From Actinomycetospora chibensis (GTDB lineage Bacteria > Actinomycetota > Actinomycetes > Mycobacteriales > Pseudonocardiaceae): a DNA stretch of 64,000 bases. The notes beneath the pieces are model-generated. The model had not been told where the DNA came from. It saw nothing but the letters and a program-made list of their open reading frames with translations, and did not search any database. Positions 1 to 64,000 of the stretch are shown in pieces. The translations under genes and the position numbers were made by a program. The stretch covers positions 62,001 through 126,000 of the forward strand of contig NZ_JAQZAM010000015.1 in assembly GCF_028737215.1 (NCBI RefSeq), written 5' to 3'. The first letter of the stretch is position 1; each line of letters begins with the position of its first letter.

Positions 1-1962
1 TGGCCGGGCTCCACGCTGGCGAAGCGCCCGCCCACGATGGTCATGGCCGCCGAACTGGTCGAGACCTCGCGGCTGTGGGCGCGCACGGTGGCGGGCGTGG
101 ACCCGGCGTGGGTCGAGGCCGCGGCGGGCGACCTCGTCACCCGCACGTACACCGAGCCGCGCTGGTCGAAGCGACGCGGCAGCGCCGTGGCCACCGAGCG
201 CGTCACGCTGTTCGGCGTCCCGCTGGCCATGGACCGCACCGTCGACTACGGGCGCATCGACCCCGAGGTGGCCCGCGAACTCCTCGTGCGCCATGCGCTG
301 GTCGAGGGCGACTGGAACACCCGGCACGCGTTCGTCACGCGCAACCGCGAGCGCCTCGAGCAGGTCGCCGAGATGGAGCGCCGCGCCCGCCGCGAGCTGG
401 TGGTCGACGACGACGAGATCTACGCCTTCTACGACGCGCGCGTGCCCGCCGACGTCGTCTCGGTGCGGCACTTCGACCGGTGGTGGCAGAAGGCCTCGCG
501 TCGCGATCCGCATCTGCTCGACCTCGACCCGCGGGCTCTGCTGGCCGGCGAGGCCCCCAGCACCGAGCAGTACCCCGACACCTGGAACGCCGGCGGGCTG
601 ACCCTGCCGCTGTCCTACGCGTTCGAGCCCGGCGCCGAGACCGACGGCGTCACGGTCACCGTGCCGCTCGCGGTGCTCGGGCAGGTCCGCGCCGAGGACC
701 TCGCATGGCAGGTCCCCGGGCTGCGCGACGAGATGCTCACCTCGCTGGTCCGATCGCTGCCCAAGAACCTGCGGCGCTCGCTGGTGCCCGCGCCGGACAC
801 CGCCCGCGCGCTCGCGGCCCGGCTCGCCCACGACCGACGGCCCGCCGCGGACGAGCCCCTGCTGCCGGCCCTGTCCGACGCGGTCCGCCGGCTGTCCGGT
901 CTCAGCATCCCGACCGACGCGTGGAACGTCGCGGGCCTCCCGTCGCACCTGCGGCTGACGTTCCGGGTGGTCGGCGACGACGGCGCGACGGTGGACGAGG
1001 GCCCCGACCTGGGCGCCCTGCGCCGCCGGCACGCCGCCGGGACCCGCGCCGCCGTCGCCGCGGTGGCCGACGGGGTCGAGCGGCGCGGGGTCACGTCGTT
1101 CGGCGAGATCGGCACCCTGCCCCGCACCCGCGAGCAGCAGCGCCCCGGCGGCACGGTGACCGCGCACCTCGCCCTGGTCGACCGCGGGGACGCGGTGGAC
1201 GTGCGGGTGTTCGACTCGGCGCTGGAGGCGCGCGACGCGATGCGCGCCGGCACCCGGCGGCTGCTGCGCCTCGTGCTGTCCTCACCCGCGAAGTCGCTGG
1301 TGCGCTCGCTCGACAACACCGCGGTGCTGCGGCTGCGGGGCGCGATGGCCACCGGCGGCTACCGGGACGTCGCGGCGCTGGCCGAGGACTGCGTGGACGC
1401 GGCGATCGACGCCCTCGTCGCCACGGGTGGCGGGCCGGCGTGGGACCCCGACGCGTTCGAGGCCCTGCGCGCCCACGTCGCCGCCCGGCTCCCGGCCGCG
1501 GCCGCCGAGGTGCTCTCGCGCGCGGAGTCCGTGCTCGGTGAGGCCGGGCCGGTGGAGCTGGCGATCGACCAGCTGGGCGCCCGGTCGGTCGGGCACGCCC
1601 TCGACGACGTGCGCGAGCAGCTGCGGACCCTGGTGGGCGACCGTTTCGTGGCGCGCACGCCGGTGGCGCGCCTGCCCGACGTGGTGCGCTACCTGCGGGC
1701 CGCTCGCCGGCGCCTCGAGAAGCTCCCGACCGCCCCGCGACGGGACGCCGAGGCCACCGAGGAGATCCACCGCGCCGAGGCGGCCTATCGCGCGCAGCGG
1801 GCCCGGGCCGCCGCGGAGCCGCGCACCTTCGACCGCGACGCCTACGACGCGATCGGCTGGATGCTCCAGGAGCTGCGGGTGAGCCTGTTCGCCCAGGACG
1901 TCGGCACCGCAGGCCCCGTGTCCGAGCAGCGCATCACGAAGGCCCTCGCCAAGCTGACGTGA
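1..1962 (+). CDS. hrpA: ATP-dependent RNA helicase HrpA, C-terminal part (5' end outside window)
   Basis: The reading frame is open from base 1, so only the C-terminal ~653 residues of a roughly 1,300-residue DEAH-box helicase are present. The segment beginning around the visible MVMAAELVETSRLWAR is typical of the oligonucleotide-binding and DUF3418 C-terminal region of HrpA, which is proposed to act on RNA or stalled ribosomes. No helicase motifs lie in the visible part, so the call rests on this C-terminal region. The gene ends at TGA 1960-1962, inside a perfect inverted repeat that separates it from the convergent DUF3040 gene. Confidence 0.85.
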   Translation, partial: WPGSTLAKRPPTMVMAAELVETSRLWARTVAGVDPAWVEAAAGDLVTRTYTEPRWSKRRGSAVATERVTLFGVPLAMDRTVDYGRIDPEVARELLVRHALVEGDWNTRHAFVTRNRERLEQVAEMERRARRELVVDDDEIYAFYDARVPADVVSVRHFDRWWQKASRRDPHLLDLDPRALLAGEAPSTEQYPDTWNAGGLTLPLSYAFEPGAETDGVTVTVPLAVLGQVRAEDLAWQVPGLRDEMLTSLVRSLPKNLRRSLVPAPDTARALAARLAHDRRPAADEPLLPALSDAVRRLSGLSIPTDAWNVAGLPSHLRLTFRVVGDDGATVDEGPDLGALRRRHAAGTRAAVAAVADGVERRGVTSFGEIGTLPRTREQQRPGGTVTAHLALVDRGDAVDVRVFDSALEARDAMRAGTRRLLRLVLSSPAKSLVRSLDNTAVLRLRGAMATGGYRDVAALAEDCVDAAIDALVATGGGPAWDPDAFEALRAHVAARLPAAAAEVLSRAESVLGEAGPVELAIDQLGARSVGHALDDVREQLRTLVGDRFVARTPVARLPDVVRYLRAARRRLEKLPTAPRRDAEATEEIHRAEAAYRAQRARAAAEPRTFDRDAYDAIGWMLQELRVSLFAQDVGTAGPVSEQRITKALAKLT

Positions 1963-1997
1963 GCACTTTCCGCCCCGACAGGGCGGAAAGTGCTCAC
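1959..1997. terminator. Bidirectional terminator hairpin with perfect 17-bp arms
   Basis: Arms 1959-1975 and 1981-1997 are exact reverse complements around a 5-nt loop. The hairpin contains the stop codons of both convergent genes, hrpA (plus) and the DUF3040 gene (minus). No T-run follows, which is common for actinobacterial hairpin terminators. Confidence 0.8.
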
Positions 1998-2299
1998 ATG
2001 GGAGGTCGGTCGCCCTGGCCCAGGGCCCAGGCGATGAGGGCCACGGGCACGACGACGATCACCAGCGTCGCGACGCCCGCCAGCACCCAGGGACCGGGCA
2101 CGAGCAGCAGGGCGACACCGATCACCGCGAGCACCGCGGCCACCAGCCAGGGCACCCGGCCGCCGCGTCGAGGGGGCCGCGCGCCCAGGCGCCGGGCGAA
2201 GTCGGGATCGGCGGCCGACTCGTGCGCAGTGAGCTGCGCCAGGGCCTCCCGCTCGCGGTCGGTGAGCGGGCCGGGACGGGGCTCGGGCAGGCGTTCCAT
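1994..2299 (-). CDS. DUF3040 domain small membrane protein
   Basis: 101 residues. The N-terminal half, LTDREREALAQL followed by an acidic/arginine-rich stretch, is the signature of DUF3040, a family of small actinobacterial membrane proteins of unknown function. Two hydrophobic segments follow at roughly residues 48-85. The ATG at 2299 (MERLPEP) is preferred over the upstream in-frame ATG at 2398, because the extension looks untranslated and the domain begins right after MERLPEP. It is transcribed away from the glutaminase genes and shares their upstream region. Confidence 0.75.
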   Translation of the reverse strand: MERLPEPRPGPLTDREREALAQLTAHESAADPDFARRLGARPPRRGGRVPWLVAAVLAVIGVALLLVPGPWVLAGVATLVIVVVPVALIAWALGQGDRPPM

Positions 2300-2402
2300 G
2301 GCGGGACCTCGGTGCGGGACGACGTCGATGTCGAACGCCACCGAGCATGCCCCGGATCCCCCCGCAGCGCACCCACCAGGTGGGGAGGGAGGATGCACGG
2401 TC

Positions 2403-3404
2403 GTGGTGAGCGATGCCGAGGAGGCGCTGGTCCAGGAGCAGCTGGAGCAGCTGCACGATCATCACTCCGAGGCGCACGAGGACGACATCGTCTCGATCGC
2501 CCTCCCCGCCGCCGATGGCGAGGAGGACATCTTCGGGCTGGCCGGCACGGCGGTCGACGGCACGCAGTGGACCGTCGGCGACTGCGAGCACCGGTTCGCG
2601 CTGCAGTCGATCTCGAAGGTCGTGACCTACGCGCTCGCGCTCGAGGACAACGGCCGCGAGGCGACCCTGCGCCACGTCGGCGTCGAGCCGTCGGGCGACC
2701 CGTTCAACTCCATCACCTTCGACGACGAGCACCAGCGCCCGCACAACCCGATGATCAACGCGGGCGCGCTCGTCGCGGCCTACCTCGTCGCGGGCGACTC
2801 GCCCGAGGAGAAGGTCGCGCGGATCCTGGCGCGGCTGCGCGTGTTCACCGGCGTCCCGGACCTCGTGGTGGACGTCGACCTGCTCGGCGACCAGCTCGCC
2901 TCGGCCGACCGCAACCTCGCGATCAGCTACCTCATGCGCTCGCTGGGGATGATCTCCGGCGGCATCGAGGACAACCTCGCGGTGTACCTGTCGATGTGCT
3001 CGGTGCGCGTCACCACCAGCGAGCTCTCGGTCCTCGGCGCGACGCTCGCGAACGGCGGGGTCAACCCGCTCACCGGCGAGCGCGCGCTCGACACCCGCCA
3101 CGTGCGCGACGTCGTCAGCGTGATGATGACCTGCGGGATGTACGACGCCACCGGCGAGTGGGCCACCGACGTCGGCATCCCGGCGAAGAGCGGGGTGTCG
3201 GGCGGGATCGTCGCGGTGATGCCGGGGCGCCTGGGACTCGCGACGTACTCGCCAGGCCTCGACGAGCACGGCAACTCGGTGCGTGGCCAGGCGGTGTTCC
3301 GCGAGCTGTCCGAGCGCTACGGGCTGCACATGTTCTCGTCGCCCGACCAGACCCGCTTCGGGCGCCTGCGCCGCACCGGAGGGCCGCGCCTGACCCGCGT
3401 GTGA
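2403..3404 (+). CDS. glsA: Glutaminase A (first of a tandem pair)
   Basis: 333 residues from GTG 2403; GTG 2406 is equally possible, with a purine-rich GGGAGGGAGGA just upstream. It is a serine-dependent beta-lactamase-fold glutaminase that hydrolyses L-glutamine to glutamate and ammonia in the cytoplasm. Visible hallmarks are the SxxK nucleophile motif S69-I-S-K72, the PHNPMINAGAL block, the GVNPLTGE block, and the GIPAKSGVSGG segment near the C-terminus. Length matches the family (about 310-330). The next gene is a close paralogue starting 15 nt downstream, so the two are probably one transcript. Confidence 0.92.
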   Translation: MVSDAEEALVQEQLEQLHDHHSEAHEDDIVSIALPAADGEEDIFGLAGTAVDGTQWTVGDCEHRFALQSISKVVTYALALEDNGREATLRHVGVEPSGDPFNSITFDDEHQRPHNPMINAGALVAAYLVAGDSPEEKVARILARLRVFTGVPDLVVDVDLLGDQLASADRNLAISYLMRSLGMISGGIEDNLAVYLSMCSVRVTTSELSVLGATLANGGVNPLTGERALDTRHVRDVVSVMMTCGMYDATGEWATDVGIPAKSGVSGGIVAVMPGRLGLATYSPGLDEHGNSVRGQAVFRELSERYGLHMFSSPDQTRFGRLRRTGGPRLTRV

Positions 3405-3419
3405 CGCGCGGCGGGCACA

Positions 3420-4433
3420 ATGCCGCTCGTGGTCGCCGTGGGAGAGCGGGAACTCGTCCGTCAGCAGCTCGACGAGCTCCACGAGAAGTACCGGCTGACC
3501 GGCGACGACGAGGTGGTCAGCTACTACCCGCCCGAGGCGGAGGCCGACCGCCACCTGTTCGGGCTCGCCGGCACGAACGTCGACGGGACGCAGTGGCAGG
3601 CGGGCGACTGCTCGGTGCCGTTCCCGCTGCACTCGGTGTCGAAGGTCTTCACCTACGGGCTCGCCCTGGAGGACAACGGCACGGAGGAGACCCTGCGCCG
3701 CGTCGGCGTCGAGCCCTCCGGGGACCCGTTCAACTCGATCACGTTCGACGAGGTCCACCACCGGCCCCACAACCCGATGATCAACGCGGGCGCGCTCGTC
3801 GCGGCGAGCCTCGTGGCGGGCAAGGACGTCGACGAGAAGGTCGACCGCATCCTGGAGCGGTACCGCGTCTACGCGGGGAACCCCGAGCTCGCCGTCGACC
3901 AGCGGATCCTGCGCCAGCAGCTGCGCAGCAACGATCGCAACCTGGGGCTCTGCTACATCATGCGCTCGCTCGGCATGATCGACGGCGACATCGAGGAGGT
4001 CGTGGAGACCTACCTGTCGGCCTGCTCGATCACGGTGACCGCCGCCGACCTGAGCGTCATGGGCGCCACGCTCGCCAAGGGCGGGGTCAACCCGTTCACC
4101 GGCGAGCGCGCGGTCGCCCGCGAGCACGTCCGGAGCATCGTCAGCGTGATGATGAGCTGCGGGATGTACGACGCGGCGGGGCAGTGGGCCAACGAGGTCG
4201 GCATCCCGGCCAAGAGCGGCGTCTCGGGCGACATCGTCTGCGTCCTGCCCCGTTACTTCGGGTTCGGCGTCTACTCGCCGGGCCTCGACGTGCACGGCAA
4301 CTCGGTGCGCGGGGTGAACCTCTGCCGCGAGTTGTCCGCGACCTTCGGTCTCCACGTGTTCGCCGACCCGGCGGACTCGCGCTTCGGCCGGGTCGCGCAA
4401 CCCACGGAGGCCGGCGCTCCGGCCGAGGGATAG
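3420..4433 (+). CDS. Glutaminase A (second of a tandem pair)
   Basis: 337 residues. It keeps all the blocks of its upstream neighbour: S72-V-S-K75, PHNPMINAGALVAA, GVNPFTGERA and GIPAKSGVSG. The catalytic set therefore looks intact and the enzyme should also deaminate glutamine. The first ~35 residues and the C-terminal ~25 differ most between the copies. The 15-nt spacing suggests a tandem duplication kept as an operon. Whether the copies differ in regulation or affinity cannot be read from sequence. Confidence 0.92.
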   Translation: MPLVVAVGERELVRQQLDELHEKYRLTGDDEVVSYYPPEAEADRHLFGLAGTNVDGTQWQAGDCSVPFPLHSVSKVFTYGLALEDNGTEETLRRVGVEPSGDPFNSITFDEVHHRPHNPMINAGALVAASLVAGKDVDEKVDRILERYRVYAGNPELAVDQRILRQQLRSNDRNLGLCYIMRSLGMIDGDIEEVVETYLSACSITVTAADLSVMGATLAKGGVNPFTGERAVAREHVRSIVSVMMSCGMYDAAGQWANEVGIPAKSGVSGDIVCVLPRYFGFGVYSPGLDVHGNSVRGVNLCRELSATFGLHVFADPADSRFGRVAQPTEAGAPAEG

Positions 4434-4440
4434 TGGTCGC

Positions 4441-4626
4441 GTGCAGAGGGACGTGCGGGCCTCGGATGCGGAACGCGAGCTCACCGTCGAGCGGTTGCAG
4501 CGGGCCGTGGGCAACGGACGGTTGAGCATCGAGGAGTTCGACGACCGTGCCGCCCGGGCCTACGCCGCGCGCACCCGCGGTGAGCTCGCGGACCTCACCC
4601 GCGACCTGCCGGGGAGCCTGTGGTGA
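4441..4626 (+). CDS. DUF1707 small protein
   Basis: 61 residues from GTG 4441, only 7 nt after the second glutaminase, so probably co-transcribed. The pattern RASDAERE, then RLQRAVGNGRLSIEEFDDR, then AARTRGELADLTRDL is the SHOCT-like DUF1707 domain, a short helical module found at the N-terminus of many actinobacterial membrane proteins. Here it stands alone with no membrane segment. Function unknown. Confidence 0.8.
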   Translation: MQRDVRASDAERELTVERLQRAVGNGRLSIEEFDDRAARAYAARTRGELADLTRDLPGSLW

Positions 4627-4697
4627 GCGGCTCCGCGACGGCGTCGATCGCCCGCGGACGCCGCGAGGCATCCGACAGCCGGTGAACCCCGCCCGGG

Positions 4698-4877
4698 TCA
4701 GCGCTTCGGCATGATCACCCAGAGCGCGATGTAGATGATGAACTGCGGGCCCGGCAGCAGGCAGGACAGCACGAACAGCAGTCGCACCACCCCCGCGGAC
4801 ATGCCGAACCGCTCCGCGAGCCCGGCGCACACCCCCGCGATCACCTTCCCGTCCTGCGGTCTGGTCAGCGTGGCCAT
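4698..4877 (-). CDS. PspC-domain mini membrane protein
   Basis: A 59-residue protein, read directly from the minus strand, that starts MATLTRPQDGKVIAGVCAG. The GVCAGLAERFGMSAGVVRLLF block and the ending IYIALWVIMPKR define a minimal PspC domain. That domain is a single-membrane-segment module related to envelope-stress (phage shock) sensing. It has no adjoining pspA or toastrack domain, so a stand-alone role is unknown. It converges on the glutaminase operon. Confidence 0.85.
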   Translation of the reverse strand: MATLTRPQDGKVIAGVCAGLAERFGMSAGVVRLLFVLSCLLPGPQFIIYIALWVIMPKR

Positions 4878-5083
4878 GACGTCTCCGTTCCTCGTGCGGC
4901 GGGACCGTCCCCGCCGTCACCTCGACACTCCCCCAACGTCCGGGCGACCGCCCCGGTGCCCGACCCCGGGGTTCGTCGGGGTGCCGTGACGACGCCCACG
5001 GGGGCCCGACGCCGGAGACCCGGTCGGGCGGCGTCCCACATTGAGACAGGCGTCACCCCTCCGACGGTCCTAGGTTCAAGCAC

Positions 5084-5983
5084 GTGGACGACGACGGGGT
5101 GTCGACGGGCGGCGGCTCGCGGTCTCTCAAGACCGCGGCCACGGTCCTGCGCGCGCTGCGTCTGCTCGGCGACCACCCCGCGGGCCTGTGCGCCGCGGAG
5201 CTGGCCGAGCGCCTGGGCAAGAGCGCCTCGACAGCGCGGTACATGATCAACACCTTGTGCGAGGCCGGCTACGCCGAGCGCGACCGCTCCGGGCGCGTGC
5301 GGCTCACCGAGGCCCCGCCCTGGGGCCGGTGGGGTGCTTCCCCGAGTCCCGTGCCCGGCGACCCCGACCCGGGTGCCGTGCTCGCCGAGGCGACCACCGA
5401 GCTCTACCGGCGCACGCGACAGCGGTCGTACCTCGTGCGCCGCACCGGCACCCTGGTGGCCACGGTGACCGACTCCCGTGGCCATCAGGGCCTGGCGAAG
5501 CTCCCGGGCCTGGGCACGCACGTCCCGCCGCACCACGCGCACGCCCTCGCCATGACCAAGGTGCTGCTGGCCACGTCACCGGCGTACCGCGAGGCCATCG
5601 CGGCCGAGCAGCTGGCCGACCTCACGCACGCCACGATCACCGATCAGGCCGAGCTCGGTGCCGAGCTCGAGCGGGTGTGCCGCGACGGGATCGCGCTCGA
5701 CCGCGAGGAGTACGCCGAGGGCCTCGCGACGATCGCCGCCCCCGTCGTCTCCCCGTCCGGTGCCGCCACCGTGGCGCTGGGCCTGTCGTGCTCCGCGCGG
5801 CGGCTCGCGACCGACCAGGACGAGCTCGTCGACGCCGTGCACGACGTGGCGCGATGGGCGAGCGAGCAGTGGGCGGGCGAGGGCGCGCCCCCCGCGGCGC
5901 TGGGCGGCAGGCCGGACGGCTCGGTCGCGGCCGAGGACGTCGCCGACGACGAGGACCGTCTGGTCAGCGGCCGACGTCGGTGA
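5084..5983 (+). CDS. IclR-type transcriptional regulator (paralogue of the 19.2-kb regulator)
   Basis: 299 residues from GTG 5084. The N-terminal winged helix (about residues 10-70, SLKTAATVLRALRLL then LGKSASTARYMINTL) is followed by an effector-binding half with RTRQRSYLVRR, GHQGLAKLPG and an EEYAEGLATIAAPV motif typical of IclR ligand domains. Its closest relative in the window is the regulator at 19242-20108, on the other side of the alkane monooxygenase cluster. Its 3' end overlaps the convergent mimR-like gene by 20 nt. The effector is unknown; a link to alkane or alcohol metabolism is inferred from position only. Confidence 0.8.
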   Translation: MDDDGVSTGGGSRSLKTAATVLRALRLLGDHPAGLCAAELAERLGKSASTARYMINTLCEAGYAERDRSGRVRLTEAPPWGRWGASPSPVPGDPDPGAVLAEATTELYRRTRQRSYLVRRTGTLVATVTDSRGHQGLAKLPGLGTHVPPHHAHALAMTKVLLATSPAYREAIAAEQLADLTHATITDQAELGAELERVCRDGIALDREEYAEGLATIAAPVVSPSGAATVALGLSCSARRLATDQDELVDAVHDVARWASEQWAGEGAPPAALGGRPDGSVAAEDVADDEDRLVSGRRR

Positions 5984-7814
5984 TCCCGAAGGCCCGCAGC
6001 CGGCGGTAGAGCGTCGCGCGGCCGATCCCGAGGGCGGCCGCCGCCTGCGAACGGTTGCCGTTCGCCTCCACCAGCGCGGACACGATGAGGTCGCGCTCCG
6101 CGGCCTCGAGCGGGGTGAGACGACGCCGGGTGCCCGACACCGCGAACTCCCCCGGGAGGTCGGCGGGGGTGATGTCGCCGGCGGGGCGCGCGGCGAGGGC
6201 GCGGCGCAGCACGTCGGCGAGCTGGGTGACGTTGCCCGGCCAGCGGGCCCCCGCCAGCAGGGCGGCCGCCTCCGGGGTGCATCCGGCCCGCCGCGCGGGC
6301 GCGAGCCGGGCGAGCAGCGCGGTGGCGAGCAGCGGGATGTCGTCGGGCCGGCGGCGCAACGGGTCGATGAGCACCGAGGTGGCGAACCCCGCCAGCACCT
6401 CGCCGATCTGGCCGTGCTCAGGGGTGCGCTCGGCGGTGACGAGCCCGACCACCCACCAGGTGGGCGGGACCTCCTCGAGCAGCGCCGTGAGCGCGCCGGC
6501 GCCGGCGGCGTCGAGCGCCTCGGCGTGGCGGATCGCGACCGTGGCCGCGCTGCGGCTGCCCTGGGGCGAGGCGGACGCCTCGGAGGCGTAGCCGGCCAGG
6601 ACGACCGCCGCCTCGGGATCGGAGCCGTCGACGGTGACCCAGCGCGCCGTCGGGCGCATCTCGCCGTGCACGGCCCGGACCGCCGCGGCCTTGCCGGTGC
6701 CCGGCTCGCCCAGCACCACCGTGCTGCGCGCCGCGGACGCCGCCGTCCGCAGCGCCCTCGCCGCGGCCCGCCAGGCCCGGGAGTCGCCGGCGAGGCCGGC
6801 GAGCGGCCGGTCGAGGCCCGGCCCGGGGCCGGGCAGCGCGCTGCTGCGCGCCGGGGCCGGCGGCGCCGGCAGCACCCGGTGCAGGGGTTCCTCGCGGCCG
6901 GCGAGGCGCAGGTTGCTGCGGCTCGGCACCACCTCGATGACCACCCCGACGGGGCGCCCGGTGGGTACCGGCGTGATCATCAGGCGGGCGGGGCCGTCGG
7001 CGAGCAGCACGCGTTCCTGCCACGGCCGCGCCCCGGTGCCGACGTCGATGGCCCGCATCGTCACCTGGTCCTGGTCGCCCGCCGGCAGGGCCCGGGCGGC
7101 CCGGTTGGCCATGACGATGTCCTCGGTGACCGCGAGCACCGGGCCCCGGGCGCGCGCGCACGTCGCACGGAACGCCGCCATGACACGGCGCACCCCGGCG
7201 CCCCCGCGCTCGCGCAGGACGTCCTCGATGTCGGTGGCCGCCTGCTGGGCGAGGAAGCGCATGAGGTCGTTCGCCTCGGCCCGCAGGCACGTGACGTCGA
7301 GGATCCCCGCCAGCGCGCCGTCCGGGCCGCGCACGGGCGCGCCGGCGCACGCGAAGGCCTGCAGCCGCTCGCTGAAGTGCTCCGCGCCGACCACGAGGGC
7401 CGGGGTCGCGCCCTCCAGGGACGTGCCGACCCCGTTGGTGCCGGCGAACTCCTCGGCGTAGCTGAAGCCCGGGGCCAGGGAGATCTCGTCGAGGCGGCGC
7501 TGGAGCTCGCCCTCGCCGACGCGCCGCTCGAGCACCCGGCCGTCGGCGTCGGTGAGCACCACGGCGACCGACATCCCCGACAGGCGCTCGGCCAGGTCGT
7601 CGAGGACCGGGCGGGCGCAGTGGGTGAGGCTGCCGTCGAAGTCGAGGTCGGGCTCGTAGGGCAGGGCCAGCCGGGTGGCGTCGACGCCGGCGTTCCGCGA
7701 TCGCTCCCAGGAGTCGACGATCTCGGGCCGGACGACGCCGCGGGCGTTCACGGAGCCGCGGTCGACGAAATACTCACGCGCGCGGTCGAGGGCGCTCCGG
7801 GAGCGTCCGTTCAT
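5964..7814 (-). CDS. mimR: MimR/AcoR-like GAF-AAA-Fis transcriptional activator
   Basis: 616 residues from ATG 7814; an in-frame ATG at 7877 lies in what looks like leader DNA. The N-terminal third matches AcoR/MimR regulators: a DSWERSRNAGVD stretch, a GAF-like sensor, then EEFAGTNGVGTSLEG. The middle is a degenerate AAA+ domain with Walker A GEPGTGKA. The C-terminus is a Fis-type helix-turn-helix (NRSQAAAALGIGRATLYRRLR). The GAFTGA loop that contacts sigma-54 is not seen, consistent with an actinobacterium lacking sigma-54. In mycobacteria MimR is needed for expression of the mimABCD monooxygenase. Here it sits at the distal end of the same-strand cluster, so a role as its activator is likely. 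Confidence 0.82.
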   Translation of the reverse strand: MNGRSRSALDRAREYFVDRGSVNARGVVRPEIVDSWERSRNAGVDATRLALPYEPDLDFDGSLTHCARPVLDDLAERLSGMSVAVVLTDADGRVLERRVGEGELQRRLDEISLAPGFSYAEEFAGTNGVGTSLEGATPALVVGAEHFSERLQAFACAGAPVRGPDGALAGILDVTCLRAEANDLMRFLAQQAATDIEDVLRERGGAGVRRVMAAFRATCARARGPVLAVTEDIVMANRAARALPAGDQDQVTMRAIDVGTGARPWQERVLLADGPARLMITPVPTGRPVGVVIEVVPSRSNLRLAGREEPLHRVLPAPPAPARSSALPGPGPGLDRPLAGLAGDSRAWRAAARALRTAASAARSTVVLGEPGTGKAAAVRAVHGEMRPTARWVTVDGSDPEAAVVLAGYASEASASPQGSRSAATVAIRHAEALDAAGAGALTALLEEVPPTWWVVGLVTAERTPEHGQIGEVLAGFATSVLIDPLRRRPDDIPLLATALLARLAPARRAGCTPEAAALLAGARWPGNVTQLADVLRRALAARPAGDITPADLPGEFAVSGTRRRLTPLEAAERDLIVSALVEANGNRSQAAAALGIGRATLYRRLRAFGITDVGR

Positions 7815-7917
7815 CGGCCACCTCGCCCTCCGACACCACTCGATCGACCCGACACCGTGAGTGATGCGCAACACCACATCGTACGGCGCGAACGGGCTCC
7901 GAAGGGGGTTTCGAGGT

Positions 7918-7932
7918 GTCTCGGATCGAGAC
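7918..7932. promoter_or_regulatory. Small dyad in the leader of the mimR-like gene
   Basis: GTCTCG-GAT-CGAGAC is a perfect 6-bp dyad in the 158-bp gap between the BFN-domain gene and mimR, both on the minus strand. It could be an operator or a weak terminator; nothing here decides between them. Confidence 0.3.
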
Positions 7933-7972
7933 GACGCAGCAGGTCAGATCGGTTCATCCCGAACGGACCGGG

Positions 7973-8503
7973 TCAAGCGGGGTCACGACCCTCGGTCTCC
8001 GGCCCGCCGGGCGGCCGCCCGAAGTCCTGGGCGGTCGCCTCCTCGAGGAACGCGCGCATCCGCTCGACCTCCTCGGCCGCCTCGCGCGCCGGCTCGGGAC
8101 GATCACCGCCGAGCGCGGAGAAGGACTGGCCGACGGCGTCGAGCACGGCGTCGGCGACCTCGATGCGCAGGGCCTCACGGACCGCCACGGCGAGCACGTC
8201 ACTGGGACGCCCGGGCAGGCGCGTCCCGTCGTCGAGCACCAGCTCCGCGTGGAAGCGGTCGTCGACGAGGTCGGTGATCTCGGCGTGGTCGAGACGCCGG
8301 CCGAGTATCCGGGCGAGGTCGGCGAGCAGGTCCTGGGTGAGCCGGCCGTCGTCGTCGGTGACCGCCGAGCGTGGCCCCCGGTCGATGACCTCGGCCTGCG
8401 GGCCGCGCACCGACACCACCAGGCACCGGTCGGCCTCGTCCTCGACGAGCAGCGCCAGCGGCTCGCGGGTCATCCGGTGGACCGCGAGCCGAGCCAGGCG
8501 CAT
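7973..8503 (-). CDS. Bifunctional nuclease (BFN/DUF151) domain protein
   Basis: 176 residues from ATG 8503; GTG 8512 overlaps the end of the upstream gene and is an alternative. The order LALLVEDEADRCLVV, then LTQDLLADLARILG, then HAEITDLVDDRFHAELVL and RPSDVLAVAVREALRIEV follows the BFN/DUF151 fold (named after a plant bifunctional nuclease; most bacterial members are uncharacterised). A C-terminal extension of ~50 residues is charged. It is the last gene of a tightly spaced four-gene tail downstream of the monooxygenase operon. Nuclease activity is not demonstrated by anything seen here. Confidence 0.72.
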   Translation of the reverse strand: MRLARLAVHRMTREPLALLVEDEADRCLVVSVRGPQAEVIDRGPRSAVTDDDGRLTQDLLADLARILGRRLDHAEITDLVDDRFHAELVLDDGTRLPGRPSDVLAVAVREALRIEVADAVLDAVGQSFSALGGDRPEPAREAAEEVERMRAFLEEATAQDFGRPPGGPETEGRDPA

Positions 8504-8514
8504 GGCGACCACGG

Positions 8515-8796
8515 TCAGTCCCGCCCCGACCGGGGCGAGCCCAGCGACGGGGACTCGCTCGACTCGTCCACCGCGTCGAACGCCGCCCGCACCGCGGCGA
8601 GGTCCGCCCGGACGCGCGCGGCGTCCTGGCCCTCGCCCCACGACGGGTCCCCCGGAGTGATCCCGAGAGTCTTCAGCAGCTCGGCCGCAGCCGCCGACGG
8701 GTCGCCCGCCTCCCCGAGCACGGGGTGCAGGCCCTCGTCGGCGAGGTGGCGGAAGACCAGGTTGACGACCGTCCAGGGGTTGTACTTCTCGATCAT
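8515..8796 (-). CDS. Small uncharacterised protein in the monooxygenase operon tail
   Basis: 93 residues, starting MIEKYNPWTVVNLVFRHLAD. Its ATG overlaps the stop of the upstream gene (ATGA), so translation is probably coupled. It is soluble and mostly helical in appearance, with a serine-rich end. I do not recognise the family. Its position between the DUF59 Fe-S gene set and a BFN protein suggests an accessory role in the same transcript. Confidence 0.65.
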   Translation of the reverse strand: MIEKYNPWTVVNLVFRHLADEGLHPVLGEAGDPSAAAAELLKTLGITPGDPSWGEGQDAARVRADLAAVRAAFDAVDESSESPSLGSPRSGRD

Positions 8797-9398
8797 CCCT
8801 CGCTCCCGGGGGTCTCGGTGAGCTCGACCTCGTCCAAGGTCTCGAGCTCGACGGGGCTCAGGCTGCGGGTGCCCTCGAGCACCCTCGCCTGGTGCTCGGC
8901 GATGCGGCCGTCGACCAGCTGGCTGAGCCGGTAGGCGATCGCGCCGGTCTGGTGCACCGACACGGTGTCGGGCAGGGCCTGGCGCGTGGAGGTGATGGCG
9001 ACGCCCTGGGGCGTGCCGTCGGAGACGGCCACGCCCACCTCGAACGTCTCGCGCGGGTTGGTCGCCGGGTCGGCGTAGTGCTTCTTGAGCTGCCGGAGCA
9101 TCTTGTGCCAGGCGAGCACCTCGCCCTCGAGCTCGAGGCCCTCGACGTCGGCCTCGACGAGGCCCATCCCGCGCCCACCCGGGGCGAAGCACCGCGAGTA
9201 GGACAGCAGCGCGGTGGTCCACAGCGACTCGACGACGGTGGCGTCGGGCTCCGGGACGCTGAGCTGCTGCACGAGGCGCTCGCAGCACAGCAGCGTCATC
9301 TGCAGGTCGTCGAAGATCGCGGCGAGGTCGGCGAGCGCCGCGGCCGCCGGGGATCCGATGCGCCGGACGGTGCGCGGGGTCTCGCTGGGGGCGGTCAT
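8793..9398 (-). CDS. Uncharacterised helical protein in the monooxygenase operon tail
   Basis: 201 residues from ATG 9398. It overlaps both neighbours by 4 nt (ATGA at each end), which fixes start and stop well. The sequence is helical, with an RQLKKHYAD stretch that superficially resembles the Rx4-6H element of HEPN domains, then VGVAVSDGTPQGVAITST and a C-terminal acidic tail. No family is recognised with confidence; the HEPN resemblance is only a hint. Co-translation with the 93-residue and 197-residue neighbours suggests a functional unit. Confidence 0.68.
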   Translation of the reverse strand: MTAPSETPRTVRRIGSPAAAALADLAAIFDDLQMTLLCCERLVQQLSVPEPDATVVESLWTTALLSYSRCFAPGGRGMGLVEADVEGLELEGEVLAWHKMLRQLKKHYADPATNPRETFEVGVAVSDGTPQGVAITSTRQALPDTVSVHQTGAIAYRLSQLVDGRIAEHQARVLEGTRSLSPVELETLDEVELTETPGSEG

Positions 9399-9988
9399 GC
9401 GGCGGTCTCCAAGCGAGCGGGGGATGGGGTCGGGACGGGACGTCCCTCGTCGAGCACCTCGTCGAGGGCGGCGTCGAGCAGGGCGACGAGCACGATGTCG
9501 CGTTCGGGTGACGACGGCGGGCCGGAGACGGCGACCACGTGGTGCAGCGCCGCGGCCAGCTCGTCGAGGGCGGCGAGTCTGCAGGCGGCCCCGACCCACC
9601 GCGGCAGGCGGTGCACCAGCGCCCGGGGCGCCCCGGCGCTCCAGACCCGGCGGTGGCGACGGGCACGGGCGAGGCGCCGCGTCGCGACGCGCTCGCCGGG
9701 ACGCCGGGTGAGGACGGTCTCCGCGGCGACGCCGACCAGGCGCCAGGTCAGGGCCGGGTCGTCGCTGTCGGCGAGGACGAGGGCCTCGGCCCGGCGCAGC
9801 AGCGCCGTCCGCCCCTCCGGAGAGCAGTGGTCGTCGACCTGGGTGGCCAGCGCCGCCACGGCGGGGTGCGTGCACCGTGGCCACGCCCGGAACGCCTCCC
9901 CCGCCACCATCGAGACGTGCTCCATGAGGCAAGGGCCGGCACCGGGGTCGTCGTGGCCGGGGTCGAGCGGCACCGGATCACACGGCAT
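9395..9988 (-). CDS. Uncharacterised actinobacterial protein in the monooxygenase operon tail
   Basis: 197 residues, beginning 33 nt after the DUF59 gene with a GAGAGGAGAGG purine run before the ATG. The segment CLMEHVSMVAGEAF followed by CTHPAVAALATQVDD resembles a pattern I associate with uncharacterised actinobacterial proteins. The C-terminal half is arginine-rich, then helical. Function unknown. Its stop overlaps the start of the next gene (ATGA), so it is likely the first gene of a coupled trio. Confidence 0.68.
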   Translation of the reverse strand: MPCDPVPLDPGHDDPGAGPCLMEHVSMVAGEAFRAWPRCTHPAVAALATQVDDHCSPEGRTALLRRAEALVLADSDDPALTWRLVGVAAETVLTRRPGERVATRRLARARRHRRVWSAGAPRALVHRLPRWVGAACRLAALDELAAALHHVVAVSGPPSSPERDIVLVALLDAALDEVLDEGRPVPTPSPARLETAA

Positions 9989-10021
9989 GGCGGAAGCCTC
10001 TCCTCTCGGGGGACCCTGTCG

Positions 10022-10735
10022 TCAGAGCCCGTAGCGGGCAGCGAGCTGACCGCGGCAGATGCTGGTGTTCGCGTCGACGCCGACCTGGTAGCTGCGCGCC
10101 TTGCGCAGGTGCAGCGGGAGGTCGTCGATCCCCACCGCGCGACCCACGGCGTCCACCACCAGGGGTGCGTCGTCCCCGGCCGGGATGCCGAGCTCGCGGC
10201 GGCGCGCCCGCAACCGGGGCAGGTCGTCGCTCGGTGGCGCGTCCCGCAGCGTCATCGTGACGAGCTCCTCCGGCGTCGTCCCCGCCCGCACGAGCGGACG
10301 GACGACGAGGTCCGTGCCGGCCAGCATCGCCCGCTCGGTGAACGACCGACGCAGGTCGTGCAGCTCGTCGACGGCCTCCCCCACGTCCGAGCCGGCCATC
10401 GACGTCACGAAGCCGGCCCGCGCCGCGACGCCCGAGTTGATGGCCTCGGAGGCGAAGTGGTCGAGCAGCTCGACGTCGACGTCGCTCAGACCGGGAACCT
10501 GGGACACGGCGTCCCACGCGTCGGCGACCATGAGGAACGCGAAGTTCGGGGCGCAGAAGTAGGTGGGCAGGCGCAGGCGCACGTGCGCGACGCCGTCGTC
10601 GGACACCGAGCACGACGCCACGAAGTCCAGGCTGACGACGTCGGTGTCGAGCTCGGGATCCCGCACCGTGCGCAGCGCCTCCCACACCCCGTCCACCGTG
10701 GAGGCGGTGGACGGGGTGTCGGAGACGGCGGTCAT
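10022..10735 (-). CDS. DUF59/MIP18-type Fe-S (metal-sulfur) assembly protein of the alkane monooxygenase cluster
   Basis: 237 residues. The N-terminal part (VWEALRTVRDPELDTDVVSLDF, written here only as a landmark around residues 17-38) carries the DPEL..D[IV]V..L signature of DUF59 proteins, which help load or transfer Fe-S clusters. The rest is an extension seen in homologues from propane-monooxygenase clusters. Its ATG overlaps the stop of the amidohydrolase gene (ATGA). A job in maturing the reductase [2Fe-2S] centre or the diiron hydroxylase is plausible but inferred from neighbours. Confidence 0.8.
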   Translation of the reverse strand: MTAVSDTPSTASTVDGVWEALRTVRDPELDTDVVSLDFVASCSVSDDGVAHVRLRLPTYFCAPNFAFLMVADAWDAVSQVPGLSDVDVELLDHFASEAINSGVAARAGFVTSMAGSDVGEAVDELHDLRRSFTERAMLAGTDLVVRPLVRAGTTPEELVTMTLRDAPPSDDLPRLRARRRELGIPAGDDAPLVVDAVGRAVGIDDLPLHLRKARSYQVGVDANTSICRGQLAARYGL

Positions 10736-11796
10736 GCCTGGGCCACCGACCTCTCGACGAGCTCGGCGTCGTCGGGAGAGGCGGGGGCGGAGGTGTCCGA
10801 GGACAGCTGGAATTCGGCCGGCACCTCGATGTCGTAGAGCTTGGCGGCGTTCAGGCCGAGGATCTTCTTCTTACCGTCGACACCCAGGCGCGGGTAGTCG
10901 TCGAAGTCGTGGCCCTCCGGGTACTGCCAGTCCACGAAGCCCTCGACCTGCCACTTGGGCTCCCAGATGTTGTAGTCCGAGCCGAAGGTCATCTTGTCCT
11001 CGCCGACCCAGAACAGCAGCTCGCCCATGACCTTGGCGAAGAACCGCGGGCGGGCGTGCATGAGGCCGCCGATGACCACCGACAGGCCCGCGTAGACGTT
11101 GGGCTCCTGCGTCGCCATGAAGCAGAAGTCCTCGATGCGCGGCAGACCCACGTGCTCGACGATGAAGTTCAGGCCCTGGAAGTCGGTGGCCGCGTGGTCG
11201 ACGTCGGAGACGTCGAACGCGTCCTTGTCCAGCGGCCAGATCGTCGGGCCCTTGTGCACGTGGATGTTCTTGATGCCCAGTTCCTGGGCCCGCTCGAGGA
11301 AGCGGTAGCACTCGGGGTCGGTGAGCTTGTAGCCGCGCGAGTCCCCGTTCCACTCCGCCGTGTAGAGCTTCACGCCGGTGGGCTTGTACTCCTCGACGTT
11401 CCTCTCGAACTCGCGCATGCCGGCGTCGCCGTCACGCGGGTCGAACCGGCTGTTCACCCGGAACTTGTCCGGGTGCTTCTTGAAGAGGGCACCGTTCTGC
11501 TCGGTGGTGTTGAAGCCGTTCTTGTACCACTCGCGCAGGTAGGTGGACTGGAAGATCGCGACGTCGACGTGACCCTCGTCGAAGACCTCGCGCATCAGCT
11601 GCTCTTCGGAGACCTTCTGGAACTCCTCGATCGGCTGGTGCGTCTCGGCCGGGCCGAGGCCCTGGTAGGCGTGGAAGCACTCGATCCAGCCCTTGGCGTA
11701 CTGCTCGGCGCCCTCGACCCAGTTCTCCGGCGACGCGTCCCAGAAGTGCATGTGGCTGTCGACGATGAAGTACTTCTCGCCGTCCTTCTCGTACAT
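10732..11796 (-). CDS. Amidohydrolase-family (amidohydro_2) protein of the alkane monooxygenase cluster
   Basis: 354 residues, a TIM-barrel metal-dependent hydrolase or decarboxylase of the amidohydrolase superfamily. Metal-site motifs are visible: DSHMHFW near residue 13, a mid-protein HVHKG, EHVGLPR, and FGSDYN near the C-terminus. Genes of this type accompany propane monooxygenase operons in Rhodococcus, Gordonia and mycobacteria, but their substrate is not established. It lies 19 nt from the alcohol dehydrogenase gene and overlaps the DUF59 gene by 4 nt, so it is firmly within the operon. Confidence 0.88.
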   Translation of the reverse strand: MYEKDGEKYFIVDSHMHFWDASPENWVEGAEQYAKGWIECFHAYQGLGPAETHQPIEEFQKVSEEQLMREVFDEGHVDVAIFQSTYLREWYKNGFNTTEQNGALFKKHPDKFRVNSRFDPRDGDAGMREFERNVEEYKPTGVKLYTAEWNGDSRGYKLTDPECYRFLERAQELGIKNIHVHKGPTIWPLDKDAFDVSDVDHAATDFQGLNFIVEHVGLPRIEDFCFMATQEPNVYAGLSVVIGGLMHARPRFFAKVMGELLFWVGEDKMTFGSDYNIWEPKWQVEGFVDWQYPEGHDFDDYPRLGVDGKKKILGLNAAKLYDIEVPAEFQLSSDTSAPASPDDAELVERSVAQA

Positions 11797-11815
11797 GTGG
11801 TGGTGTCCTTCCAGA

Positions 11816-12844
11816 CTACGGGACCAGGATCGCCCGGCCGCGGACCTTCCCCGCGTCCAGGTCGTGCAGAGCGTCCAGCGCCGAGTCGAGCGAGTACTGC
11901 ACGGTGTGCAGCGTGACCTTTCCGGCCTGGGCCAGGACCATCAGTTCGGTGAGGTCGTTGTACGTCCCGACGATGTTGCCGATCACGTTCTTCTCGCCTG
12001 CGACGAAATCGAGCGTCGGGGCCTGGAACTGTCCCCCGTACCCGAGGACGAACTGGTAGCCCGCCGGCCCGGTCATCTGCCAGGCCTCGAGCTCGACGCC
12101 CTGCTCGGCGACGAAGTCGAAGACGACGGTGGCGCCGCCGCCGGTGAGCTCCTGCACCTCGCCGACGTGGTTGCCGTCGGCCACGACCGTCTCGTCGGCG
12201 CCGATCTGGGAGGCGAGCTTCAGGGCGTCCGGGTTCTTGTCCACCACGATGATCTTCGTGGCGGTGAGCGCGGCGAGCGCCTGGACAGCGATGTGGCCGA
12301 GGCCGCCGGCCCCGATCACGACGGCCGTGGTGCCCGGGTAGAGCAGCGGCACGGCCTTGCGCACCGCGTGGTACGCGGTGATCCCGGCGTCGGCCAGCGC
12401 GGCGACGTCGGCCGGGTTCGTGTCCGGGTTCAGCTTCACGCAGGCCCGCGCGGTGGTGCGCAGGTACTCGGCCATGCCGCCGTCGTTGTTCGACAGGCCC
12501 GGGAAGAACGCGTCCCCCGTGCACTGCATGTCCCGGCCCGCCCGGCAGGCCAGGCACAGCCCACAGGACGGCTGCGGGTGGAGGATGACCGTGTCGCCGA
12601 CCTTGACGTTGGTGACGGCGTCCCCGACCTCGTGCACCCACCCGGCGTTCTCGTGGCCGATCACGTAGGGCAGCGACGGGTTCTGGATCGCCTCCCAGTC
12701 CCCGTTGACGATGTGCAGGTCGGTGCGGCAGACCCCCGCGCCGCCGATCTTCACGATGACGTCGAGCGGCCCCTGGAGCTTCGGCTCCGGGATGTCGTCG
12801 ATCGACGGGTCCTTCTTGTACTCGTGCACCCGCACGGCCTTCAC
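11816..12844 (-). CDS. adh: Zinc-dependent NAD-type alcohol dehydrogenase of the alkane monooxygenase cluster
   Basis: 342 residues of the medium-chain dehydrogenase family. Catalytic zinc ligands are C39 and the H64-E65 pair. Structural zinc is held by C94, C97, C100 and C108. The Rossmann motif GAGGLGHIAVQ is followed by an acidic residue (VVDKNPD), which favours NAD over NADP. It is expected to oxidise the alcohol released by the monooxygenase (for example a propanol). It lies 29 nt downstream of groEL in the same operon. Confidence 0.9.
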   Translation of the reverse strand: MKAVRVHEYKKDPSIDDIPEPKLQGPLDVIVKIGGAGVCRTDLHIVNGDWEAIQNPSLPYVIGHENAGWVHEVGDAVTNVKVGDTVILHPQPSCGLCLACRAGRDMQCTGDAFFPGLSNNDGGMAEYLRTTARACVKLNPDTNPADVAALADAGITAYHAVRKAVPLLYPGTTAVVIGAGGLGHIAVQALAALTATKIIVVDKNPDALKLASQIGADETVVADGNHVGEVQELTGGGATVVFDFVAEQGVELEAWQMTGPAGYQFVLGYGGQFQAPTLDFVAGEKNVIGNIVGTYNDLTELMVLAQAGKVTLHTVQYSLDSALDALHDLDAGKVRGRAILVP

Positions 12845-12873
12845 GACTGTCTCCTCTCGGCAGTGACAACGAG

Positions 12874-14601
<1,728 letters not shown>

Positions 14602-14634
14602 TCATCGGGTGCTGCGGTGGAACGGCCACCGGGC

Positions 14635-14667
14635 CGTCGCACGCCCGCCCCGTGCGAGCGTGCGACG
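14635..14667. terminator. 10-bp hairpin between coupling protein and groEL genes
   Basis: CGTCGCACGC (14635-14644) pairs exactly with GCGTGCGACG (14658-14667) within the 121-bp gap between mimD and groEL. There is no T-run. It may be a partial terminator or a processing/stability element that sets the ratio of monooxygenase to chaperonin transcripts. Confidence 0.5.
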
Positions 14668-14683
14668 ACCCGGGGCCGCGGTG

Positions 14684-15067
14684 CTACTTCTGGTTCACCA
14701 CCGGGGGCAGCATGTCTCCGATGAACTCGGCCGCCTCCTCGAGGTTCCCGAACATGATCGTCCGGTCATCCATGTGGATCATCTTCCCGTAGTGGGTCGA
14801 CATGTTCTCCTCGAACTCGGCGGCGTTGTAGAAGTCGGGCTCCTCGCCGAGCGCCTCGGAGATGTCCGCGTACACGAAGTCCATGCGGCCCACACAGTCG
14901 ACGCGGATCATCGAGGGGAGGTGCTTGACCGTCACGTTCTCCTGGCGGTCCATCACCTCGGCCACCACGACGCCGACCTGGTTGTTCATCAGGGTCACCC
15001 CGGCCATGCCGGACTCGGTGTTGTCCTGCTTGAACGGGCTTTCGGCCGTCTTGAAGCTCTTGGTCAC
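14684..15067 (-). CDS. mimD: Monooxygenase coupling (regulatory) protein MimD/PrmD
   Basis: 127 residues from GTG 15067, which overlaps the stop of mimC (GTGA). It belongs to the MmoB/DmpM effector family, small cofactor-free proteins that bind the hydroxylase and tune electron transfer and oxygen activation. Visible family features are VGVVVAEVMD, the central RVDCVGRMDF and the YADISEALGEEPDFYNA helix. Length (127) is normal. The assignment is secured by position as fourth gene of the reductase/hydroxylase set. Confidence 0.92.
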   Translation of the reverse strand: MTKSFKTAESPFKQDNTESGMAGVTLMNNQVGVVVAEVMDRQENVTVKHLPSMIRVDCVGRMDFVYADISEALGEEPDFYNAAEFEENMSTHYGKMIHMDDRTIMFGNLEEAAEFIGDMLPPVVNQK

Positions 15068-16254
15068 TGGTTCAGCTCCTTCGGGGCCTCGAGTCCGAGA
15101 TCGGTGAGAATCCCGGCGAAACGGTTCTTCACGCGGTCGAGGCTGTCCTCGAAGCGCGGCGGCTTCGCGTCCGGCTGCGACCACAGCGGCTGCATGGTGC
15201 GGGCGGCGTCGATCGCCAGCGGCACCCAGTGCGCCAGCCAGCCGTTGAAGAGCTCCTTGTTGTGGTCCGCGAACTCGCGGTCCTGGGTCAGCGGCGCGAA
15301 GCAGGCCACCGTCCAGCGCAGGTCGCGCTGGGCGAAGTCGTACTCGCCGGCGCCCATGACCGTCGGCGTCACGTAGTCGCCGTTGCCGGCCGCCGACTGC
15401 ATCACGAGACCGGAGCGGAAGAGCTCGCCGAGCAGGGGCTCGAACACGATGTTGGTGGCGAATATCGACTCGCCCCAGTCGTCGTGCACCGCGGTGAGCG
15501 CCTCGCAGACGCTGCGCACGCCCTGCCACTCGGCGTCGTTGTTCCACGCGTCGAGGTGCGCGGTGCCGTCGAAGCCCTCGATCTCCTCGGTGAGGGTGAG
15601 GTTGTAGAGCGCCAGGTCCTGGGCGAAGCGGATCTTGTGCTCGCTGTTCACGGCCATGACCGTGTTGTGCATGTTCGTCGGGCCCGAGCGGTTGCACGCA
15701 GCGAAGACGTAGAGACCGAGGATGTGCTCGATGTGCATCCAGGCGCCGACGTTGCGCTCGACGAAGCGCACCCAGTTCGGCGTCCACTGGTCGAACGCCT
15801 TCGCGTTGCGGGCGTTCTCGACGTTCTGGTTGATCTGCCGGACAACGTTGGCGTTGTACCGGTACATCGTGAGTTCCCACTCCTCGTTGGGATCACGGAA
15901 CTCGTGCCAGCCGTGGGCCGGCCAGTCGGCGACGTGGCGACCGCCGGACCCGGGGCCGCGCTCGGGCTCGGGCTCGTCGACTCCCCAGGCCTTGAGCTTC
16001 GTCCAGGTCAGCGGGTAGCCGCGGGAACCGTCGGCGAAGCCGTAGATCCAGCCCTGGGAGAGGTAGTGCCGCGGGTCCGGCTGAACCTCGACGGTGACGT
16101 CCTCGTAGTGGGTCTGCTTGCGCTTCGCCGGCTTGAAGTAGTTGTAGCGCCGGGCCGAGGGCCCCGAGTCGGGGAACTCCTTGGCGCCCGCTTCCGCGTC
16201 GGTGAAGACGGGCTTCGGAACGCTCCGCTCCGGACGTTCTTCGGTGCTGGTCAT
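15064..16254 (-). CDS. mimC: Propane/alkane monooxygenase hydroxylase small (beta) subunit
   Basis: 396 residues from ATG 16254, overlapping the reductase stop by 4 nt (ATGA); the in-frame ATG at 16377 lies inside the reductase gene and is rejected. It is a ferritin-like helical subunit of soluble diiron monooxygenases. Landmarks include ARRYNYFKPAKRKQTHYEDV, YLSQGWIYGFADG, a long NVVRQINQNVENAR helix and ERNVGAWMHIEHILGL. The beta subunit lacks the active site but forms the core dimer interface with the alpha subunit. Confidence 0.93.
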   Translation of the reverse strand: MTSTEERPERSVPKPVFTDAEAGAKEFPDSGPSARRYNYFKPAKRKQTHYEDVTVEVQPDPRHYLSQGWIYGFADGSRGYPLTWTKLKAWGVDEPEPERGPGSGGRHVADWPAHGWHEFRDPNEEWELTMYRYNANVVRQINQNVENARNAKAFDQWTPNWVRFVERNVGAWMHIEHILGLYVFAACNRSGPTNMHNTVMAVNSEHKIRFAQDLALYNLTLTEEIEGFDGTAHLDAWNNDAEWQGVRSVCEALTAVHDDWGESIFATNIVFEPLLGELFRSGLVMQSAAGNGDYVTPTVMGAGEYDFAQRDLRWTVACFAPLTQDREFADHNKELFNGWLAHWVPLAIDAARTMQPLWSQPDAKPPRFEDSLDRVKNRFAGILTDLGLEAPKELNQ

Positions 16255-17309
16255 GAGGTGCCCTCGTCCTCCGGCTCTCCAGTGGTGGTGAACTTGTCGT
16301 AGAAGATGTTCCGGGTGTCCATACCGCGCTGCGTCAGGAGTGCGATCGCCGCGTCGACCATCGGCGGCGGTCCGCACACATAGGCGTCCATGCCTTCGAG
16401 GTTCGGTTCGCCGTCCCGCACCACCTCCGTGATCAGACCCGTCGCCCCGTCCCAGCCGTCACCTTCGTGGTGGGACAGGGCAGGGACGTACTTGAATCCC
16501 GGAATCTTCTCCTCGAGGGCACGCAATTCGTCCTCGAAGCACAGGTCGCCCTTCGTGCGGGCGCCGTAGTAGAGGCGCGCCTTGCGGTCGCCGTCCTTCT
16601 CCGCGAGAGCGCGCAACAGGCCCAGCATGGGAGCCATGCCGGCACCGCCGCCGATGAAGACGATGTCCGACGTCCGGTTCTCACGGAGGGTGCAGGTGCC
16701 GAACGGCGCCTCGACCTCGAGGCGGTCGCCGATCGACACCTTGTGCTCCAGGAACTGCGAGAACGCCCCGTCGGGGTAAATCTTGATGACGAACTCGAAC
16801 ACGCCTTCGCGGTTCGGGAGGTTCGCCATCGAGAACGACCGGACCTCGCCGGTGTCGGGGACGGTGAGGTCCATGTACTGGCCGGGGAAGAACTTGATGT
16901 CCTCGCCGGCGATCTGCTTGACCACCAGGTGGCGCATGTCGTGGGTGACGGCGTCGTTCGCCAGCACCTCGACGGTGCCCTTCCGCAGCGGCAACCCCGA
17001 CCGGATGATCTCCTCGTCGTAGTTGAGGAGCTCGATCACGAGGTCGTTGTAGGCGTGGGCGCGGCAGAGGAGCGTCTGGCCCTCCTCGCGCTCCATGTCG
17101 GGCAGGGCGAAGGTGGAGTACTTCTCGAGGTCGATGTCGTCGATGTCGCCCTCGAGGACGAAGGACTTGCAGGCGGCGCACTGGCCTTCCTTGCAGCCGT
17201 GCATCAGCTGGAGGCCTTGCTCGGAAGCGGCGCGCAGGATCGTCTGGTCCTCGTCGACCTCGATCTCGATGCCCACCGGCTCGAAACGCACCAGGTGCTT
17301 GTCACCCAT
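16251..17309 (-). CDS. mimB: Monooxygenase NADH reductase component ([2Fe-2S]/FAD)
   Basis: 352 residues from ATG 17309. An N-terminal plant-type ferredoxin domain holds [2Fe-2S] ligands C39, C44, C47 and C82. It is followed by a ferredoxin-NADP reductase-like module with flavin motif RSFS, nucleotide-binding GGGAGMAPM and the C-terminal CGPPPMVD. It passes electrons from NADH to the hydroxylase. It lies 148 nt downstream of mimA, an unusually large gap for this operon that contains a strong hairpin. The upstream ATG at 17357 is rejected because the ferredoxin fold starts at MGDKHLVRF. Confidence 0.94.
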   Translation of the reverse strand: MGDKHLVRFEPVGIEIEVDEDQTILRAASEQGLQLMHGCKEGQCAACKSFVLEGDIDDIDLEKYSTFALPDMEREEGQTLLCRAHAYNDLVIELLNYDEEIIRSGLPLRKGTVEVLANDAVTHDMRHLVVKQIAGEDIKFFPGQYMDLTVPDTGEVRSFSMANLPNREGVFEFVIKIYPDGAFSQFLEHKVSIGDRLEVEAPFGTCTLRENRTSDIVFIGGGAGMAPMLGLLRALAEKDGDRKARLYYGARTKGDLCFEDELRALEEKIPGFKYVPALSHHEGDGWDGATGLITEVVRDGEPNLEGMDAYVCGPPPMVDAAIALLTQRGMDTRNIFYDKFTTTGEPEDEGTS

Positions 17310-17392
17310 CGATGGCTTCTCCGTTTCGGGAGTCAGATGCCGATGTCCGGACGACACGGGTCGTGAGCGGCCGGACCAGGGCGTGAGGATCG

Positions 17393-17422
17393 AGGGAGGG
17401 CCGGGTCGCCCCGGCCCTCCCT
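17393..17422. terminator. 13-bp GC hairpin between mimA and mimB
   Basis: Arms 17393-17405 and 17410-17422 are exact reverse complements around a TCGC loop. It follows the mimA stop on the minus strand and precedes the mimB ribosome site. Without a T-run it may act as a leaky terminator or as a 3' stabiliser of a separate mimA message. Confidence 0.6.
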
Positions 17423-17457
17423 GTCACCTCACCGTGCTACTGCGTGGTGCAGCCGCG

Positions 17458-19110
17458 TCAGCTGGTCGAGTCGGCCGGGCGGCCGGCGGGACCCTGACGG
17501 TTGTAGTCCGCCACGAACGCCTCGCGCTCCGAATCGCTCATCTCGTTGAGGATGACGTTCGGGCTCGCGACCGGCCCCATCCGACGAAGGTGGTCCGTGG
17601 TCCACATCTTCTTCGGGTCGAGGTCCAGGTGCGGCTGTGCCGTGAGGGTCTTGCCGTCGTCGCGGACGAAGCCCATGTCCTCGACCACGTCGGCCCAGTT
17701 CCAGCCGTGGTAGAGCGTCTCCCACTCGCGGTGACCCACGAGCTTGCCCATGTTCGGGGTCTCGCGACCCTGGTACGTGGGCCGGAAGGCCTCGGCGTCG
17801 GTCCAGCGGCAGGCCTCGTGGCAGTACGTGCGCCACTGGCCGTCCACCTTGTCGACGACCATGTCCTCGCGCACGAGACACGGGACCATGCAGGTCCAGC
17901 AGCGGTGCGGGTACACGTAGTCGACGTCCTCGGCGACGATCGGGTGGTGCCCGTTCGGCCGCGACAGGCGGTTGTAGTTCTCCCACCACTTGCCGTACTT
18001 GTCGTACCAACCCGGGTACTTGTACTCGAACCACTCGAAGTCTTCGTCGGTCATGCCGTCGATGCGCCAGTAGTTCGCGAGCCACCCGGTGGCGAAGAAC
18101 TGGGCCACCTCGTGCACGTAGCCCTTGTTCCAGATCTGGTTCCACGACTCCTCGATGAGGTCGTGGGGGATCACCAGGCCGTACTTCTCGAGCGGCAGCA
18201 GGTAGGCCCGGTAGTAGTCGTCGTAGATCCAGCGACGCCACATCTCCGCGTAGGACTCACGGTCCTTGCGGCGGTCCTTCGTGCCGTACTCGATGAACGT
18301 GCCGATGGCGGCGTCCACCACGCGGTGGTTGTTCCACCACGCGTAGCGCAGGTCGCGCTCGAGCAGCTGGCGGTTGTCCTCGTCCGACAGCGCCATGAGC
18401 AGCGTGGCGTAGCCGTTGGAGATGTGCCGCGACTCGTCGGACTGGACCGAGTGGAACACGGTCGGCAGCAGGTAGTCACCGTTGGCCGCGGCCTCGGCCG
18501 GCATGGCCACGAACAGGGTGTTCGTGAACGCCGTCTCGGCGACGATCGTCAGGTAGATGCTGGCCGCGGTGATCGCGTCACCGGTGATGAAGCCCTCGGC
18601 GAACTGACGGCCGATGGTGCCGCAGTAGTCCGAGTGGAAGTTCCGGAGGGTGTTGTTGAAGCCCGCCGGGTCGATGTAGTTGTTCATGTACAGCCGCTTG
18701 AGGTTCTGCTGGATCGTGCTGTGCCGAACCTCGTCGATCATCTGGATCGCCTGGCCGTTGTGCAGCTCCGGGTTCGGAACCGCCTGGAACAGCATCGGCA
18801 TCGACCGTGCGGCCGAGATCTCCGGCAGGGGGATGATCGACAGGAAGAGCTTCTGCCACTCCAGCCAACGCTCCTGGACCTGGCGGAACATGTTCCCGCG
18901 GATCGCCCCGTCGGAGGCGCCGTACACGCGGTTGTCCTTCTCCTCCTGCATGGGGAAGTAGGACCGGAGGACCTGCTTGAGCGGGTCCTTCTTGGCCGCC
19001 TTACGGAACGTGTAGTCCGTCCCGTACTTCATGTACGGCTCGTGGTACTGCGGCTCCCAGGAAAGTTCCTGGATCTTCTGGTGAGCCTTCGCCAAACTCT
19101 GACGGCTCAT
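17458..19110 (-). CDS. mimA: Propane/short-chain alkane monooxygenase hydroxylase large (alpha) subunit
   Basis: 550 residues with an AAGGAG ribosome site 6 nt before the ATG. This is the catalytic diiron subunit of a group 5/6 soluble diiron monooxygenase, most like MimA/PrmA. Likely diiron ligands are E97 (LPEIS), E127 and H130 (DEVRH), E192 (AETAF), and E226 and H229 (DESRH). The start [13 protein letters not shown] and the later [12 protein letters not shown] segment are typical. Substrates of relatives include propane, acetone and phenol; the true range here is unknown. As the first structural gene it likely sits next to the operon promoter. Confidence 0.95.
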
Positions 19111-19241
19111 CTTCTTCTCCTTGTGGAGTTCCAGCTCGGCCTACGGGGTTCCGCAGCCGTGGTCCGTGGTGGTGGCCGGCGCCCCCTGGTGAGGAGCGGC
19201 GGCACGGCCGGCGTCGAATCCGGTCGCGTGTGCGAGAGGGG
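19111..19241 (-). promoter_or_regulatory. Leader region upstream of the monooxygenase operon
   Basis: 131 bp between the IclR regulator and mimA, both on the minus strand, ending in AAGGAGAAGAAG before the mimA ATG. The rest is GC-rich, with no convincing -35/-10 pair or long dyad. It is the most probable site for MimR or IclR action if mimA has its own promoter; read-through from the IclR gene is the alternative. Confidence 0.4.
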
Positions 19242-20108
19242 TCAGCGCCCCCCGGGAACGGGATCGGCGGGCCGAGGTGGCGGGAGGTCGCTGTCGGCCT
19301 CGAGCCAGGATCGGGTGGCGGTGGTGGCGACGTCGCGGACCGCCCCGGTGAGCTCGTCACCGTGGGTCTCGAAGCGGCGTGCCGGGGTGGAGATGGCGAT
19401 GCTCGCGGCGACCCGGCCCTCGGGATCGAAGATCGGGGCGCCGATGCAGCAGAAGCCCTCGGCGTACTCCTCGCGGTCCACCGCGTAACCGCGCCGGCGC
19501 ACCCGGGCGAGCTCCAGCTCGATGGCCGGCGTGCTCGTGATCGTGGTGCCCGTGAAGGACGTGAGGTCCCGCTGCTCGCGCAGACGCTCGGTGCGGGCGC
19601 CGGAGGAGGCGACCAGTGCCTTGGTCACGGCGAGCGCGTGGGCCGACGCGAGCGGGATGCGCTCGGTGAGGTCCGGGATGCGGGCGAGACCCTGGTGGCC
19701 GCGGGCGTCGACGATCACGGTCGCGTCGTCGTCCTCCCAGCGGGCCAGGTACGTGCGCTGACGGGTGCGCCAGTAGAGCTCGGTGACCGCGTCGGAGAGC
19801 CGCTCGGGCAGCTCGTACCGCGCCAGGTCGTCGCGCGGGGCGCTGTCGCCCCACGTGTCGCCCCACGGCGGGGACTCGTGGAGGCGGACGGTGCCGGCCT
19901 GCTTGTCCCGCACCGCGTAGCCCTCCTGGCAGAGGGTGTTGAGCAGGTACCGCGCCGTCGCGGCGCTCTTGCCGAGCTCCGCGGCCAGGGCCTCCGCCGT
20001 GATCCCCTCGGGCGAGGCACCGAGGATCCGCAGGGCGGCCAGCGCCTCGGCGGCGGTCTTGAGGGAGCGGCCCCCACCGACGCCGCGGGCGTGGCGCGGT
20101 TCCGTCAT
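19242..20108 (-). CDS. IclR-type transcriptional regulator adjacent to the monooxygenase operon
   Basis: 288 residues from ATG 20108 with a GGGAGGGAG ribosome site. The N-terminal winged helix (SLKTAAEALAALRIL, then LGKSAATARYLLNTL) and effector domain (RTRQRTYLARW, GHQGLARIPD, EEYAEGFCCIGAPI) match the 5084-5983 paralogue block for block. The two probably arose by duplication and may recognise related operators. It lies directly upstream of mimA on the same strand, so it may be co-transcribed with or regulate the operon. Repressor versus activator cannot be told from sequence. Confidence 0.82.
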   Translation of the reverse strand: MTEPRHARGVGGGRSLKTAAEALAALRILGASPEGITAEALAAELGKSAATARYLLNTLCQEGYAVRDKQAGTVRLHESPPWGDTWGDSAPRDDLARYELPERLSDAVTELYWRTRQRTYLARWEDDDATVIVDARGHQGLARIPDLTERIPLASAHALAVTKALVASSGARTERLREQRDLTSFTGTTITSTPAIELELARVRRRGYAVDREEYAEGFCCIGAPIFDPEGRVAASIAISTPARRFETHGDELTGAVRDVATTATRSWLEADSDLPPPRPADPVPGGR

Positions 20109-20478
20109 GGTTGCTCCCTCCCGTCGTCGGTGGACCTTGCTGGACCCTTGCTCCGACCGGCCGCTCGCTCGCCGTCCTGCGAGGGCCACTGAACGCGCTC
20201 GCGGACCTTGTGGTCAACATCACGGTTATGGCGTGCAGCATCTGCAATCGCCGCTGACCGCACGGGGTGCGCCGTTGCTCGCCGGCCGAGCCGCCGACCG
20301 TCGCCGCAGGCGCGGGATAGGCGGTGCGGCGAGCGACGGTGTGCCAGGGCATTCGGGGGAACGGTGCTGCGGCCGGCCGCTCACCCCGAGGCGCCGCGGA
20401 CGCCGGGGCCGCCCCGGTCGGGGGCCGTCCGTGCGATGTCCGGGAACGGGCGGCCGCCGACGATTAGGGTCGATCCAC
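20109..20478. other. Intergenic region between IclR and DUF2505 genes
   Basis: 370 bp separating divergent genes. It should carry promoters for both. A TTGACC-like element is readable on the minus strand near 20210-20220, without a clear -10 partner. No small gene or RNA is recognised. Confidence 0.3.
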
Positions 20479-21018
20479 GTGAGCACCCGGCTGGCGCTGA
20501 GCCGCGACTACCCGCACGGCGTGCCCGCCTTCGCGGCCGCGCTCGCCGAGCCCGACTTCCACCGCGTCAAGCTCGACGTCGACGGTTCCGGTCGCATCGA
20601 GGTGGTCGCGTTCGAGCGCCGTGACGTCGACGCCCGCGACGAGGAGGGGACGCGGCGCGTGCGGGTCGTCCTGCGCCAGCCCGTGCCGCCCGGCCAGGTC
20701 CCCGCGGTGCTCGAGCGGATGCTCTCGGGGATCCTGGTGATCGAGCGCACCGAGGAGTGGACGCTCACGCCACGGCGCTGCGACGGCCGGGCACGCGTCG
20801 CGGTCCCGGGGACGCCGATCAGCGCCGCGGGCACGATGGCGGTCCTCCCGCAGGCCCCTGAGCGCACCCGGCTCTCGATCGACCTGGACATCACCGCGGC
20901 CGTCCCGCTGCTCGGCGGCGGCATCGAGCGCGCGGTCGTGGCGGGCATCCGCGGGCTCACCGGCAGCGAGCACGACCGCATCTCGCGCTGGCTCGTCCGC
21001 GCCGAGCAGGCCGGCTGA
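20479..21018 (+). CDS. DUF2505 domain protein
   Basis: 179 residues from GTG 20479. The DUF2505 family (actinobacterial, START/SRPBCC-like hydrophobic-pocket fold predicted) is indicated by the SRDYPHGVPAFAAALAEPDF opening, the EEWTLTPRRCDGRARVAVPG core, and the C-terminal DLDITAAVPLLGGGIERAV helix start. No catalytic residues are known. It is first of a four-gene plus-strand run whose genes overlap or nearly abut, so one transcript is likely. Confidence 0.8.
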   Translation: MSTRLALSRDYPHGVPAFAAALAEPDFHRVKLDVDGSGRIEVVAFERRDVDARDEEGTRRVRVVLRQPVPPGQVPAVLERMLSGILVIERTEEWTLTPRRCDGRARVAVPGTPISAAGTMAVLPQAPERTRLSIDLDITAAVPLLGGGIERAVVAGIRGLTGSEHDRISRWLVRAEQAG

Positions 21019-21920
21019 TGCCGGCCCGCCGCCGTCGCCGGCTCGGGGCCGACCGGCTGTACGTGACCTCGGCCGACGGTCTGCCTCTCGGGCACCTCGA
21101 CCTGTTCAGCCGCGTCGCCCACGACGTCCCCGCCGGATACCGGGAGACCTTCGTCAAGGAGGCCAACGCCTGGCTCTGGCAGAACAACATGCCGCCGATG
21201 GGCAGCCCGAGCGAGGTGGCCCCCGAGCCCCCGCCCGCGCTCGGCGCCGGCGTCGAGCCGCCGGAGGGCGGCTGGGACCCGGGCGTCGACGACCTCGCCC
21301 TGCGCCGGCCCGGGCACGGACTGCTCGACGAGGCCGCGCAGGCGCGGGCCACCCGCGGACCCGACGCCGACCGTCCGCTGCGCCTGCGGGCCGACGGCCA
21401 GCACGCCGTGGCCGAGGCGCTGGGCAAGCTGACCCGCCCGCCGACGCTGCGGCGCGGGCGCGGCGCCCGCTGGCGGATCCTCCACCGGGTGCCCATGGCG
21501 TTCGCCGAGGGCGACGTCGTCCTCGACCACGTCGTCGTCGGGCCGCCCGGCCTGTTCGTCATCGAGGTCGTCAACATCCCCGGCGGCCGGGTCGTCGTGG
21601 AGGACCACAAGCTCGACCTCGCCGGCACCTCGATGGACCTGGAGCGACACCGTCGCATCGGCGCGGAGGCCGCCGACCGGGTGTCGGTCGCGCTCGCCCG
21701 AGCGGCCGGGGCCGCCGAGACCCTCGACCCGCCCGCGGTGCACCCCGTCATCGCCGTCGTCGGCGCGATCCTCGCCGGGGACGGGCGCCACCGCGGCGTC
21801 ACCGTCACCCGCGTCGGGCAGCTGCCGCGCCTGCTCACCGCGTTCGGGGATCCGCTGTCCGACCTGGCGGTCGCGCAGACCTACGAGGTGGCCCGACGGT
21901 CGGTGACGTGGAGCCCGTGA
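21018..21920 (+). CDS. NERD-domain protein
   Basis: 300 residues; the ATG overlaps the preceding TGA by one base. The C-terminal half contains a NERD-like (nuclease-related) fold: VVLDHVVVGPPGLFVIEV corresponds to the conserved D-H-x-V-x-G-P-x-G-x-F-V-I-E core. The usual downstream lysine is replaced in the EVVNIPGG segment. The N-terminal ~100 residues are proline-rich and unrelated to known domains. NERD proteins are thought to act on DNA, but the loss of one core position makes activity uncertain. Confidence 0.72.
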   Translation: MPARRRRRLGADRLYVTSADGLPLGHLDLFSRVAHDVPAGYRETFVKEANAWLWQNNMPPMGSPSEVAPEPPPALGAGVEPPEGGWDPGVDDLALRRPGHGLLDEAAQARATRGPDADRPLRLRADGQHAVAEALGKLTRPPTLRRGRGARWRILHRVPMAFAEGDVVLDHVVVGPPGLFVIEVVNIPGGRVVVEDHKLDLAGTSMDLERHRRIGAEAADRVSVALARAAGAAETLDPPAVHPVIAVVGAILAGDGRHRGVTVTRVGQLPRLLTAFGDPLSDLAVAQTYEVARRSVTWSP

Positions 21921-21921
21921 C

Positions 21922-23109
21922 GTGACCCCGGTGACCACGCCCCTGCGCCGTGCGCGGGTCGCGGTCATCGGGATGTTCGTCGTCAACGGGGCGACGTACA
22001 ACAGCATCGTCCCGCGGCTCCCGACCATCCGCGACGACCTGGGCCTGTCGAACGCCGCGCTGGGCACCGCGATCGCGGCCTTCCCCGCCGCCGCGCTCCT
22101 GTTCGGGGTGCTCGCGGGGCCGCTGATCGCCCGGGTGGGCAGCGGCCGCGCCGGCGCCGGGGTGGGCCTGGCGGGCGCGGTGCTGCTGCCCACCGTGGCG
22201 CTCGCGCCGTCGTGGCTCGCGCTCGCCGCCGCCCTGTTCGTGCTCGGGCTGACCGACGCCTGGGCGGACGCCGCGATGAACGCCCACGGGCTGCGGGTGC
22301 AGACCGGCTACGGGCGCTCGATCGTCAACGGGCTGCACGCGGTGTGGAGCATGGCCGCGGTCGGGGCCGGCCTGCTCGGCGCGGCGGCCGCCGGGCTCGG
22401 GGTCCCGCTGCTCGTGCACCTCGGGGTCGTCACGGTCGTGCTGGTCGGGGTGTCGGTGCTCGCCTGGCGGTGGGCGCTGCCCGGGCCGGAGCCGGAGGCC
22501 GAGCACGAGGACGGGGCCGCCCGTCGGGGGCCGTGGCGCGCCGTGGTCGTCGCCGCCGGGCCCCTGCTCGCGCTGGCCGCCCTGCTCGTCGCCTCGGGCG
22601 GCATCGAGGACTCGGCGGCGTCGTGGGGCGCGATCTACGTCCGCGACGATCTCGGCGGCGGCCCGTTCGTCGCCGGCCTGCCGTTCGTGGCGTTCCAGAT
22701 CGCCATGACCCTCGGGCGCCTCGCCGGCGACCGCGTCGTCGACCGCTTCGGCGGGGTGGCCGTGGCGCGCGCGGGAGCGGCGCTGGCCGCGGTGGCGATG
22801 TCGACGGCGCTGCTCATCGCGCACCCCGTCGCCGCCGTCGTCGGCTACGCCGTCACCGGGCTCGGCGTGGCGACGCTCTTCCCCCTCGGGTTCGCGGCGG
22901 CGGGCCGCGTTCCCGGGGTGCGGCCCGGCGACGGGATCGCGGTGGTCGGGTGGCTCGCGCGCCTGGGCTTCCTGACGTTCCCGCCGCTGATCGGCCTGGT
23001 CGCCGACCGCGTCTCGGTGGGCGCGGGGCTCGTGCTGGTCCCGATCGCCGCGGTGGCCGCGGTGCTGCTGGCGGGGGCGCTGCGGCCGGCGCGCACACTG
23101 CGGACGTGA
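21922..23109 (+). CDS. Major facilitator superfamily transporter
   Basis: 395 residues from GTG 21922, one base after the NERD gene. About 12 hydrophobic segments are evident. The loop after helix 2 is short, and DRVVDRFGGVAVARAG marks the domain-2 equivalent of MFS motif A. It is related to YbjJ/Bcr-like sugar or drug transporters, but the substrate cannot be assigned. Its stop overlaps the start of the next gene (GTGA). Confidence 0.85.
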   Translation: MTPVTTPLRRARVAVIGMFVVNGATYNSIVPRLPTIRDDLGLSNAALGTAIAAFPAAALLFGVLAGPLIARVGSGRAGAGVGLAGAVLLPTVALAPSWLALAAALFVLGLTDAWADAAMNAHGLRVQTGYGRSIVNGLHAVWSMAAVGAGLLGAAAAGLGVPLLVHLGVVTVVLVGVSVLAWRWALPGPEPEAEHEDGAARRGPWRAVVVAAGPLLALAALLVASGGIEDSAASWGAIYVRDDLGGGPFVAGLPFVAFQIAMTLGRLAGDRVVDRFGGVAVARAGAALAAVAMSTALLIAHPVAAVVGYAVTGLGVATLFPLGFAAAGRVPGVRPGDGIAVVGWLARLGFLTFPPLIGLVADRVSVGAGLVLVPIAAVAAVLLAGALRPARTLRT

Positions 23110-23639
23110 CCGTCACCGACGCCGTCGCCGCCCTGTCGGCACCGCTCGCGCCCCTCGACGAGACCGTCGCCTCGCTCGGCCGGGACCCGGGGCTCGTGGC
23201 GTGGTGGGGCACCGGCGTCCCGGTGTCCGGACCGGCGCACCCCGTCGACGACGGCTGGGTGCTGCTCGAGGTCGGCGACGCGACGATGCTGCGCAACCGC
23301 GTGACCCGCCAGGACCTCTACCGGACCGGCGTCTCGACGCTGCGGCGGACGCTCGCCGGGCTGCTGCTCGACGACCTCGGGCTCGCCCCCACCTGGGCCG
23401 CCGAGGTCATCCTGCCCCGCGCCGACGAGGATCGGCTGACGGCGTGGATGCGCGCGCACCTGCGGCTCACCGTGACCGTGCGCGAGGACCGCAAGCTGCT
23501 GCTCGAGCCGGTGCGCGACGCCATGGCCCCGGGGCTGCGCGGCGACCGCGAGCCCGCCCGCTCCGCGCTGGCCCGCTTCGACGCGGCCGCCGGCGAGCGC
23601 CCCGTCCGCGACCCCTCGGTCCCGTTCCGCCGCCCCTAG
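23106..23639 (+). CDS. GIY-YIG-like protein with degenerate catalytic motifs
   Basis: 177 residues from GTG 23106. The block STLRRTLAGLLLDDLGL followed by ILPRADEDRLTAWMRAHLRL matches a distinctive actinobacterial GIY-YIG nuclease-like family. The first motif is reduced to PGLVAWWG and the second to LLEVGDA, so both signature tyrosines are missing. The protein is therefore probably not an active nuclease of the usual kind. It ends the DUF2505-NERD-MFS run and is followed by a long hairpin. Confidence 0.65.
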   Translation: MTVTDAVAALSAPLAPLDETVASLGRDPGLVAWWGTGVPVSGPAHPVDDGWVLLEVGDATMLRNRVTRQDLYRTGVSTLRRTLAGLLLDDLGLAPTWAAEVILPRADEDRLTAWMRAHLRLTVTVREDRKLLLEPVRDAMAPGLRGDREPARSALARFDAAAGERPVRDPSVPFRRP

Positions 23640-23640
23640 T

Positions 23641-23684
23641 ACGTGCGTGATCTTCCGAGCCATGGCTCAGAAGATCACGCACGT
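23641..23684. terminator. Bidirectional terminator hairpin with 15-bp arms and nested 5-bp stem
   Basis: Outer arms 23641-23655 and 23670-23684 pair perfectly. After a C-A mismatch, an inner stem GAGCC/GGCTC follows around an AT loop. It sits between convergent genes and contains the stop codon of the DksA-like gene (23675-23677), so it serves both strands. Confidence 0.8.
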
Positions 23685-24010
23685 GGAGGTGGGCAGCTGA
23701 CGCACGTGCGCGCGGCGGGCCGGGCCTCGAGGCGCTCGGGGGCGATGGGGCGTCCGCAACGCTCGCAGACCCCGTAGGTCCCGGCGGCCACCCGCGCGCG
23801 GGCCGAGGCGAGCTCCTCGAGGTCGCGGCGCGCCCCCGCCAGCAGCGCGGCCGCCTGCGCCCGCTCGTAGGCGATCGTCTGGCCCTCGGGGTCGTGCTCG
23901 TCGTCGCCGGAGCTCGCCGAGGCCGTCTCGACGATGCCCGCGAGCTGCGCGGACAACGCCGCGACGCGGGCCCGCGCGTCGGTCTCGGCCTCGTCCAACG
24001 GACCGGTCAT
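23675..24010 (-). CDS. DksA/TraR-type C4 zinc-finger protein
   Basis: 111 residues. A helical N-terminus is followed by a C-terminal zinc finger, CERCGRPI...CVSC (four cysteines), as in the TraR/DksA family. The family includes secondary-channel regulators of RNA polymerase as well as many uncharacterised short members. Actinobacterial short forms of this type have no established function. The start overlaps the lipid-kinase stop (ATGA). The last codons run into the terminator hairpin. Confidence 0.82.
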   Translation of the reverse strand: MTGPLDEAETDARARVAALSAQLAGIVETASASSGDDEHDPEGQTIAYERAQAAALLAGARRDLEELASARARVAAGTYGVCERCGRPIAPERLEARPAARTCVSCPPPRA

Positions 24011-24915
24011 ACGACCGTCGCCAGCGCTCCCGGCGCGATCGTCACGGTGACGCCACGGTCGGCGGGGAGGTCGAGCACCTCGCCGTCGAGCTGGACCGGC
24101 ATCGGCTTGAGCGTGGTGAACGCGAAACGGTCGGTGTGGGGCTGGGGCCCCAGCCCGCGCACGGCCGCCCGCACGGCGAAGGCCAGCAGACGCAGCCGCG
24201 ACCGGTGCGGCAGCGTGATCACCTCGAACTGCCCGTCGGCCGGGTCGCCGTCGGAGAGCGTCGCGTACTTCGCCATCTCGGGAATGTTGGCGAGGATGAG
24301 GCTGTCGAAGCGCCGCGGTCCCTCCCCCTCGACGTCGACCGCGAAGGGCTTGAAGCGGGAGAACGCCCGGAGCGTGGTGATCACCTCGCGGATCGACCCC
24401 TTGCCCCCGCGCTCGATCTCGAGCGCCACGGTGGGAGTGATCCCGAGGCCGAAGTAGGAGTGCGCCCAGCGCGCCCTCTCCTCGCCGGCGATCTCGATGC
24501 GCATGAGGTCGAGGCGACGCACGTCGCCCGCAGCGATGGCGTCGACCAGCGGGCGCTCCCGCGTGGCGCGCCGGTGGTCGTTGGCGTTGCCCGCCGCGAG
24601 CACGGCCGTGACCGCCGCGGACGTCGTGCCGTCGCCCGCGGCCATGACGCCCTCGACGACCTCATGGTAGCCGCCGTCGCCGCTGACCGACACCACGAGC
24701 ACGCGGCCCGCGCGGGCCTCCTGCTCGGCGATGACCCGCGCGTGCCCCGCGTACTCGGTGGGGACGGCGACCACCTCGAGGTGCGGCGCGGCGTCCGCCA
24801 GCTCGGACCTCGCGCGCACCGCACGCTCGGGGCCGTCGCCGGTGCTCTCCGGGTTGTAGACGAGCACCACCCGCTCGTAGGCGGGCACCGGGGACGGTTC
24901 GGACGGCAGGGCCAC
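24007..24915 (-). CDS. Diacylglycerol/lipid kinase family protein
   Basis: 302 residues from GTG 24915; an in-frame ATG at 25011 would extend into the promoter of the divergent gene. The catalytic domain shows VVLVYNPESTG at the N-terminus, SVSGDGGYHEVVEG (the GGDGT-like nucleotide loop) and AAGNANDHRR, typical of DAGK_cat enzymes such as DgkB/YegS. The C-terminal beta-sandwich ends in PVQLDGEVLDLPAD. It probably phosphorylates a membrane lipid or a sphingoid/diacylglycerol analogue. Confidence 0.82.
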   Translation of the reverse strand: MALPSEPSPVPAYERVVLVYNPESTGDGPERAVRARSELADAAPHLEVVAVPTEYAGHARVIAEQEARAGRVLVVSVSGDGGYHEVVEGVMAAGDGTTSAAVTAVLAAGNANDHRRATRERPLVDAIAAGDVRRLDLMRIEIAGEERARWAHSYFGLGITPTVALEIERGGKGSIREVITTLRAFSRFKPFAVDVEGEGPRRFDSLILANIPEMAKYATLSDGDPADGQFEVITLPHRSRLRLLAFAVRAAVRGLGPQPHTDRFAFTTLKPMPVQLDGEVLDLPADRGVTVTIAPGALATVV

Positions 24916-24992
24916 ACGCCGAGAGTACGGCGGGGCGGGGTCCGAGTGGCGCAGCCCGCGCGGCCGGCCGCCCTCCGTGCGACGGTCGGACG

Positions 24993-25694
24993 ATGAGCAC
25001 CGGCACCGCAACGCGCCGTCGCACGGTGATCGGCGGCGTGATCGCCCTCGTCGTGCTCGCCGTGCTGGGCGTGCCGCTGCTGCTGGGCTCCGGCGGCGGC
25101 AGCGGCCATGGCGAGGCCGCCCGCGACCCGCAGGCGCAGGCCCGGCTCGACGTCCCGCGCCGGGACGCCGGCGACCCGCTCGCGCTCGGCCGCCCGGACG
25201 CCCCCGTCGTCATGGCCGAGTGGGGCGACTTCCAGTGCCCCTTCTGCCGGCTCTTCGCGACGACGACCGAGCCCGAGCTGGTCCGCCGCTACGTCGACGC
25301 CGGCCTGGTGCGCATCGAGTGGCACGACTTCGCCTACCTCGGCCCCGAGTCGGTGCTCGCCGCACGCGCCGCCCGGGCGGCGGCGCGCCAGGACCGCTTC
25401 TGGGACTTCCACGCCGCGCTCTCCCGCGACCAGCCGGCCGAGAACCGGGGCGCGGTCACCGAGGCCTCGCTCGCCGCGACGGCCGCCGGGCTCGGGCTCG
25501 ACGTGGACCGCTTCCGCCGCGACGCCGCCGACCCGGCGATCGCCGACGCCGTCACCGCCGACCAGGAGCTGGGGACGCGCCTGGGGGTGGGCGGCGTACC
25601 GAGCTTCGTCGTCGGCGACCGGCTGATCTTCGGTGCGCAGCCGCTGCCGACGTTCACCGCCGCTCTCGACGACGCGCTGGCCCGGTCCCGCTGA
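24993..25694 (+). CDS. DsbA-family membrane-anchored thiol oxidoreductase
   Basis: 233 residues. An uncleaved-looking N-terminal membrane anchor (residues ~11-32) is followed by a thioredoxin-fold domain with active site C82-P-F-C85 and a cis-proline loop GVGGVPSF. The domain faces outside the cytoplasm and should oxidise or shuffle disulfides in exported proteins. The next gene, 1 nt away, encodes a CcdA-type electron carrier, which suggests the pair moves reducing power across the membrane. Confidence 0.88.
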   Translation: MSTGTATRRRTVIGGVIALVVLAVLGVPLLLGSGGGSGHGEAARDPQAQARLDVPRRDAGDPLALGRPDAPVVMAEWGDFQCPFCRLFATTTEPELVRRYVDAGLVRIEWHDFAYLGPESVLAARAARAAARQDRFWDFHAALSRDQPAENRGAVTEASLAATAAGLGLDVDRFRRDAADPAIADAVTADQELGTRLGVGGVPSFVVGDRLIFGAQPLPTFTAALDDALARSR

Positions 25695-25695
25695 C

Positions 25696-26511
25696 GTGCT
25701 CGACATCGGCTATCTCGCCGCCTTCGCCGGCGGGGTGCTCGCGCTGCTCAGCCCGTGCAGCGCACTGCTGCTGCCCTCGTTCCTCGCCTACGCCGTCGCC
25801 GGGCGCACCGAGCTCCTCGCCCGCACCGGCGTGTTCACCCTCGGCCTGCTCGTCGTGCTCGTGCCGCTCGGCGCGGGCTCGTCGGCGCTGACGGGGCTGC
25901 TCACCGGCCACCGAGCGACGGTCGTGCTCGTCGCCGGGCTCGTGGTCATCGCGCTCGGCGTCGTCCAGATCCTCGGCGGCGGGTGGGCGTTCGCCCCCGC
26001 CGCGCGCGCCCAGCAGGGCCTGGCTCGCCGCGGCACCTGGCTGGCGACAGCCGGGCTCGGCGCGGTGTACGGGCTGGCCGGCTTCTGCTCCGGGCCCATC
26101 CTCGGCGCGGTGCTCACGGTGGCCGCGGCGAGCGGGGCGCCCCTGCGCGGCGCGGCCCTGCTCGCGGTCTACGCGGTGGGCATGACCGTGCCCGCGTTCG
26201 TGCTCGCCGCGCTCTGGGTGCGCTTCGACCTCGGTCGACGCCGCTGGCTGCGCGGCCGCGAGTTCCGGGTCGGCCCGCTGCGGCTGCACACCACGTCCAC
26301 GATCTCGGGGCTGCTGTTCGTCGGGATCGGCGTCCTCTTCCTGGTCGCCGACGGCACGGCCGGGCTGGTCGGCGCCGACCCCGCGACGTCCGCCCGCGCG
26401 GAGGACGCCGTCGCCGGGCTCGGCGCCCGGGTGCCCGACGGGCTGCTGCTCGCCGTCCTGGCGCTCGTGGTGGTCGCGGTGACCGTCTGGCGGGTGCGGC
26501 GGGCGCGGTAG
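25696..26511 (+). CDS. ccdA: CcdA-family cytochrome c biogenesis/thiol transporter
   Basis: 271 residues from GTG 25696. Six or more hydrophobic helices are present. The paired membrane cysteines occur in LLSPCSALLLPSFLAY (C21) and GLAGFCSGPILGA, as in CcdA/DsbD transmembrane electron carriers. It would pass electrons from cytoplasmic thioredoxin to the DsbA-like partner encoded immediately upstream. No other cytochrome c maturation genes are nearby, so a general extracytoplasmic thiol role is more likely. Confidence 0.85.
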   Translation: MLDIGYLAAFAGGVLALLSPCSALLLPSFLAYAVAGRTELLARTGVFTLGLLVVLVPLGAGSSALTGLLTGHRATVVLVAGLVVIALGVVQILGGGWAFAPAARAQQGLARRGTWLATAGLGAVYGLAGFCSGPILGAVLTVAAASGAPLRGAALLAVYAVGMTVPAFVLAALWVRFDLGRRRWLRGREFRVGPLRLHTTSTISGLLFVGIGVLFLVADGTAGLVGADPATSARAEDAVAGLGARVPDGLLLAVLALVVVAVTVWRVRRAR

Positions 26512-26528
26512 GTCAGGGCATCGGCAGG

Positions 26529-27179
26529 TCAGCGCATCGCCAGCACGTGCTCGACCGCCTCGGGCAGCGTCGCGACCGCCGGGGCGGCGGTGCGCAGGTC
26601 GGCCTCGTGGTGGGTGGAGTGCTCGGCGACGAGCACGCAGGCGCTGCCGACCGCGGCGGTCGCCGCGGCGTCGTCGAGGGTGTCGCCGACCAGCACCACC
26701 CGAGCGGGGTCGAGGCCGAGTGCGTCGAGATGGGCGGCCAGGGCGTCGGCCTTGCTGCGGCCGTCGTGGTGGTGGTCGCCGTCGACGCGGGCGAACCAGT
26801 CGTGCAGGCCGCGACGTCCGAGCGTCGCGTGGAGCTCGTGGTGGGCGAGCATGCTCAGCACCGACTGGCCGAGCCCGGCGTCGGCGAAGCGCCCGAGCGC
26901 GTCGGTGGCGCCGTCGGCCAGCGGCAGGCCGGGCTCGACGCCCAGGTAGTGCGACCCGAAGGCGGCGTTGGCCCGTGCCCACTCCGCGTCGTCCACGGGA
27001 CGTCCGACGAGGTCGGTGTAGAAGTCCCGCAGCGGCCGCCGGAACGTCGACCGGTACTGCTCCAGGTCGAGGCCCGGCTCGATGCCCATCACCGCCAGGC
27101 TCGCCGCCGTGGCGTCGACGACGGCGTGCACGTCGGCGAGCAACGTGCCGTTCCAGTCCCAGATGACGTGCTCGACCAC
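26529..27179 (-). CDS. HAD-superfamily phosphatase (phosphoglycolate phosphatase-like)
   Basis: 216 residues from GTG 27179. HAD motif I is DWNGTLL (nucleophile D8, with N in place of the usual second D, a known Gph-like variant), motif II is near LSMLAHHELH, and motif IV is VLVGDTLDDAAAA-like. A helical cap lies between motifs I and II. A small-molecule phosphatase is expected; the substrate is unknown. It converges with ccdA across an 17-bp gap. Confidence 0.82.
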   Translation of the reverse strand: MVEHVIWDWNGTLLADVHAVVDATAASLAVMGIEPGLDLEQYRSTFRRPLRDFYTDLVGRPVDDAEWARANAAFGSHYLGVEPGLPLADGATDALGRFADAGLGQSVLSMLAHHELHATLGRRGLHDWFARVDGDHHHDGRSKADALAAHLDALGLDPARVVLVGDTLDDAAATAAVGSACVLVAEHSTHHEADLRTAAPAVATLPEAVEHVLAMR

Positions 27180-27198
27180 GCCACGATGATCCCTCAGA

Positions 27199-27666
27199 TC
27201 AGCTGCCGAGGTGGTCCAGGAGGGCCTGGAGGGAGCGCTCGCGGGTGCACCGCAGGACCTCCTGCGGGTCGTCGCCCGGGAACTCCTCGACCCACGCCCG
27301 GGTCTCGCCCCGGTCGTCGACCGCGAACCAGACGGTGCCCGGGGGCTGGTCGTCCTGGGGCTCGGGCCCGCCGGCGCCGCTGACCGCGAGCGTCAGATCG
27401 GCGCCGAGCATCCCCGCGGCCTTCTCGGCCATCGTCCGCACCGCGGGCTCCGACACCACCGGACCGTCGGGCACGCCCAGCGCCCCGTGCTTGGTGGTCC
27501 GGTCGTACGCGACGACGCCGCCGCGGAACCACTCGCTCGAGCCGGGCGACGCGGCAAGGTCGCTGCAGACCAGTCCACCGGTCAACGACTCGACGACCGC
27601 CACCCGACGTCCGTCACGCGATGCCGCCTTCGACACCGACTCCGCCAGCTCCTCGGGATCCGCCAT
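27199..27666 (-). CDS. CinA C-terminal domain amidohydrolase
   Basis: 155 residues, matching the stand-alone CinA_C domain (PncC type), which deamidates nicotinamide mononucleotide in NAD salvage. Conserved pieces are VAVVESLTGG, ASPGSSEWFRGGVVAY, a YDRTTKHGALGV lysine region, and SGAGGPEP-PPGTVWFAV (normally SGIAGP...PVGTVW). The I-to-A and P changes are minor. The start ATG 27666 is chosen because MADPEELAESV opens the domain normally. Confidence 0.82.
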   Translation of the reverse strand: MADPEELAESVSKAASRDGRRVAVVESLTGGLVCSDLAASPGSSEWFRGGVVAYDRTTKHGALGVPDGPVVSEPAVRTMAEKAAGMLGADLTLAVSGAGGPEPQDDQPPGTVWFAVDDRGETRAWVEEFPGDDPQEVLRCTRERSLQALLDHLGS

Positions 27667-27713
27667 GTCAGGGGCCTTGCCGATCCCCCTCGGCGGGAAA
27701 CGCCGGAACGCCG

Positions 27714-30086
27714 TCAGGGTGTGAAGCGCCGCAGGCGCAGGCTGTTGCCGACGACGAAGACGCTCGACAGCGCCATCGTCACGCCGGCGATCATCGGGTT
27801 CAGCAGCCCCGCGACGGCCAGTGGGAGCGCCGCGACGTTGTAGGCGAAGGCCCAGAACAGGTTGCCGCGGATCGTGGAGAGCGTGCGACGGGCCAGGCGC
27901 AGGGCGACGGGCACGGCGCGCAGGTCGTCGCGGACGAGGGTGACGTCGCCGGCCTCGATGGCCATGGCGGTGCCGGTGCCCATGGCCACGCCGAGGTCGG
28001 CCTGGGCCAGCGCCGCGGCGTCGTTGACGCCGTCGCCCACCATGGCAACGGTCGCGCCGGCCTCCTGGAGGCGGCGGACCTCGTCGGCCTTCTCGGTGGG
28101 CAGGACCTCGGCGACGACGTCGGCGGCGTCGATGCCCACCTCCGCGGCGACCGCGCGGGCCGCGGCGGGGTTGTCGCCGGTGAGCAGCACCGGGCGAAGA
28201 CCCCTCGCCCGCATCTGCGCGACGGCCTCCGCCGACCCCTCGCGGACACCGTCCGCGACCGCGAGTACCGCGCGCGCCCGCAGGTCGCCGTGCTCGTCGT
28301 CCCAGGCGACCAGCACCGTCGTCGCCCCCTGGCCCGCGGCGTCGTCGAGCGCGCGCTGCAGGTCGGCGGGAACGTCGACGCCGCGCTCGACGAACAGGCG
28401 GTGGCGGCCGGCGAGCACCCGCACGCCGTCGACGGTCCCGAGGACGCCGAGCCCGTCGAGCGGCGCGACGTCGGTGACCTCGGCGGACGTGAACGCGGCC
28501 TCTGTGAGCTCGTCCCTGGCCGCCGCCGCGATCGCCCGGGCGACGGGGTGCTCGAGGCGCGCCTCGAGGGCGCCGGCGCGGGCGAGCACCTCGTCCCGGC
28601 CGACGCCGTCCGTCGCCCGCAGCGTCTGGAGTGTCATCCGGCCGGTGGTCACGGTGCCGGTCTTGTCGAGCACGATCGTGTCGACCCGTCGCGTCGACTC
28701 GAGGACCTCGGGCCCCCGCAGCAGGATGCCGAGCTGGGCCCCGCGGCCGGTCGCAACGGCCAGGGCGGTAGGGGTGGCGAGGCCGAGCGCGCAGGGGCAG
28801 GCCACGACGAGCACGGCCATACCAGCCGCGACCGCGAAGCCCCAGCCGGCGCCCGAGACGCCCCAGAACAGCAGGGTGTTGATCGCGATCAGGATGACGA
28901 CCGGCACGAACCAGGCGGAGATGCGGTCGGCGAGCCGCTGGATCGCGGTCTTGCCGGCCTGCGCCTCCTCGACACGGCGCGCCATCCGGGCCCACTGCGT
29001 GTCCCCGGCGGCCCGGGTGGTCTCGACGACGAGGCGCACGGTCTCGTTGCGCGTGCCGGCGAGGACCTCGGTGCCGGGCTCGACGTCGACGGGCGCGGAC
29101 TCCCCGGTCATGGCACCCGCGTCGACGGTCGACCGGCCCTCCACCACGCGACCGTCCAGCGGGAAGGGCTCGCCCGCGCCGACCGCGATGCGGTCACCGG
29201 GCTGGACGCCCCCGACCGGCACCGGCAGCTCGCGGTCGCCGACGACCACGCGGGCCTCGGTCGCGGGCGGTGCCATCAGCGACGACGACACCCCGAGGGC
29301 GCGACGCCGTCCCCGTCGTTCGATCCAGCGCCCGAGCAGCGCCGCGGTGGTGATGGCGGCCGCAGCCTCCAGGTAGACCGTCCGCGATCCGTCGAACTGG
29401 TCGGGCCGGGGGACCAGGTAGAGGGCGTGGCGCATGCCGCCGAGCCCGGCGCCGCCGAAGAAGAGCGTCCACAGCGACCAGCCGAAGGCGGCGAGCGTGC
29501 CCACCGAGACGAGCGTGTCCATCGTCGCCGACAGGTGGCGCAGGTGGCGCAGGGCCGCCCGGTGGAACCGGTAGCCGCCCCAGATGACGACGGGCGCGGT
29601 GAGGACCAGACAGAACCACTGCCAGTACCGGAACTGCCAGTCCGGGTTCATCGCGACGGCCATCACCGGCAGCGTCAGCGCGAGGCAGACGAGGGCGCGA
29701 TGACGCAGCTCGGAGAGCTCGGGGTCCGGCGCGTCCTCGGCCTTCGGTGCCGTGGTGGTCGACGACGTGGGACGCGGCGCGCTCTCCGGGGCGGTGCGCG
29801 TCGAGGGCACACCACCGCCGGCGGGCACCAGCGGCGCCGCCGCCGTGGCGCCGAAGCCGAGGGTCCGGACGGCCGCCACGAGCTCGTCGGTGTCCTGCTC
29901 CGGGGGGTGGGTGACGCGGGCGCGACCCGTGGCGTAGTTGACGCTGGCCTCGACGCCCGGCAGCCGTCCGAGCTTGCGCTGGATGCGTGCGGCGCACGTT
30001 CCGCAGGTCATGCCGGTGACGGCGAGCTCGGTCGTCACCGTCTCCGGGCTCGCCGCTGCCGTGCTGTCCGCGACATCGGTCGCCAC
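27714..30086 (-). CDS. copA: Copper-translocating P1B-type ATPase
   Basis: 790 residues. Near the N-terminus is one heavy-metal-associated domain with GMTCGTCAA (C28, C31), then a proline/threonine linker, eight membrane segments, TGES (phosphatase), the membrane CPC motif in VVACPCALGLATP, the DKTGT phosphorylation site and GDGVNDAAAL. These define a Cu(+) exporter that detoxifies the cytoplasm. No CsoR-type repressor or CopZ chaperone gene is adjacent, so its regulator must lie elsewhere. Confidence 0.93.
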   Translation of the reverse strand: MATDVADSTAAASPETVTTELAVTGMTCGTCAARIQRKLGRLPGVEASVNYATGRARVTHPPEQDTDELVAAVRTLGFGATAAAPLVPAGGGVPSTRTAPESAPRPTSSTTTAPKAEDAPDPELSELRHRALVCLALTLPVMAVAMNPDWQFRYWQWFCLVLTAPVVIWGGYRFHRAALRHLRHLSATMDTLVSVGTLAAFGWSLWTLFFGGAGLGGMRHALYLVPRPDQFDGSRTVYLEAAAAITTAALLGRWIERRGRRRALGVSSSLMAPPATEARVVVGDRELPVPVGGVQPGDRIAVGAGEPFPLDGRVVEGRSTVDAGAMTGESAPVDVEPGTEVLAGTRNETVRLVVETTRAAGDTQWARMARRVEEAQAGKTAIQRLADRISAWFVPVVILIAINTLLFWGVSGAGWGFAVAAGMAVLVVACPCALGLATPTALAVATGRGAQLGILLRGPEVLESTRRVDTIVLDKTGTVTTGRMTLQTLRATDGVGRDEVLARAGALEARLEHPVARAIAAAARDELTEAAFTSAEVTDVAPLDGLGVLGTVDGVRVLAGRHRLFVERGVDVPADLQRALDDAAGQGATTVLVAWDDEHGDLRARAVLAVADGVREGSAEAVAQMRARGLRPVLLTGDNPAAARAVAAEVGIDAADVVAEVLPTEKADEVRRLQEAGATVAMVGDGVNDAAALAQADLGVAMGTGTAMAIEAGDVTLVRDDLRAVPVALRLARRTLSTIRGNLFWAFAYNVAALPLAVAGLLNPMIAGVTMALSSVFVVGNSLRLRRFTP

Positions 30087-30282
30087 GCCGCCACCTCCTG
30101 CTCGTCGCCGGGGATCGACGGCGCGACGTTAGGGCGCGGTCACGCCGTTGCCGCCGGAGCTGAGAGCCCCTGAGGACCGGTCCGCCGACCGCCGACAGGG
30201 AAGGGACGAACGGTCGTCCGGAGCACCCTTCCGGACGCTGACATACACCCGATCGGTTCAGTCACCGTCTCAGCGGTCGCGG

Positions 30283-30309
30283 GTGTTCGGCGAGGTGACG
30301 ATCGGGTAG
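30283..30309 (+). promoter_or_regulatory. Candidate SigB/SigF-type promoter for the CsbD gene
   Basis: GTGTT (30283-30287), a 16-bp spacer and GGGTAG (30304-30309) resemble the GTTT-N(14-17)-GGGTA general-stress promoter. It lies about 30 nt before an AAGGAGG ribosome site. csbD is a classical general-stress gene, which supports the reading. Confidence 0.5.
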
Positions 30310-30349
30310 GCCGGGCGGCGACCGTGCACCGTTGATCAAGGAGGCACCC

Positions 30350-30559
30350 ATGGCCGAGGACACGTCCGCCGAGGACCTCAAGGGCCGCGCCAAGGAAGCC
30401 GTCGGCGCCCTCACGGGCCAGGACGACTGGGCCCGCGAGGGCAAGGAGCAGCAGAAGAAGGCCGACGCCGAGGACACCGCCCGGCAGAAGGAGGCGGAGG
30501 CGCAGAAGGCCCGCGCCCAGGCCGACAAGAAGGACGCCGACCAGAAGAAGCACCAGTAG
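30350..30559 (+). CDS. CsbD-like general-stress protein
   Basis: 69 residues from ATG 30350, 6 nt after AAGGAGG. The upstream in-frame TTG 30332 would place the ribosome site inside the gene and is rejected. The motif DLKGRAKEAVGALTGQDDW is the CsbD signature. The remainder is a highly charged KK/E-rich helix without hydrophobic core, so it is probably disordered in part. Function unknown; expression in stationary phase or stress is likely, given the SigB-like promoter. Confidence 0.88.
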   Translation: MAEDTSAEDLKGRAKEAVGALTGQDDWAREGKEQQKKADAEDTARQKEAEAQKARAQADKKDADQKKHQ

Positions 30560-30578
30560 TCACCCCACACACTCCGTG

Positions 30579-30613
30579 CGGCCCCGGACCGGCCACTGGT
30601 CGATCCGGGGCCG
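30579..30613. terminator. Terminator hairpin after the CsbD gene
   Basis: CGGCCCCGGA (30579-30588) and TCCGGGGCCG (30604-30613) are exact reverse complements with a 15-nt loop, 20 nt after the csbD stop. Confidence 0.75.
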
Positions 30614-30714
30614 TCGTGTGCCACCCCCTGCACCGCGCCGATCGCGCGCGGTAACGAAGATCGCGTTCCCGACGATCACCAGTCCGTCGCGCAGGGTCGG
30701 TGAGGGAGACAGCG

Positions 30715-30978
30715 ATGACGGTGCTCGTGGTGCTGGGAGTCGTGGCGATGGGCCTCGCCCTCGCCTGGGAGCTCCGGTTCGTCGCGCTCTGGGCCCTCGT
30801 GCGAGCCGTCGACGCGGTCGAGGGCGCCGACGGCGCGGGACGCCGGCGCTACGGCGACTTCCGCCGCATCGTCGCCGAGCAGGGGCTCGCCGGCGTGGAC
30901 CTCGCGTGGCTCACGACCGGCGACGACGACCGTTCCGACGTCGCCGACCGTGCGGACTGGCAGCTGCGCAGCGCCTGA
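30715..30978 (+). CDS. Small single-pass membrane protein, unknown function
   Basis: 87 residues from ATG 30715, preceded by GAGGGAGAC. The in-frame GTG at 30700 is less likely because it overlaps the ribosome site. One N-terminal hydrophobic segment (MTVLVVLGVVAMGLALAW, about residues 1-18) anchors a short soluble domain with RRRYGDFRRIVAEQGLAG. No family is recognised. Confidence 0.6.
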   Translation: MTVLVVLGVVAMGLALAWELRFVALWALVRAVDAVEGADGAGRRRYGDFRRIVAEQGLAGVDLAWLTTGDDDRSDVADRADWQLRSA

Positions 30979-31000
30979 CCGCGGGTCGATGCCTCGCGCG

Positions 31001-31315
31001 TCAGTGGACCAGCTTCAGCCCGACCACGCCGCCGACGATCGCCACCAGGAACACGATCTTCAATGCGGAGATCGACTCATCTCCCGTGACCATGGCATAG
31101 GCGACGGTGAGCACCGCGCCGATCCCGACCCACACCGCGTACGACGTCCCCACCGGCAGGCTGCGCATCGCGTAGGCCAGGCCGACCATGCTGAGCACGA
31201 TCGCCACGCCGAACGTGATCGACGGTCCGAGCCGGGAGAAGCCCTCCGACCTGCCCAGCGCCGTCGCCCACACGGCCTCGAGCACACCGGAGACGACGAG
31301 AACGATCCATGCCAC
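31001..31315 (-). CDS. Small multidrug resistance (SMR) family efflux protein
   Basis: 104 residues from GTG 31315; codons further upstream are not starts. There are four membrane helices and the essential membrane-embedded glutamate at position 13 (VLEAVWATAL). SLPVGTSYAVWVGIGAVLT is the SMR signature. These proton-driven dimers export quaternary ammonium compounds or guanidinium; the Gdx versus Qac subtype is not settled. It is single, not paired with a second SMR gene. Confidence 0.88.
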   Translation of the reverse strand: MAWIVLVVSGVLEAVWATALGRSEGFSRLGPSITFGVAIVLSMVGLAYAMRSLPVGTSYAVWVGIGAVLTVAYAMVTGDESISALKIVFLVAIVGGVVGLKLVH

Positions 31316-31471
31316 GACGAGCCTCGCTACGGTCGCCGTCTTGTCGCGGTCTGGGTACGGCGCCCCTCGTCCAGGCCGCTCCCGATGATCGGGGAACGCC
31401 GTCCGAGGATCGCAACGGGCGCGTGAGCTCGGCAAGGTCGACGACGGTGCGTTGCGTCTCCACCGTCAGCC

Positions 31472-31864
31472 TCAGTCGACCCGGGCCATCCAGAGGTGGC
31501 CGTCCGGATCGGTGAACGTGCTCTGGTACCCCCACCCCGGGTCGCCCGGCTCGGCCTTCACCGCGTTGCCAGCCGACCGCACGCGCTCGGTGACGGCGTC
31601 GACCTCGGCAGGCGTGGCCACGCCGAGGGCGAGGAGGCACTCGCTCACGCCGTCCGGGGCCACCTCGTGGTCCGCGCTCACGAAGCCGAACCCGTCACGG
31701 GGGATCAGCATGAGCGTCACGCCGGGGCCGAGGACCAACCGGAGCGGCTCGGGCAGGCCGTCGTCCGCGATCTCGCTGCCGACGGTCTCGAGGTCGAGCA
31801 CCCGGCGGTAGAAGTCGTGGGCGATCCGGCGGTCCCGCACCGGCAGCGCGACGGTGAACGTCAT
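31472..31864 (-). CDS. VOC-family (glyoxalase/bleomycin-resistance fold) protein
   Basis: 130 residues from ATG 31864. Two beta-alpha-beta-beta-beta modules are visible: MTFTVALPVRDRRIAHDFYRR at the start and GYQSTFTDPDGHLWMARVD at the end, the latter with the usual D-P-D-G-H turn. Members range from dioxygenases to binding proteins, so no reaction is assigned. Confidence 0.82.
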   Translation of the reverse strand: MTFTVALPVRDRRIAHDFYRRVLDLETVGSEIADDGLPEPLRLVLGPGVTLMLIPRDGFGFVSADHEVAPDGVSECLLALGVATPAEVDAVTERVRSAGNAVKAEPGDPGWGYQSTFTDPDGHLWMARVD

Positions 31865-32042
31865 TCCCGCACCCTCCCACCGGTCTGCCCGAGCCCACGA
31901 GCGGGCGATGACGTAACAATTCGGACCCACCGGACGAGAACACGGTCGACGGACCGGCAGGCACGCCCGCGACAACGCGGAAGCGGCCGCCGCAGTTCCG
32001 TCTCCATCCACGCTCGTGCGGTTCTCTGTCGGGGGGATTCCC

Positions 32043-32693
32043 GTGTCCAAGAAGGCCTGGGCGATCGGCGTCGTCGCGTTCCTCGCGATCGTCGGCTCCT
32101 GCAGCGACAAAGAGTCGACGTCGACGTCGACGACGACGCCGGCCCCGGTCGCCGCGCCCGCCACCTCGTCGCCGTACGTCGCACCCGTGGCGGTGCCGAC
32201 CACGAGTGCCGCGCCCGCGGGGGTCGCCGTGACCCGGGTGATCGACGGGGACACCTTCGAGATCGCCGGTGGACAGCGGGTGCGCGTGCTCGGGATCGAC
32301 TCGTGCGAGATCGGCACCTACGGCGGCACCCAGGCGAAGCAGTCCGCTGAGATCACGCTCGACGGCGAGTCGGTGGTCCTCGAGCAGGAGCCCGGCGTCG
32401 ACCGCGACCGCTCCGGCCGCCTGCTCCGCTACGTCTCGACCGGCGACGGCAGCGACTTCGGTGAGTCCATGGTCGTCCAGACCCACACCGGCGTCGCCCG
32501 GGGCGACAGCGACGCCTCCGACGCGCGGCTCGCCGACCTGCGGGAACGGGACCACGGCGGCCGCGACTGCTCGGAGCCGGACTACTCGCCCGCCACCACC
32601 GAGTACGACGTCGACGTGGATGTCGACGACGACGGCAACCTCCCCGACGGGGCCCTCACCGGCGGCTACTGCGCTCGCAAGTGGTGGTGCTGA
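32043..32693 (+). CDS. SNase/thermonuclease-like lipoprotein
   Basis: 216 residues from GTG 32043, which follows a GGGGGGA ribosome site; GTG 32016 is the alternative. The start has a lysine pair, a hydrophobic helix and a lipobox-like VGSC at residue ~20, then a Thr/Ser/Pro linker. The nuclease core shows RVIDGDTFEI, RVRVLGID with a downstream E, and DRDRSGRLLRYV, corresponding to the Ca-site aspartates and catalytic R/E/R of staphylococcal nuclease. The C-terminus has acidic DVDVDVDDDG and ends WWC. Its last 28 nt overlap the convergent GNAT gene. Confidence 0.8.
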   Translation: MSKKAWAIGVVAFLAIVGSCSDKESTSTSTTTPAPVAAPATSSPYVAPVAVPTTSAAPAGVAVTRVIDGDTFEIAGGQRVRVLGIDSCEIGTYGGTQAKQSAEITLDGESVVLEQEPGVDRDRSGRLLRYVSTGDGSDFGESMVVQTHTGVARGDSDASDARLADLRERDHGGRDCSEPDYSPATTEYDVDVDVDDDGNLPDGALTGGYCARKWWC

Positions 32694-33178
32694 GCCTCGC
32701 GCTCGACGGTCCTGAAGTACCGGACGATCGGGAACGGCGTGAACCCCGCGCTCTCGTAGAGCCGACGGGCCGGCGCATGGCCCGGGTCGCCCGCGGTCTC
32801 CACCATCGCCGTCGCGAACCCCTGCTCGGCGATCCACTCGAGGGCCGCCCCGGTCAGCTGCCGCCCGATCCCTCGCCCCTGGTACCGCGGGTCGACCGCC
32901 ACCATGTGGATCTCCCCGATCGGCTCGTCCTCGCGGCGACCGACCGCGACGAAGCCGGTCACGTCGTCGTCGACCTGGGCGACCCGGACGTGCAGGGTCG
33001 CGCAGGCGCTCTCGACCGCGTCCTGCTGCCCGGCGCGCCAGTCCGGGTGCTGGGCCTCGAAGACACCGGAGCCCGCGAGCTGCTGCTCGACCGAGGCGAA
33101 CACCGGCGCCCACGCCGCGAGCGAGAGCTCGACGAGGCGCGGCAGGTCGGACGCGGCGTAGGCCCGGACCGTCGTCAC
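32666..33178 (-). CDS. GNAT-family N-acetyltransferase
   Basis: 170 residues from GTG 33178, overlapping the stop of the DUF5996 gene (GTGA). The acetyl-CoA loop is VAVDPRYQGRGIGRQLTG (the Q/R-x-x-G-x-G/A motif). It is followed by ARRLYESAGF typical of the C-terminal part. The acceptor is unknown. Translational coupling to the DUF5996 gene suggests a shared role. Confidence 0.87.
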   Translation of the reverse strand: MTTVRAYAASDLPRLVELSLAAWAPVFASVEQQLAGSGVFEAQHPDWRAGQQDAVESACATLHVRVAQVDDDVTGFVAVGRREDEPIGEIHMVAVDPRYQGRGIGRQLTGAALEWIAEQGFATAMVETAGDPGHAPARRLYESAGFTPFPIVRYFRTVEREAQHHHLRAQ

Positions 33179-34110
33179 GACCGGGCCCGCGAGGTGGGGT
33201 CGGCCTCGAGGGCGTCCCGGTCCCACTGCCCGTTGTCCGCAGCGGCCTCGTAGGTGCTCTGCAGGAACTCGAGCAGGTACCGGTCCGGGTCCGCCGCCCG
33301 GCGGACCGCCTCGTAGGGGAGCAGGAACTGCTGGGCCGCGTCGACGTAGGCCGCCTCGGCCGGGGCGACCGGGTGCTCCCGGAAACCGGGCGGCTCCGGG
33401 TACGCGTAGGCGTAGAACGCACCTTCCTCGCCGAAGCCCGGCCAGAAGCCCGCGCTGCTGAGCTCGTGCGAGTAGCCCTCGACCATGACCCAGTCCGCGC
33501 AGTTCGGGGCCCCGCCGGGGTGCGGTGGTGCGGTGCGGCCCGAGAACCGCGTGCACGCCATGTCCAGCCCACCCCAGAAGAAGTGGACCGGGCTGACCTT
33601 GCCGGTGAAACGCGACCGGAACTCGGTGAGCACCCTCTGGGCGTTGATGAGCTGGCCCCAGAACGCCCGTGCGTGCGCCGGCTCGTAGGTCGTGTGCTCG
33701 TGGTCCTGCTCGAACGGGATCGCCCGCACCACCTCCGTGGGCGTGGTGCGGATCGTGACGTCGACGCCCAGCTCGCCCAGCGCGGCCATGGTCTCGGCGT
33801 AGAAGTCGGCGACGGGCCTGCTCTCCAGCGGCACGGACCGCTGCCCGCCGGTGCTCGCCCGGAGGTCCAGCCGGTGCTCGACGAAGTCGAACTCCATGTC
33901 GAAGGCGCCGTGGGCGTAGGGCATCGACGACGTCGTCAGACCGCGCGCCGACACGTAGAGCGGAACCTGCCACCAGTGGTTGATCAGCGGCTCCGAGGCC
34001 ATCCGGATCTTCCCGACGACCTGGGTCCACATGTGCAGCGTGTCCCGGGTCGCGGTCCAGTCCTCGACCCGGAGGGCGGGCCACAGCTCCGTGCTCATTC
34101 CTCCATTCAT
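33175..34110 (-). CDS. DUF5996 family protein
   Basis: 311 residues from ATG 34110; ATG 34098 (MSTELWP) is an alternative with GGAGG almost touching it. Recognised by WPALRVEDWTATRDTLHMWTQ, KVSPVHFFWGGLDMACTRFSG and GFWPGFGEEGAFYAYAYPEP, all conserved in this uncharacterised family. It is soluble and contains many Trp and His residues. Function unknown. Confidence 0.8.
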   Translation of the reverse strand: MNGGMSTELWPALRVEDWTATRDTLHMWTQVVGKIRMASEPLINHWWQVPLYVSARGLTTSSMPYAHGAFDMEFDFVEHRLDLRASTGGQRSVPLESRPVADFYAETMAALGELGVDVTIRTTPTEVVRAIPFEQDHEHTTYEPAHARAFWGQLINAQRVLTEFRSRFTGKVSPVHFFWGGLDMACTRFSGRTAPPHPGGAPNCADWVMVEGYSHELSSAGFWPGFGEEGAFYAYAYPEPPGFREHPVAPAEAAYVDAAQQFLLPYEAVRRAADPDRYLLEFLQSTYEAAADNGQWDRDALEADPTSRARS

Positions 34111-34135
34111 AGCCGGGCGGGCACGCCGCCGTCGA

Positions 34136-35356
34136 TCACAGGTCGGAGAGCGGGACCCCGGGGTCGGCGAGCCGGGTGGTGTCGAGCGGTGCGCCGGCGC
34201 GGATGAGCCGCTCGATGTCGTCGGTGACGTCCCAGATGTTGACGTTCATGCCGGCGAGCGGACGCCCGTCCTGGCACCAGAACGCGATGAACTCGCGGCC
34301 GGCGAGGTCGCCGCGCACGACCACCTCGACGTTCTCGTCGCCCGGGTCGACGTGGCCCGTGTACTCCATGCCGAGGTCGTACTGGTCGGTGAAGAAGTAG
34401 GGCAGCCGGTCCCAGCCCGTGGCGTTCTCGTCGATCATGGCCGCCGCGGCGACCGGCCCGCTGTTCTGGGCGGTCGCCCAGTGCTCGACACGGATCTGCC
34501 GACCGAGGGCCGGGTGGTGGATGCTCGCGATGTCCCCGGCGGCGTAGATCCGGGGATCGCTGCTGCGCAGGTGCTCGTCGACCCGGACGCCGTCGTCCAC
34601 CTGCAGGCCCGCGCGCTCGGCGAGCTCGGTGTTCGGGGCCGCGCCGATGCCGACGACGACCGCGTCCGCCTCGACGAGCGAGCCGTCGCCCAGGCGGACG
34701 CCCACCACGGCGCCGTCCTTGCCCACGATCTCGGTGACCTGCACGCCGGTGCGCAGGTCGACGCCGTGCTCGCGGTGCAGTCCGGCGAACACCTCGGCGA
34801 TCTCCGGGCCCAGCACGCCCAGCAGGGGCGCGTCGGCGGCCTCGAGCACGGCCACCTCCACGTCGGCGATCCGCGCCGCCGCGGTCACCTCGAGGCCGAT
34901 CCAGCCCGCGCCGATCACGGCGATCCGCCCCGCCCGCTGCAGCAGGATCTTGAGGCGGTCGCTGTCGTCGAGGTAGCGGAGATAGTGCACGTCCTCCAGC
35001 TCGGCGCCGGGCACCCGCAGGTGCCGTGGCGACGACCCGGTCGCGAGCAGCAGGGCCTCGTAGCCCACGCGGTCTCCGTCGTCGAGGACGACCTCGGAGG
35101 CGTCGCGGTCGATCGCGGTGACGGTGGCGCCGAGGCGCAGGTCGACGTCGTGCTCCCGATACCAGTCGGCCGGGTGCACGAAGACCTCGTCGCGCTCCGA
35201 GGATCCCTGGAGGTACTCCTTCGAGAGCGGGGGACGCTCGTAGGGCCGGTGCTGCTCGGCGCCGAGCAGCACCACCGGCCCCTCGTACCCGCCGTCACGG
35301 AGGGCCTCCGCGGCCCGGGCGCCGGCCAGGCCGGCGCCGACGATCACGTAGGTCAT
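34136..35356 (-). CDS. FAD-dependent ferredoxin/rubredoxin-type reductase
   Basis: 406 residues. N-terminal FAD Rossmann VIVGAGLAGARAAEAL, the YERPPLSKEYL signature, the NAD-binding IAVIGAGWIGLEV, and the late IYAAGDIA define the BphA4/CamA reductase family. These enzymes reduce ferredoxins or rubredoxins with NAD(P)H. It lies 17 nt downstream of an acyl-ACP desaturase on the same strand, so it probably supplies electrons to that desaturase through an unlinked ferredoxin. No ferredoxin gene is adjacent. Confidence 0.9.
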   Translation of the reverse strand: MTYVIVGAGLAGARAAEALRDGGYEGPVVLLGAEQHRPYERPPLSKEYLQGSSERDEVFVHPADWYREHDVDLRLGATVTAIDRDASEVVLDDGDRVGYEALLLATGSSPRHLRVPGAELEDVHYLRYLDDSDRLKILLQRAGRIAVIGAGWIGLEVTAAARIADVEVAVLEAADAPLLGVLGPEIAEVFAGLHREHGVDLRTGVQVTEIVGKDGAVVGVRLGDGSLVEADAVVVGIGAAPNTELAERAGLQVDDGVRVDEHLRSSDPRIYAAGDIASIHHPALGRQIRVEHWATAQNSGPVAAAAMIDENATGWDRLPYFFTDQYDLGMEYTGHVDPGDENVEVVVRGDLAGREFIAFWCQDGRPLAGMNVNIWDVTDDIERLIRAGAPLDTTRLADPGVPLSDL

Positions 35357-35373
35357 GCGTGGCTCCTGTTCCG

Positions 35374-36306
35374 TCAGCCCGACTTGGCGGCGAGGCGCTC
35401 CCGCGTCCTCGCCCGCTGCTCCTCGAACCGCGTGGCCTGGGCGTCGATCCTGGCGAGGAACGCGGAGAGCTCCGTCCGGGCCTTCTCGCCCTCGGCGTCG
35501 AGACCCTCGAGCTCGAACACCTTCCAGTGGCGCAGCAGGGGCCAGACCACCTCGTCGTGGTGCACCCGCAGGTCGTAGATGCCGGCCTGGGCGATCTGCA
35601 CGGCCTTGCGGGTGAAGCCCGGGATGATCGCGCCCGGCATCGCGAAGTGGACCACCTCGTCGGTGATCGCGCGCATCGTCGCGTTGGGCGCGAAGTCGAG
35701 GGCGGCCTTCGTGAGGTTCCGGTAGAAGACCATGTGCAGGTTCTCGTCGGTGGACACCCGTGTGAGCAGCTTCTCCGCGACGGGGTCGCCGGCGTACTTG
35801 CCCGTGTTGCGGTGCGAGACGCGGGTGGCGAGCTCCTGGAACGAGACGTAGGCGAGCACGTTGAGGATCGGCTTCTCCTCCGAGTCGTAGCCCGTCTGCA
35901 TCACCTGCATCCGCGCCTGCTCGAGCTCGTCCGGATCGACACCGCGCGTGACGAGGAGGTAGTCGCGGATGCAGAAGGCGTGCCGGCCCTCCTCGGCGGT
36001 CCACCGGTGCACCCACGTCCCCCAGGCACCGTCCCGGCCGAACGCCCGCTCGATCTCGCGGTGGTAGCTGGGCAGGTTGTCCTCGGTGAGGAGGTTGACC
36101 TCGAGCGCCGTGCGCGCGATCGGCGACAACGCCGACTGCTCGGGGTTCCAGGCCTCTCCCCCGAGGTCGGCGAAGTCGCGCCCGAGGCTCCAGGGCACGT
36201 ACTCGTGCGGCATCCAGTCCTTCGCCATCTCGAGGTGCCGGTCGAGGTTCTCGGTGACGGCGGGCTCGAGATCGAGCAGCAGGTGCGTGCTCTCGGTGGT
36301 GGTCAT
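35374..36306 (-). CDS. desA: Acyl-ACP (stearoyl-type) desaturase
   Basis: 310 residues from ATG 36306; GTG 36315 is an alternative start. It is a soluble ferritin-like diiron enzyme. Diiron ligands lie in LLTEDNLPSYHREI, in TAEEGRHAFCIRDYL (E-E-x-x-H) and in TRVSTDENLHMVFY (D-E-N-L-H). It inserts a double bond into acyl-ACP during fatty acid synthesis. The adjacent reductase gene suggests a dedicated electron supply. Confidence 0.92.
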   Translation of the reverse strand: MTTTESTHLLLDLEPAVTENLDRHLEMAKDWMPHEYVPWSLGRDFADLGGEAWNPEQSALSPIARTALEVNLLTEDNLPSYHREIERAFGRDGAWGTWVHRWTAEEGRHAFCIRDYLLVTRGVDPDELEQARMQVMQTGYDSEEKPILNVLAYVSFQELATRVSHRNTGKYAGDPVAEKLLTRVSTDENLHMVFYRNLTKAALDFAPNATMRAITDEVVHFAMPGAIIPGFTRKAVQIAQAGIYDLRVHHDEVVWPLLRHWKVFELEGLDAEGEKARTELSAFLARIDAQATRFEEQRARTRERLAAKSG

Positions 36307-36392
36307 GGTGTCCACTCTCAGCCGCGGTGTCGTCGGCCACGGGATGTGCGCACGGCTCCCTCAGGCTACCGGGACTCGCGACCCACAGATGA

Positions 36393-37112
36393 TCATCGGC
36401 GTTCGCGCTCCCGGAGGTAGGCCTCCAGCTCGGCGGCCCCGCTCAGCATTGCCCGCCCCCGAGCGGCGAGCCGTGCGTGCCAGTCGCCCATGGCGGCCTC
36501 CAGCGGCTCGAGCCCGCCGGCCGCCCGGACCTGCGCGATCAGCGGAACGATCTGCTCCAGCTGGTAGCCGCCCCTCCGGAGCTGGTGGGCCATCCGGACG
36601 TCCCGGACGTCGGCGTCGTCGTAGACGCGGTAGCCGGTCCGCAGGTCGCGGCGCGGGACGACGAGCCCGGCCCGCTCCCAGGCGCGCAGCGTGGCGGGCC
36701 GCAGTCCGAGCTGGTGCGCCAGCGGCCCGATGAACGTGCCGCCGGGCTCGGGTGTCGCGACGGGACCCAGGTCGCGCAGGGCCCGCTCCACCGCCCGGAG
36801 GGTCCGGCGGTCGTCGAGGAGCTGGGCGTGACCCTCGTCGACCAGGCGGAAGGCCTCCTCGCTCGCGCCCTCGTTGACCGCCCGCATGATCAACGTCGCC
36901 GCGCGGTGGCCGTGCCCGGGAACGAGGGCGAGGAACGCGCGCAGGGCCGCCGCGTGCAGCGGGGTGTAGACCCGGTAGCCGTGCGCGGTGCGGTCCGCGG
37001 CCGGCAGGCTGCCGGCGTCCTCGTAGTTCCGGACGGCCTGGGTGGACAGGCCGTGCCGACGCGCCAGGTCCACCGGCCGGAGCTTCCCGCCGGTTTGAGG
37101 GTTTCCGTCCAC
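36393..37112 (-). CDS. TioE-type MerR regulator with two helix-turn-helix domains
   Basis: 239 residues from GTG 37112. The first MerR HTH (KLRPVDLARRHGLSTQAVRN, around residues 9-28) is followed by NYEDAGSLPAADRTAHGYRVY. A second comparable unit (GPLAHQLGLRPATLRAWERAG then TGYRVYDDADV) follows after a helical linker. Two tandem MerR-like DNA-binding domains mark the TioE family. It diverges from the erythromycin esterase gene across 58 bp, so it most likely controls that gene and itself. Confidence 0.85.
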   Translation of the reverse strand: MDGNPQTGGKLRPVDLARRHGLSTQAVRNYEDAGSLPAADRTAHGYRVYTPLHAAALRAFLALVPGHGHRAATLIMRAVNEGASEEAFRLVDEGHAQLLDDRRTLRAVERALRDLGPVATPEPGGTFIGPLAHQLGLRPATLRAWERAGLVVPRRDLRTGYRVYDDADVRDVRMAHQLRRGGYQLEQIVPLIAQVRAAGGLEPLEAAMGDWHARLAARGRAMLSGAAELEAYLRERERR

Positions 37113-37150
37113 AGTCCTGCCGAGATCGGGCCGAAGTTTCCACCGACGCT

Positions 37151-37166
37151 TCAACGATAGCGTTGA
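37151..37166. promoter_or_regulatory. Candidate MerR operator between regulator and esterase genes
   Basis: TCAACG-ATAG-CGTTGA is a perfect 6-bp dyad with a 4-bp centre, lying directly before the esterase GTG and in the 58-bp divergent gap. Dyads like this are typical MerR-family binding sites. Confidence 0.5.
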
Positions 37167-37170
37167 GGAG

Positions 37171-38352
37171 GTGACTGCTGACATCACCGACACCGTCCGA
37201 CCCGTCGACGCCCGGGCCGTCATGGGGCTGCTCCCCGGCCGGCCGCGGGTGCTCGCCCTGGGCGAGCCGACCCACGGCGAGGACGCGCTCCTCGACCTGC
37301 GCAATGCGCTGTTCCGGCAGCTCGTCGAGCAGGAGGGCTACCGGACCATCGCGATCGAGAGCGACTGCCTGAAGGGCCTGCTCGTGGACGACCACGTCAC
37401 CTGGGGGGCCGGCGCCCTCGACGAGGTGATGGAGCACGGGTTCAGCCACGGCTTCGGCGCGTCCGCGGCGAACCGGGAGCTCGTCCGCTGGATGCGGTCC
37501 CACAACGACGGGCGGCCGGCCTCCGGGCAGGTCCGGTTCGCCGGGGTCGACGGGCCGCTGGAGATCAGCGGCGCGGCGAGCCCCCGGCAGGCCCTCACCG
37601 CCCTGCACGGCTACCTCGCCGCGCACGGCGACGAGAGCCTGCTGCCGTGTTCTCCGGCGACGCTCGACCACCTGCTCGGCGCCGACGACCGGTGGACGAA
37701 CCCCGCCGTGATGTGGGAGCCGGCCGAGTCCGTCGGACGGTCCGCCGACGCCCGGGAGCTGCGCCTGATCGCCGACGACCTCGTGTCGCTGCTCGACGAG
37801 CAGACGCCGCACCTGCTCGCGGCGACCTCCCGGGACGAGTGGGAACGGGCACGCCTCCACGCCCGCACCGCGGTCGGCCTGCTGCGCTACCACCACTCGA
37901 TGGCCGACACCTCGCCGAGCCGCATGCCGCGACTGCTCGGCGTGCGGGACCAGATGATGGCCGACAACGTCCTCGCCGCCGCCGAGCGCGGTCCGACGCT
38001 GGTCTTCGCCCACAACGCCCACCTGCAGCGGGAGAAGAGCTCGATGCGGATGGGCGACGTGGGTGTGGCGTGGTGGAGCGCCGGCGCGCTCGTGAGCGCG
38101 CGCCTCGGCGAGGACTACGCGTTCCTGGCCATGGCGCTCGGCACGATCCGGCACCACGGCGTCGACGACCCGCCGCCCGACACCCTCGAGGGGCTCCTGT
38201 CCGCGCTGCCGGAGAGCCGGGTCCTCGTCGACCCCCGACAGCTGCCGGCCGGCGCCGCGCCCCGCGTCTCGCCGTGGTTCGGCTACGCCCCGCTGGACCC
38301 GGCGCGCCTGGGTGCCCTCGACGGCGTCGTGTTCGTCCGGGACGTCACCTGA
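37171..38352 (+). CDS. Erythromycin esterase family protein
   Basis: 393 residues from GTG 37171 following GAGGAG. Conserved active-site features of the family are visible: LALGEPTHGE (E and H), TIAIESDC, the GFSHGFG segment, and VFAHNAHLQRE near the C-terminal third. Characterised members hydrolyse the macrolide lactone ring, but many relatives have other or unknown substrates. The divergent MerR-type regulator suggests inducible expression, perhaps by a macrolide or similar ligand. Confidence 0.85.
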   Translation: MTADITDTVRPVDARAVMGLLPGRPRVLALGEPTHGEDALLDLRNALFRQLVEQEGYRTIAIESDCLKGLLVDDHVTWGAGALDEVMEHGFSHGFGASAANRELVRWMRSHNDGRPASGQVRFAGVDGPLEISGAASPRQALTALHGYLAAHGDESLLPCSPATLDHLLGADDRWTNPAVMWEPAESVGRSADARELRLIADDLVSLLDEQTPHLLAATSRDEWERARLHARTAVGLLRYHHSMADTSPSRMPRLLGVRDQMMADNVLAAAERGPTLVFAHNAHLQREKSSMRMGDVGVAWWSAGALVSARLGEDYAFLAMALGTIRHHGVDDPPPDTLEGLLSALPESRVLVDPRQLPAGAAPRVSPWFGYAPLDPARLGALDGVVFVRDVT

Positions 38353-38423
38353 CGGCGGTCCTCGCCCACGGCGACGTACCGACCGCCGTCGGCGGGCTCC
38401 GGACGGTGGACCAGGATCGGACC

Positions 38424-39605
38424 ATGGACGGAGAGCGGGTCGGTCTGGTGCTGTCCGGATCGGCCGCGCGCGGCCCGTACCAGGCGGGAGCGCTCTCGGT
38501 CCTGATCCCGGCCCTGCTGGCGGACGGGAAGGCGCCCGTCGTGCTCCTGGGCACGAGCTCGGGCGGGATCTCCGCCACGCTGCTGGCGCAGTTCGCCGAC
38601 ACCGGGGCGGAGGCGGGACAGCACGTCGCGGACGTCTGGACGAGCTTCGGAGCCGTGTTCGACAACCCCTTCTTCGGCGGAGCGTCCCTGCGGGTGATCG
38701 GACGGTCGCTGCTCGGCGGGCTGATCGAACCGGTGTCCTCGCTGCTCGACACGAGGCCGCTGCGCGAGCACGCCCAGAAGGTCTTCGACCCGGCACGGGT
38801 CCGGGCCAATGTCGACGGGGGCCGGCCGCTCACCCTGGCGGTGGCGGCGACCGTCTGCCCGACCGAGGGCGCCGCCGCGCGGTCACGCCTGTTCCTGCTG
38901 GGCGAGCGACCGGCGCGACCACCCCACGACCACGCGGTCGACGTGGTCGAGGTCGAGCAGATCACCCTGTCCCACGTCCTCGCCTCGGCGGCGATCCCGC
39001 TCGCGTTCCCCCCGGAGTACGTGGCGGAGCCGCACGCCTGGCGCGGCTACTACGTGGACGGGGGCGTCCGGCTCAACGCACCGGTGGACGCGGCCCTCGC
39101 GTGCGGCGTGACCCGGCTCGTCGTCGTGTCCGGGCACTCCGTCGGGGCACCCCCGCAACCGCGACCCGTCCCGCCCGGCGCTCCTCCGGACACCGCCGCG
39201 ACGGCGGCCCTCTCGGTGCGCGCCGTGCTCAGCGACGGGCTCAGCGACGATCTCCATGCCCTCGGCAGGCACAACCGGTGGCTGCGGGAGATCGAGGACG
39301 TCGTGCCCGAGGACCGGCGGCCCGGCACGCGGGTCCCCTACCTGGCCGTCGCACCGGAGGACGGCCAGCTCGCCCAGCTCGCCGCCGACGTGTTCCGGCC
39401 CTCGGCCCTGCCCCTCACCGCGAACTCGGCGATCGGCCGCATGCTCGACGCGCTCGGCGACGGCGTCGGTCGCGACGAGCTGCTCAGCCTCATCCTGTTC
39501 GACGGCGAGTACGCCCGGCAGCAGGTGGCGCTCGGGCGTGAGCGCGCCGAGGAGGTCCTCGCCCACGGCTGGCGGTTCGGGCCGCCCGAGCAGGAGGACG
39601 GCTGA
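38424..39605 (+). CDS. Patatin-like phospholipase
   Basis: 393 residues from ATG 38424, with AGGA 8 nt upstream; the frame is open further upstream but that part overlaps the esterase gene. The oxyanion glycine-rich loop is SGSAARGPYQAG, the nucleophile elbow is GTSSG and the catalytic aspartate lies in YVDGGVRLNAP. This gives the Ser-Asp dyad of patatin lipases. Substrate unknown. It converges with a serine-hydrolase gene 25 bp away. Confidence 0.88.
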   Translation: MDGERVGLVLSGSAARGPYQAGALSVLIPALLADGKAPVVLLGTSSGGISATLLAQFADTGAEAGQHVADVWTSFGAVFDNPFFGGASLRVIGRSLLGGLIEPVSSLLDTRPLREHAQKVFDPARVRANVDGGRPLTLAVAATVCPTEGAAARSRLFLLGERPARPPHDHAVDVVEVEQITLSHVLASAAIPLAFPPEYVAEPHAWRGYYVDGGVRLNAPVDAALACGVTRLVVVSGHSVGAPPQPRPVPPGAPPDTAATAALSVRAVLSDGLSDDLHALGRHNRWLREIEDVVPEDRRPGTRVPYLAVAPEDGQLAQLAADVFRPSALPLTANSAIGRMLDALGDGVGRDELLSLILFDGEYARQQVALGRERAEEVLAHGWRFGPPEQEDG

Positions 39606-39630
39606 GGGCCTGCCGGCCGCCTGCGCCGGC

Positions 39631-40941
39631 TCACCGCGTCGTCGTCGGTGCCGGCGTGGCCGGTTCGGACGAGGGCAGCTCGTAGACCTGGTCGGCCACC
39701 TTCGTCAGCAACACGTTCGCCGTCTGCCGGCCGTCGGGCCCCACCGTCAGGTTGCTCCAGATCACGATCGTCACCTGGTTGACCGGGTCGTAGCCGGCGA
39801 AGCCGTTGTAGCCCGGCATCTCGCCGAAGTGGAAGTAGAGCGGGACGTTCGGCGCGAGGATCTGGCGCTCGATGCCCAGCCCGTACTGCGTCGCGCCCGG
39901 CTGCGACGGGTCGGAGGGCTGCGGGCTGTCCAGCCACTGCCGCTGGAGGTCGGCTCCGAACACCCGGCCGCCGACCAGCGCCTGCATCCAGGTCGCGAGG
40001 TCGTCGGCGGTCGAGATGGCTCCGCCGGCCGCCGTGGCGTAGGACGAGTTCTGGTGGGTGTAGTCGACGGGCGCCAGGGTGCCCGCCCGGGCCGCGGCCA
40101 CCATCTCGGGCGGGTAGGGCGTGTCCACGAGGGCGTACTCGGAGCCGCCGTACATGTAGCCACGGGAGAAGGGTTCGGGGATCGAGGTGTCCGTGGTCGC
40201 CGGGAGACTGGTCTGGGCCAGACCCTGCGGGCCGTACAGCCGGTCCTGGAACGCCTGGTTCAGCGGCCTGCCGTCGACCCGCTCGATGATGAGGCCGAGG
40301 AGGGCGTAGTTGGTGTTGCTGTAGTCGTAGTCGGCGCCGGGCGGGAACAACGGGGGGTACCGGAAGGCGATGTCCAGCACCTCCTGAGGAGTCCAGATCT
40401 TCGCCGGGTCGGCGTCGAGGGTGTCCGCGAAGCCGGGGTCGTTCGTGTAGCCGTACAGGCCGCTGCGCATCATCAGCAGCTGGGCGACGGTGATGTTCTC
40501 GCCGTTCGGCACCCCCGGGACGTACGCCGACACGGGATCGGTGAGCCGCAGCTGTCCCTCCTGCGCCAGGAGCAGCGTCACCGCGGAGGTCATCGTCTTG
40601 GTGATCGAGGCGATGCGGACGTGGGTGCCGCCCGTGGCCGCCACCTGCGCACCCCGCTGCGTCGTCCCGACGGCGGCCGTGAACTCGCCCTGTGGGGTGC
40701 GGACCTCGACCACGGCGCCGGGGATCATCAGCTCTGCGGCGGTCGCCTCGACCATGGACGTGAGGGCGGCGGGATCGATCGTCTTCACCACGCCCGACCC
40801 GTTCGTCGGCGTCGCGGCGGCCGCCGCGGTGGGTGCCGCCCCTCCGTTCGCCGAGCAGCCGGCGAGCACCAGGAGCAGGCAGGCCACCAGCCCGAGGACA
40901 CGGGCTCGCGGGGGCGGCAGTGGCCGAGCGTCAGCGCGCAT
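39631..40941 (-). CDS. Serine hydrolase lipoprotein (beta-lactamase/D,D-peptidase fold)
   Basis: 436 residues. The signal region ends in lipobox LAGC (residue ~29), so the enzyme is a surface lipoprotein. The SxxK motif is S-I-T-K in HVRIASITKTM, and the YxN motif is YSNTNYALLG. The late HFGEMPGYNGF serves as the third motif. This is the class C beta-lactamase-like / PBP4* family, usually D,D-carboxypeptidases or esterases. It ends in a Thr/Pro-rich tail. Confidence 0.88.
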   Translation of the reverse strand: MRADARPLPPPRARVLGLVACLLLVLAGCSANGGAAPTAAAAATPTNGSGVVKTIDPAALTSMVEATAAELMIPGAVVEVRTPQGEFTAAVGTTQRGAQVAATGGTHVRIASITKTMTSAVTLLLAQEGQLRLTDPVSAYVPGVPNGENITVAQLLMMRSGLYGYTNDPGFADTLDADPAKIWTPQEVLDIAFRYPPLFPPGADYDYSNTNYALLGLIIERVDGRPLNQAFQDRLYGPQGLAQTSLPATTDTSIPEPFSRGYMYGGSEYALVDTPYPPEMVAAARAGTLAPVDYTHQNSSYATAAGGAISTADDLATWMQALVGGRVFGADLQRQWLDSPQPSDPSQPGATQYGLGIERQILAPNVPLYFHFGEMPGYNGFAGYDPVNQVTIVIWSNLTVGPDGRQTANVLLTKVADQVYELPSSEPATPAPTTTR

Positions 40942-41064
40942 GTCCTGCTCCCCGGCATGGGCACCGACGTCGTTGTCGGATTCGAGAAGGTTGGCGCAGG
41001 ATCGGGCACCGCCACCAGCCGCTGACCGGCCGAGCCACCGCACGTAGGGGACTCGCGACGCAGA

Positions 41065-41084
41065 GGCAGGACCTCGAACCTGCC
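41065..41084. terminator. Weak hairpin after the spermidine-synthase-like gene
   Basis: GGCAGG (41065-41070) pairs with CCTGCC (41079-41084) around an 8-nt loop, directly after the minus-strand gene ending at 41091. Confidence 0.4.
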
Positions 41085-41090
41085 CGCCCG

Positions 41091-41831
41091 TCAGGGCCGA
41101 GCGGCGACCCCGGCTGCGGTCGCGACGTAGACGGTGTGGGCCGCCTCGCGGTCCTGCAACGGGTTCGGGAAGCGGACGACGTGCGCCTCGGCGGTCGCGA
41201 AGGCGTCGGCCAGCAGCGCGGTGAACTCGTCGTCGGGCGGGTCGTTGGACCAGAGCGCGAACACCCCGTCGGGCCGCAGGCGAGCCGCCACGCCGGCCAT
41301 GCCGTCCCGGCCGTAGAACTCGGCGTGGGCGGGATCGAGGACATGCCTCGGGGAGTGGTCGATGTCCACCACGATGGCGTCGAAGAGCCGGTCGGACGCG
41401 GACGCGTCGAACCCCGACGGGGACCGGAGCATCCCGAAGAAGTCGCCGTGCACCAGGGTGCACCGCTCGTCGGAGATCAACGACGCGGCGGCGGGCACCA
41501 GGTCCCGCCGGTGCCACTCGATCACCTCGGCGAGCGCGTCGACCACGACCAGGCGGCCCACCCTCGGGTCCGCGAGCACCGTCTGCGCCGTGTAGCCGAG
41601 CCCGAGTCCGCCCACGACCACGTCGAGGTCGGTCCCCGACACCTCCGCCAGGGCGAGACGGGCCATCTCCACCTCGGCGACGGTGAACATGCTCGACATC
41701 AGGAAGTCGTCGCCGAGCTTGACCTCGAAGATGTCGACGTCGGAGGCGGGGAGCCGCCGCCGGCGCAGCACGAGCTCACCCATCGACGTCGTCCGCCAGT
41801 CGAGCTCCTCGAAGCGAGCGCTCATCGACAC
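41091..41831 (-). CDS. Spermidine synthase-like SAM-dependent methyltransferase fold protein
   Basis: 246 residues; ATG 41825 is an alternative start. The fold is recognised from VVVGGLGLGYTAQTVL (SAM-type glycine loop), VVVDALAEVIEWH (acidic end of strand 2), VHGDFFGML and a VVDIDHSPRHVLD segment as in polyamine-synthase relatives. The N-terminal MGELVLRRRR...FEVKLGDDFLMSS matches stand-alone SpeE-like proteins. The true aminopropyl or methyl donor and acceptor are unknown. Confidence 0.8.
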   Translation of the reverse strand: MSMSARFEELDWRTTSMGELVLRRRRLPASDVDIFEVKLGDDFLMSSMFTVAEVEMARLALAEVSGTDLDVVVGGLGLGYTAQTVLADPRVGRLVVVDALAEVIEWHRRDLVPAAASLISDERCTLVHGDFFGMLRSPSGFDASASDRLFDAIVVDIDHSPRHVLDPAHAEFYGRDGMAGVAARLRPDGVFALWSNDPPDDEFTALLADAFATAEAHVVRFPNPLQDREAAHTVYVATAAGVAARP

Positions 41832-41894
41832 CCACCCCGACTCGGTCCGGCTGACCCGGACACCACCCGCACCGTAGCCGTGCGCCCCTCGCTC

Positions 41895-42609
41895 TCAGCC
41901 GAGGTCGAGCGAGCGGTCGAGGACGGCACGGGCGACCTCCGTCCGCGGCCGTCGCCGGCTGCGGGCGTGGCCGCGGAGCCGGACGAAGGCCGTATCCAGG
42001 TCGAGGGCGTGGCGCGCGGCGAGGAACCCCTTGGCCTGCTCGATGACGACCCGAGCTCGTCAGCGCGTGCTCCAGCTGCTGGTTGACGGTCTCGACGTTC
42101 GTCTGGGCCCGGCGGTGCAGGATGCCGATGGCCGCGGCCGTGCCCAGGAAGTGGGCGATCCGATGATCGGTGTCCGGCAGGGGCCCGGGTGCACGACGGA
42201 ACAGGTTGAGGCCACCGACGACCTCGGCGTGCCGTGCCACCGGCTCGGCATGGGCAGCGCGGAAGCCCTCGGCCCGTGCCAGGCGGGCGGACGCCGGCCA
42301 GCGGTCCACGTCGTCGTCGAGATCGGTGGAACGCACCGTTCCGCTCGCACGGACGGCGTCGAGGCAGGGGCCTTCCTTGACCAGGATCTGCAGGTTCTCG
42401 AGGTTCTCGCTGCCGCCGTGGGTGGCGGCGACGGGGACCAGCCGGCCCTGCTCGTCGACCAGCAGCACGCCGGCCGCGTCGACGTCGAGCAGTTCGACGC
42501 AGGCCGTCGTGAGCGTGTACAGCAGGTCGGCGACGTCGAAGGCGTCGCTCAAGGTGTCGGTGAGGGCGACGACGACCTCGGCGACGAGCTCGTCCCTCGT
42601 GGACCTCAT
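41895..42609 (-). pseudogene. GAF-ANTAR RNA-binding regulator interrupted by a one-base frameshift
   Basis: From ATG 42609 the frame encodes a GAF sensor domain (AGVLLVDEQGRLVPVAATHG, then KEGPCLDAV) and a helix ending QQLEHALTS. At that point the ANTAR domain continues only in the next frame: RVVIEQAKGFLAARHALDLD, then RTEVARAVLDRSLDLG and TGA 41895-41897. One extra base at about 42054 (A on the plus strand) explains the shift. ANTAR proteins bind dual hexaloop RNA antiterminators. Without correction the product loses this domain and gains a long arginine/proline-rich tail. It may be a real pseudogene or a sequence error. Confidence 0.85.
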
Positions 42610-42730
42610 GGGGGCAGTAATGGCCCGGGCGAGCAGGCGCGGGAGGGCCGTCGTGCCCGGCGGCGATCGTCCGGGGATCATCGACGGCCGATCCCGACCC
42701 GAGGACCACCGAGAGGACTGCGTACTCGCG

Positions 42731-43315
42731 ATGAAGCTGTTGGCGATCTCGGGCAGCCCCTCGTCACCGTCGAAGACGGTCCTGGCGCTCTCGGTCGCGC
42801 TCGCGCGGGGCGCTGAGCACGACGACGTGCACACCGACCTGCTGGATCTGCGCGAGCAGGAGCTGGTGTTCAGCGACGGGCGGGACCCGGCCGACTACAC
42901 CGGAGCCAGCAGGAGGGCGATCGACGACGTGGTCGCCGCCGACGCGCTCCTCGTCGGCACCCCGATGTACCGCGGCGGGTACACCGGTCGGCTGAAGAAC
43001 CTGTTCGACCTGCTCCCCAACGACGCTCTGGCCGGCAAGCCGGTGGGCCTGGTGGCCACCGGTGGCACCGACCACCACTTCCTGGCGCTCGAGCACGAGC
43101 TCAAGCCGCTCGTCGGCTTCTTCCGGGCCTGGGCCGTCCCCGGAGCCGTGTACGCCAACAACACCCACTTCTCCTCGGGCGAGCTCGTCGACCGGGACGT
43201 CCGGGACCGGCTGAACGATCTCGCGGACACCGTCGTGGCCTTCGCCCGCCACATGCCCACCCTCGCGGGTGCCGCCGCTCCGCACATCCCGCGCAAGTCC
43301 GCCACGGAGGCCTGA
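42731..43315 (+). CDS. NADPH-dependent FMN reductase (SsuE-like)
   Basis: 194 residues from ATG 42731. The flavodoxin-like fold has the FMN phosphate loop SGSPSSPSKT near the N-terminus, the GTPMYRGGYTGRLKNLFDLL motif of SsuE/MsuE reductases, and GLVATGGTDHHF. Such enzymes supply reduced flavin to two-component monooxygenases; no such partner lies next to it. It is divergent from the GAF-ANTAR gene. Confidence 0.88.
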   Translation: MKLLAISGSPSSPSKTVLALSVALARGAEHDDVHTDLLDLREQELVFSDGRDPADYTGASRRAIDDVVAADALLVGTPMYRGGYTGRLKNLFDLLPNDALAGKPVGLVATGGTDHHFLALEHELKPLVGFFRAWAVPGAVYANNTHFSSGELVDRDVRDRLNDLADTVVAFARHMPTLAGAAAPHIPRKSATEA

Positions 43316-43381
43316 CCAGTCCTCCTCGGGCACGGTCCCCGGCGTGGCCGCACCCACACGACCGGAGCAGGATGCGGCGCC

Positions 43382-44146
43382 ATGACGGTGGCACTGGTGC
43401 ACGGCAATCCGGAGAGTGCGGCGATCTGGGACCCGCTCGTCGCCGAGCTGGCCCGCGCGGGCGTCGACGACGTCGTCCGGCTCTCCCCGCCCGGCTTCGG
43501 AGTGCCGCTGCCGGCCGGCTTCCCCGCGACCGTCATGGCCTACCGCGACTGGCTGATCGGCGAGCTCGAGCGCTTCGACCGGCCCGTCGACCTCCTGGGC
43601 CACGACTGGGGCGGGGGCCACCTCGGGACCGCACTCATGCAGCGCCCGGAGCTGGTGCGCAGCTGGGCCAGCGACGCCCTGAGCCTCTTCGAGCCGGACT
43701 ACGTGTGGCACGACCTCGCCCAGACCTGGCAGACGCCCGGCGACGGTGAGGCCAACCTCGACGAGATGTTCGCCGGGACCCCCGCGCAGCGGGCCGAACG
43801 GATGCAGGCGTTCGGCATCGGACGGGCCGAGGCGCTTCAGATCGCCGGCGTGCAGGGCGACGAGATGAAGCAGGCGATCCTCGCGCTGTACCGCTCTGCC
43901 GCCCAACCGGCCATGGCCGAGCTCGGCAAGGGACTGTCGGCCCTGGCGACCCGCCCGGGCCTGGCGCTCGTCGCCACCGCGGACCCCTTCGGCGGGTCCG
44001 AGGAGTTCCGCCGACGAGCTGCGGAGCGCGCCGGCGCCGAGGTCGCGGTGCTCGACGGGCTGGGCCACTGGTGGATGACCGAGGACCCGGCCCGCGGCGC
44101 TCGCGTCCTCATCGCCTTCTGGCGCGCTCGGGCCTGGAGCACCTAG
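43382..44146 (+). CDS. Alpha/beta hydrolase with aspartate nucleophile
   Basis: 254 residues. The oxyanion turn is VHGNPESA and the nucleophile elbow is LLGHDWGGGHLG, with Asp in place of Ser, as in haloalkane dehalogenases and epoxide hydrolases. The catalytic histidine is in GLGHWWMTEDP. The cap domain is helical (EPDYVWHDLAQTWQ). Substrate unknown; the Asp nucleophile argues against a plain esterase. Confidence 0.85.
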   Translation: MTVALVHGNPESAAIWDPLVAELARAGVDDVVRLSPPGFGVPLPAGFPATVMAYRDWLIGELERFDRPVDLLGHDWGGGHLGTALMQRPELVRSWASDALSLFEPDYVWHDLAQTWQTPGDGEANLDEMFAGTPAQRAERMQAFGIGRAEALQIAGVQGDEMKQAILALYRSAAQPAMAELGKGLSALATRPGLALVATADPFGGSEEFRRRAAERAGAEVAVLDGLGHWWMTEDPARGARVLIAFWRARAWST

Positions 44147-44229
44147 GCCGCGGCGATGGATCGACCTCTCGGCGCGCAGCGGTCCGGCCGCACCCGGCCT
44201 GAATCGAGACCCGGCCTATCATCGAGACG

Positions 44230-44835
44230 ATGAGCGGGTCGGACTGGGGCGTTCCGCACGCCCGCGTCTCCGAGGTGGAGCGGGAACGAGCCGCCCGTCT
44301 CGTCCGGGCGGCGGTGGCCGACGGTCGGCTGACCCTCGCCGAGGGCGACAGACGCCTGGCTTCGATCGACGCGGCGGCGTACGGCCACGAGGTCCGGTCC
44401 CATACGCAGGACCTCGAAGCGCCTCCCCCGCCGGACGAGTACCGGTCGCCGGCCGCGACCGGCGCGGAACCCCGGACGTCGTCGTTCAGCCTCCTGCGGG
44501 CCACGGTCCGGCGCGGACAGTGGGCGCCGGGGCCGGAGCACTCCGTGGTGGCGTTCATGGGCGGCGTGGAGCTGGACCTCCGCCATGCCCGTCTCGATCC
44601 GCGTGGCACGACCATCCGTGTCGTCGCGATCATGGGTGGGGTCGTGATCATCGTCGGCCCGGACGTCGAGGTGCGGTGCGACGGTCGGGGCGCGATGGGA
44701 GGGTTCGCCGACCTGTCGGGTCCGCCGACGACACCACCGACGTTCGGAGCCCCATCGCTGCACGTCACGGGGGCGGCGATCTGGGGTGGCGTGGAGGTCC
44801 GCCGGCGTGACCGGGAGGCCATCCCGCCGGCTTGA
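44230..44835 (+). CDS. DUF1707 plus LiaF-like C-terminal domain protein
   Basis: 201 residues. An N-terminal DUF1707 module (VSEVERERAARLVRAAVADG, then LTLAEGDRRLASI) is joined by a proline-rich linker to a C-terminal beta-helix-like domain with SVVAFMGGVELDLRHARL, VVAIMGGVVIIVGPDV and AIWGGVEVR. These glycine-pair repeats are the mark of the LiaF/cell-wall-active antibiotic response domain (DUF2154). No membrane segment is present, so it probably acts at the membrane face or in the cytoplasm. Function unknown. Confidence 0.85.
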   Translation: MSGSDWGVPHARVSEVERERAARLVRAAVADGRLTLAEGDRRLASIDAAAYGHEVRSHTQDLEAPPPPDEYRSPAATGAEPRTSSFSLLRATVRRGQWAPGPEHSVVAFMGGVELDLRHARLDPRGTTIRVVAIMGGVVIIVGPDVEVRCDGRGAMGGFADLSGPPTTPPTFGAPSLHVTGAAIWGGVEVRRRDREAIPPA

Positions 44836-45029
44836 GATCGTTGTCCTGACGCGACCGCGGAGATCACCCGTTGGTCCCGCCTCGGGAAAGGCTCAGGACC
44901 ATTGCGTGAACGGGACGCACGACACGTGGGTTCCCGAAGTCGCTGTCCGCCGACTTGATTCGAGTGAGGCGCGATGGAGGAACGGGGCGCGTACCTTCTC
45001 GTGCCGCTGCATCATCTGATCGGAGCCAG

Positions 45030-46259
45030 CTACGACCACACCCTGACGTAGTCGACGACCAGATCGACAGGGAAGGTCACCTCGGGGGGCGGGGCTCCGA
45101 TCGTTCCGCCCACGGCGAGGTTGAGCAGCATGAACATCGGCTGTGGCGGGTCGATGGGTACATTCGGGTCCTCCAGGGCCCAGCTGACCCCGGCGTAAGG
45201 AACGTCGTCGCGGGCGAACGCCACGCCTTCGGGTGACCAGTCCATGCGGAAGGTGTGGAAGGTGGAGTCGTTGGCGGTTCCCCCGGAGTAGCTGGTGACG
45301 GAAGGAGCGTTCCGCGAGGTGTGGACACTCGACTCCACGGCGGAGAAGCCGTAATCCTCGACCATGTCCACTTCTCCACTGCGGGGCCAGCCGACTACGG
45401 GGTAGTTGTCTCCGAGCATCCACCACGCGGGCCACAGCCCCGGGCGGCTCTCGATCTTCATTCTGGCCTCCCAGTGGCCGTATCTCTGCGCGAATCGGTC
45501 CACTGTCTTGAGTCTCGCGGAGTGATAGACGATCTCGTCTGCGTTCCCGGGTCGAGGGAGAGTCGTCCTTGTTGCGCGAATGACCAGGTGCCCGTGGCCG
45601 TCGAGGAAGGAATTGGCGCGAGACCGGGTGTAGGTTTGGAGCTCGCCGTTGCCCCATCCGCCTCCGCCGACATCGAATGCCCACCGCGTCTCATCCGGTC
45701 CCGCACCGACGGACGCGTCGCGACGACGAGGCGCGTCGGCTTCCCGCAACGCCACCGTCCGCTTCTTCGGGGTGACCTCCGCCAATACCGTTGTCCGACC
45801 ACTCACCATCTCGGCGTCGGCGGGGAACCGATGCCGACCACGAGACTCACGGGGGGATGCCGCGGGCGACGCGTTGTCGGGTCGTTGCGGCGCGGTGTCG
45901 GCGAAGTGCGATCGCGATCCCCGGGCTGCCGGGCCTCCGACGTGAGCAGAACCCGCAGGACTCGCGACTCGTTTCCTTACGTGCGGCACAGGGAGGCGTT
46001 CAGTGGCCAGCGACGCCGCCGGATCGAGATCCTCGAGCAACGGTTGATCGAACCGAACAGTCACAGCGTCAGAGTTCGCCACACGCGGACCACGTGAACG
46101 TGCAGCCTCATGGCGCACGTGCGAGTTGCGACTATCCATCACCAGATCCGCGACCGTGAGCGGTGCGGACCAGTCTTGCGGAGGGTCGTCGCGCTTCCTG
46201 TGACTCGGCGACCGCCCCGGACAGGTAGGCGAACCCTCCACACCTTCGACCAACCGCAC
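45030..46259 (-). CDS. GH16 endo-beta-glucanase-like protein with atypical N-terminus
   Basis: The C-terminal ~220 residues form a GH16 domain: WAFDVGGGGWGNGELQTYT, ARMKIESRPGLWPAWWML, and the catalytic GEVDMVED (nucleophile E296, assisting D298, acid/base E301 if the start is 46259). It would cleave beta-1,3(-1,4)-glucans such as laminarin. The ~190 residues before it are Arg/Pro/Ser-rich and show no signal peptide, and the usual DEFDG-type opening strand is absent. The start is therefore uncertain (ATG 45809 is another choice). The gene may be 5' truncated or decayed. Confidence 0.7.
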   Translation of the reverse strand: MRLVEGVEGSPTCPGRSPSHRKRDDPPQDWSAPLTVADLVMDSRNSHVRHEAARSRGPRVANSDAVTVRFDQPLLEDLDPAASLATERLPVPHVRKRVASPAGSAHVGGPAARGSRSHFADTAPQRPDNASPAASPRESRGRHRFPADAEMVSGRTTVLAEVTPKKRTVALREADAPRRRDASVGAGPDETRWAFDVGGGGWGNGELQTYTRSRANSFLDGHGHLVIRATRTTLPRPGNADEIVYHSARLKTVDRFAQRYGHWEARMKIESRPGLWPAWWMLGDNYPVVGWPRSGEVDMVEDYGFSAVESSVHTSRNAPSVTSYSGGTANDSTFHTFRMDWSPEGVAFARDDVPYAGVSWALEDPNVPIDPPQPMFMLLNLAVGGTIGAPPPEVTFPVDLVVDYVRVWS

Positions 46260-46710
46260 CAGCGCCCCCGAGCCTCATGGTGTTCCCGCCCTGTCGGCAC
46301 CATCACCTGAGGACGCCGCTCGTTCACCGCGAGGCCGTTTCTCGACCGAGACCGCGGTGACACAGCGGTATCAGTGCATCGCCCCTGATCGTTACCTGAT
46401 CAAATGTCTTCCGGGTGAAGTTGGTGCATTCGGCGGCGAGAAGACTCGTGTTCGGGTCATCACCGCGACATTCTGGACGCGGATCGATTTCAGATCGGCC
46501 GCGGATGAACGATCGCGCAAATGGCGGTGCGGTCGACCCTCGTGCTGACAATCCGGTGATCCACACAAGCGCGCCGATCTTGCTGCCTCGCGCTCACTTC
46601 TTGTCGCGGGCAGCGGACACCGGGATCGCGACGGGCGGATTCGCGGTCGGGCGAACGAGCAACGGAGCAGTCCGACCGGCCGACAGACAGACCGATCGCC
46701 GTCGGACAGG
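46260..46710. other. Non-coding stretch
   Basis: About 450 bp of somewhat lower GC between the GH16 gene and the ankyrin gene. Short ORFs here have no protein-like composition. A CCTGATC direct repeat spaced 11 bp apart occurs near 46385-46403. Nothing else is recognised. Confidence 0.3.
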
Positions 46711-47418
46711 GTGGCGCAGGTGGTCCGACCTACCCAGGCCGAGACGCGGCTGTCGTGGGACGCCGTCCTCGAGCGCTCCGACCTGAAGCCCGACGTGCTG
46801 GCACTCCGAGACGCTCTCTCCGACGCGGTCGAGGAGGGTCACTGGGCCCAGGTCGCGGCGCTGCTCGACCGGACCGACGACGACCTGCCGTCCGCGCTCA
46901 ACGCCAACGCTCTGCGTGTGGGAGATGCGAAGGGGATGGCTCCGCTGCACCACGCAGCGACTCAGGGGGCACACCGTGATGTCGTCGACGACCTCGTCGC
47001 GCGCGGCGCCTGGCGCACTTTGCGCACCGCGGGCGACGGGGAGACCGCCGAAGCGATCGCACGCCGGCTCGGACACACCGGGCTGGCCGAACGACTAGGT
47101 CCGGAGATCGCGACGACGCTCGACGTGGACGCGGCGGCTGATCTCGAGGTCTTCCTGCGCGCGCTGGTCGAGGTGCGGACACGGCGGCTGGGTCGGCGCT
47201 TACGGCCACCGCAGCTCGGGCCGCTGCTCGAACACCCGACGGCGACGATGTGGGTCGGGGTCCCCGGCATGTACGGGGGCTTCGCCTGCCGCTGGGCGAC
47301 GAGCACGATGGAGCCGACGCTCGAGGTCCGCAGCTGGAGCCGAGTGACCGGGGGCTCGGGTCGGGCGCACCGGATCACGGTCGAGGGAGTCGAGCTCGTC
47401 TCGCGGGGGCTGGTGTAG
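46711..47418 (+). CDS. Ankyrin-repeat protein
   Basis: 235 residues from GTG 46711. One clear ankyrin repeat, GMAPLHHAATQGAHRDVVDD, is followed by a partial second (GETAEAIARRLGHTGLAERL). A C-terminal beta-rich domain has TATMWVGVPGMYGGFACRW and ends in HRITVEGVELV. The repeat usually mediates protein contact. The C-terminal part is not recognised. No obvious partner lies alongside. Confidence 0.75.
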   Translation: MAQVVRPTQAETRLSWDAVLERSDLKPDVLALRDALSDAVEEGHWAQVAALLDRTDDDLPSALNANALRVGDAKGMAPLHHAATQGAHRDVVDDLVARGAWRTLRTAGDGETAEAIARRLGHTGLAERLGPEIATTLDVDAAADLEVFLRALVEVRTRRLGRRLRPPQLGPLLEHPTATMWVGVPGMYGGFACRWATSTMEPTLEVRSWSRVTGGSGRAHRITVEGVELVSRGLV

Positions 47419-47598
47419 GCGGACGGGTCGCCGACTCCCCGTCGCTCCGGGTATCACCCCGAAGCAGGGCCGGCAGTTCGCCGCGGACCGACGGCGATGC
47501 GTCCCGCGATCGCTCTGAGCGACGTCCGGTACTCGATCTCTCGTCGTCGCGGGCAGCGAGGAAGGCCGAACGATCGGGCCCTCGGGCGGCGAGGGTCC

Positions 47599-48126
47599 TC
47601 ACCGCGTCGGCGCATAGCGCACGAGCTCCTCGTTGCTGACGGCCGGCCTGGCGCGCTCGGGGCGCTCGAGGGTGTCCTCGAAACCGATCCGGGTGTCGAG
47701 GTCGATGCGCCGGGCGTACTCCAGGACGGGCCAGGCCCCGGCGTCCTCGCCGTGCAGGATCGGTACAGGCATCAGGCCGAGCGCGGTGAGGATGCGCCGC
47801 GCCTCGGCGACCGAGATCTCGGAATCGGTCACAGTGACCTCGGCCAGGACCCGCGTCGTGCCCCGCGGCAGACCGGCCTTCTTGATGCACGGCGTCGCCG
47901 GAGGTCCGAACGCCCAGCTCCACCCCGATGCCCACCGCGTCGAGGGCAGCGCACACCCGCTGCCACCCGCTCCCGTGGACGTTGACCGAGGCGAGGGATG
48001 CACGTGGACGTTCAGCACGCCGAGCGTGGAGACTGCGCGTGTATCCCGGGCTAGCTGACGTGGCGTCACCGGCACGGCCGGGTGCGCATCGGCCGGCCGC
48101 GCTCCGTTGAGGCAGCACTGCAGCAC
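47599..48126 (-). pseudogene. BKACE (beta-keto acid cleavage enzyme) remnant with internal deletion and frame switches
   Basis: From GTG 48126 the frame gives the enzyme's N-terminus (VLQCCLNGARPADAHPAVPV ... NVHVHP). The sequence then jumps to a later part of the family in another frame (SLASVNVHGSGW, GIGVELGVRTSGDAV), and at about 47890 returns to the first frame for the C-terminus (AGLPRGTTRVLAEV, WPVLEYARRI, RIGFEDTLERP). The two shifts cancel, so the ORF stays open at 175 codons. Roughly 90-100 residues are missing, including the barrel centre. It cannot be functional. Intact relatives cleave beta-keto acids with acetyl-CoA. Confidence 0.85.
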
Positions 48127-48248
48127 CTCGGCGTCACCTCCTCGGACCGGTCCACGACCCCGCCGGCTTCGGCCCCGACAGCGATGCAAGCAACGTCTGC
48201 ACCGGCGTTGCACGCTGCCGAACGCCAGACGGAGTCCGGAGCGCCGAC

Positions 48249-49103
48249 CTAGTGCGAGCTCCCTGGACGGGGAGGCTGCTCCGCATCGACGAGATGGAGG
48301 AACTCCTGGATCGCCGTCACAACGGCGTCCGGGCGGTCGATCGTCACCAGATGTCCCGCATCGTCGAGCAAGGTCGGATCCGGTGCGCCGAGTCGACGTG
48401 CGAGGTCGCGCTGCGTCGCGATCCAGCCGGCACGGCCGCGGCCGGTGCCGGCCGCCCCGACGATCAGGCGCACCGCAACCCGTGGTGCGCCGCGCTCCCG
48501 ATGCCAGTCCAGCACGCCGGCCTGCAGCCGACCGTGACCGAGCCACGCGTCGAGCGTCGTCCTGGCCCACGCCTGCGAGCTGTAGACCGCACGGATCATG
48601 TCCGAAGTCATCCGGTCGCGACGCCGTACCGACGTCGCCCACACCGCCACCACGCGCAACCACGGACCGAGCAGCGCCATCACGCCGGTCGCCAGGACCA
48701 CCTCGGCGATGGCGCGCGCGGTACCGGTGAGGACGGCCGGCACCGGCCGGACGGCGACCTGATGGGAGGCATCGACGAGTACTGCTCCCACCACCGGTGA
48801 AACGGTTCCGCTGTCTCCGGCTCCCCCACCGGGGAGCGTTCTGGAGTACAGGTACGCCTGGACGTGGAGGCCACCCGATGAGTGGCCCACCAACAACAGC
48901 GGTCGGGGCGAGCCCGCCACTCGCATGGCCAGGCGAGAGGCGACCGCGTCCGGCGACCACGCCGCGGGGTCGCGCAGCCGGGGCGAGTCGGCCGGGTCGA
49001 TGGTGAGCGTCGCGACGCCGGGGGGCAGCGCGTCGAGGACAGCGGCCCACTCTTCCGGTGCTGATCCGAGACCGGGCACGATCACGACCGTGCAGGCCCT
49101 CAC
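48249..49103 (-). CDS. Alpha/beta hydrolase
   Basis: 284 residues from GTG 49103, overlapping the DUF998 gene stop (GTGA). The start VVIVPGLGSAPEEW carries the oxyanion turn, LLLVGHSSGGLH is the nucleophile elbow (Ser), VLVDASHQ follows strand 6, and LLDDAGHLVTIDRP contains the catalytic His. It has a hydrophobic mid-segment, AEVVLATGVMALLGPWLRVV, that may touch the membrane. It is likely co-transcribed with the upstream membrane protein. Substrate unknown. Confidence 0.82.
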   Translation of the reverse strand: MRACTVVIVPGLGSAPEEWAAVLDALPPGVATLTIDPADSPRLRDPAAWSPDAVASRLAMRVAGSPRPLLLVGHSSGGLHVQAYLYSRTLPGGGAGDSGTVSPVVGAVLVDASHQVAVRPVPAVLTGTARAIAEVVLATGVMALLGPWLRVVAVWATSVRRRDRMTSDMIRAVYSSQAWARTTLDAWLGHGRLQAGVLDWHRERGAPRVAVRLIVGAAGTGRGRAGWIATQRDLARRLGAPDPTLLDDAGHLVTIDRPDAVVTAIQEFLHLVDAEQPPRPGSSH

Positions 49104-49909
49104 GCAGGGCCCCGGACCCACCGCGAGCCGCGCCACGACACCGCGCCGATGGTCACGAGGACGCCTGAGAGCGCGAGCACCTGCACCCGTTGCACGTACC
49201 CGACGACCCCGTCCAGCCCCAACCCCAGCGTCTCCTCCACAACGATCACCATTCCGGGCCCGGCGATCAGGGGTAATCCGATCAGCATCGCCAGTTCCAG
49301 GGGTGACGCCTGCTGAGACGCAGTGCGTCCGCGAGATCGAGCCACGGCGAGCAAGACCACCGCGACGATGATCCCGCCGTTGGCAGCGACACTGGATGCC
49401 TCGTGCACGCCGAACTCGAGGGGTGTTCGCGCGGCCTCCGCCGCGGCACACGCGGGCTCGGCCGAGGGGGCGCACGCCATCGGGACGGCCACGTCGACCA
49501 CGGTCGCCACTCCGAACAGCGCGAGCGCGCCACCGGCCCCGCGCACCGCCGGTACCCGACCGCACCGGGCCACCCGGAGCGCGACGAGGACGACGATGGC
49601 GCCCACGACGACATCGACGGCGCGGAAGACGCCCCCGTATGGCTGATCGAGAGCCGCCAGCTCGCTCACGAACGACCGCCCGGGATCGAGCGACGCCCCG
49701 AGGAACGGGGTCACCACGAAACAGGAGTACAGCAGCCCTGCAGCGATGGTGGCCGACCCGACCAGCCGATCACGTCGTGTCGCGGTCGCGGAACCGCTGA
49801 CACGCAAGGTGGTGTCGCCGCCCTCGGCACCGACCCGAAGTGGTCCGAATCCGTCGTCGGGTCGGCGACCCGGCCTGATCACCGCACGCTCCCTCGGCAC
49901 GAGGTTCAC
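49100..49909 (-). CDS. DUF998 integral membrane protein
   Basis: 269 residues (the first ~45 may not be translated; internal starts exist). About six membrane segments are present. The opening AGLLYSCFVVTPFLGASLDP followed by RSFVSELAALDQPYG is the DUF998 signature of uncharacterised actinobacterial membrane proteins. Its stop overlaps the start of the hydrolase gene, so the two are translationally coupled. Confidence 0.8.
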   Translation of the reverse strand: MNLVPRERAVIRPGRRPDDGFGPLRVGAEGGDTTLRVSGSATATRRDRLVGSATIAAGLLYSCFVVTPFLGASLDPGRSFVSELAALDQPYGGVFRAVDVVVGAIVVLVALRVARCGRVPAVRGAGGALALFGVATVVDVAVPMACAPSAEPACAAAEAARTPLEFGVHEASSVAANGGIIVAVVLLAVARSRGRTASQQASPLELAMLIGLPLIAGPGMVIVVEETLGLGLDGVVGYVQRVQVLALSGVLVTIGAVSWRGSRWVRGPA

Positions 49910-50048
49910 CTCCCGAGAGCAGTGGAGGAAGTCTTGATCGTCTTAGGCCTCAGCCTGACCGTGGCCCGGCGCCATTGGTCGCGGTGTCGGGGGGAGAGCA
50001 AGGCCCTGCGGAGTCCTGCCATGGCGACCCCCTCCTGCCCAGCGCTGT

Positions 50049-50459
50049 TCAGAGCAGACCCGCGACGGCGAGCCAGCGCCGCACTGCAGGCGCCCCGAGA
50101 TGCACCAGGTGGAGCGCCACTCCTGCGCTCCGCGCCAGGCTCCGGAACTGCGACAGGACCTCCACACCGGCCCGATCACAGGACGGAACCGCGGAGAGGT
50201 CGACCACGACGACGCTGGGGTGACGATCGAACTCCCGGTGCAGGTGATGGCCGAGTTCTGCAGCGTCCGATGGCCTTAGCGCCCCCGAGACCGTGATGAT
50301 GACACCGTGCGCGGCGTCGACCGGGCGGACCTCGATGAGCGCCCGCTCGTCCGACATCGTCTTCAGGGCGATGACCGGCGCGGCCCCTGACATCGGAGCA
50401 GTCACCGCGGTGGAAGGGGCGAGGCGATCTTCAGCTGTCAAAGCACTGTCTCCCGGCAA
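50049..50459 (-). CDS. STAS-domain protein without the canonical phosphorylation serine
   Basis: 136 residues. A STAS fold (anti-sigma factor antagonist type) is seen in GVIITVSGALRPSDAAELGH, then VVVVDLSAVPSCDRAGVEVL. In active antagonists the last loop reads D-S-S/T-G and its serine is phosphorylated by the anti-sigma kinase. Here it reads C-D-R-A-G, so kinase control of the usual sort is lost. No anti-sigma kinase gene is adjacent. It may be a constitutive antagonist or a sensor. Confidence 0.78.
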   Translation of the reverse strand: MPGDSALTAEDRLAPSTAVTAPMSGAAPVIALKTMSDERALIEVRPVDAAHGVIITVSGALRPSDAAELGHHLHREFDRHPSVVVVDLSAVPSCDRAGVEVLSQFRSLARSAGVALHLVHLGAPAVRRWLAVAGLL

Positions 50460-50840
50460 CAGGCCGATGGGTAGCGATCGGCTGCTGCTGAACCGTCGCT
50501 CCCACCACTACCCGGTGATTCACCGCCGATCACGCTGCCCCGCAAGTTAGGACTGAATGCGCACGACTGCTACTCCGACTGGTCCAGTTCCGCGACGAGG
50601 GCCGCCGACAGAGAACGGGACCAGACATCGCGAGGTGACTGCCACGGCTGCCGCCATCGTGGAGGGAGTTCCGCGACCTCGAAACCACTCCTACCGCTCG
50701 CCGGGCCCTGGATCAGAACGCCCGCCGTCGCTGCACCACTTGACCCCAGATCGGCCTGGAAGGCAGTCACGGGGCGAACGATCGCTGCTGTGGGCGCAAC
50801 TAGTGGTTATGGTGCTCGCCCCGGTGCAGAGACAGCGCCC
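50460..50840. other. Non-coding stretch
   Basis: 381 bp between two minus-strand genes. A minus-strand ORF at 50570-50770 lacks any recognised domain. Nothing else is seen; it probably holds the STAS-gene promoter. Confidence 0.3.
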
Positions 50841-51113
50841 CTACCCGGGGGTCTTCTCGCTCCCCACCAACTCGGCGAGCACGTCACGTGCGTCGCTGCT
50901 TCCCGCCGCGGCCAGCCGGCGGAGCTCCTCCACGTCCTCCCTCTCGCCGGCCAGCTCGACCAGGACATCGACGGCATCAGAGTTGCCGGCGTGGGCGAGC
51001 CGACGCAGCTCGGCAAGATCGCCACGTTCACCCGCGAGCTCGACCAGCTGATCTTCCGCATCGCGGTCACCAGCCGTCGCGGCCTCGCGCAACTCAGCAA
51101 GTTCGTCGTTCAC
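50841..51113 (-). CDS. Small protein of three 28-residue helical repeats
   Basis: 90 residues from GTG 51113. Almost the whole protein is three copies of a 28-residue unit of the type DLAELRRLAHAGNSDA-x-DVLVELAGERE (about residues 4-31, 32-59, 60-87). Each copy can form two antiparallel helices, as in Sel1/HEAT-like solenoids. Adjacent copies are ~60-70% alike, so the array arose by recent duplication. Likely a protein-binding scaffold; partner unknown. Confidence 0.7.
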   Translation of the reverse strand: MNDELAELREAATAGDRDAEDQLVELAGERGDLAELRRLAHAGNSDAVDVLVELAGEREDVEELRRLAAAGSSDARDVLAELVGSEKTPG

Positions 51114-51528
51114 GCCGCGCGCTCCTTCCGCTTGCCCCACCGCGAACCTAGACCCCGTCTCCGAGAACAAGCCGCATCAGCGCTCTCCACCACCACCGAG
51201 GGGCGAGAGGTTCGGTGGACCCGTGGACTCGAATCTGCCTCCACGGATCACGAAGTGAGTCTGGCTCCACACAGATTCCGATGGGCCACCTAGACTCTCG
51301 GCGACCCCGTGGCGACGCCGCTGGTGGCCGAGCCGGTCTGATTTCACGTCAGTGATGCCTGTCGTTCTCGACGGCCCCTTGGTTCTGCGCGCGTCACACT
51401 GCGCTGGAGGACACCCGGACGTCGCCCGACGCATCGTGCTCGATGCGGTACTCACCGTCGCCCATTGGGCAGAACAATACGCAGTTGCCGTCATGTTCGC
51501 GTCGTGCGAGGCGGTGGATGCTAGCGCT
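51114..51528. other. Non-coding stretch
   Basis: 415 bp between divergent genes. The plus-strand frame of the SnoaL gene is open upstream to 51352, but codon use and lack of similarity argue against translation of that part. No RNA gene is recognised. Confidence 0.3.
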
Positions 51529-51930
51529 GTGACGACCACACAGAGCACCAACGTTGCCACCGTCCAGGGCGCGTACGACGCCTTCAACAGCGGCGAAATG
51601 CCAGCGGTCCTCGCGGTAATGCAGCCCGACGTCGAGTGGATCGAGAGGGCCGGGCCTTACCAGGGCCGCTACGTCGGACCCCAGGCGATCGTGGACAACG
51701 TGTTCGCCCCAGTTCCCGAGGACTGGAGCGAGTTCACGGTGACCCCTGACGAATTCCTCGAGGCCGGGGATGTCATCGTCGTGCTCGGTTGGTTCGCCGG
51801 AACCGCCCGCGAGAGCGGCACCTCGTTCCGTTCCCGGTTCGCGCACGTGATCCGCATGCGGGACGGACTGGAGGCCTCCTTCGAGGATATCTCCGACGCC
51901 CACGCTTTCCACATTGCGCTCGGCCGCTGA
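51529..51930 (+). CDS. SnoaL/NTF2-like protein
   Basis: 133 residues from GTG 51529. The pattern NVATVQGAYDAFNSGEMPAV, then VMQPDVEWIERAGPYQGRY and a final FEDISDAHAF is the cone-shaped SnoaL-like fold with a central pocket. Members include polyketide cyclases, isomerases and many proteins of unknown role. No catalytic assignment is possible. Confidence 0.8.
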   Translation: MTTTQSTNVATVQGAYDAFNSGEMPAVLAVMQPDVEWIERAGPYQGRYVGPQAIVDNVFAPVPEDWSEFTVTPDEFLEAGDVIVVLGWFAGTARESGTSFRSRFAHVIRMRDGLEASFEDISDAHAFHIALGR

Positions 51931-52083
51931 CCAGTAGGTGCGTGGCGGGGCCTGGAAGTCCTGAGTCGGTGCGCCGAGGAGCGCGCCCGTCCTTCGCGGG
52001 TGACTGGCAGCGCGCCCTCAGCGATGCGACGAACGTGAGCTTTCCCATGCCCGCTGAAGTGAGACCACCCGCGGAGGTCGATC

Positions 52084-52413
52084 ATGCCGTTGTACATCTA
52101 CGAGGCCGCCTATACCGCTGAGTCGCTGGCGGCCCAGATTCGCGAGCCCCAGGACCGCCTGGAAGCGACCCGGGCCCTCTACGACGCTGCCGGGGTCACT
52201 GTCGTGGCCGCCGGTCACCCCCTCGGGGAGCACGACGTGGTGATCCTCTTCGACGCGCCTGACGACATCGCGGCGGCGAGCGTGGCGCTCACCATCGGCG
52301 CGGGAGGGGCGGCCCGGTCGGGTCGAACGAGGCGTCTGTTGAGCACCCAGGAGTGGAAGGAGTCGCTGGAGCGCGCGCAAGGCGTGGCGTCCCAGTACCG
52401 GCCCGCGCGATGA
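52084..52413 (+). CDS. GYD-domain protein
   Basis: 109 residues with GGAGG just before the ATG. The opening MPLYIYEAAYTAESLAAQI, the AAGHPLGEHDVVILFDAPDD core (where GYD would stand, here GEHD) and the ALTIGAGGAARS segment match the small ferredoxin-like GYD family. Function unknown. Confidence 0.78.
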   Translation: MPLYIYEAAYTAESLAAQIREPQDRLEATRALYDAAGVTVVAAGHPLGEHDVVILFDAPDDIAAASVALTIGAGGAARSGRTRRLLSTQEWKESLERAQGVASQYRPAR

Positions 52414-53087
52414 CCAGGCGAAGCCGGCGAGCTCACTGACGACGACGAGCGGGAGGGCGCTTGCCGCGCACCTCAGGTCGGCGCCAACGCGCACATCTTC
52501 GGTCGAGTTGCATCTCGTCGGTCAGCGGTGTGGGCCCGTGGGACTCGACCCGCAACCAACGGACCAAGAGATCGCCGCACTCCGACCACCAAGACCTCTA
52601 CCAGCAACAACGGTGTGGGAGTCGGTCACTCCGACCGCACCACGGACCTCCAGTAGCCGCCGTTTCGCACCACGACCCGCACCACGGGCCATCGGACGAC
52701 TTGAGGTAAGCCTCATTCCACCGACCGGCCACACACGATCTGACGGGTCCTGGTCGGCTTGTTCCGGCGACTCGGCGTCAGTGGGTGACTGGCTCGCTGC
52801 GCTGTGTCATCGTCGGCGGCGCCACTTCGACCCTGACCGGCTGAGTGGCGCGCTTTGATCGACCCTGTTTCCTTCCACGACTCGTTCCACGAGGCCCCTC
52901 GGGGCAGTGGCCTGATGGTCCGAGTCGTCTGGGTTCGTCAGCACTCGCTGCGGGGGCAATTCTCCTGCTCGCATCCGTACTCGGTCTGCAGGTCACCCGA
53001 GGATCGAGGCACGCCCGCCCGCGCGGGTGCTCGCCGACCAGGGCCGGCCAGTCGACAGGGTCCGTCGCAGCGCGCGAAGTGGGCGCG
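52414..53087. other. Long non-coding stretch
   Basis: 674 bp without any frame of protein-like composition; ORFs of 70-120 codons are arginine/proline-rich shadows. No hairpin-rich RNA or repeat is recognised. With the neighbouring gaps it marks a gene-poor zone. Confidence 0.3.
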
Positions 53088-53867
53088 TCATCGCGGGTCG
53101 GTCAGTTCGATCCAGGTCGGCGCGTGGTCGCTGGTCTTCTCCTTGGCGCGGACAACGCGGTCCACGCCGGCGGCGACGAGCCGGCCCGCGACGGCCGGGC
53201 TGAGCATCAGGTGATCGATGCGCAGGCCCGCGTCGCGGCCGAACGCGTTGCGGAAGTAGTCCCAGAAGGTGTAAATCCGCTCGCCCGGGTGCAGCGTCCG
53301 CAGCGCGTCCGTCCAGCCCTGCGCGGCGAGCCGGTGGAACGCGTCGCGCACCTCGGGGCGGAACAGGGCGTCGTCGACCCAGCGCTCCGGCTTGTGGACA
53401 TCGAGGTCGGTCGGCATCACGTTGTAGTCGCCGGCCAGCACGACCGGAACGCCGCGTGCGAGCAGGCTCGCGGCATAGCCGATGAACGCCTCGAACCAGG
53501 CCAACTTGGCGTCGAACTTGGGACCGGGAGCCGGGTTGCCGTTGGGCAGGTAGAGGCAGCCGATCACAATGCCGTTCACCGCCGCCTCGATGTAGCGCGA
53601 CTGCCCCGGATCGGGCTCGCCCGGCAAACCCCGGCGGGTCTCCGCCGGCGACTCGCCGCGAGCCAGGATCGCGACCCCGTTCCAGCTTTTCTGTCCCAGC
53701 CAGACGGCCTCGTACCCGGCGTCGCGAATGGCGGCCGCGGGAAACTTCTCCTGCGGCGCCTTCAGCTCTTGAAGGCAGACGACGTCCGGCCCGGCCTCCG
53801 CAAGCCACTCCAGCAGGACCGGCAGCCGCCCGTTGACGCCGTTCACGTTGTAGGTCGCGATCTTCAT
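53088..53867 (-). CDS. xthA: Exodeoxyribonuclease III
   Basis: 259 residues. The endonuclease/exonuclease/phosphatase fold shows KIATYNVNGVNGR (metal Asn), CLQELKAP (catalytic Glu), SWNGVAILAR, LAGDYNVMPTDLD (Asp/Asn) and the final TSDHAPTWIEL (Asp-His). It removes 3' blocks and cuts at abasic sites in base excision repair. Length is standard. It is isolated, with non-coding DNA on both sides. Confidence 0.95.
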   Translation of the reverse strand: MKIATYNVNGVNGRLPVLLEWLAEAGPDVVCLQELKAPQEKFPAAAIRDAGYEAVWLGQKSWNGVAILARGESPAETRRGLPGEPDPGQSRYIEAAVNGIVIGCLYLPNGNPAPGPKFDAKLAWFEAFIGYAASLLARGVPVVLAGDYNVMPTDLDVHKPERWVDDALFRPEVRDAFHRLAAQGWTDALRTLHPGERIYTFWDYFRNAFGRDAGLRIDHLMLSPAVAGRLVAAGVDRVVRAKEKTSDHAPTWIELTDPR

Positions 53868-54467
53868 CTCGTAGGTGCGCCTCCCACCGTCAACACCACC
53901 AAGGCCAGCTCGCGCACCGCCACACGGTCACGCTATCCGGCTGGCTTCAGGCCGCGGCCGGTGGCGGACCGGGTCCGCTCGGTCCCGGGCCTGCGGGCTG
54001 CGGGTCATCGCCGGCCAGCGGGCAGACGTACACGGTCTCCATGCGGCACTCCGTGCCCGCGCCGGCGCGAGCCTCACCAGCCGCCGTCGTAGCCCAGCCG
54101 TTCGGCCGTGGCCCGACGCGCTGAAACGACCTGGCCCATCAGGGCCGGCTCGAAGGTCTACGGGAAGTCCTCACCGCTTCGGATAGGCACCTGATCCGTA
54201 GTTGCGTGCCTACCGCGTGCACGTCAAGTTCGATGGGCACCAGCGGGCACCACAGGTGCTCCATTGGACACACGAGGCGAGAGTGGGAATCAGATCGTGG
54301 ATCGGGATCAGCTGTAGATCGACGACAAGATCGCTGTCACCGAACTCGCGGTGCACGCTCGTACCTCACGCTACTGGGCCGCGTGGGCGGAGGGGACGCG
54401 CGCAGTCGCTCTGTGGAGCGAGGTCGAGGGGGTCGGCTGCACTGCCTCGGGCTCCTCGGTGCGGGGT
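53868..54467. other. Non-coding stretch with a possible small gene remnant
   Basis: 600 bp. A short plus-strand stretch near 54312-54420 reads DDKIAVTELAVHARTSRYWA, which vaguely resembles the opening of SnoaL-like proteins and soon degenerates. The rest shows nothing recognisable. Confidence 0.3.
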
Positions 54468-56312
54468 TCACTCGCTCGTGGCGTCGTGGCTCTGCTCAAC
54501 GAGGGATCGGAGAACGGCGAGGTCGCGCTGCCAGCGTCGCCGCAGCACCTCGCGCACGACGGGTGCGAGCAGGCGGAGCGCCCCGCGCGGCCGGAGCTCG
54601 GCGCGGAACCGCAGGTGTGATCGCCCCTCATCGGGCACGACCTCGCCCTCGAAACGGACATCGAGCCGGTGCCCGCAGCTCGTGGCCGTCCAGGCCCGCG
54701 GCGGGTCGAACCTGGTGTACTGCACCACACCCTCGCCGGCTCTCGTGTGGAGGCGGTAGCGCGTGCCGGCCCCGACCGGACCGTCGGTCAGCAGCTCCAC
54801 CTTGTCGACCGAGGAGTTCCACGCGGTCGCGTTCCGAGGGTCGGTGCAGTAGGCGAACACCTGCTCGGCGGGGCGGCCCACGTCGACGGCCGCCTCGACG
54901 ACAGTCCGGCCGCGCCGCAGCAGGGACCCCGGCACCGACCGTGGGCATACTCCGGTGCGGGCCAGGTCCACCAGCTCGGTGAACGACCCGGCGATGCCGT
55001 CGGTGAACACGTCCAGGTCGGTCATCCCGGCGTCGGCGTTGGCCGCGACGGCCAGCTCGCCGACGTAGGAGAGCGCCGCGACAGTGAGCGGCACGAGCGG
55101 CGCCATGGGGGCGATCGGCACGACCTCGAGCAGCCGGGCGCCGGCCAGCCAGAGCGGCCTCGCCGGCCCCGGCACGTCGGTCACGGAGACGCTGAGCCGG
55201 CGGCTCCCGACGCGCCGGGCCGAGCACAGCAGCCACCGCGTCAGCGGCGTCGGGAGGTGGAGGTCGGAGAAGTCGCCGCCGGCGGCGCGCAACCGCGCCT
55301 TGCCGAGGGCCGTCGCGCTGCGCACGAGCGCGGCGCGGCGCAACGGGTCGGGCTCGCCTACCGGCAGGTCCACGATCAGCATCGCCGCCACCTGCCGTCC
55401 GGCGGCGCCGGTGGCGGCGGGCACCGAGGCGCGCAGCACCAGCCCGGGCACGACCTCCCCGCGGGCGGCCAGGAGGCGCCGCAGGCCACCGGTCACGGCG
55501 GCCAGCAGGAGGTCGTTCACGGTCATGTCCAGGGCGTGTCCGGTGTCCCTGAGCTCCTCCATCGACCGCCGCGTGACCCCCAGCCGGCGCCCCGGGCCGA
55601 TCTGGCGCGACAGCGAGGTGACCGGCTCCGGTCCGGCGAAGCCGGCCATCGCGTCGCGCACCTCTCGCAGACCCGGCCGCGCGGGGCCCGGCCCCTCGGC
55701 CTGCCGGCACCGCCGCGGGCCACGCCGCCCTAGCGCGGCCCCCACCTCCTGCAGCCGCCGGCGCACGAGGTCGCGGTGCGTCGGCAGCGCCGCCGTGGCC
55801 GGAGAGGGCGCGACCGTCACAACCGTTTCGGGTCCGGGGTCGAGCAGCGCGCCCGCGAGCGCTACACCGGTGAGCCCGTCGGCGAGCATGTGCGAGACGA
55901 CGATGAGCACAGCGAACCGGCCGTCGCGCAGCCCGTCGACGACCTCCGCCCGCCACAGCGGCCGGTCCCGATCCAGCGGCCGAGCCGCTCGGTTCGCCGC
56001 CCAGCCGGGCAGGTCCGCGCCGGGCGGGAGGGCCGCGGTCTCGACGTGCCCGAGCGGGTCGAAGCCAGGATCGCCCACCCAGAGCGGCCGGCCCTCGCCC
56101 GGCCGCGTCCACACGACCCGCCGCCCCAGCGCCGGAACCCGCTTCGCCCGCGCGGCCAGCTCCCGGCGGACCCGGGACACATCGACCGCGCCGTCCGGAC
56201 GCACCAGCGGACCGCCGTCGAACGTACCGAGCAGCGCAACCTGCATCGGGGTTTCGTCGTGGTCCAGCCACCTGTACATCAGCTCGTCGAGACGCAACCG
56301 GACCGGGTCCAC
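54468..56312 (-). CDS. Wax ester synthase/diacylglycerol acyltransferase fused to an SRPBCC domain
   Basis: 614 residues from GTG 56312; ATG 56279 is an alternative. Residues 1 to ~460 form a WS/DGAT enzyme: MYRWLDHDETPMQVA, PLWRAEVVDGL, the active-site SHMLADG (normally HHxxxDG; the second, catalytic His is H141), and NDLLLAAVTGGLRRLL. It should make triacylglycerol or wax esters. After a linker, the last ~150 residues (VVEAAVDVGRPAEQVFAYC, then ATAWNSSVDKVELLTDG) are an SRPBCC/polyketide-cyclase-type lipid-binding domain. This C-terminal fusion is not part of ordinary WS/DGATs, which are about 450-500 residues. Confidence 0.83.
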   Translation of the reverse strand: MDPVRLRLDELMYRWLDHDETPMQVALLGTFDGGPLVRPDGAVDVSRVRRELAARAKRVPALGRRVVWTRPGEGRPLWVGDPGFDPLGHVETAALPPGADLPGWAANRAARPLDRDRPLWRAEVVDGLRDGRFAVLIVVSHMLADGLTGVALAGALLDPGPETVVTVAPSPATAALPTHRDLVRRRLQEVGAALGRRGPRRCRQAEGPGPARPGLREVRDAMAGFAGPEPVTSLSRQIGPGRRLGVTRRSMEELRDTGHALDMTVNDLLLAAVTGGLRRLLAARGEVVPGLVLRASVPAATGAAGRQVAAMLIVDLPVGEPDPLRRAALVRSATALGKARLRAAGGDFSDLHLPTPLTRWLLCSARRVGSRRLSVSVTDVPGPARPLWLAGARLLEVVPIAPMAPLVPLTVAALSYVGELAVAANADAGMTDLDVFTDGIAGSFTELVDLARTGVCPRSVPGSLLRRGRTVVEAAVDVGRPAEQVFAYCTDPRNATAWNSSVDKVELLTDGPVGAGTRYRLHTRAGEGVVQYTRFDPPRAWTATSCGHRLDVRFEGEVVPDEGRSHLRFRAELRPRGALRLLAPVVREVLRRRWQRDLAVLRSLVEQSHDATSE

Positions 56313-56699
56313 GACCTCACGGTGGAGCGACCGGGGCACCTCGGCCAGGGCCCAACGCCCCGTTCCAGGTCCTCGACGCCGCTTTCCAGCACGAACTGCG
56401 CGCAGCGTTCGAGTGGGTCGACCATCCCGAGCGGGCCAGCCGGCCGCTGTCGAGCGCGAGGATCTCGCGCGCAGCCGTCGTGGACGCATCGGTAGCGCCG
56501 AACCCGTGGGTTGGAATGGCCTCGCGACACCTCAGAACATCTGGACGGACCGATGTGCACCTTCGCCGCCGCCTGGGGCCTGTGGGCCGGCGTGTCAGAG
56601 GCGGGTGGCTCGTTCCCGGGGGACTTTCGGCTCCGGTGCTCGGTCGCGGGTGGGAGGAAGTCTCCGGCTTCACCGGCAGGGAGCCAAGGGGGGAGAGCC
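56313..56699. other. Divergent intergenic region
   Basis: 387 bp between the WS/DGAT fusion and the serine hydrolase. A plus-strand stretch at about 56359-56500 has protein-like composition (NAPFQVLDAAFQHEL) but no family is recognised and no start is evident. It presumably also holds both promoters. Confidence 0.3.
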
Positions 56700-58157
56700 G
56701 TGGTCACCACCGACGATCTCGACACGCTCGACGCGGCAGACCTGACCACGAGGGTCGATGCGGCGCTGAACCGGTGGCCGACGGCGGGGCTCGCGGTGGG
56801 GGTGGTGCGCGACGGGTCGCTGACGTGCTTCCACGGACACGGGGTCGCGGACGTCGCCTCCGGCGTCCCGGTTACTGCGGACACCGTGTTCCGTGTTGCC
56901 TCCATCACCAAGACGGTCACGGCGATCGCGGTCATGCAGCTACGTGATCGCAGGTTGATCGACCTCGACGCGCCCGCGGCGCGGTACCTGCGCGCCTACC
57001 GGCTGATCCCCGCCCGGACCGGGTGGCCACCGGCCACGGTCCGGCATCTGCTGACCCACATGGCCGGAGTCCGCGCTGTGCGCACCCCTGCCGACCTGCT
57101 GCGATCGGACATGGGTTGGGGCGCCGCCCGCCAACGCTCGGCGCCCTCGCCCGTCGACTACTACGGCCGGGGCCTGCGCATCGATGTCGAGCCCGGCACC
57201 CGCTGGGCGTACTCCAACCACGGCTACGCCGTGCTCGGGCAGATCGTCGAGGACGTCGCCCAGACTCCGCTCGCGGCCTACCTCCGCGAGCAGGTCTTCG
57301 ACCCGCTCGGCATGACCAGCACCGACCTCACCCGCTCCGACCGCGTGCGATCGCACCTGGCCACCGGGTATGAGATCGGCCGCCACGGGCTCCGGGCCGT
57401 CACCGACCGCGAGATCGTGACCGTCGGCGCGAGCGGGATCTTCTCAACCCTCCGCGACATGGCCCGCTTCGCCGCCGCGTTGGTCGGCGGTGGCCGTAAC
57501 GATCACGGCCGGGTACTGGCGGCCGACACACTCACGGAAATGTTCGCCCCTCACCATCAGCCCGACCCGCGGTTGGCGGGCATGGGCCTGGCGTTCTTCC
57601 GCGGGGAGGTCGGTGGCCACCGCACCGTCGGCCACGACGGCATCTGGAAGGGCTTCCGTTCAGACATGCTGCTCGCCCCCGACGACGGGCTCGGCGTCCT
57701 CGCGTTCGCCAACACCGGCTACTTCGATCCCCGCGGGGCGCCGACACCGGTCACCCAGGCACTGTTACGGGGTCTTCTCGGACTCCCGGACGACGTGGTG
57801 CGCGCCGACGTTCCCGAGCGGCCCGAGGTGTGGCGGCAGCTCTGTGGCCGCTACTCCTTCGGCTCGGGCGTGCTGCTCGATCCGCAGCCGCGGATGGTCC
57901 TCGGCTCCGGGGTCGAGGTCCTCGTCCGCGATGACCGGCTCGTGATCCGAGGACGAATGCCGATACCCGCGGTGCGCCGCGGGCTGCGCCTGCACCCAGT
58001 GCCAGACGACCCCGACCTGTTCCGCCTGGACCTCGCCGGGCTCGGCCTCGAGCCGGTGCCGGTCGCGTTCGCGCGCGGACCGCGGGGCGAGGTCACCGCG
58101 CTGCACACCGGCCTCCTACCGATATCCCTCACCAAACGGCCTGACACTCGACCGTGA
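56700..58157 (+). CDS. Beta-lactamase-family serine hydrolase
   Basis: 485 residues from GTG 56700, 2-3 nt after a strong AAGGGGGGAGAG purine run. Catalytic SxxK is S-I-T-K in FRVASITKTVT, YxN is YSNHGYAVLG, and GHDGIWKGF is the third motif. The N-terminal domain (~370 residues) is class C-like; the C-terminal ~110 residues are a beta-rich lipocalin-like domain common in these esterases. No signal peptide is seen, so it is probably cytoplasmic. Confidence 0.88.
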   Translation: MVTTDDLDTLDAADLTTRVDAALNRWPTAGLAVGVVRDGSLTCFHGHGVADVASGVPVTADTVFRVASITKTVTAIAVMQLRDRRLIDLDAPAARYLRAYRLIPARTGWPPATVRHLLTHMAGVRAVRTPADLLRSDMGWGAARQRSAPSPVDYYGRGLRIDVEPGTRWAYSNHGYAVLGQIVEDVAQTPLAAYLREQVFDPLGMTSTDLTRSDRVRSHLATGYEIGRHGLRAVTDREIVTVGASGIFSTLRDMARFAAALVGGGRNDHGRVLAADTLTEMFAPHHQPDPRLAGMGLAFFRGEVGGHRTVGHDGIWKGFRSDMLLAPDDGLGVLAFANTGYFDPRGAPTPVTQALLRGLLGLPDDVVRADVPERPEVWRQLCGRYSFGSGVLLDPQPRMVLGSGVEVLVRDDRLVIRGRMPIPAVRRGLRLHPVPDDPDLFRLDLAGLGLEPVPVAFARGPRGEVTALHTGLLPISLTKRPDTRP

Positions 58158-58643
58158 CCGGACTAAGCCGACCAGCAAGACTCACCCCAGCATCAAACAG
58201 GTCTAATGCAACGGTGCCGTTCTCGGTCGACCGCCGACCCAAAAGCACCACGGATTAGTCCAATCGACTCTTAGCATCGCGGCACCAGCGCGTGACATAG
58301 AACCGGGTTATCGGCTGTCCTCGGAGCTCCCAAGAGGTCTCTAGGGCTCCGCGCTATCTAGCGATGTCGTCGGGCGCGTGTCGGCGGATTGCGTGCCCTA
58401 GTTGGCGGTTCGGACGACGATCAACGCGGGATGTCGGGTTGTTCATGGGTCCACTGTCCCCGCTGCCAGCGGGTCATTCCGGCCTAGAGCCACCACTGCT
58501 ATCCGGGTGGCCATTGCCATGACCGCGGATCAGCCACGCGAGGTTCGTCGGTCGCCCGGAGAGGTGGGCGCCTCCCCCGCGCGCGCAGGCCAGCTCAATC
58601 GAGGTCCGAGGGCGGACCCAACCAAGGCCGCTGCCACGGACCC
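58158..58643. other. Non-coding stretch between convergent genes
   Basis: 486 bp with lower GC than the surroundings (58190-58330 in particular). No gene, hairpin terminator or repeat of note is recognised. Confidence 0.3.
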
Positions 58644-60179
58644 CTATGGCGTCTCGGACGGGGCGGTCGTGGCGGAGCACGCCACGCATCCCGAACCAGT
58701 TGTGGGACGTGTCTCGGGCGGATCAACACGGGTCGGCTCCGCCGGCGCGGGCGCCACAGGAGTGCGTCGAAAGGGCCCGAGGGGCGCTGTCGGGACCGGT
58801 ACCGCGGGCTGGCCGGGCCGGGCGCCCGGGCGAGCTCCCCCGGAGGGTGCCCCGGGCGCGCCGGGGACCAGACGCGACGTCGGTACCGGTCCAGCAGACG
58901 TGCTCGGCGTCGGGGACGAGGTGGCGGAGGTGGGCGTCACGCCTTGGATCGGGGGTACCGCACTCGTCGAGGGCACGAGCGCACCCGGTCCGACGTTGGA
59001 CGACAGCGTGGCGCCCTCACCCGTCAGCATCGCGACCGCAACGGCCGGGACCGCGACGACAGCCGCGACGAATGGGGCAAGCACCGTGGCACTGGTGTGG
59101 GTGCCGCCGCCGAGACCCGCAGGCCACCATGACGTCCCGGTCGCGGTGGTCTCGCTGGTGCGGTGCAGCGTCGGTGCCGCTTGGCGGGCGACGCTGTCGC
59201 TGAGCCAGCCGGGCGCCGGGACCGCGACGGGCGCCGAGGCCAGCAGCGCCGTCGGCGACAGGAGCCGGCGACGAGCCTCGCCGCATCTCGAGCACCGTTC
59301 AACGTGGCGGTTGACGCGCTTCCGCAGCAGGACGGTCATGGTCCCGTCCCAGTTCCCGAGCAGGTCGCCGAGCTCGGCACACGCCTCCCGCTCGTGGCGT
59401 GCGACCAGCAGTGCGCCGAGGCAGCGCTCGATCGTCGAGCGCAGCCGCGAGACCAGGGTGTTGGCGTTGGTGGCGCTGACCCCGAGGGCGTCGGCGAGCT
59501 CGGGTCCGTCTAGGCCGTGGCGGTAGTGCAGCTCCAGCAACGTGCGGTCGCGGTCGGAGAGCCCGCCAGCCGCACGAGCGACCAGGTCTGCGAGCTCGCG
59601 GCGCGCGGCCAGGGTGTCGAGGCTGTGCTCAGGGCTCGGGCGGTCGGGCAGCTCGTCCGCCACCTCCTCGCGCCGGCGCCCGCGCAGCCGCGCGAGGGCC
59701 TCGTGGCGTGCGATGGCGTAGAGCCATGACCGTAGCTTGTCGTGCTCGCGTAGCTGCCCGAGCCGGGTAGCGGCGGTGCAGAAAACGTCCTGAACGCAGT
59801 CGGCGGCGGCATCTGGATCCCGCAACATCCCAAGACAGAAGTCATGCAAAGCATCACCATAGCGTCGGTAGATCGCCGCGAACGCGGTCGAGCTCGTCGG
59901 CGCGGCAGCGGCGAGGGATGCGTCGCTGACCCGCATCGGCTCGGTCGCGTGCTCCCCGCCCCGCCGTGGCCGGGGCAGGCGAGCCACCGACGGATGGATC
60001 AGCCGTGGCCTGGTGGCGGTCGATGGCGAGCCCTGCGCAGCGATCGGCCCGGTGAAGTCGTCGGACCCCGCCCAGAAATCGGGCTTCGCCCAGAGATCGG
60101 CCCCGCACGGAACTCCGACATCGTCACCACCGTGCGCCGCGCGGTGTCGTCCGTCTGCGTGCGCGTCCTCGACCGTCAC
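58644..60179 (-). CDS. ECF sigma factor fused to zinc-finger, transmembrane helix and Pro/Thr-rich tail (copy 1)
   Basis: 511 residues if ATG 60179 is used. Sigma region 2 is FAAIYRRYGDALHDFCLGML with CVQDVF; region 4 is LLELHYRHGLDGPELADALG, then NTLVSRLRSTIERC. Next is an anti-sigma-like zinc site, NRHVERCSRC (H-x3-C-x2-C), a hydrophobic helix (VLAPFVAAVVAVPAVAVAML) and an extracellular Pro/Thr/Ser tail of about 130 residues. The ~100-residue N-terminal extension is also shared in part with copy 2, so it is likely translated; ATG 59936 is the short alternative. Such a factor would be held at the membrane until released. Confidence 0.82.
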   Translation of the reverse strand: MTVEDAHADGRHRAAHGGDDVGVPCGADLWAKPDFWAGSDDFTGPIAAQGSPSTATRPRLIHPSVARLPRPRRGGEHATEPMRVSDASLAAAAPTSSTAFAAIYRRYGDALHDFCLGMLRDPDAAADCVQDVFCTAATRLGQLREHDKLRSWLYAIARHEALARLRGRRREEVADELPDRPSPEHSLDTLAARRELADLVARAAGGLSDRDRTLLELHYRHGLDGPELADALGVSATNANTLVSRLRSTIERCLGALLVARHEREACAELGDLLGNWDGTMTVLLRKRVNRHVERCSRCGEARRRLLSPTALLASAPVAVPAPGWLSDSVARQAAPTLHRTSETTATGTSWWPAGLGGGTHTSATVLAPFVAAVVAVPAVAVAMLTGEGATLSSNVGPGALVPSTSAVPPIQGVTPTSATSSPTPSTSAGPVPTSRLVPGAPGAPSGGARPGARPGQPAVPVPTAPLGPFRRTPVAPAPAEPTRVDPPETRPTTGSGCVACSATTAPSETP

Positions 60180-60595
60180 GCCCGTATCACCGTGCTGCGA
60201 ACAACGACCTTCATCGCGCCCCCTCCACTCTCGCGGGCAGCGAGCCGTGCCATGGCACAGCTCACCAACCGCCTCCCCCCCCCGGACTGGCGTTGATCAC
60301 CGCATCGCTCCGTTCAGGCCAGCTGTTTCGCAATGCCGCCGAACGGTCGCCAGGAAGCGCCCGAAGGTGGAAGGCGGCGAATAGCGGCGGCGCGGAGCGG
60401 CAGAACCCCAAGAAGGCGCACGAGTCACCTCGGACCGGTCGCTCCTAGCCCGATCTCCCTCACCGGAGCCGAGAGCCAAGAAGTCCGCACGAGACAGACT
60501 CAACGGCCGCGAATAGGCAGGACAGAGCCTCGCTGTCGGCGTCGAGGTGCCCGGCGCGCTGGCAAGCTCCGCACTTGCCACGGGGAGGCGCGTGT
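60180..60595. other. Non-coding stretch upstream of sigma copy 1
   Basis: 416 bp between the sortase stop and the sigma gene start (both minus strand). It contains a run of nine C residues at 60273-60281. It should carry the promoter of sigma copy 1; no -35/-10 pair is convincing. Confidence 0.3.
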
Positions 60596-61246
60596 TCACG
60601 TTCGGTAGGCCTCGAGGGCGGCGCCGTACACGACGACGTTGTCCTCGTAGCTGTCGGCGTCGGTGTCGAAGGTGCCGCCGCAGGTGATGAGTCGCAGCTC
60701 CGGGCCGCGGGTGGGTCCGTACACCGCCTGGGTTGGGAACGCGTCCTTGTCCACCTGCGCGACGCGGTCAACGCGGAACACCACCGTCACGTCGTCGCTA
60801 CGGTCGACGAGCACCTGGTCGCCGGCCTCGACCTCCGCGAGCCGGGCGAACCCGCCCTCGGCACCTCGGTAGACGACGTGTGAGGCGTAGACGGCGGGAC
60901 CTTGCTCTCCCGCCGACGCGCCCTCCGCGTAATGCCCCACCGTGGCCGCGTCCCGCGGCACCTCGAGACGACGGTCCGCGTCCTGCCCGAGCTCTGTGAG
61001 CCGGGCGGTGTCCAGCCCGATCGAGGGCACCCGCAGCCTCGTCGTCACAGCCGGGGTGAGTGGCAGCCCGACCGCCGTGCGCTGCGCGGGCAGCCCGACC
61101 GAGGCCGGACCGACCCGGCCGCCACCCGTGACGGAGAAGAACGCGACGGCGAAGGCGGCCACGGCGACGAGCAGGAGGACGACCGGGACAACACCCGGGC
61201 GCCTCGACACTCGTCCCGGCGGTGACGCCGCAGGGTGACCGGTCAC
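60596..61246 (-). CDS. Class F-like sortase
   Basis: 216 residues from GTG 61246, overlapping the wall-protein stop (GTGA). A single N-terminal membrane helix (VVPVVLLLVAVAAFAVAFF) anchors an external sortase domain: RLRVPSIGLDT, AVYASHVVYRG with the catalytic His, and RLITCGG with the catalytic Cys. In many sortases an Arg follows about 12-13 residues after the Cys. Here that spot reads SYEDNVVVYG, with Glu. Activity is therefore uncertain, or another Arg takes the role. It is expected to anchor surface proteins to the cell wall or join them together. Confidence 0.85.
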   Translation of the reverse strand: MTGHPAASPPGRVSRRPGVVPVVLLLVAVAAFAVAFFSVTGGGRVGPASVGLPAQRTAVGLPLTPAVTTRLRVPSIGLDTARLTELGQDADRRLEVPRDAATVGHYAEGASAGEQGPAVYASHVVYRGAEGGFARLAEVEAGDQVLVDRSDDVTVVFRVDRVAQVDKDAFPTQAVYGPTRGPELRLITCGGTFDTDADSYEDNVVVYGAALEAYRT

Positions 61247-62115
61247 GGCGCGCTGCGGCGACGGTGCCAGGCCACGCCACCAGTGCCCAGTGCGGTCAGC
61301 CCGAGAGCGCCCGCCGCGATCGGCACGACCGGCGCCGTCGCGCCGGAGCCGTCGCCGGCGGCCACGCCGCCCTCCGGGTACGCGGCGTCTTCGACGTCGT
61401 CTGCCGACGGCGCGCCCTGCTCGAGGCCAGCGTTGACGACCTCGACGCGCTCGACGTCCTGCCCGCTGGAGCCGCAGCGCACCGCGGTGCCGTCGCTGTA
61501 GGCCACCCACCGCCCTCCGTTCCACAGGTACACCGATGTTGGGTGGACGTTCGTCTGCTGGTTGACCGTCACCTGCTGGTTCACCACCGGAGTTGGCTGG
61601 TGCTGCGGCCCCTCAGGCCCTCTGGGAACCTCCGGACCCTGCTCTGGAACCCGCGGACCTTCGGGCGCCCGCGGGCCCCGCGGTCCTTCGGGCCCCTCGG
61701 TGCTGTTCTCGCACTCCTCGCGGGCGTCGGCGAGTTCGCGGACGGCTTCCTGGAGTGCCCGGCCGGCGGCCTGCTGGGCGGCGAAGAGCTTGGTGTTGCG
61801 CTCCACGGCCCTCTGCGCGGTGACGCGGGCGTCCTCGATGTCGGAGGCGGTCGCGGTCTCGTCGGCCTGTAGCCGCTCGTAGGTGGCGCGGGTGGTCGCC
61901 ACGACGGTCTTCTGGCGCTGGTAGGCGGCCAGCGCCTCGTCGAGGGCGTTCTGGCGCTCCCGCACGAGCGCCTTTGCCTCGACGACCGCAGCACACGTCG
62001 GTTCGGGCGGGGAGGCGGCAGCGACACCGGCGCCCAGGGGCAACAGCAGGCCCGCGGCCAGGGCACCACCGATCAGGACACGGACGCCGGTGGGTAAGGC
62101 AGAACGCTGGGACAT
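61243..62115 (-). CDS. Secreted wall-type protein: coiled coil, collagen-like GPx segment, C-terminal sorting-like signal
   Basis: 290 residues. A signal peptide (about residues 1-34, ending AAAS) is followed by a long charged helix (AKALVRERQNALDEALAAY ...) likely to form a coiled coil. Next comes a collagen-like stretch with GPEGPRGPRAPEGP, a Q/N/V-rich linker and a C-terminal domain. The end, PVVPIAAGALGLTAL-GTGGVAWHRRR, has the hydrophobic span and basic tail of a sorting signal, but no LPxTG is present. It is translationally coupled to the sortase, so it is the obvious candidate substrate. Confidence 0.75.
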   Translation of the reverse strand: MSQRSALPTGVRVLIGGALAAGLLLPLGAGVAAASPPEPTCAAVVEAKALVRERQNALDEALAAYQRQKTVVATTRATYERLQADETATASDIEDARVTAQRAVERNTKLFAAQQAAGRALQEAVRELADAREECENSTEGPEGPRGPRAPEGPRVPEQGPEVPRGPEGPQHQPTPVVNQQVTVNQQTNVHPTSVYLWNGGRWVAYSDGTAVRCGSSGQDVERVEVVNAGLEQGAPSADDVEDAAYPEGGVAAGDGSGATAPVVPIAAGALGLTALGTGGVAWHRRRSAP

Positions 62116-62285
62116 CGAGGCTCCTCGCAGCTCGTCCCGCGACCGTGCTCGGTGGCGGTGACACGGGTAGGAGCAGCAGACCCCACCGACTCGCACACTT
62201 TTCTCGCGACTTCTTTGACGTCTTCCGCGGTGAGCCTCCGGTCGCCGTGTCCGGGCCCGGGCTGGTCGAACCGGGAAGCGGCTCG

Positions 62286-63896
62286 CTATCCGCCGCCGAA
62301 CAGCTCGTCGCCACCGCCGCCGGCACCACCGCCGCCGTCGCCACCGCCGGCACCACCGCCGCCCCCGGCATCGCCGAACAGCCCGTCAAAGCCCCCGCCA
62401 CCGTTTTGACCGCCGTCCCCGTCGCCGCCACCCTGAGCCTGGTCGCCGCCCTGTCCCCCATCGCCGCCGCTGTCGACGGCACTCGGCGGGGTGGTCGCTC
62501 CGCTCACGGTGGTCCGACGCGCGACCGGTGGCGCCACGCGAGCCGGGGTGGTCGTCGTCGAGCTGGTGACTCGTGCGGGCAGAGCGGGGGCGGTGCGAGG
62601 GACCGCGCTGGCGCTGATCTCGTGCGCGGGGTGGCTCGCCGTCGCCTCTGTACCGGGACCGGCGGTCAGGGGCGCGATCGCGACGAGGGAGACGGTCGCC
62701 GCGGCGACGAGAGGAGCCGCGACCGCGGCGAGCGCCGTGGGCGTTCCCGACCCCACCCCGGCGGGCCACCAACCGTGGTGGGCCAGCCCGCTGGTCTTGA
62801 GCAGTGGGGTGGCGTGGTGCACGACCGAATCCCCGAGCCAGGCCGGTGCCGGGATGATCACCGGCGCCGAGGCCAGGAGCGCCTGGGGCGTGACGAGCTC
62901 GCGGCGGGCACGGCTGCAGGATTCACAGCGTTCGATGTGGCGGTTGAGCCGCTTGCGCAGCAGGACGGTCATCGCTCCGTCCCAGTCCGCGAGCAGCGCG
63001 GCGAGCTCGGGGCAGTGCTCGCGGTGGTGGCGGGCGACCAGTGTCGCGCCCAGGCAGCGCTCGATGGTGATCCGCAGACGCGATACCAGGGTGTTGGCGT
63101 TGGTGGCGCTGACACCCATGGCCTCGGCGAGCGCGGGCCCGTCCAGACCGTGCTGGTAGTGCAGCTCGAGCACCGCGCGATCACGGTCGGCGAGCCCGCC
63201 GGCGGCCTTAGCGACGAGGGAGACGAGCTCGGTCCGTGCAGCGAGGGTCTCGGGCCCATCGGCGGTGCTGGCGGAGTCGGGCAGGTCGTCCGTGGGTTCT
63301 TCCCGACGTCGCCGACGCAGCCGAGCCAAGGCCTCGTGGCGTGCGATCGCGTAGAGCCACGGCCGCAGCTTGTCGGGCTCGCGCAGCTGCCCCAGCCGCG
63401 ACGCCGCGGTGCAGAACACATCCTGGACGCAGTCGGCCGCCGCGTCGGGGTCGCGCAACATCCCGAGGCAGAAGTCGTGCAAGGCGTCGCCGTACCGACG
63501 GTAGATCGCCGCGAACGCCGTCGGGTTGTTCCGGGCGGCCACCGCCAGCGCCACGTCCTCGACGAGGACCGGCTCGGTGGCCGGCCTCGGGTCGGGCGAC
63601 TTCCGTTGGTGGGGCACGCGGACCGAGGTGCGAACCAGTCGCGGCCCCGATCCAGCGACGATGGGACGGGCGACGATGGGACGGGCCGTGGCCACCGGTC
63701 CGGTCTCGTGGGCTCCGGACGCTTCGCCCGCCCAGGCCGGCGGCGACATGTCGACAGCAGCGACGAGCCGGTGTCGGCCGGCGGGTGCGCCAGCGGAGTC
63801 GGAGCGAGGAAGCTCGGGACGTCCCGCCCCGTTCCGGGCCGTCACGTCGTGGTGTCCGCATGGTCTCGGGAATCGAAGCCAACCAGCATGTCCCAC
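62286..63896 (-). CDS. ECF sigma factor fused to zinc-finger, transmembrane helix and Gly-rich tail (copy 2)
   Basis: 536 residues from ATG 63896; ATG 63749 is an alternative. The sigma module (FAAIYRRYGDALHDFCLGML, CVQDVFCTAASRLGQL, LELHYQHGLDGPALAEAMG), the zinc site NRHIERCESC and the membrane helix (LAAVAAPLVAAATVSLVAIAPL) match copy 1 closely. The outer tail differs: a Thr/Pro part, then about 60 residues mostly of Gly with Asp. It starts within 105 bp of the window end. Paired with copy 1 it brackets the sortase operon. Confidence 0.82.
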   Translation of the reverse strand: MGHAGWLRFPRPCGHHDVTARNGAGRPELPRSDSAGAPAGRHRLVAAVDMSPPAWAGEASGAHETGPVATARPIVARPIVAGSGPRLVRTSVRVPHQRKSPDPRPATEPVLVEDVALAVAARNNPTAFAAIYRRYGDALHDFCLGMLRDPDAAADCVQDVFCTAASRLGQLREPDKLRPWLYAIARHEALARLRRRRREEPTDDLPDSASTADGPETLAARTELVSLVAKAAGGLADRDRAVLELHYQHGLDGPALAEAMGVSATNANTLVSRLRITIERCLGATLVARHHREHCPELAALLADWDGAMTVLLRKRLNRHIERCESCSRARRELVTPQALLASAPVIIPAPAWLGDSVVHHATPLLKTSGLAHHGWWPAGVGSGTPTALAAVAAPLVAAATVSLVAIAPLTAGPGTEATASHPAHEISASAVPRTAPALPARVTSSTTTTPARVAPPVARRTTVSGATTPPSAVDSGGDGGQGGDQAQGGGDGDGGQNGGGGFDGLFGDAGGGGGAGGGDGGGGAGGGGDELFGGG

Positions 63897-64000
63897 CTTG
63901 CTTCCCGCGAGCAGGACCGCGACCTCGCCGGCCGACGGTCATCCTCGCTCCCCCCGGAGTAGTGATCCACGCATCGCTACGCCCGTCACGATCGTTTCCC

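Follow-up and report, generated by a model that had tools for sequence, protein, structure and literature searches.

In the soil actinomycete Actinomycetospora chibensis, a compact gene cassette couples a membrane-tethered and apparently self-regulating gene switch, the sigma factor SigB, to an unusual surface-protein family (W1, W2 and W3) and a sortase. Comparative sequence analysis demonstrates the domains of these proteins, the selection acting on them, the synteny of the genes, their co-occurrence and two upstream motifs. The locus lies at one end of a 64,000-nucleotide stretch of DNA (the window), in which the following genes are found.

62286..63896, minus strand: SigB ECF sigma factor, 536 aa, GTG start (start position uncertain)
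61243..62115, minus strand: W1 wall protein gene
60596..61246, minus strand: class F-like sortase gene
58644..60179, minus strand: SigA, paralogous tethered ECF sigma factor with a Pro/Thr/Ser-rich tail

Layout and distribution of the cassette

The W1 and sortase genes lie between sigA and sigB, and the W1 stop overlaps the sortase start by 4 bases (GTGA), which bears out the coupling of these two genes proposed in the preliminary description. A second wall gene, W2, lies in divergent orientation just past the window edge (contig C6:126350-127273), and what is conserved is a 4.8-kb unit, the cassette W2 (divergent)/sigB/W1/sortase, that extends beyond the window. This cassette forms one syntenic block with Actinomycetospora lutea (89.8% identity) and A. 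callitridis (84.8% identity); in sp. NBRC 106375 its genes are rearranged. With the first two species, homology extends no further than the sortase stop codon. No other regulator gene is seen within the syntenic block. A SigA gene adjoining the sortase was found in the A. chibensis genome only: no ortholog was detected among 60 relatives searched, and SigA is absent at the syntenic loci of A. lutea and A. callitridis, though both keep the cassette. The earlier picture of a sigma pair bracketing a sortase operon thus describes A. chibensis but not the conserved unit. SigA is best read as an independent paralog that has a promoter of the same kind as sigB and adjoins the cassette in this species. 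It has also been suggested that the two sigma factors, through their differing tails, respond to different states of the wall and act together to drive the sortase operon. In A. chibensis both genes are intact, lie on either side of the operon and have the same type of promoter, but the persistence of the cassette without SigA in two species, the position of SigA downstream of the operon and the lack of the sigma-gene motif (GAAAC-N17-CGAT, below) before W1 make this reading unlikely.

Elsewhere in the A. chibensis genome, unlinked to the cassette, another sigma gene (the third) faces the wall gene W3. Of 390 Pseudonocardiaceae genomes, four, A. chibensis included, yielded full-length W proteins. 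They are among the 18 Actinomycetospora genomes, of which these same four carry sigma homologs with 60% or more identity to SigB. A wall gene is located within about 5 kb of six of the seven close-clade sigma genes, and the seventh keeps a remnant. At the A. callitridis C17 locus, the wall gene is deleted and the sigma gene is intact. Windows of 18-19 kb around eight more distant sigma homologs (37-47% identity to SigB) contained no W gene or similar sortase. The preliminary description had staked its case on sigma homologs keeping company with the sortase operon; for the wall gene this is true of the close clade (6/7) but not of the distant homologs (0/8). Together, the wall-gene loss at C17 and the W-less distant homologs indicate that the sigma factor has a function independent of W. 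An ordinary neighbourhood, in which an ECF52/53-type sigma factor happens to lie beside a surface gene, would suit those eight homologs; it is nevertheless highly improbable, and already hard to hold against the repeated pairing at unlinked loci and the presence of both in the same four of the 18 genus genomes. The two unlinked loci of A. chibensis and the four genomes support, at the level of sequence, a non-random association between the sigma factor and the surface protein.

The tethered sigma factors

The following features were assigned in SigB and SigA.

63303..63506, minus strand: SigB sigma region 2, residues 131-198 (PF04542, 48.1 bits)
63072..63203, minus strand: SigB sigma region 4, residues 232-275 (PF08281, 24.7 bits, cut-off 25.7)
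62916..63014, minus strand: SigB zinc anti-sigma-like (ZAS) module, C295-x24-H320-x3-C324-x2-C327 (motif)
62676..62732, minus strand: SigB membrane helix, residues about 389-407 (hydropathy 2.32 over 19 residues)
62289..62675, minus strand: SigB outer tail, Gly/Asp-rich
59283..59381, minus strand: SigA zinc-site module, C267-x24-H292-x3-C296-x2-C299 (weak zf-HC2, 16.1 bits, cut-off 22.2)
59028..59084, minus strand: SigA membrane helix, residues about 366-384 (mean hydropathy 2.49 over 19 residues)

SigA and SigB share 58% identity over 445 aa, and both genes are intact. The proteins score 74 and 73.4 bits against TIGR02937 (sigma70-ECF, cut-off 42.9), and Pfam region 2 is above cut-off in both, which places them in the ECF (sigma70 group 4) family. 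Region 4 exceeds the Pfam cut-off in SigA and falls 1 bit short of it in SigB. All 12 homologs in the alignment keep the C-x24-H-x3-C-x2-C motif unchanged, and H-x3-C-x2-C, a hydrophobic segment and a tail are present in all 15 homologs listed. Pfam zf-HC2 is matched at E<=0.01 in only 1 of the 12, with no Pfam zinc-finger match for SigB itself, and assignment of the zinc module rests on the motif. The tails that follow the hydrophobic segment comprise 127-129 residues, differ in composition as first described, and contain no Pfam domain at E<=0.1. In agreement with the preliminary description, the two genes are real and encode ECF sigma factors with the architecture of tethered ones. The possibility that tail and helix are frameshift artefacts, raised at the same time, is ruled out by other species: the reading frame of SigB is uninterrupted in A. 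lutea, A. callitridis and NBRC 106375, where dN/dS is 0.04, 0.05 and 0.14 for the sigma domain and 0.33, 0.55 and 0.34 for the SigB tail, respectively. Constraint is weak over the first ~80 residues at the N-terminus (dN/dS 0.39-0.56), and the true start positions may therefore be further in. An AlphaFold2 model of SigB (mean pLDDT 45.9) is too poor to judge contact between the sigma domain and the zinc module.

The proposed likeness to ECF52/53 proteins also holds. As outlined in PMC8999054 and PMC5826349, the actinobacterial groups ECF48/52/53 combine sigma domains, a ZAS-like zinc finger, a membrane helix and a long outer extension. SigA and SigB match this layout in zinc site, helix and tail, a likeness of architecture. 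For these groups (e.g., SCO4117), both sources describe autoregulation and proteolytic release as proposed, and autoregulation is reported for truncated SCO4117, an ECF52 protein (PMC5826349). ECF52 proteins bear a carbohydrate-binding module after a Pro-rich stretch, whereas none was found in the tails of SigA and SigB. The SCO4117 motif, CSGYN-17-SRHA, differs from the presumed autoregulatory motif of the cassette, GAAAC-N17-CGAT. Fusion of an anti-sigma region to the sigma factor is likewise described, in PMC8999054, for the proteolysis-activated IutY (ECF243) of Pseudomonas putida; unlike SigB, IutY belongs to iron-siderophore signalling in a Pseudomonas host. In Streptomyces, the BldN-RsbN system resembles the cassette in that an ECF sigma factor directs surface proteins, the chaplins, some of which are sortase-anchored (PMC4255298). 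The anti-sigma protein of BldN, however, is a separate one, the product of the neighbouring gene. This type of switch is already known, but the pairing with a wall family and a sortase, seen here in four Actinomycetospora genomes, also sets SigB apart from ECF48/52/53.

Wall proteins and the sortase

The W1 protein consists of a signal peptide, a helical hairpin, a variable linker, a conserved C domain and a sorting signal made up of YPEGGVAAGDG, a hydrophobic stretch and RRR. Its features, and one position of the sortase, are as follows.

61702..61992, minus strand: W1 helical hairpin, residues 42-138 (AlphaFold2), bounded by Cys41 and a Cys near 135
61255..61380, minus strand: W1 C-terminal sorting signal (GVDTG_CTERM, NF058571, 22.5 bits, cut-off 29)
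60653..60655, minus strand: sortase Asp198, nine residues past Cys189, where Arg is expected

The AlphaFold2 model of W1 has helices at residues 42-84 and 90-138, with pLDDT mostly above 90 in the hairpin and only 53.0 for the whole model. Seven of eight W family members match NF058571 at E<=0.01; W1 lies below the cut-off. The linker is hypervariable within the family (GPxGP, GGGTG, PNPN, TEPTTP, DDPTPG and TDGG forms). The original label of a collagen-like wall protein was rejected, since the collagen-like stretch is only one form of the linker and is replaced in relatives, and W1 has at most three consecutive Gly-X-Y triplets in place of extended repeats. No solved structural relatives of the W proteins were found. 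An anti-phage role was also discarded, its only lead being a weak match (15.2 bits) of the helical part of W1 to a MukB-like model.

The sortase gives 77.8 bits against Pfam Sortase (cut-off 26.6) and 159.5 bits against class_F_sortase NF033748, under the cut-off of 166. A profile search for solved relatives returned none, and single-sequence searches gave non-significant matches only. His123 and Cys189 are present, and the catalytic Arg of the His/Cys/Arg set was not found. At C+9, all five cassette sortases have Asp, apart from one copy with His, whereas 16 of 21 other listed genus sortases have Arg. The spacing suggests that class F sortases have their catalytic Arg at C+9; in SrtE1, the pair is Cys320-Arg329 (PMC5148588). 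The cassette resembles other class F loci in which a sortase lies beside a substrate with a YPEGGVxxGDG-type signal. At four genus loci (G004, G008, G010 and A. lutea C44), such a signal ends a different surface protein beside a sortase found with the same profile as the cassette sortase. The four sortases adjacent to these proteins (L130, L131, L132 and L144) have Arg at C+9, whereas the cassette sortases lack it. The physiological role of class F sortases is still called unknown in a 2026 paper (PMC13251363).

Upstream motifs and a possible mode of control

Three upstream elements lie in the window.

63973..63998, minus strand: predicted ECF promoter of sigB, GAAAC-N17-CGAT (exact match; conserved)
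60304..60329, minus strand: predicted ECF promoter of sigA, GAAAC-N17-CGAT (exact match)
62188..62200, minus strand: wall-gene upstream block core, AAGTGTGCGAGTC (conserved in alignments)

The two predicted promoters are the only exact GAAAC-N17-CGAT sites in the window. GAAAC-N17-CGA(T/C) precedes seven of seven close-clade sigma genes and nine of the ten homologs examined in Actinomycetospora, two of which are only 46-47% identical and have no W gene; it is absent at the A. lutea C62 homolog and at five homologs of other genera. The longer form GAAAC-N17-CGATG occurs six times in the A. chibensis genome, three times at the three sigma genes. Of the other three sites, one falls within an open reading frame, another overlaps a start codon, and the last is about 500 bp before a gene for a putative hydrolase. 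Over six genomes, this form has 14 sites, eight at family sigma genes and six elsewhere, and a reversed-pattern control has one; two of 11 looser sites are away from sigma genes. The motif is absent before the W genes, where the best matches have 2-3 mismatches of 9. A motif shared by sigA, sigB and the wall gene (upstream of 60179, 63896 and 62115) had been predicted, and the shared promoter is therefore valid at two of the three sites; upstream of the wall gene, another conserved block takes its place. Direct control of W by SigB is for the same reason unproven and rests on read-through.

The wall-gene block, AAGTGTGCG(A/G)GTC ... GCTGCTCCTACCC, is unlike the sigma promoter motif by alignment and motif comparison. 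It spans -51 to -90 and keeps 33-36 of 39-40 bases among W1, W2 and W3, against differences at 34-52% of synonymous sites. In the A. chibensis genome, the exact core has three sites only, one before each wall gene. Among six genomes searched, it occurs in three, all cassette-bearing, and in neither of the two W-less genomes; A. lutea has the cassette and variant forms of the core only. In nine of nine leaders, CTCCT is able to pair with the Shine-Dalgarno AGGAG (one through G-U), a hint that the leader fold masks the ribosome-binding site. The fold is weak (z -0.2 to -2.3, six leaders), and Rfam has no match in 54000-64000, leader included.

We consider it about an even chance that a self-amplifying, tethered SigB controls a surface-coat cassette, with possible read-through into W1 and the sortase. 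The zinc-site module and membrane helix of SigB would keep it inactive at the membrane, a predicted inhibition in cis. A change at the outer tail would set the sigma part free, with regulated proteolysis, as proposed for ECF48/52/53, the most likely means. The released SigB would recognise GAAAC-N17-CGAT, which in the genomes searched lies mostly before family sigma genes, and would thereby amplify its own operon. Transcription from sigB may continue across W1 and the sortase; no terminator-like site was found in 58300-64000, a weak result given that shuffles gave a mean of 0.8. The W genes also carry a second, unrelated and conserved promoter/leader block, and the sortase would anchor W proteins through the YPEGGVxAGDG signal.

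A serious though more tentative alternative is that another regulator drives the wall genes through their own block, whose leader may mask the ribosome site, and that the sigma factor controls itself and other genes, the linkage reflecting joint inheritance. The retention of a block distinct from the sigma promoter, its restriction in A. chibensis to the three wall genes and the CTCCT/AGGAG pairing all favour such a regulator, but the exact core is limited to cassette-bearing genomes among the six searched, the syntenic block holds no other regulator gene and the leader fold is weak. Very unlikely, in our estimate, is a closed surface-homeostasis loop: the Arg-less sortase-like protein, no longer (only) a transpeptidase, would bind or slowly process W, and its occupancy or the wall-anchored W hairpins would act on the outer tail of SigB, which would in turn reset its own operon.

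For most sigma factors that carry a fused anti-sigma domain, neither inputs nor outputs are known, to our knowledge. The candidate targets here are few (the sigma gene itself, W1, W2, W3 and one sortase), and this narrow set, with two short and nearly cassette-specific DNA elements, makes the question of input and output directly testable. The locus also points to a subfamily of class F-like sortases that lacks the expected arginine and lies next to a probable substrate. The cassette is thus a testable example of how tethered switches may control the cell surface.

Gene layout and constraint of the sigma factors

The window lies at C6:62001-126000 of the 6.18-Mb Actinomycetospora chibensis genome, and its interval 58644-63896 holds four genes on the minus strand. 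These are listed in transcription order, followed by the leader and paralogous genes discussed below.

Features of the cassette and its paralogs
63896-62286, minus strand: sigB, predicted membrane-tethered ECF sigma factor SigB (first)
62115-61243, minus strand: W1, wall protein gene (second)
61246-60596, minus strand: sortase gene, overlapping W1 by four bases (third)
60179-58644, minus strand: sigA, paralogous sigma factor SigA (fourth)
62116-62174: W1 leader with CTCCT
C6:126350-127273, divergent from sigB: W2, second wall gene, past the window edge
C17:11100-12362: third full-length sigma paralog, facing its own wall gene, W3

SigA and SigB are 58% identical over the 445 residues compared, and TIGR02937 identifies each as an ECF sigma factor (74 and 73.4 bits, respectively; cut-off 42.9). 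Region 2 is above the Pfam cut-off in both proteins; region 4 is above it in SigA and 1 bit below it in SigB. Both carry a C-x24-H-x3-C-x2-C motif that does not vary among the 12 homologs aligned. Because the Pfam zf-HC2 profile matches only one of these 12 at E ≤ 0.01, the zinc module rests mainly on this motif. The module is followed by a single hydrophobic segment and a tail of 127–129 residues. In the SigB orthologs, the Gly-rich tails vary in length and order, with an (L/I)FG(G/D)G C-terminus in all four.

The dN/dS of SigB was computed against A. lutea, A. callitridis and NBRC 106375; in that order, the values are 0.04, 0.05 and 0.14 for the sigma domain, 0.04, 0.14 and 0.27 for the zinc module, and 0.11, 0 and 0.26 for the membrane helix. 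The tail, at 0.33, 0.55 and 0.34, is therefore coding, yet loosely constrained. Values of 0.56, 0.48 and 0.39 for the far N-terminal extension make the start codons uncertain. The C17 paralog, compared between A. chibensis and A. callitridis, is nearly unconstrained at its far N-terminus (0.78) and before the membrane helix (0.88).

The conserved unit and its distribution

Two sigma factors bracketing the operon had been proposed as the unit in the preliminary description. Comparison with A. lutea TBRC 2215, A. callitridis DSM 101857 and Actinomycetospora sp. NBRC 106375 (family Pseudonocardiaceae) replaces this pair with a unit that differs from and exceeds it: W2-sigB-W1-sortase form one 4.8-kb block, 89.8% identical to that of A. 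lutea and 84.8% to that of A. callitridis. Homology with both species stops at the sortase stop codon, leaving SigA outside. When 60 relatives were searched with SigB, scoring up to the best 23 candidates per genome, no further match of at least 60% identity fitted a SigA ortholog. In the tree, where six of the 12 inner branches are drawn open, SigA groups neither with the SigB clade (93/92) nor with the third paralog (99/100). A 302-bp piece of sigA on another contig (C52:3739-4047, locus L059), 87.7% identical and spanning only the end of region 4 and the zinc module, is apparently a decayed extra copy.

The cassette has been rearranged in NBRC 106375: its W-sortase pair is convergent with the sigma gene, the W gene there has lost its start, and a 7.6-kb contig carries a second such pair. 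The reading frame of A. lutea W1 is shifted near codons 31–40, which could be an assembly error. Around the C17 sigma paralog, no sortase of the cassette type was found within 19 kb. At the A. callitridis counterpart (L065:10108-10230), the wall promoter survives together with roughly ten codons of the wall gene, the remainder of which is lost, beside an intact orthologous sigma gene. Immediately 3′ of the C17 sigma gene, both A. chibensis and A. callitridis have a 309-residue gene (L058:9910-10839 and L065:7424-8353); its match to a YbjN chaperone is below the cut-off (21.2 vs 27 bits), and by our own reading its start appears zinc-ribbon-like.

Four of the 18 genus genomes, A. chibensis among them, encode full-length W proteins; of these 18, the same four have sigma homologs at least 60% identical to SigB (the close clade) in the search of 60 relatives. 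A family-wide search, scoring the best six candidates per genome, found full-length W in 4 of 390 genomes and any match in 13, nine of which match near the sorting signal only. A short-pattern scan of named genomes for W picked up four loci, spread over three Actinomycetospora species. When four cassette sortases plus one other were used to build a profile, its five best matches (329–408 bits) all fell in the four W-bearing genomes, with a modest gap to the next (312 bits). The anticipated link between sigma gene and sortase operon holds in part: in the close clade, a W gene lies within ~5 kb of six of seven full-length sigma genes and a remnant lies beside the seventh. It does not extend to distant homologs (37–47% identity to SigB): none of eight had a W gene or similar sortase in 18–19-kb windows (tblastn, 1e-3), and Pfam scans of 16 genes from these windows found no sortase. 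The association is therefore an innovation of the clade rather than a feature common to the entire sigma family.

Upstream elements of the sigma and wall genes

Alignment upstream of the sigma genes reveals GAAAC, 17 bases and CGAT. Among 15 homologs scanned, the motif precedes nine, all from Actinomycetospora and all with a 17-base spacer: SigA, SigB, the C17 paralog, relatives in A. lutea, A. callitridis (two) and NBRC 106375 (CGAC), and 46–47% homologs in two genomes without a W gene (G002 and G016). It was not found upstream of the other six, one on A. lutea C62 and five from other genera. A looser pattern, run on nine local loci of 7.6 to 20 kb, has 11 sites: nine at the motif-bearing sigma genes and two elsewhere. 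The only two exact matches in the window belong to its two sigma genes; the mean over 100 shuffles was 0.13, and one shuffle had two matches. Across six whole genomes, GAAAC-N17-CGATG has 14 sites, eight at sigma genes of the SigB family (reversed control, 1); three of the six in A. chibensis are its three sigma genes. Judged from sequence, this distribution is the pattern that would be expected of narrow autoregulation.

A promoter common to the sigma genes and the wall gene had also been suggested. This holds for sigA and sigB and fails for W1: the wall genes lack GAAAC-N17-CGAT (best matches, 2–3 mismatches of nine) and share a different block, AAGTGTGCG(A/G)GTC, then GCTGCTCCTACCC and a conserved leader; A. 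lutea, A. callitridis and NBRC 106375 show minor deviations from it. The A. chibensis genome has three exact copies of the core, one preceding each of its wall genes. A. callitridis has two copies and NBRC 106375 a single one; the exact core is absent from A. lutea and from the two W-free genomes searched. Among W1, W2 and W3, 37–45 of 58–60 bases are kept at −141 to −200. The block at −51 to −90 is probably under selection, since 33–36 of 39–40 bases are kept while 34–52% of synonymous coding sites differ. In NBRC 106375, an altered W-type block lies upstream of the sigma gene on that gene's strand (L064:9345-9383), a hint that the two types of promoter may be connected. The leader CTCCT can pair with the ribosome-site AGGAG in 9 of 9 W leaders, once via G-U, with little covariation and weak folding scores in the six folded; this putative pairing is a lead only.

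Wall protein, sortase and proposed mechanism

By our own reading, the W proteins would begin with a signal peptide. Residues 42–138 of W1 are modeled as a helical hairpin (AlphaFold2 pLDDT mostly above 90; whole model, 53.0), delimited by Cys41 and another Cys at about residue 135. In the alignment, the hairpin is followed by a hypervariable low-complexity linker, a conserved C domain, YPEGGVxAGDG, a hydrophobic stretch and RRR. The stretch previously described as collagen-like is one form of this linker. The NCBIfam GVDTG sorting signal matches 7 of 8 W proteins at E ≤ 0.01, W1 being below the model's cut-off. At four other genus loci, a different surface protein encoded beside a sortase terminates in a YPEGGVxAGDG-type signal, which supports the view that this signal and this type of sortase go together. 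The surface proteins that directly adjoin sortases at L078, L080, L081 and L088 (other Actinomycetospora loci) carry the signal YPEGGVSTGDGS, and their repetitive middle regions are strongly divergent. A genome that lacks the cassette encodes another long surface protein, probably a coiled-coil, with a His-rich linker and a W-type sorting signal (AYPVGGVDAGDGS; L079, G005 C17:19688-19846 and upstream).

The cassette sortase is nearest to class F (159.5 bits; cut-off 166). The active-site arginine of SrtE1 is described, in the relevant passage of PMC5148588, nine residues past the cysteine (Cys320, Arg329). This position is D, D, D, D and H in the five cassette sortases (the A. lutea residue being taken from a separate alignment) and, in the 21 other distinct genus sortases listed, R in 16, K in two, L in one (with R at C+12) and G in two. 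The comparison started from 42 loci, eleven of which were filtered out, the A. lutea cassette sortase included; among those eleven, three further genus sortases have R at C+9 (two) or G at C+9 with R at C+12 (one). Loss of the arginine is thus common to the cassette clade, not unique to it. Sortases match at 12 places in A. chibensis by the cassette-based profile and 11 by the Pfam model, and three sortase genes are clustered at C29:22419-26832.

According to PMC8999054 and PMC5826349, ECF48/52/53 proteins are expected to be restrained by the zinc module fused to them until proteolysis releases them, and a truncated form of SCO4117 activates its own gene. For the cassette, the sequences show the domains, constraint, synteny, co-occurrence and upstream elements. 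SigB may likewise be restrained and released, and would read GAAAC-N17-CGAT. Transcription from sigB could continue across the 170-bp gap into W1-sortase, a path on which no terminator-like site was found (shuffles gave a mean of 0.8), and the sortase would anchor the W proteins. The chief weakness is that the W promoters show no element connecting them directly to the sigma factor. Among the titles listed in searches of open-licence PubMed Central literature, none concerns a sortase/surface-protein cassette that includes a tethered ECF sigma factor, and none of the ten papers listed in one search mentions Actinomycetospora; such absence is weak evidence. The tethered sigma type is already known; its pairing with a sortase/surface-protein cassette may represent a new variant.
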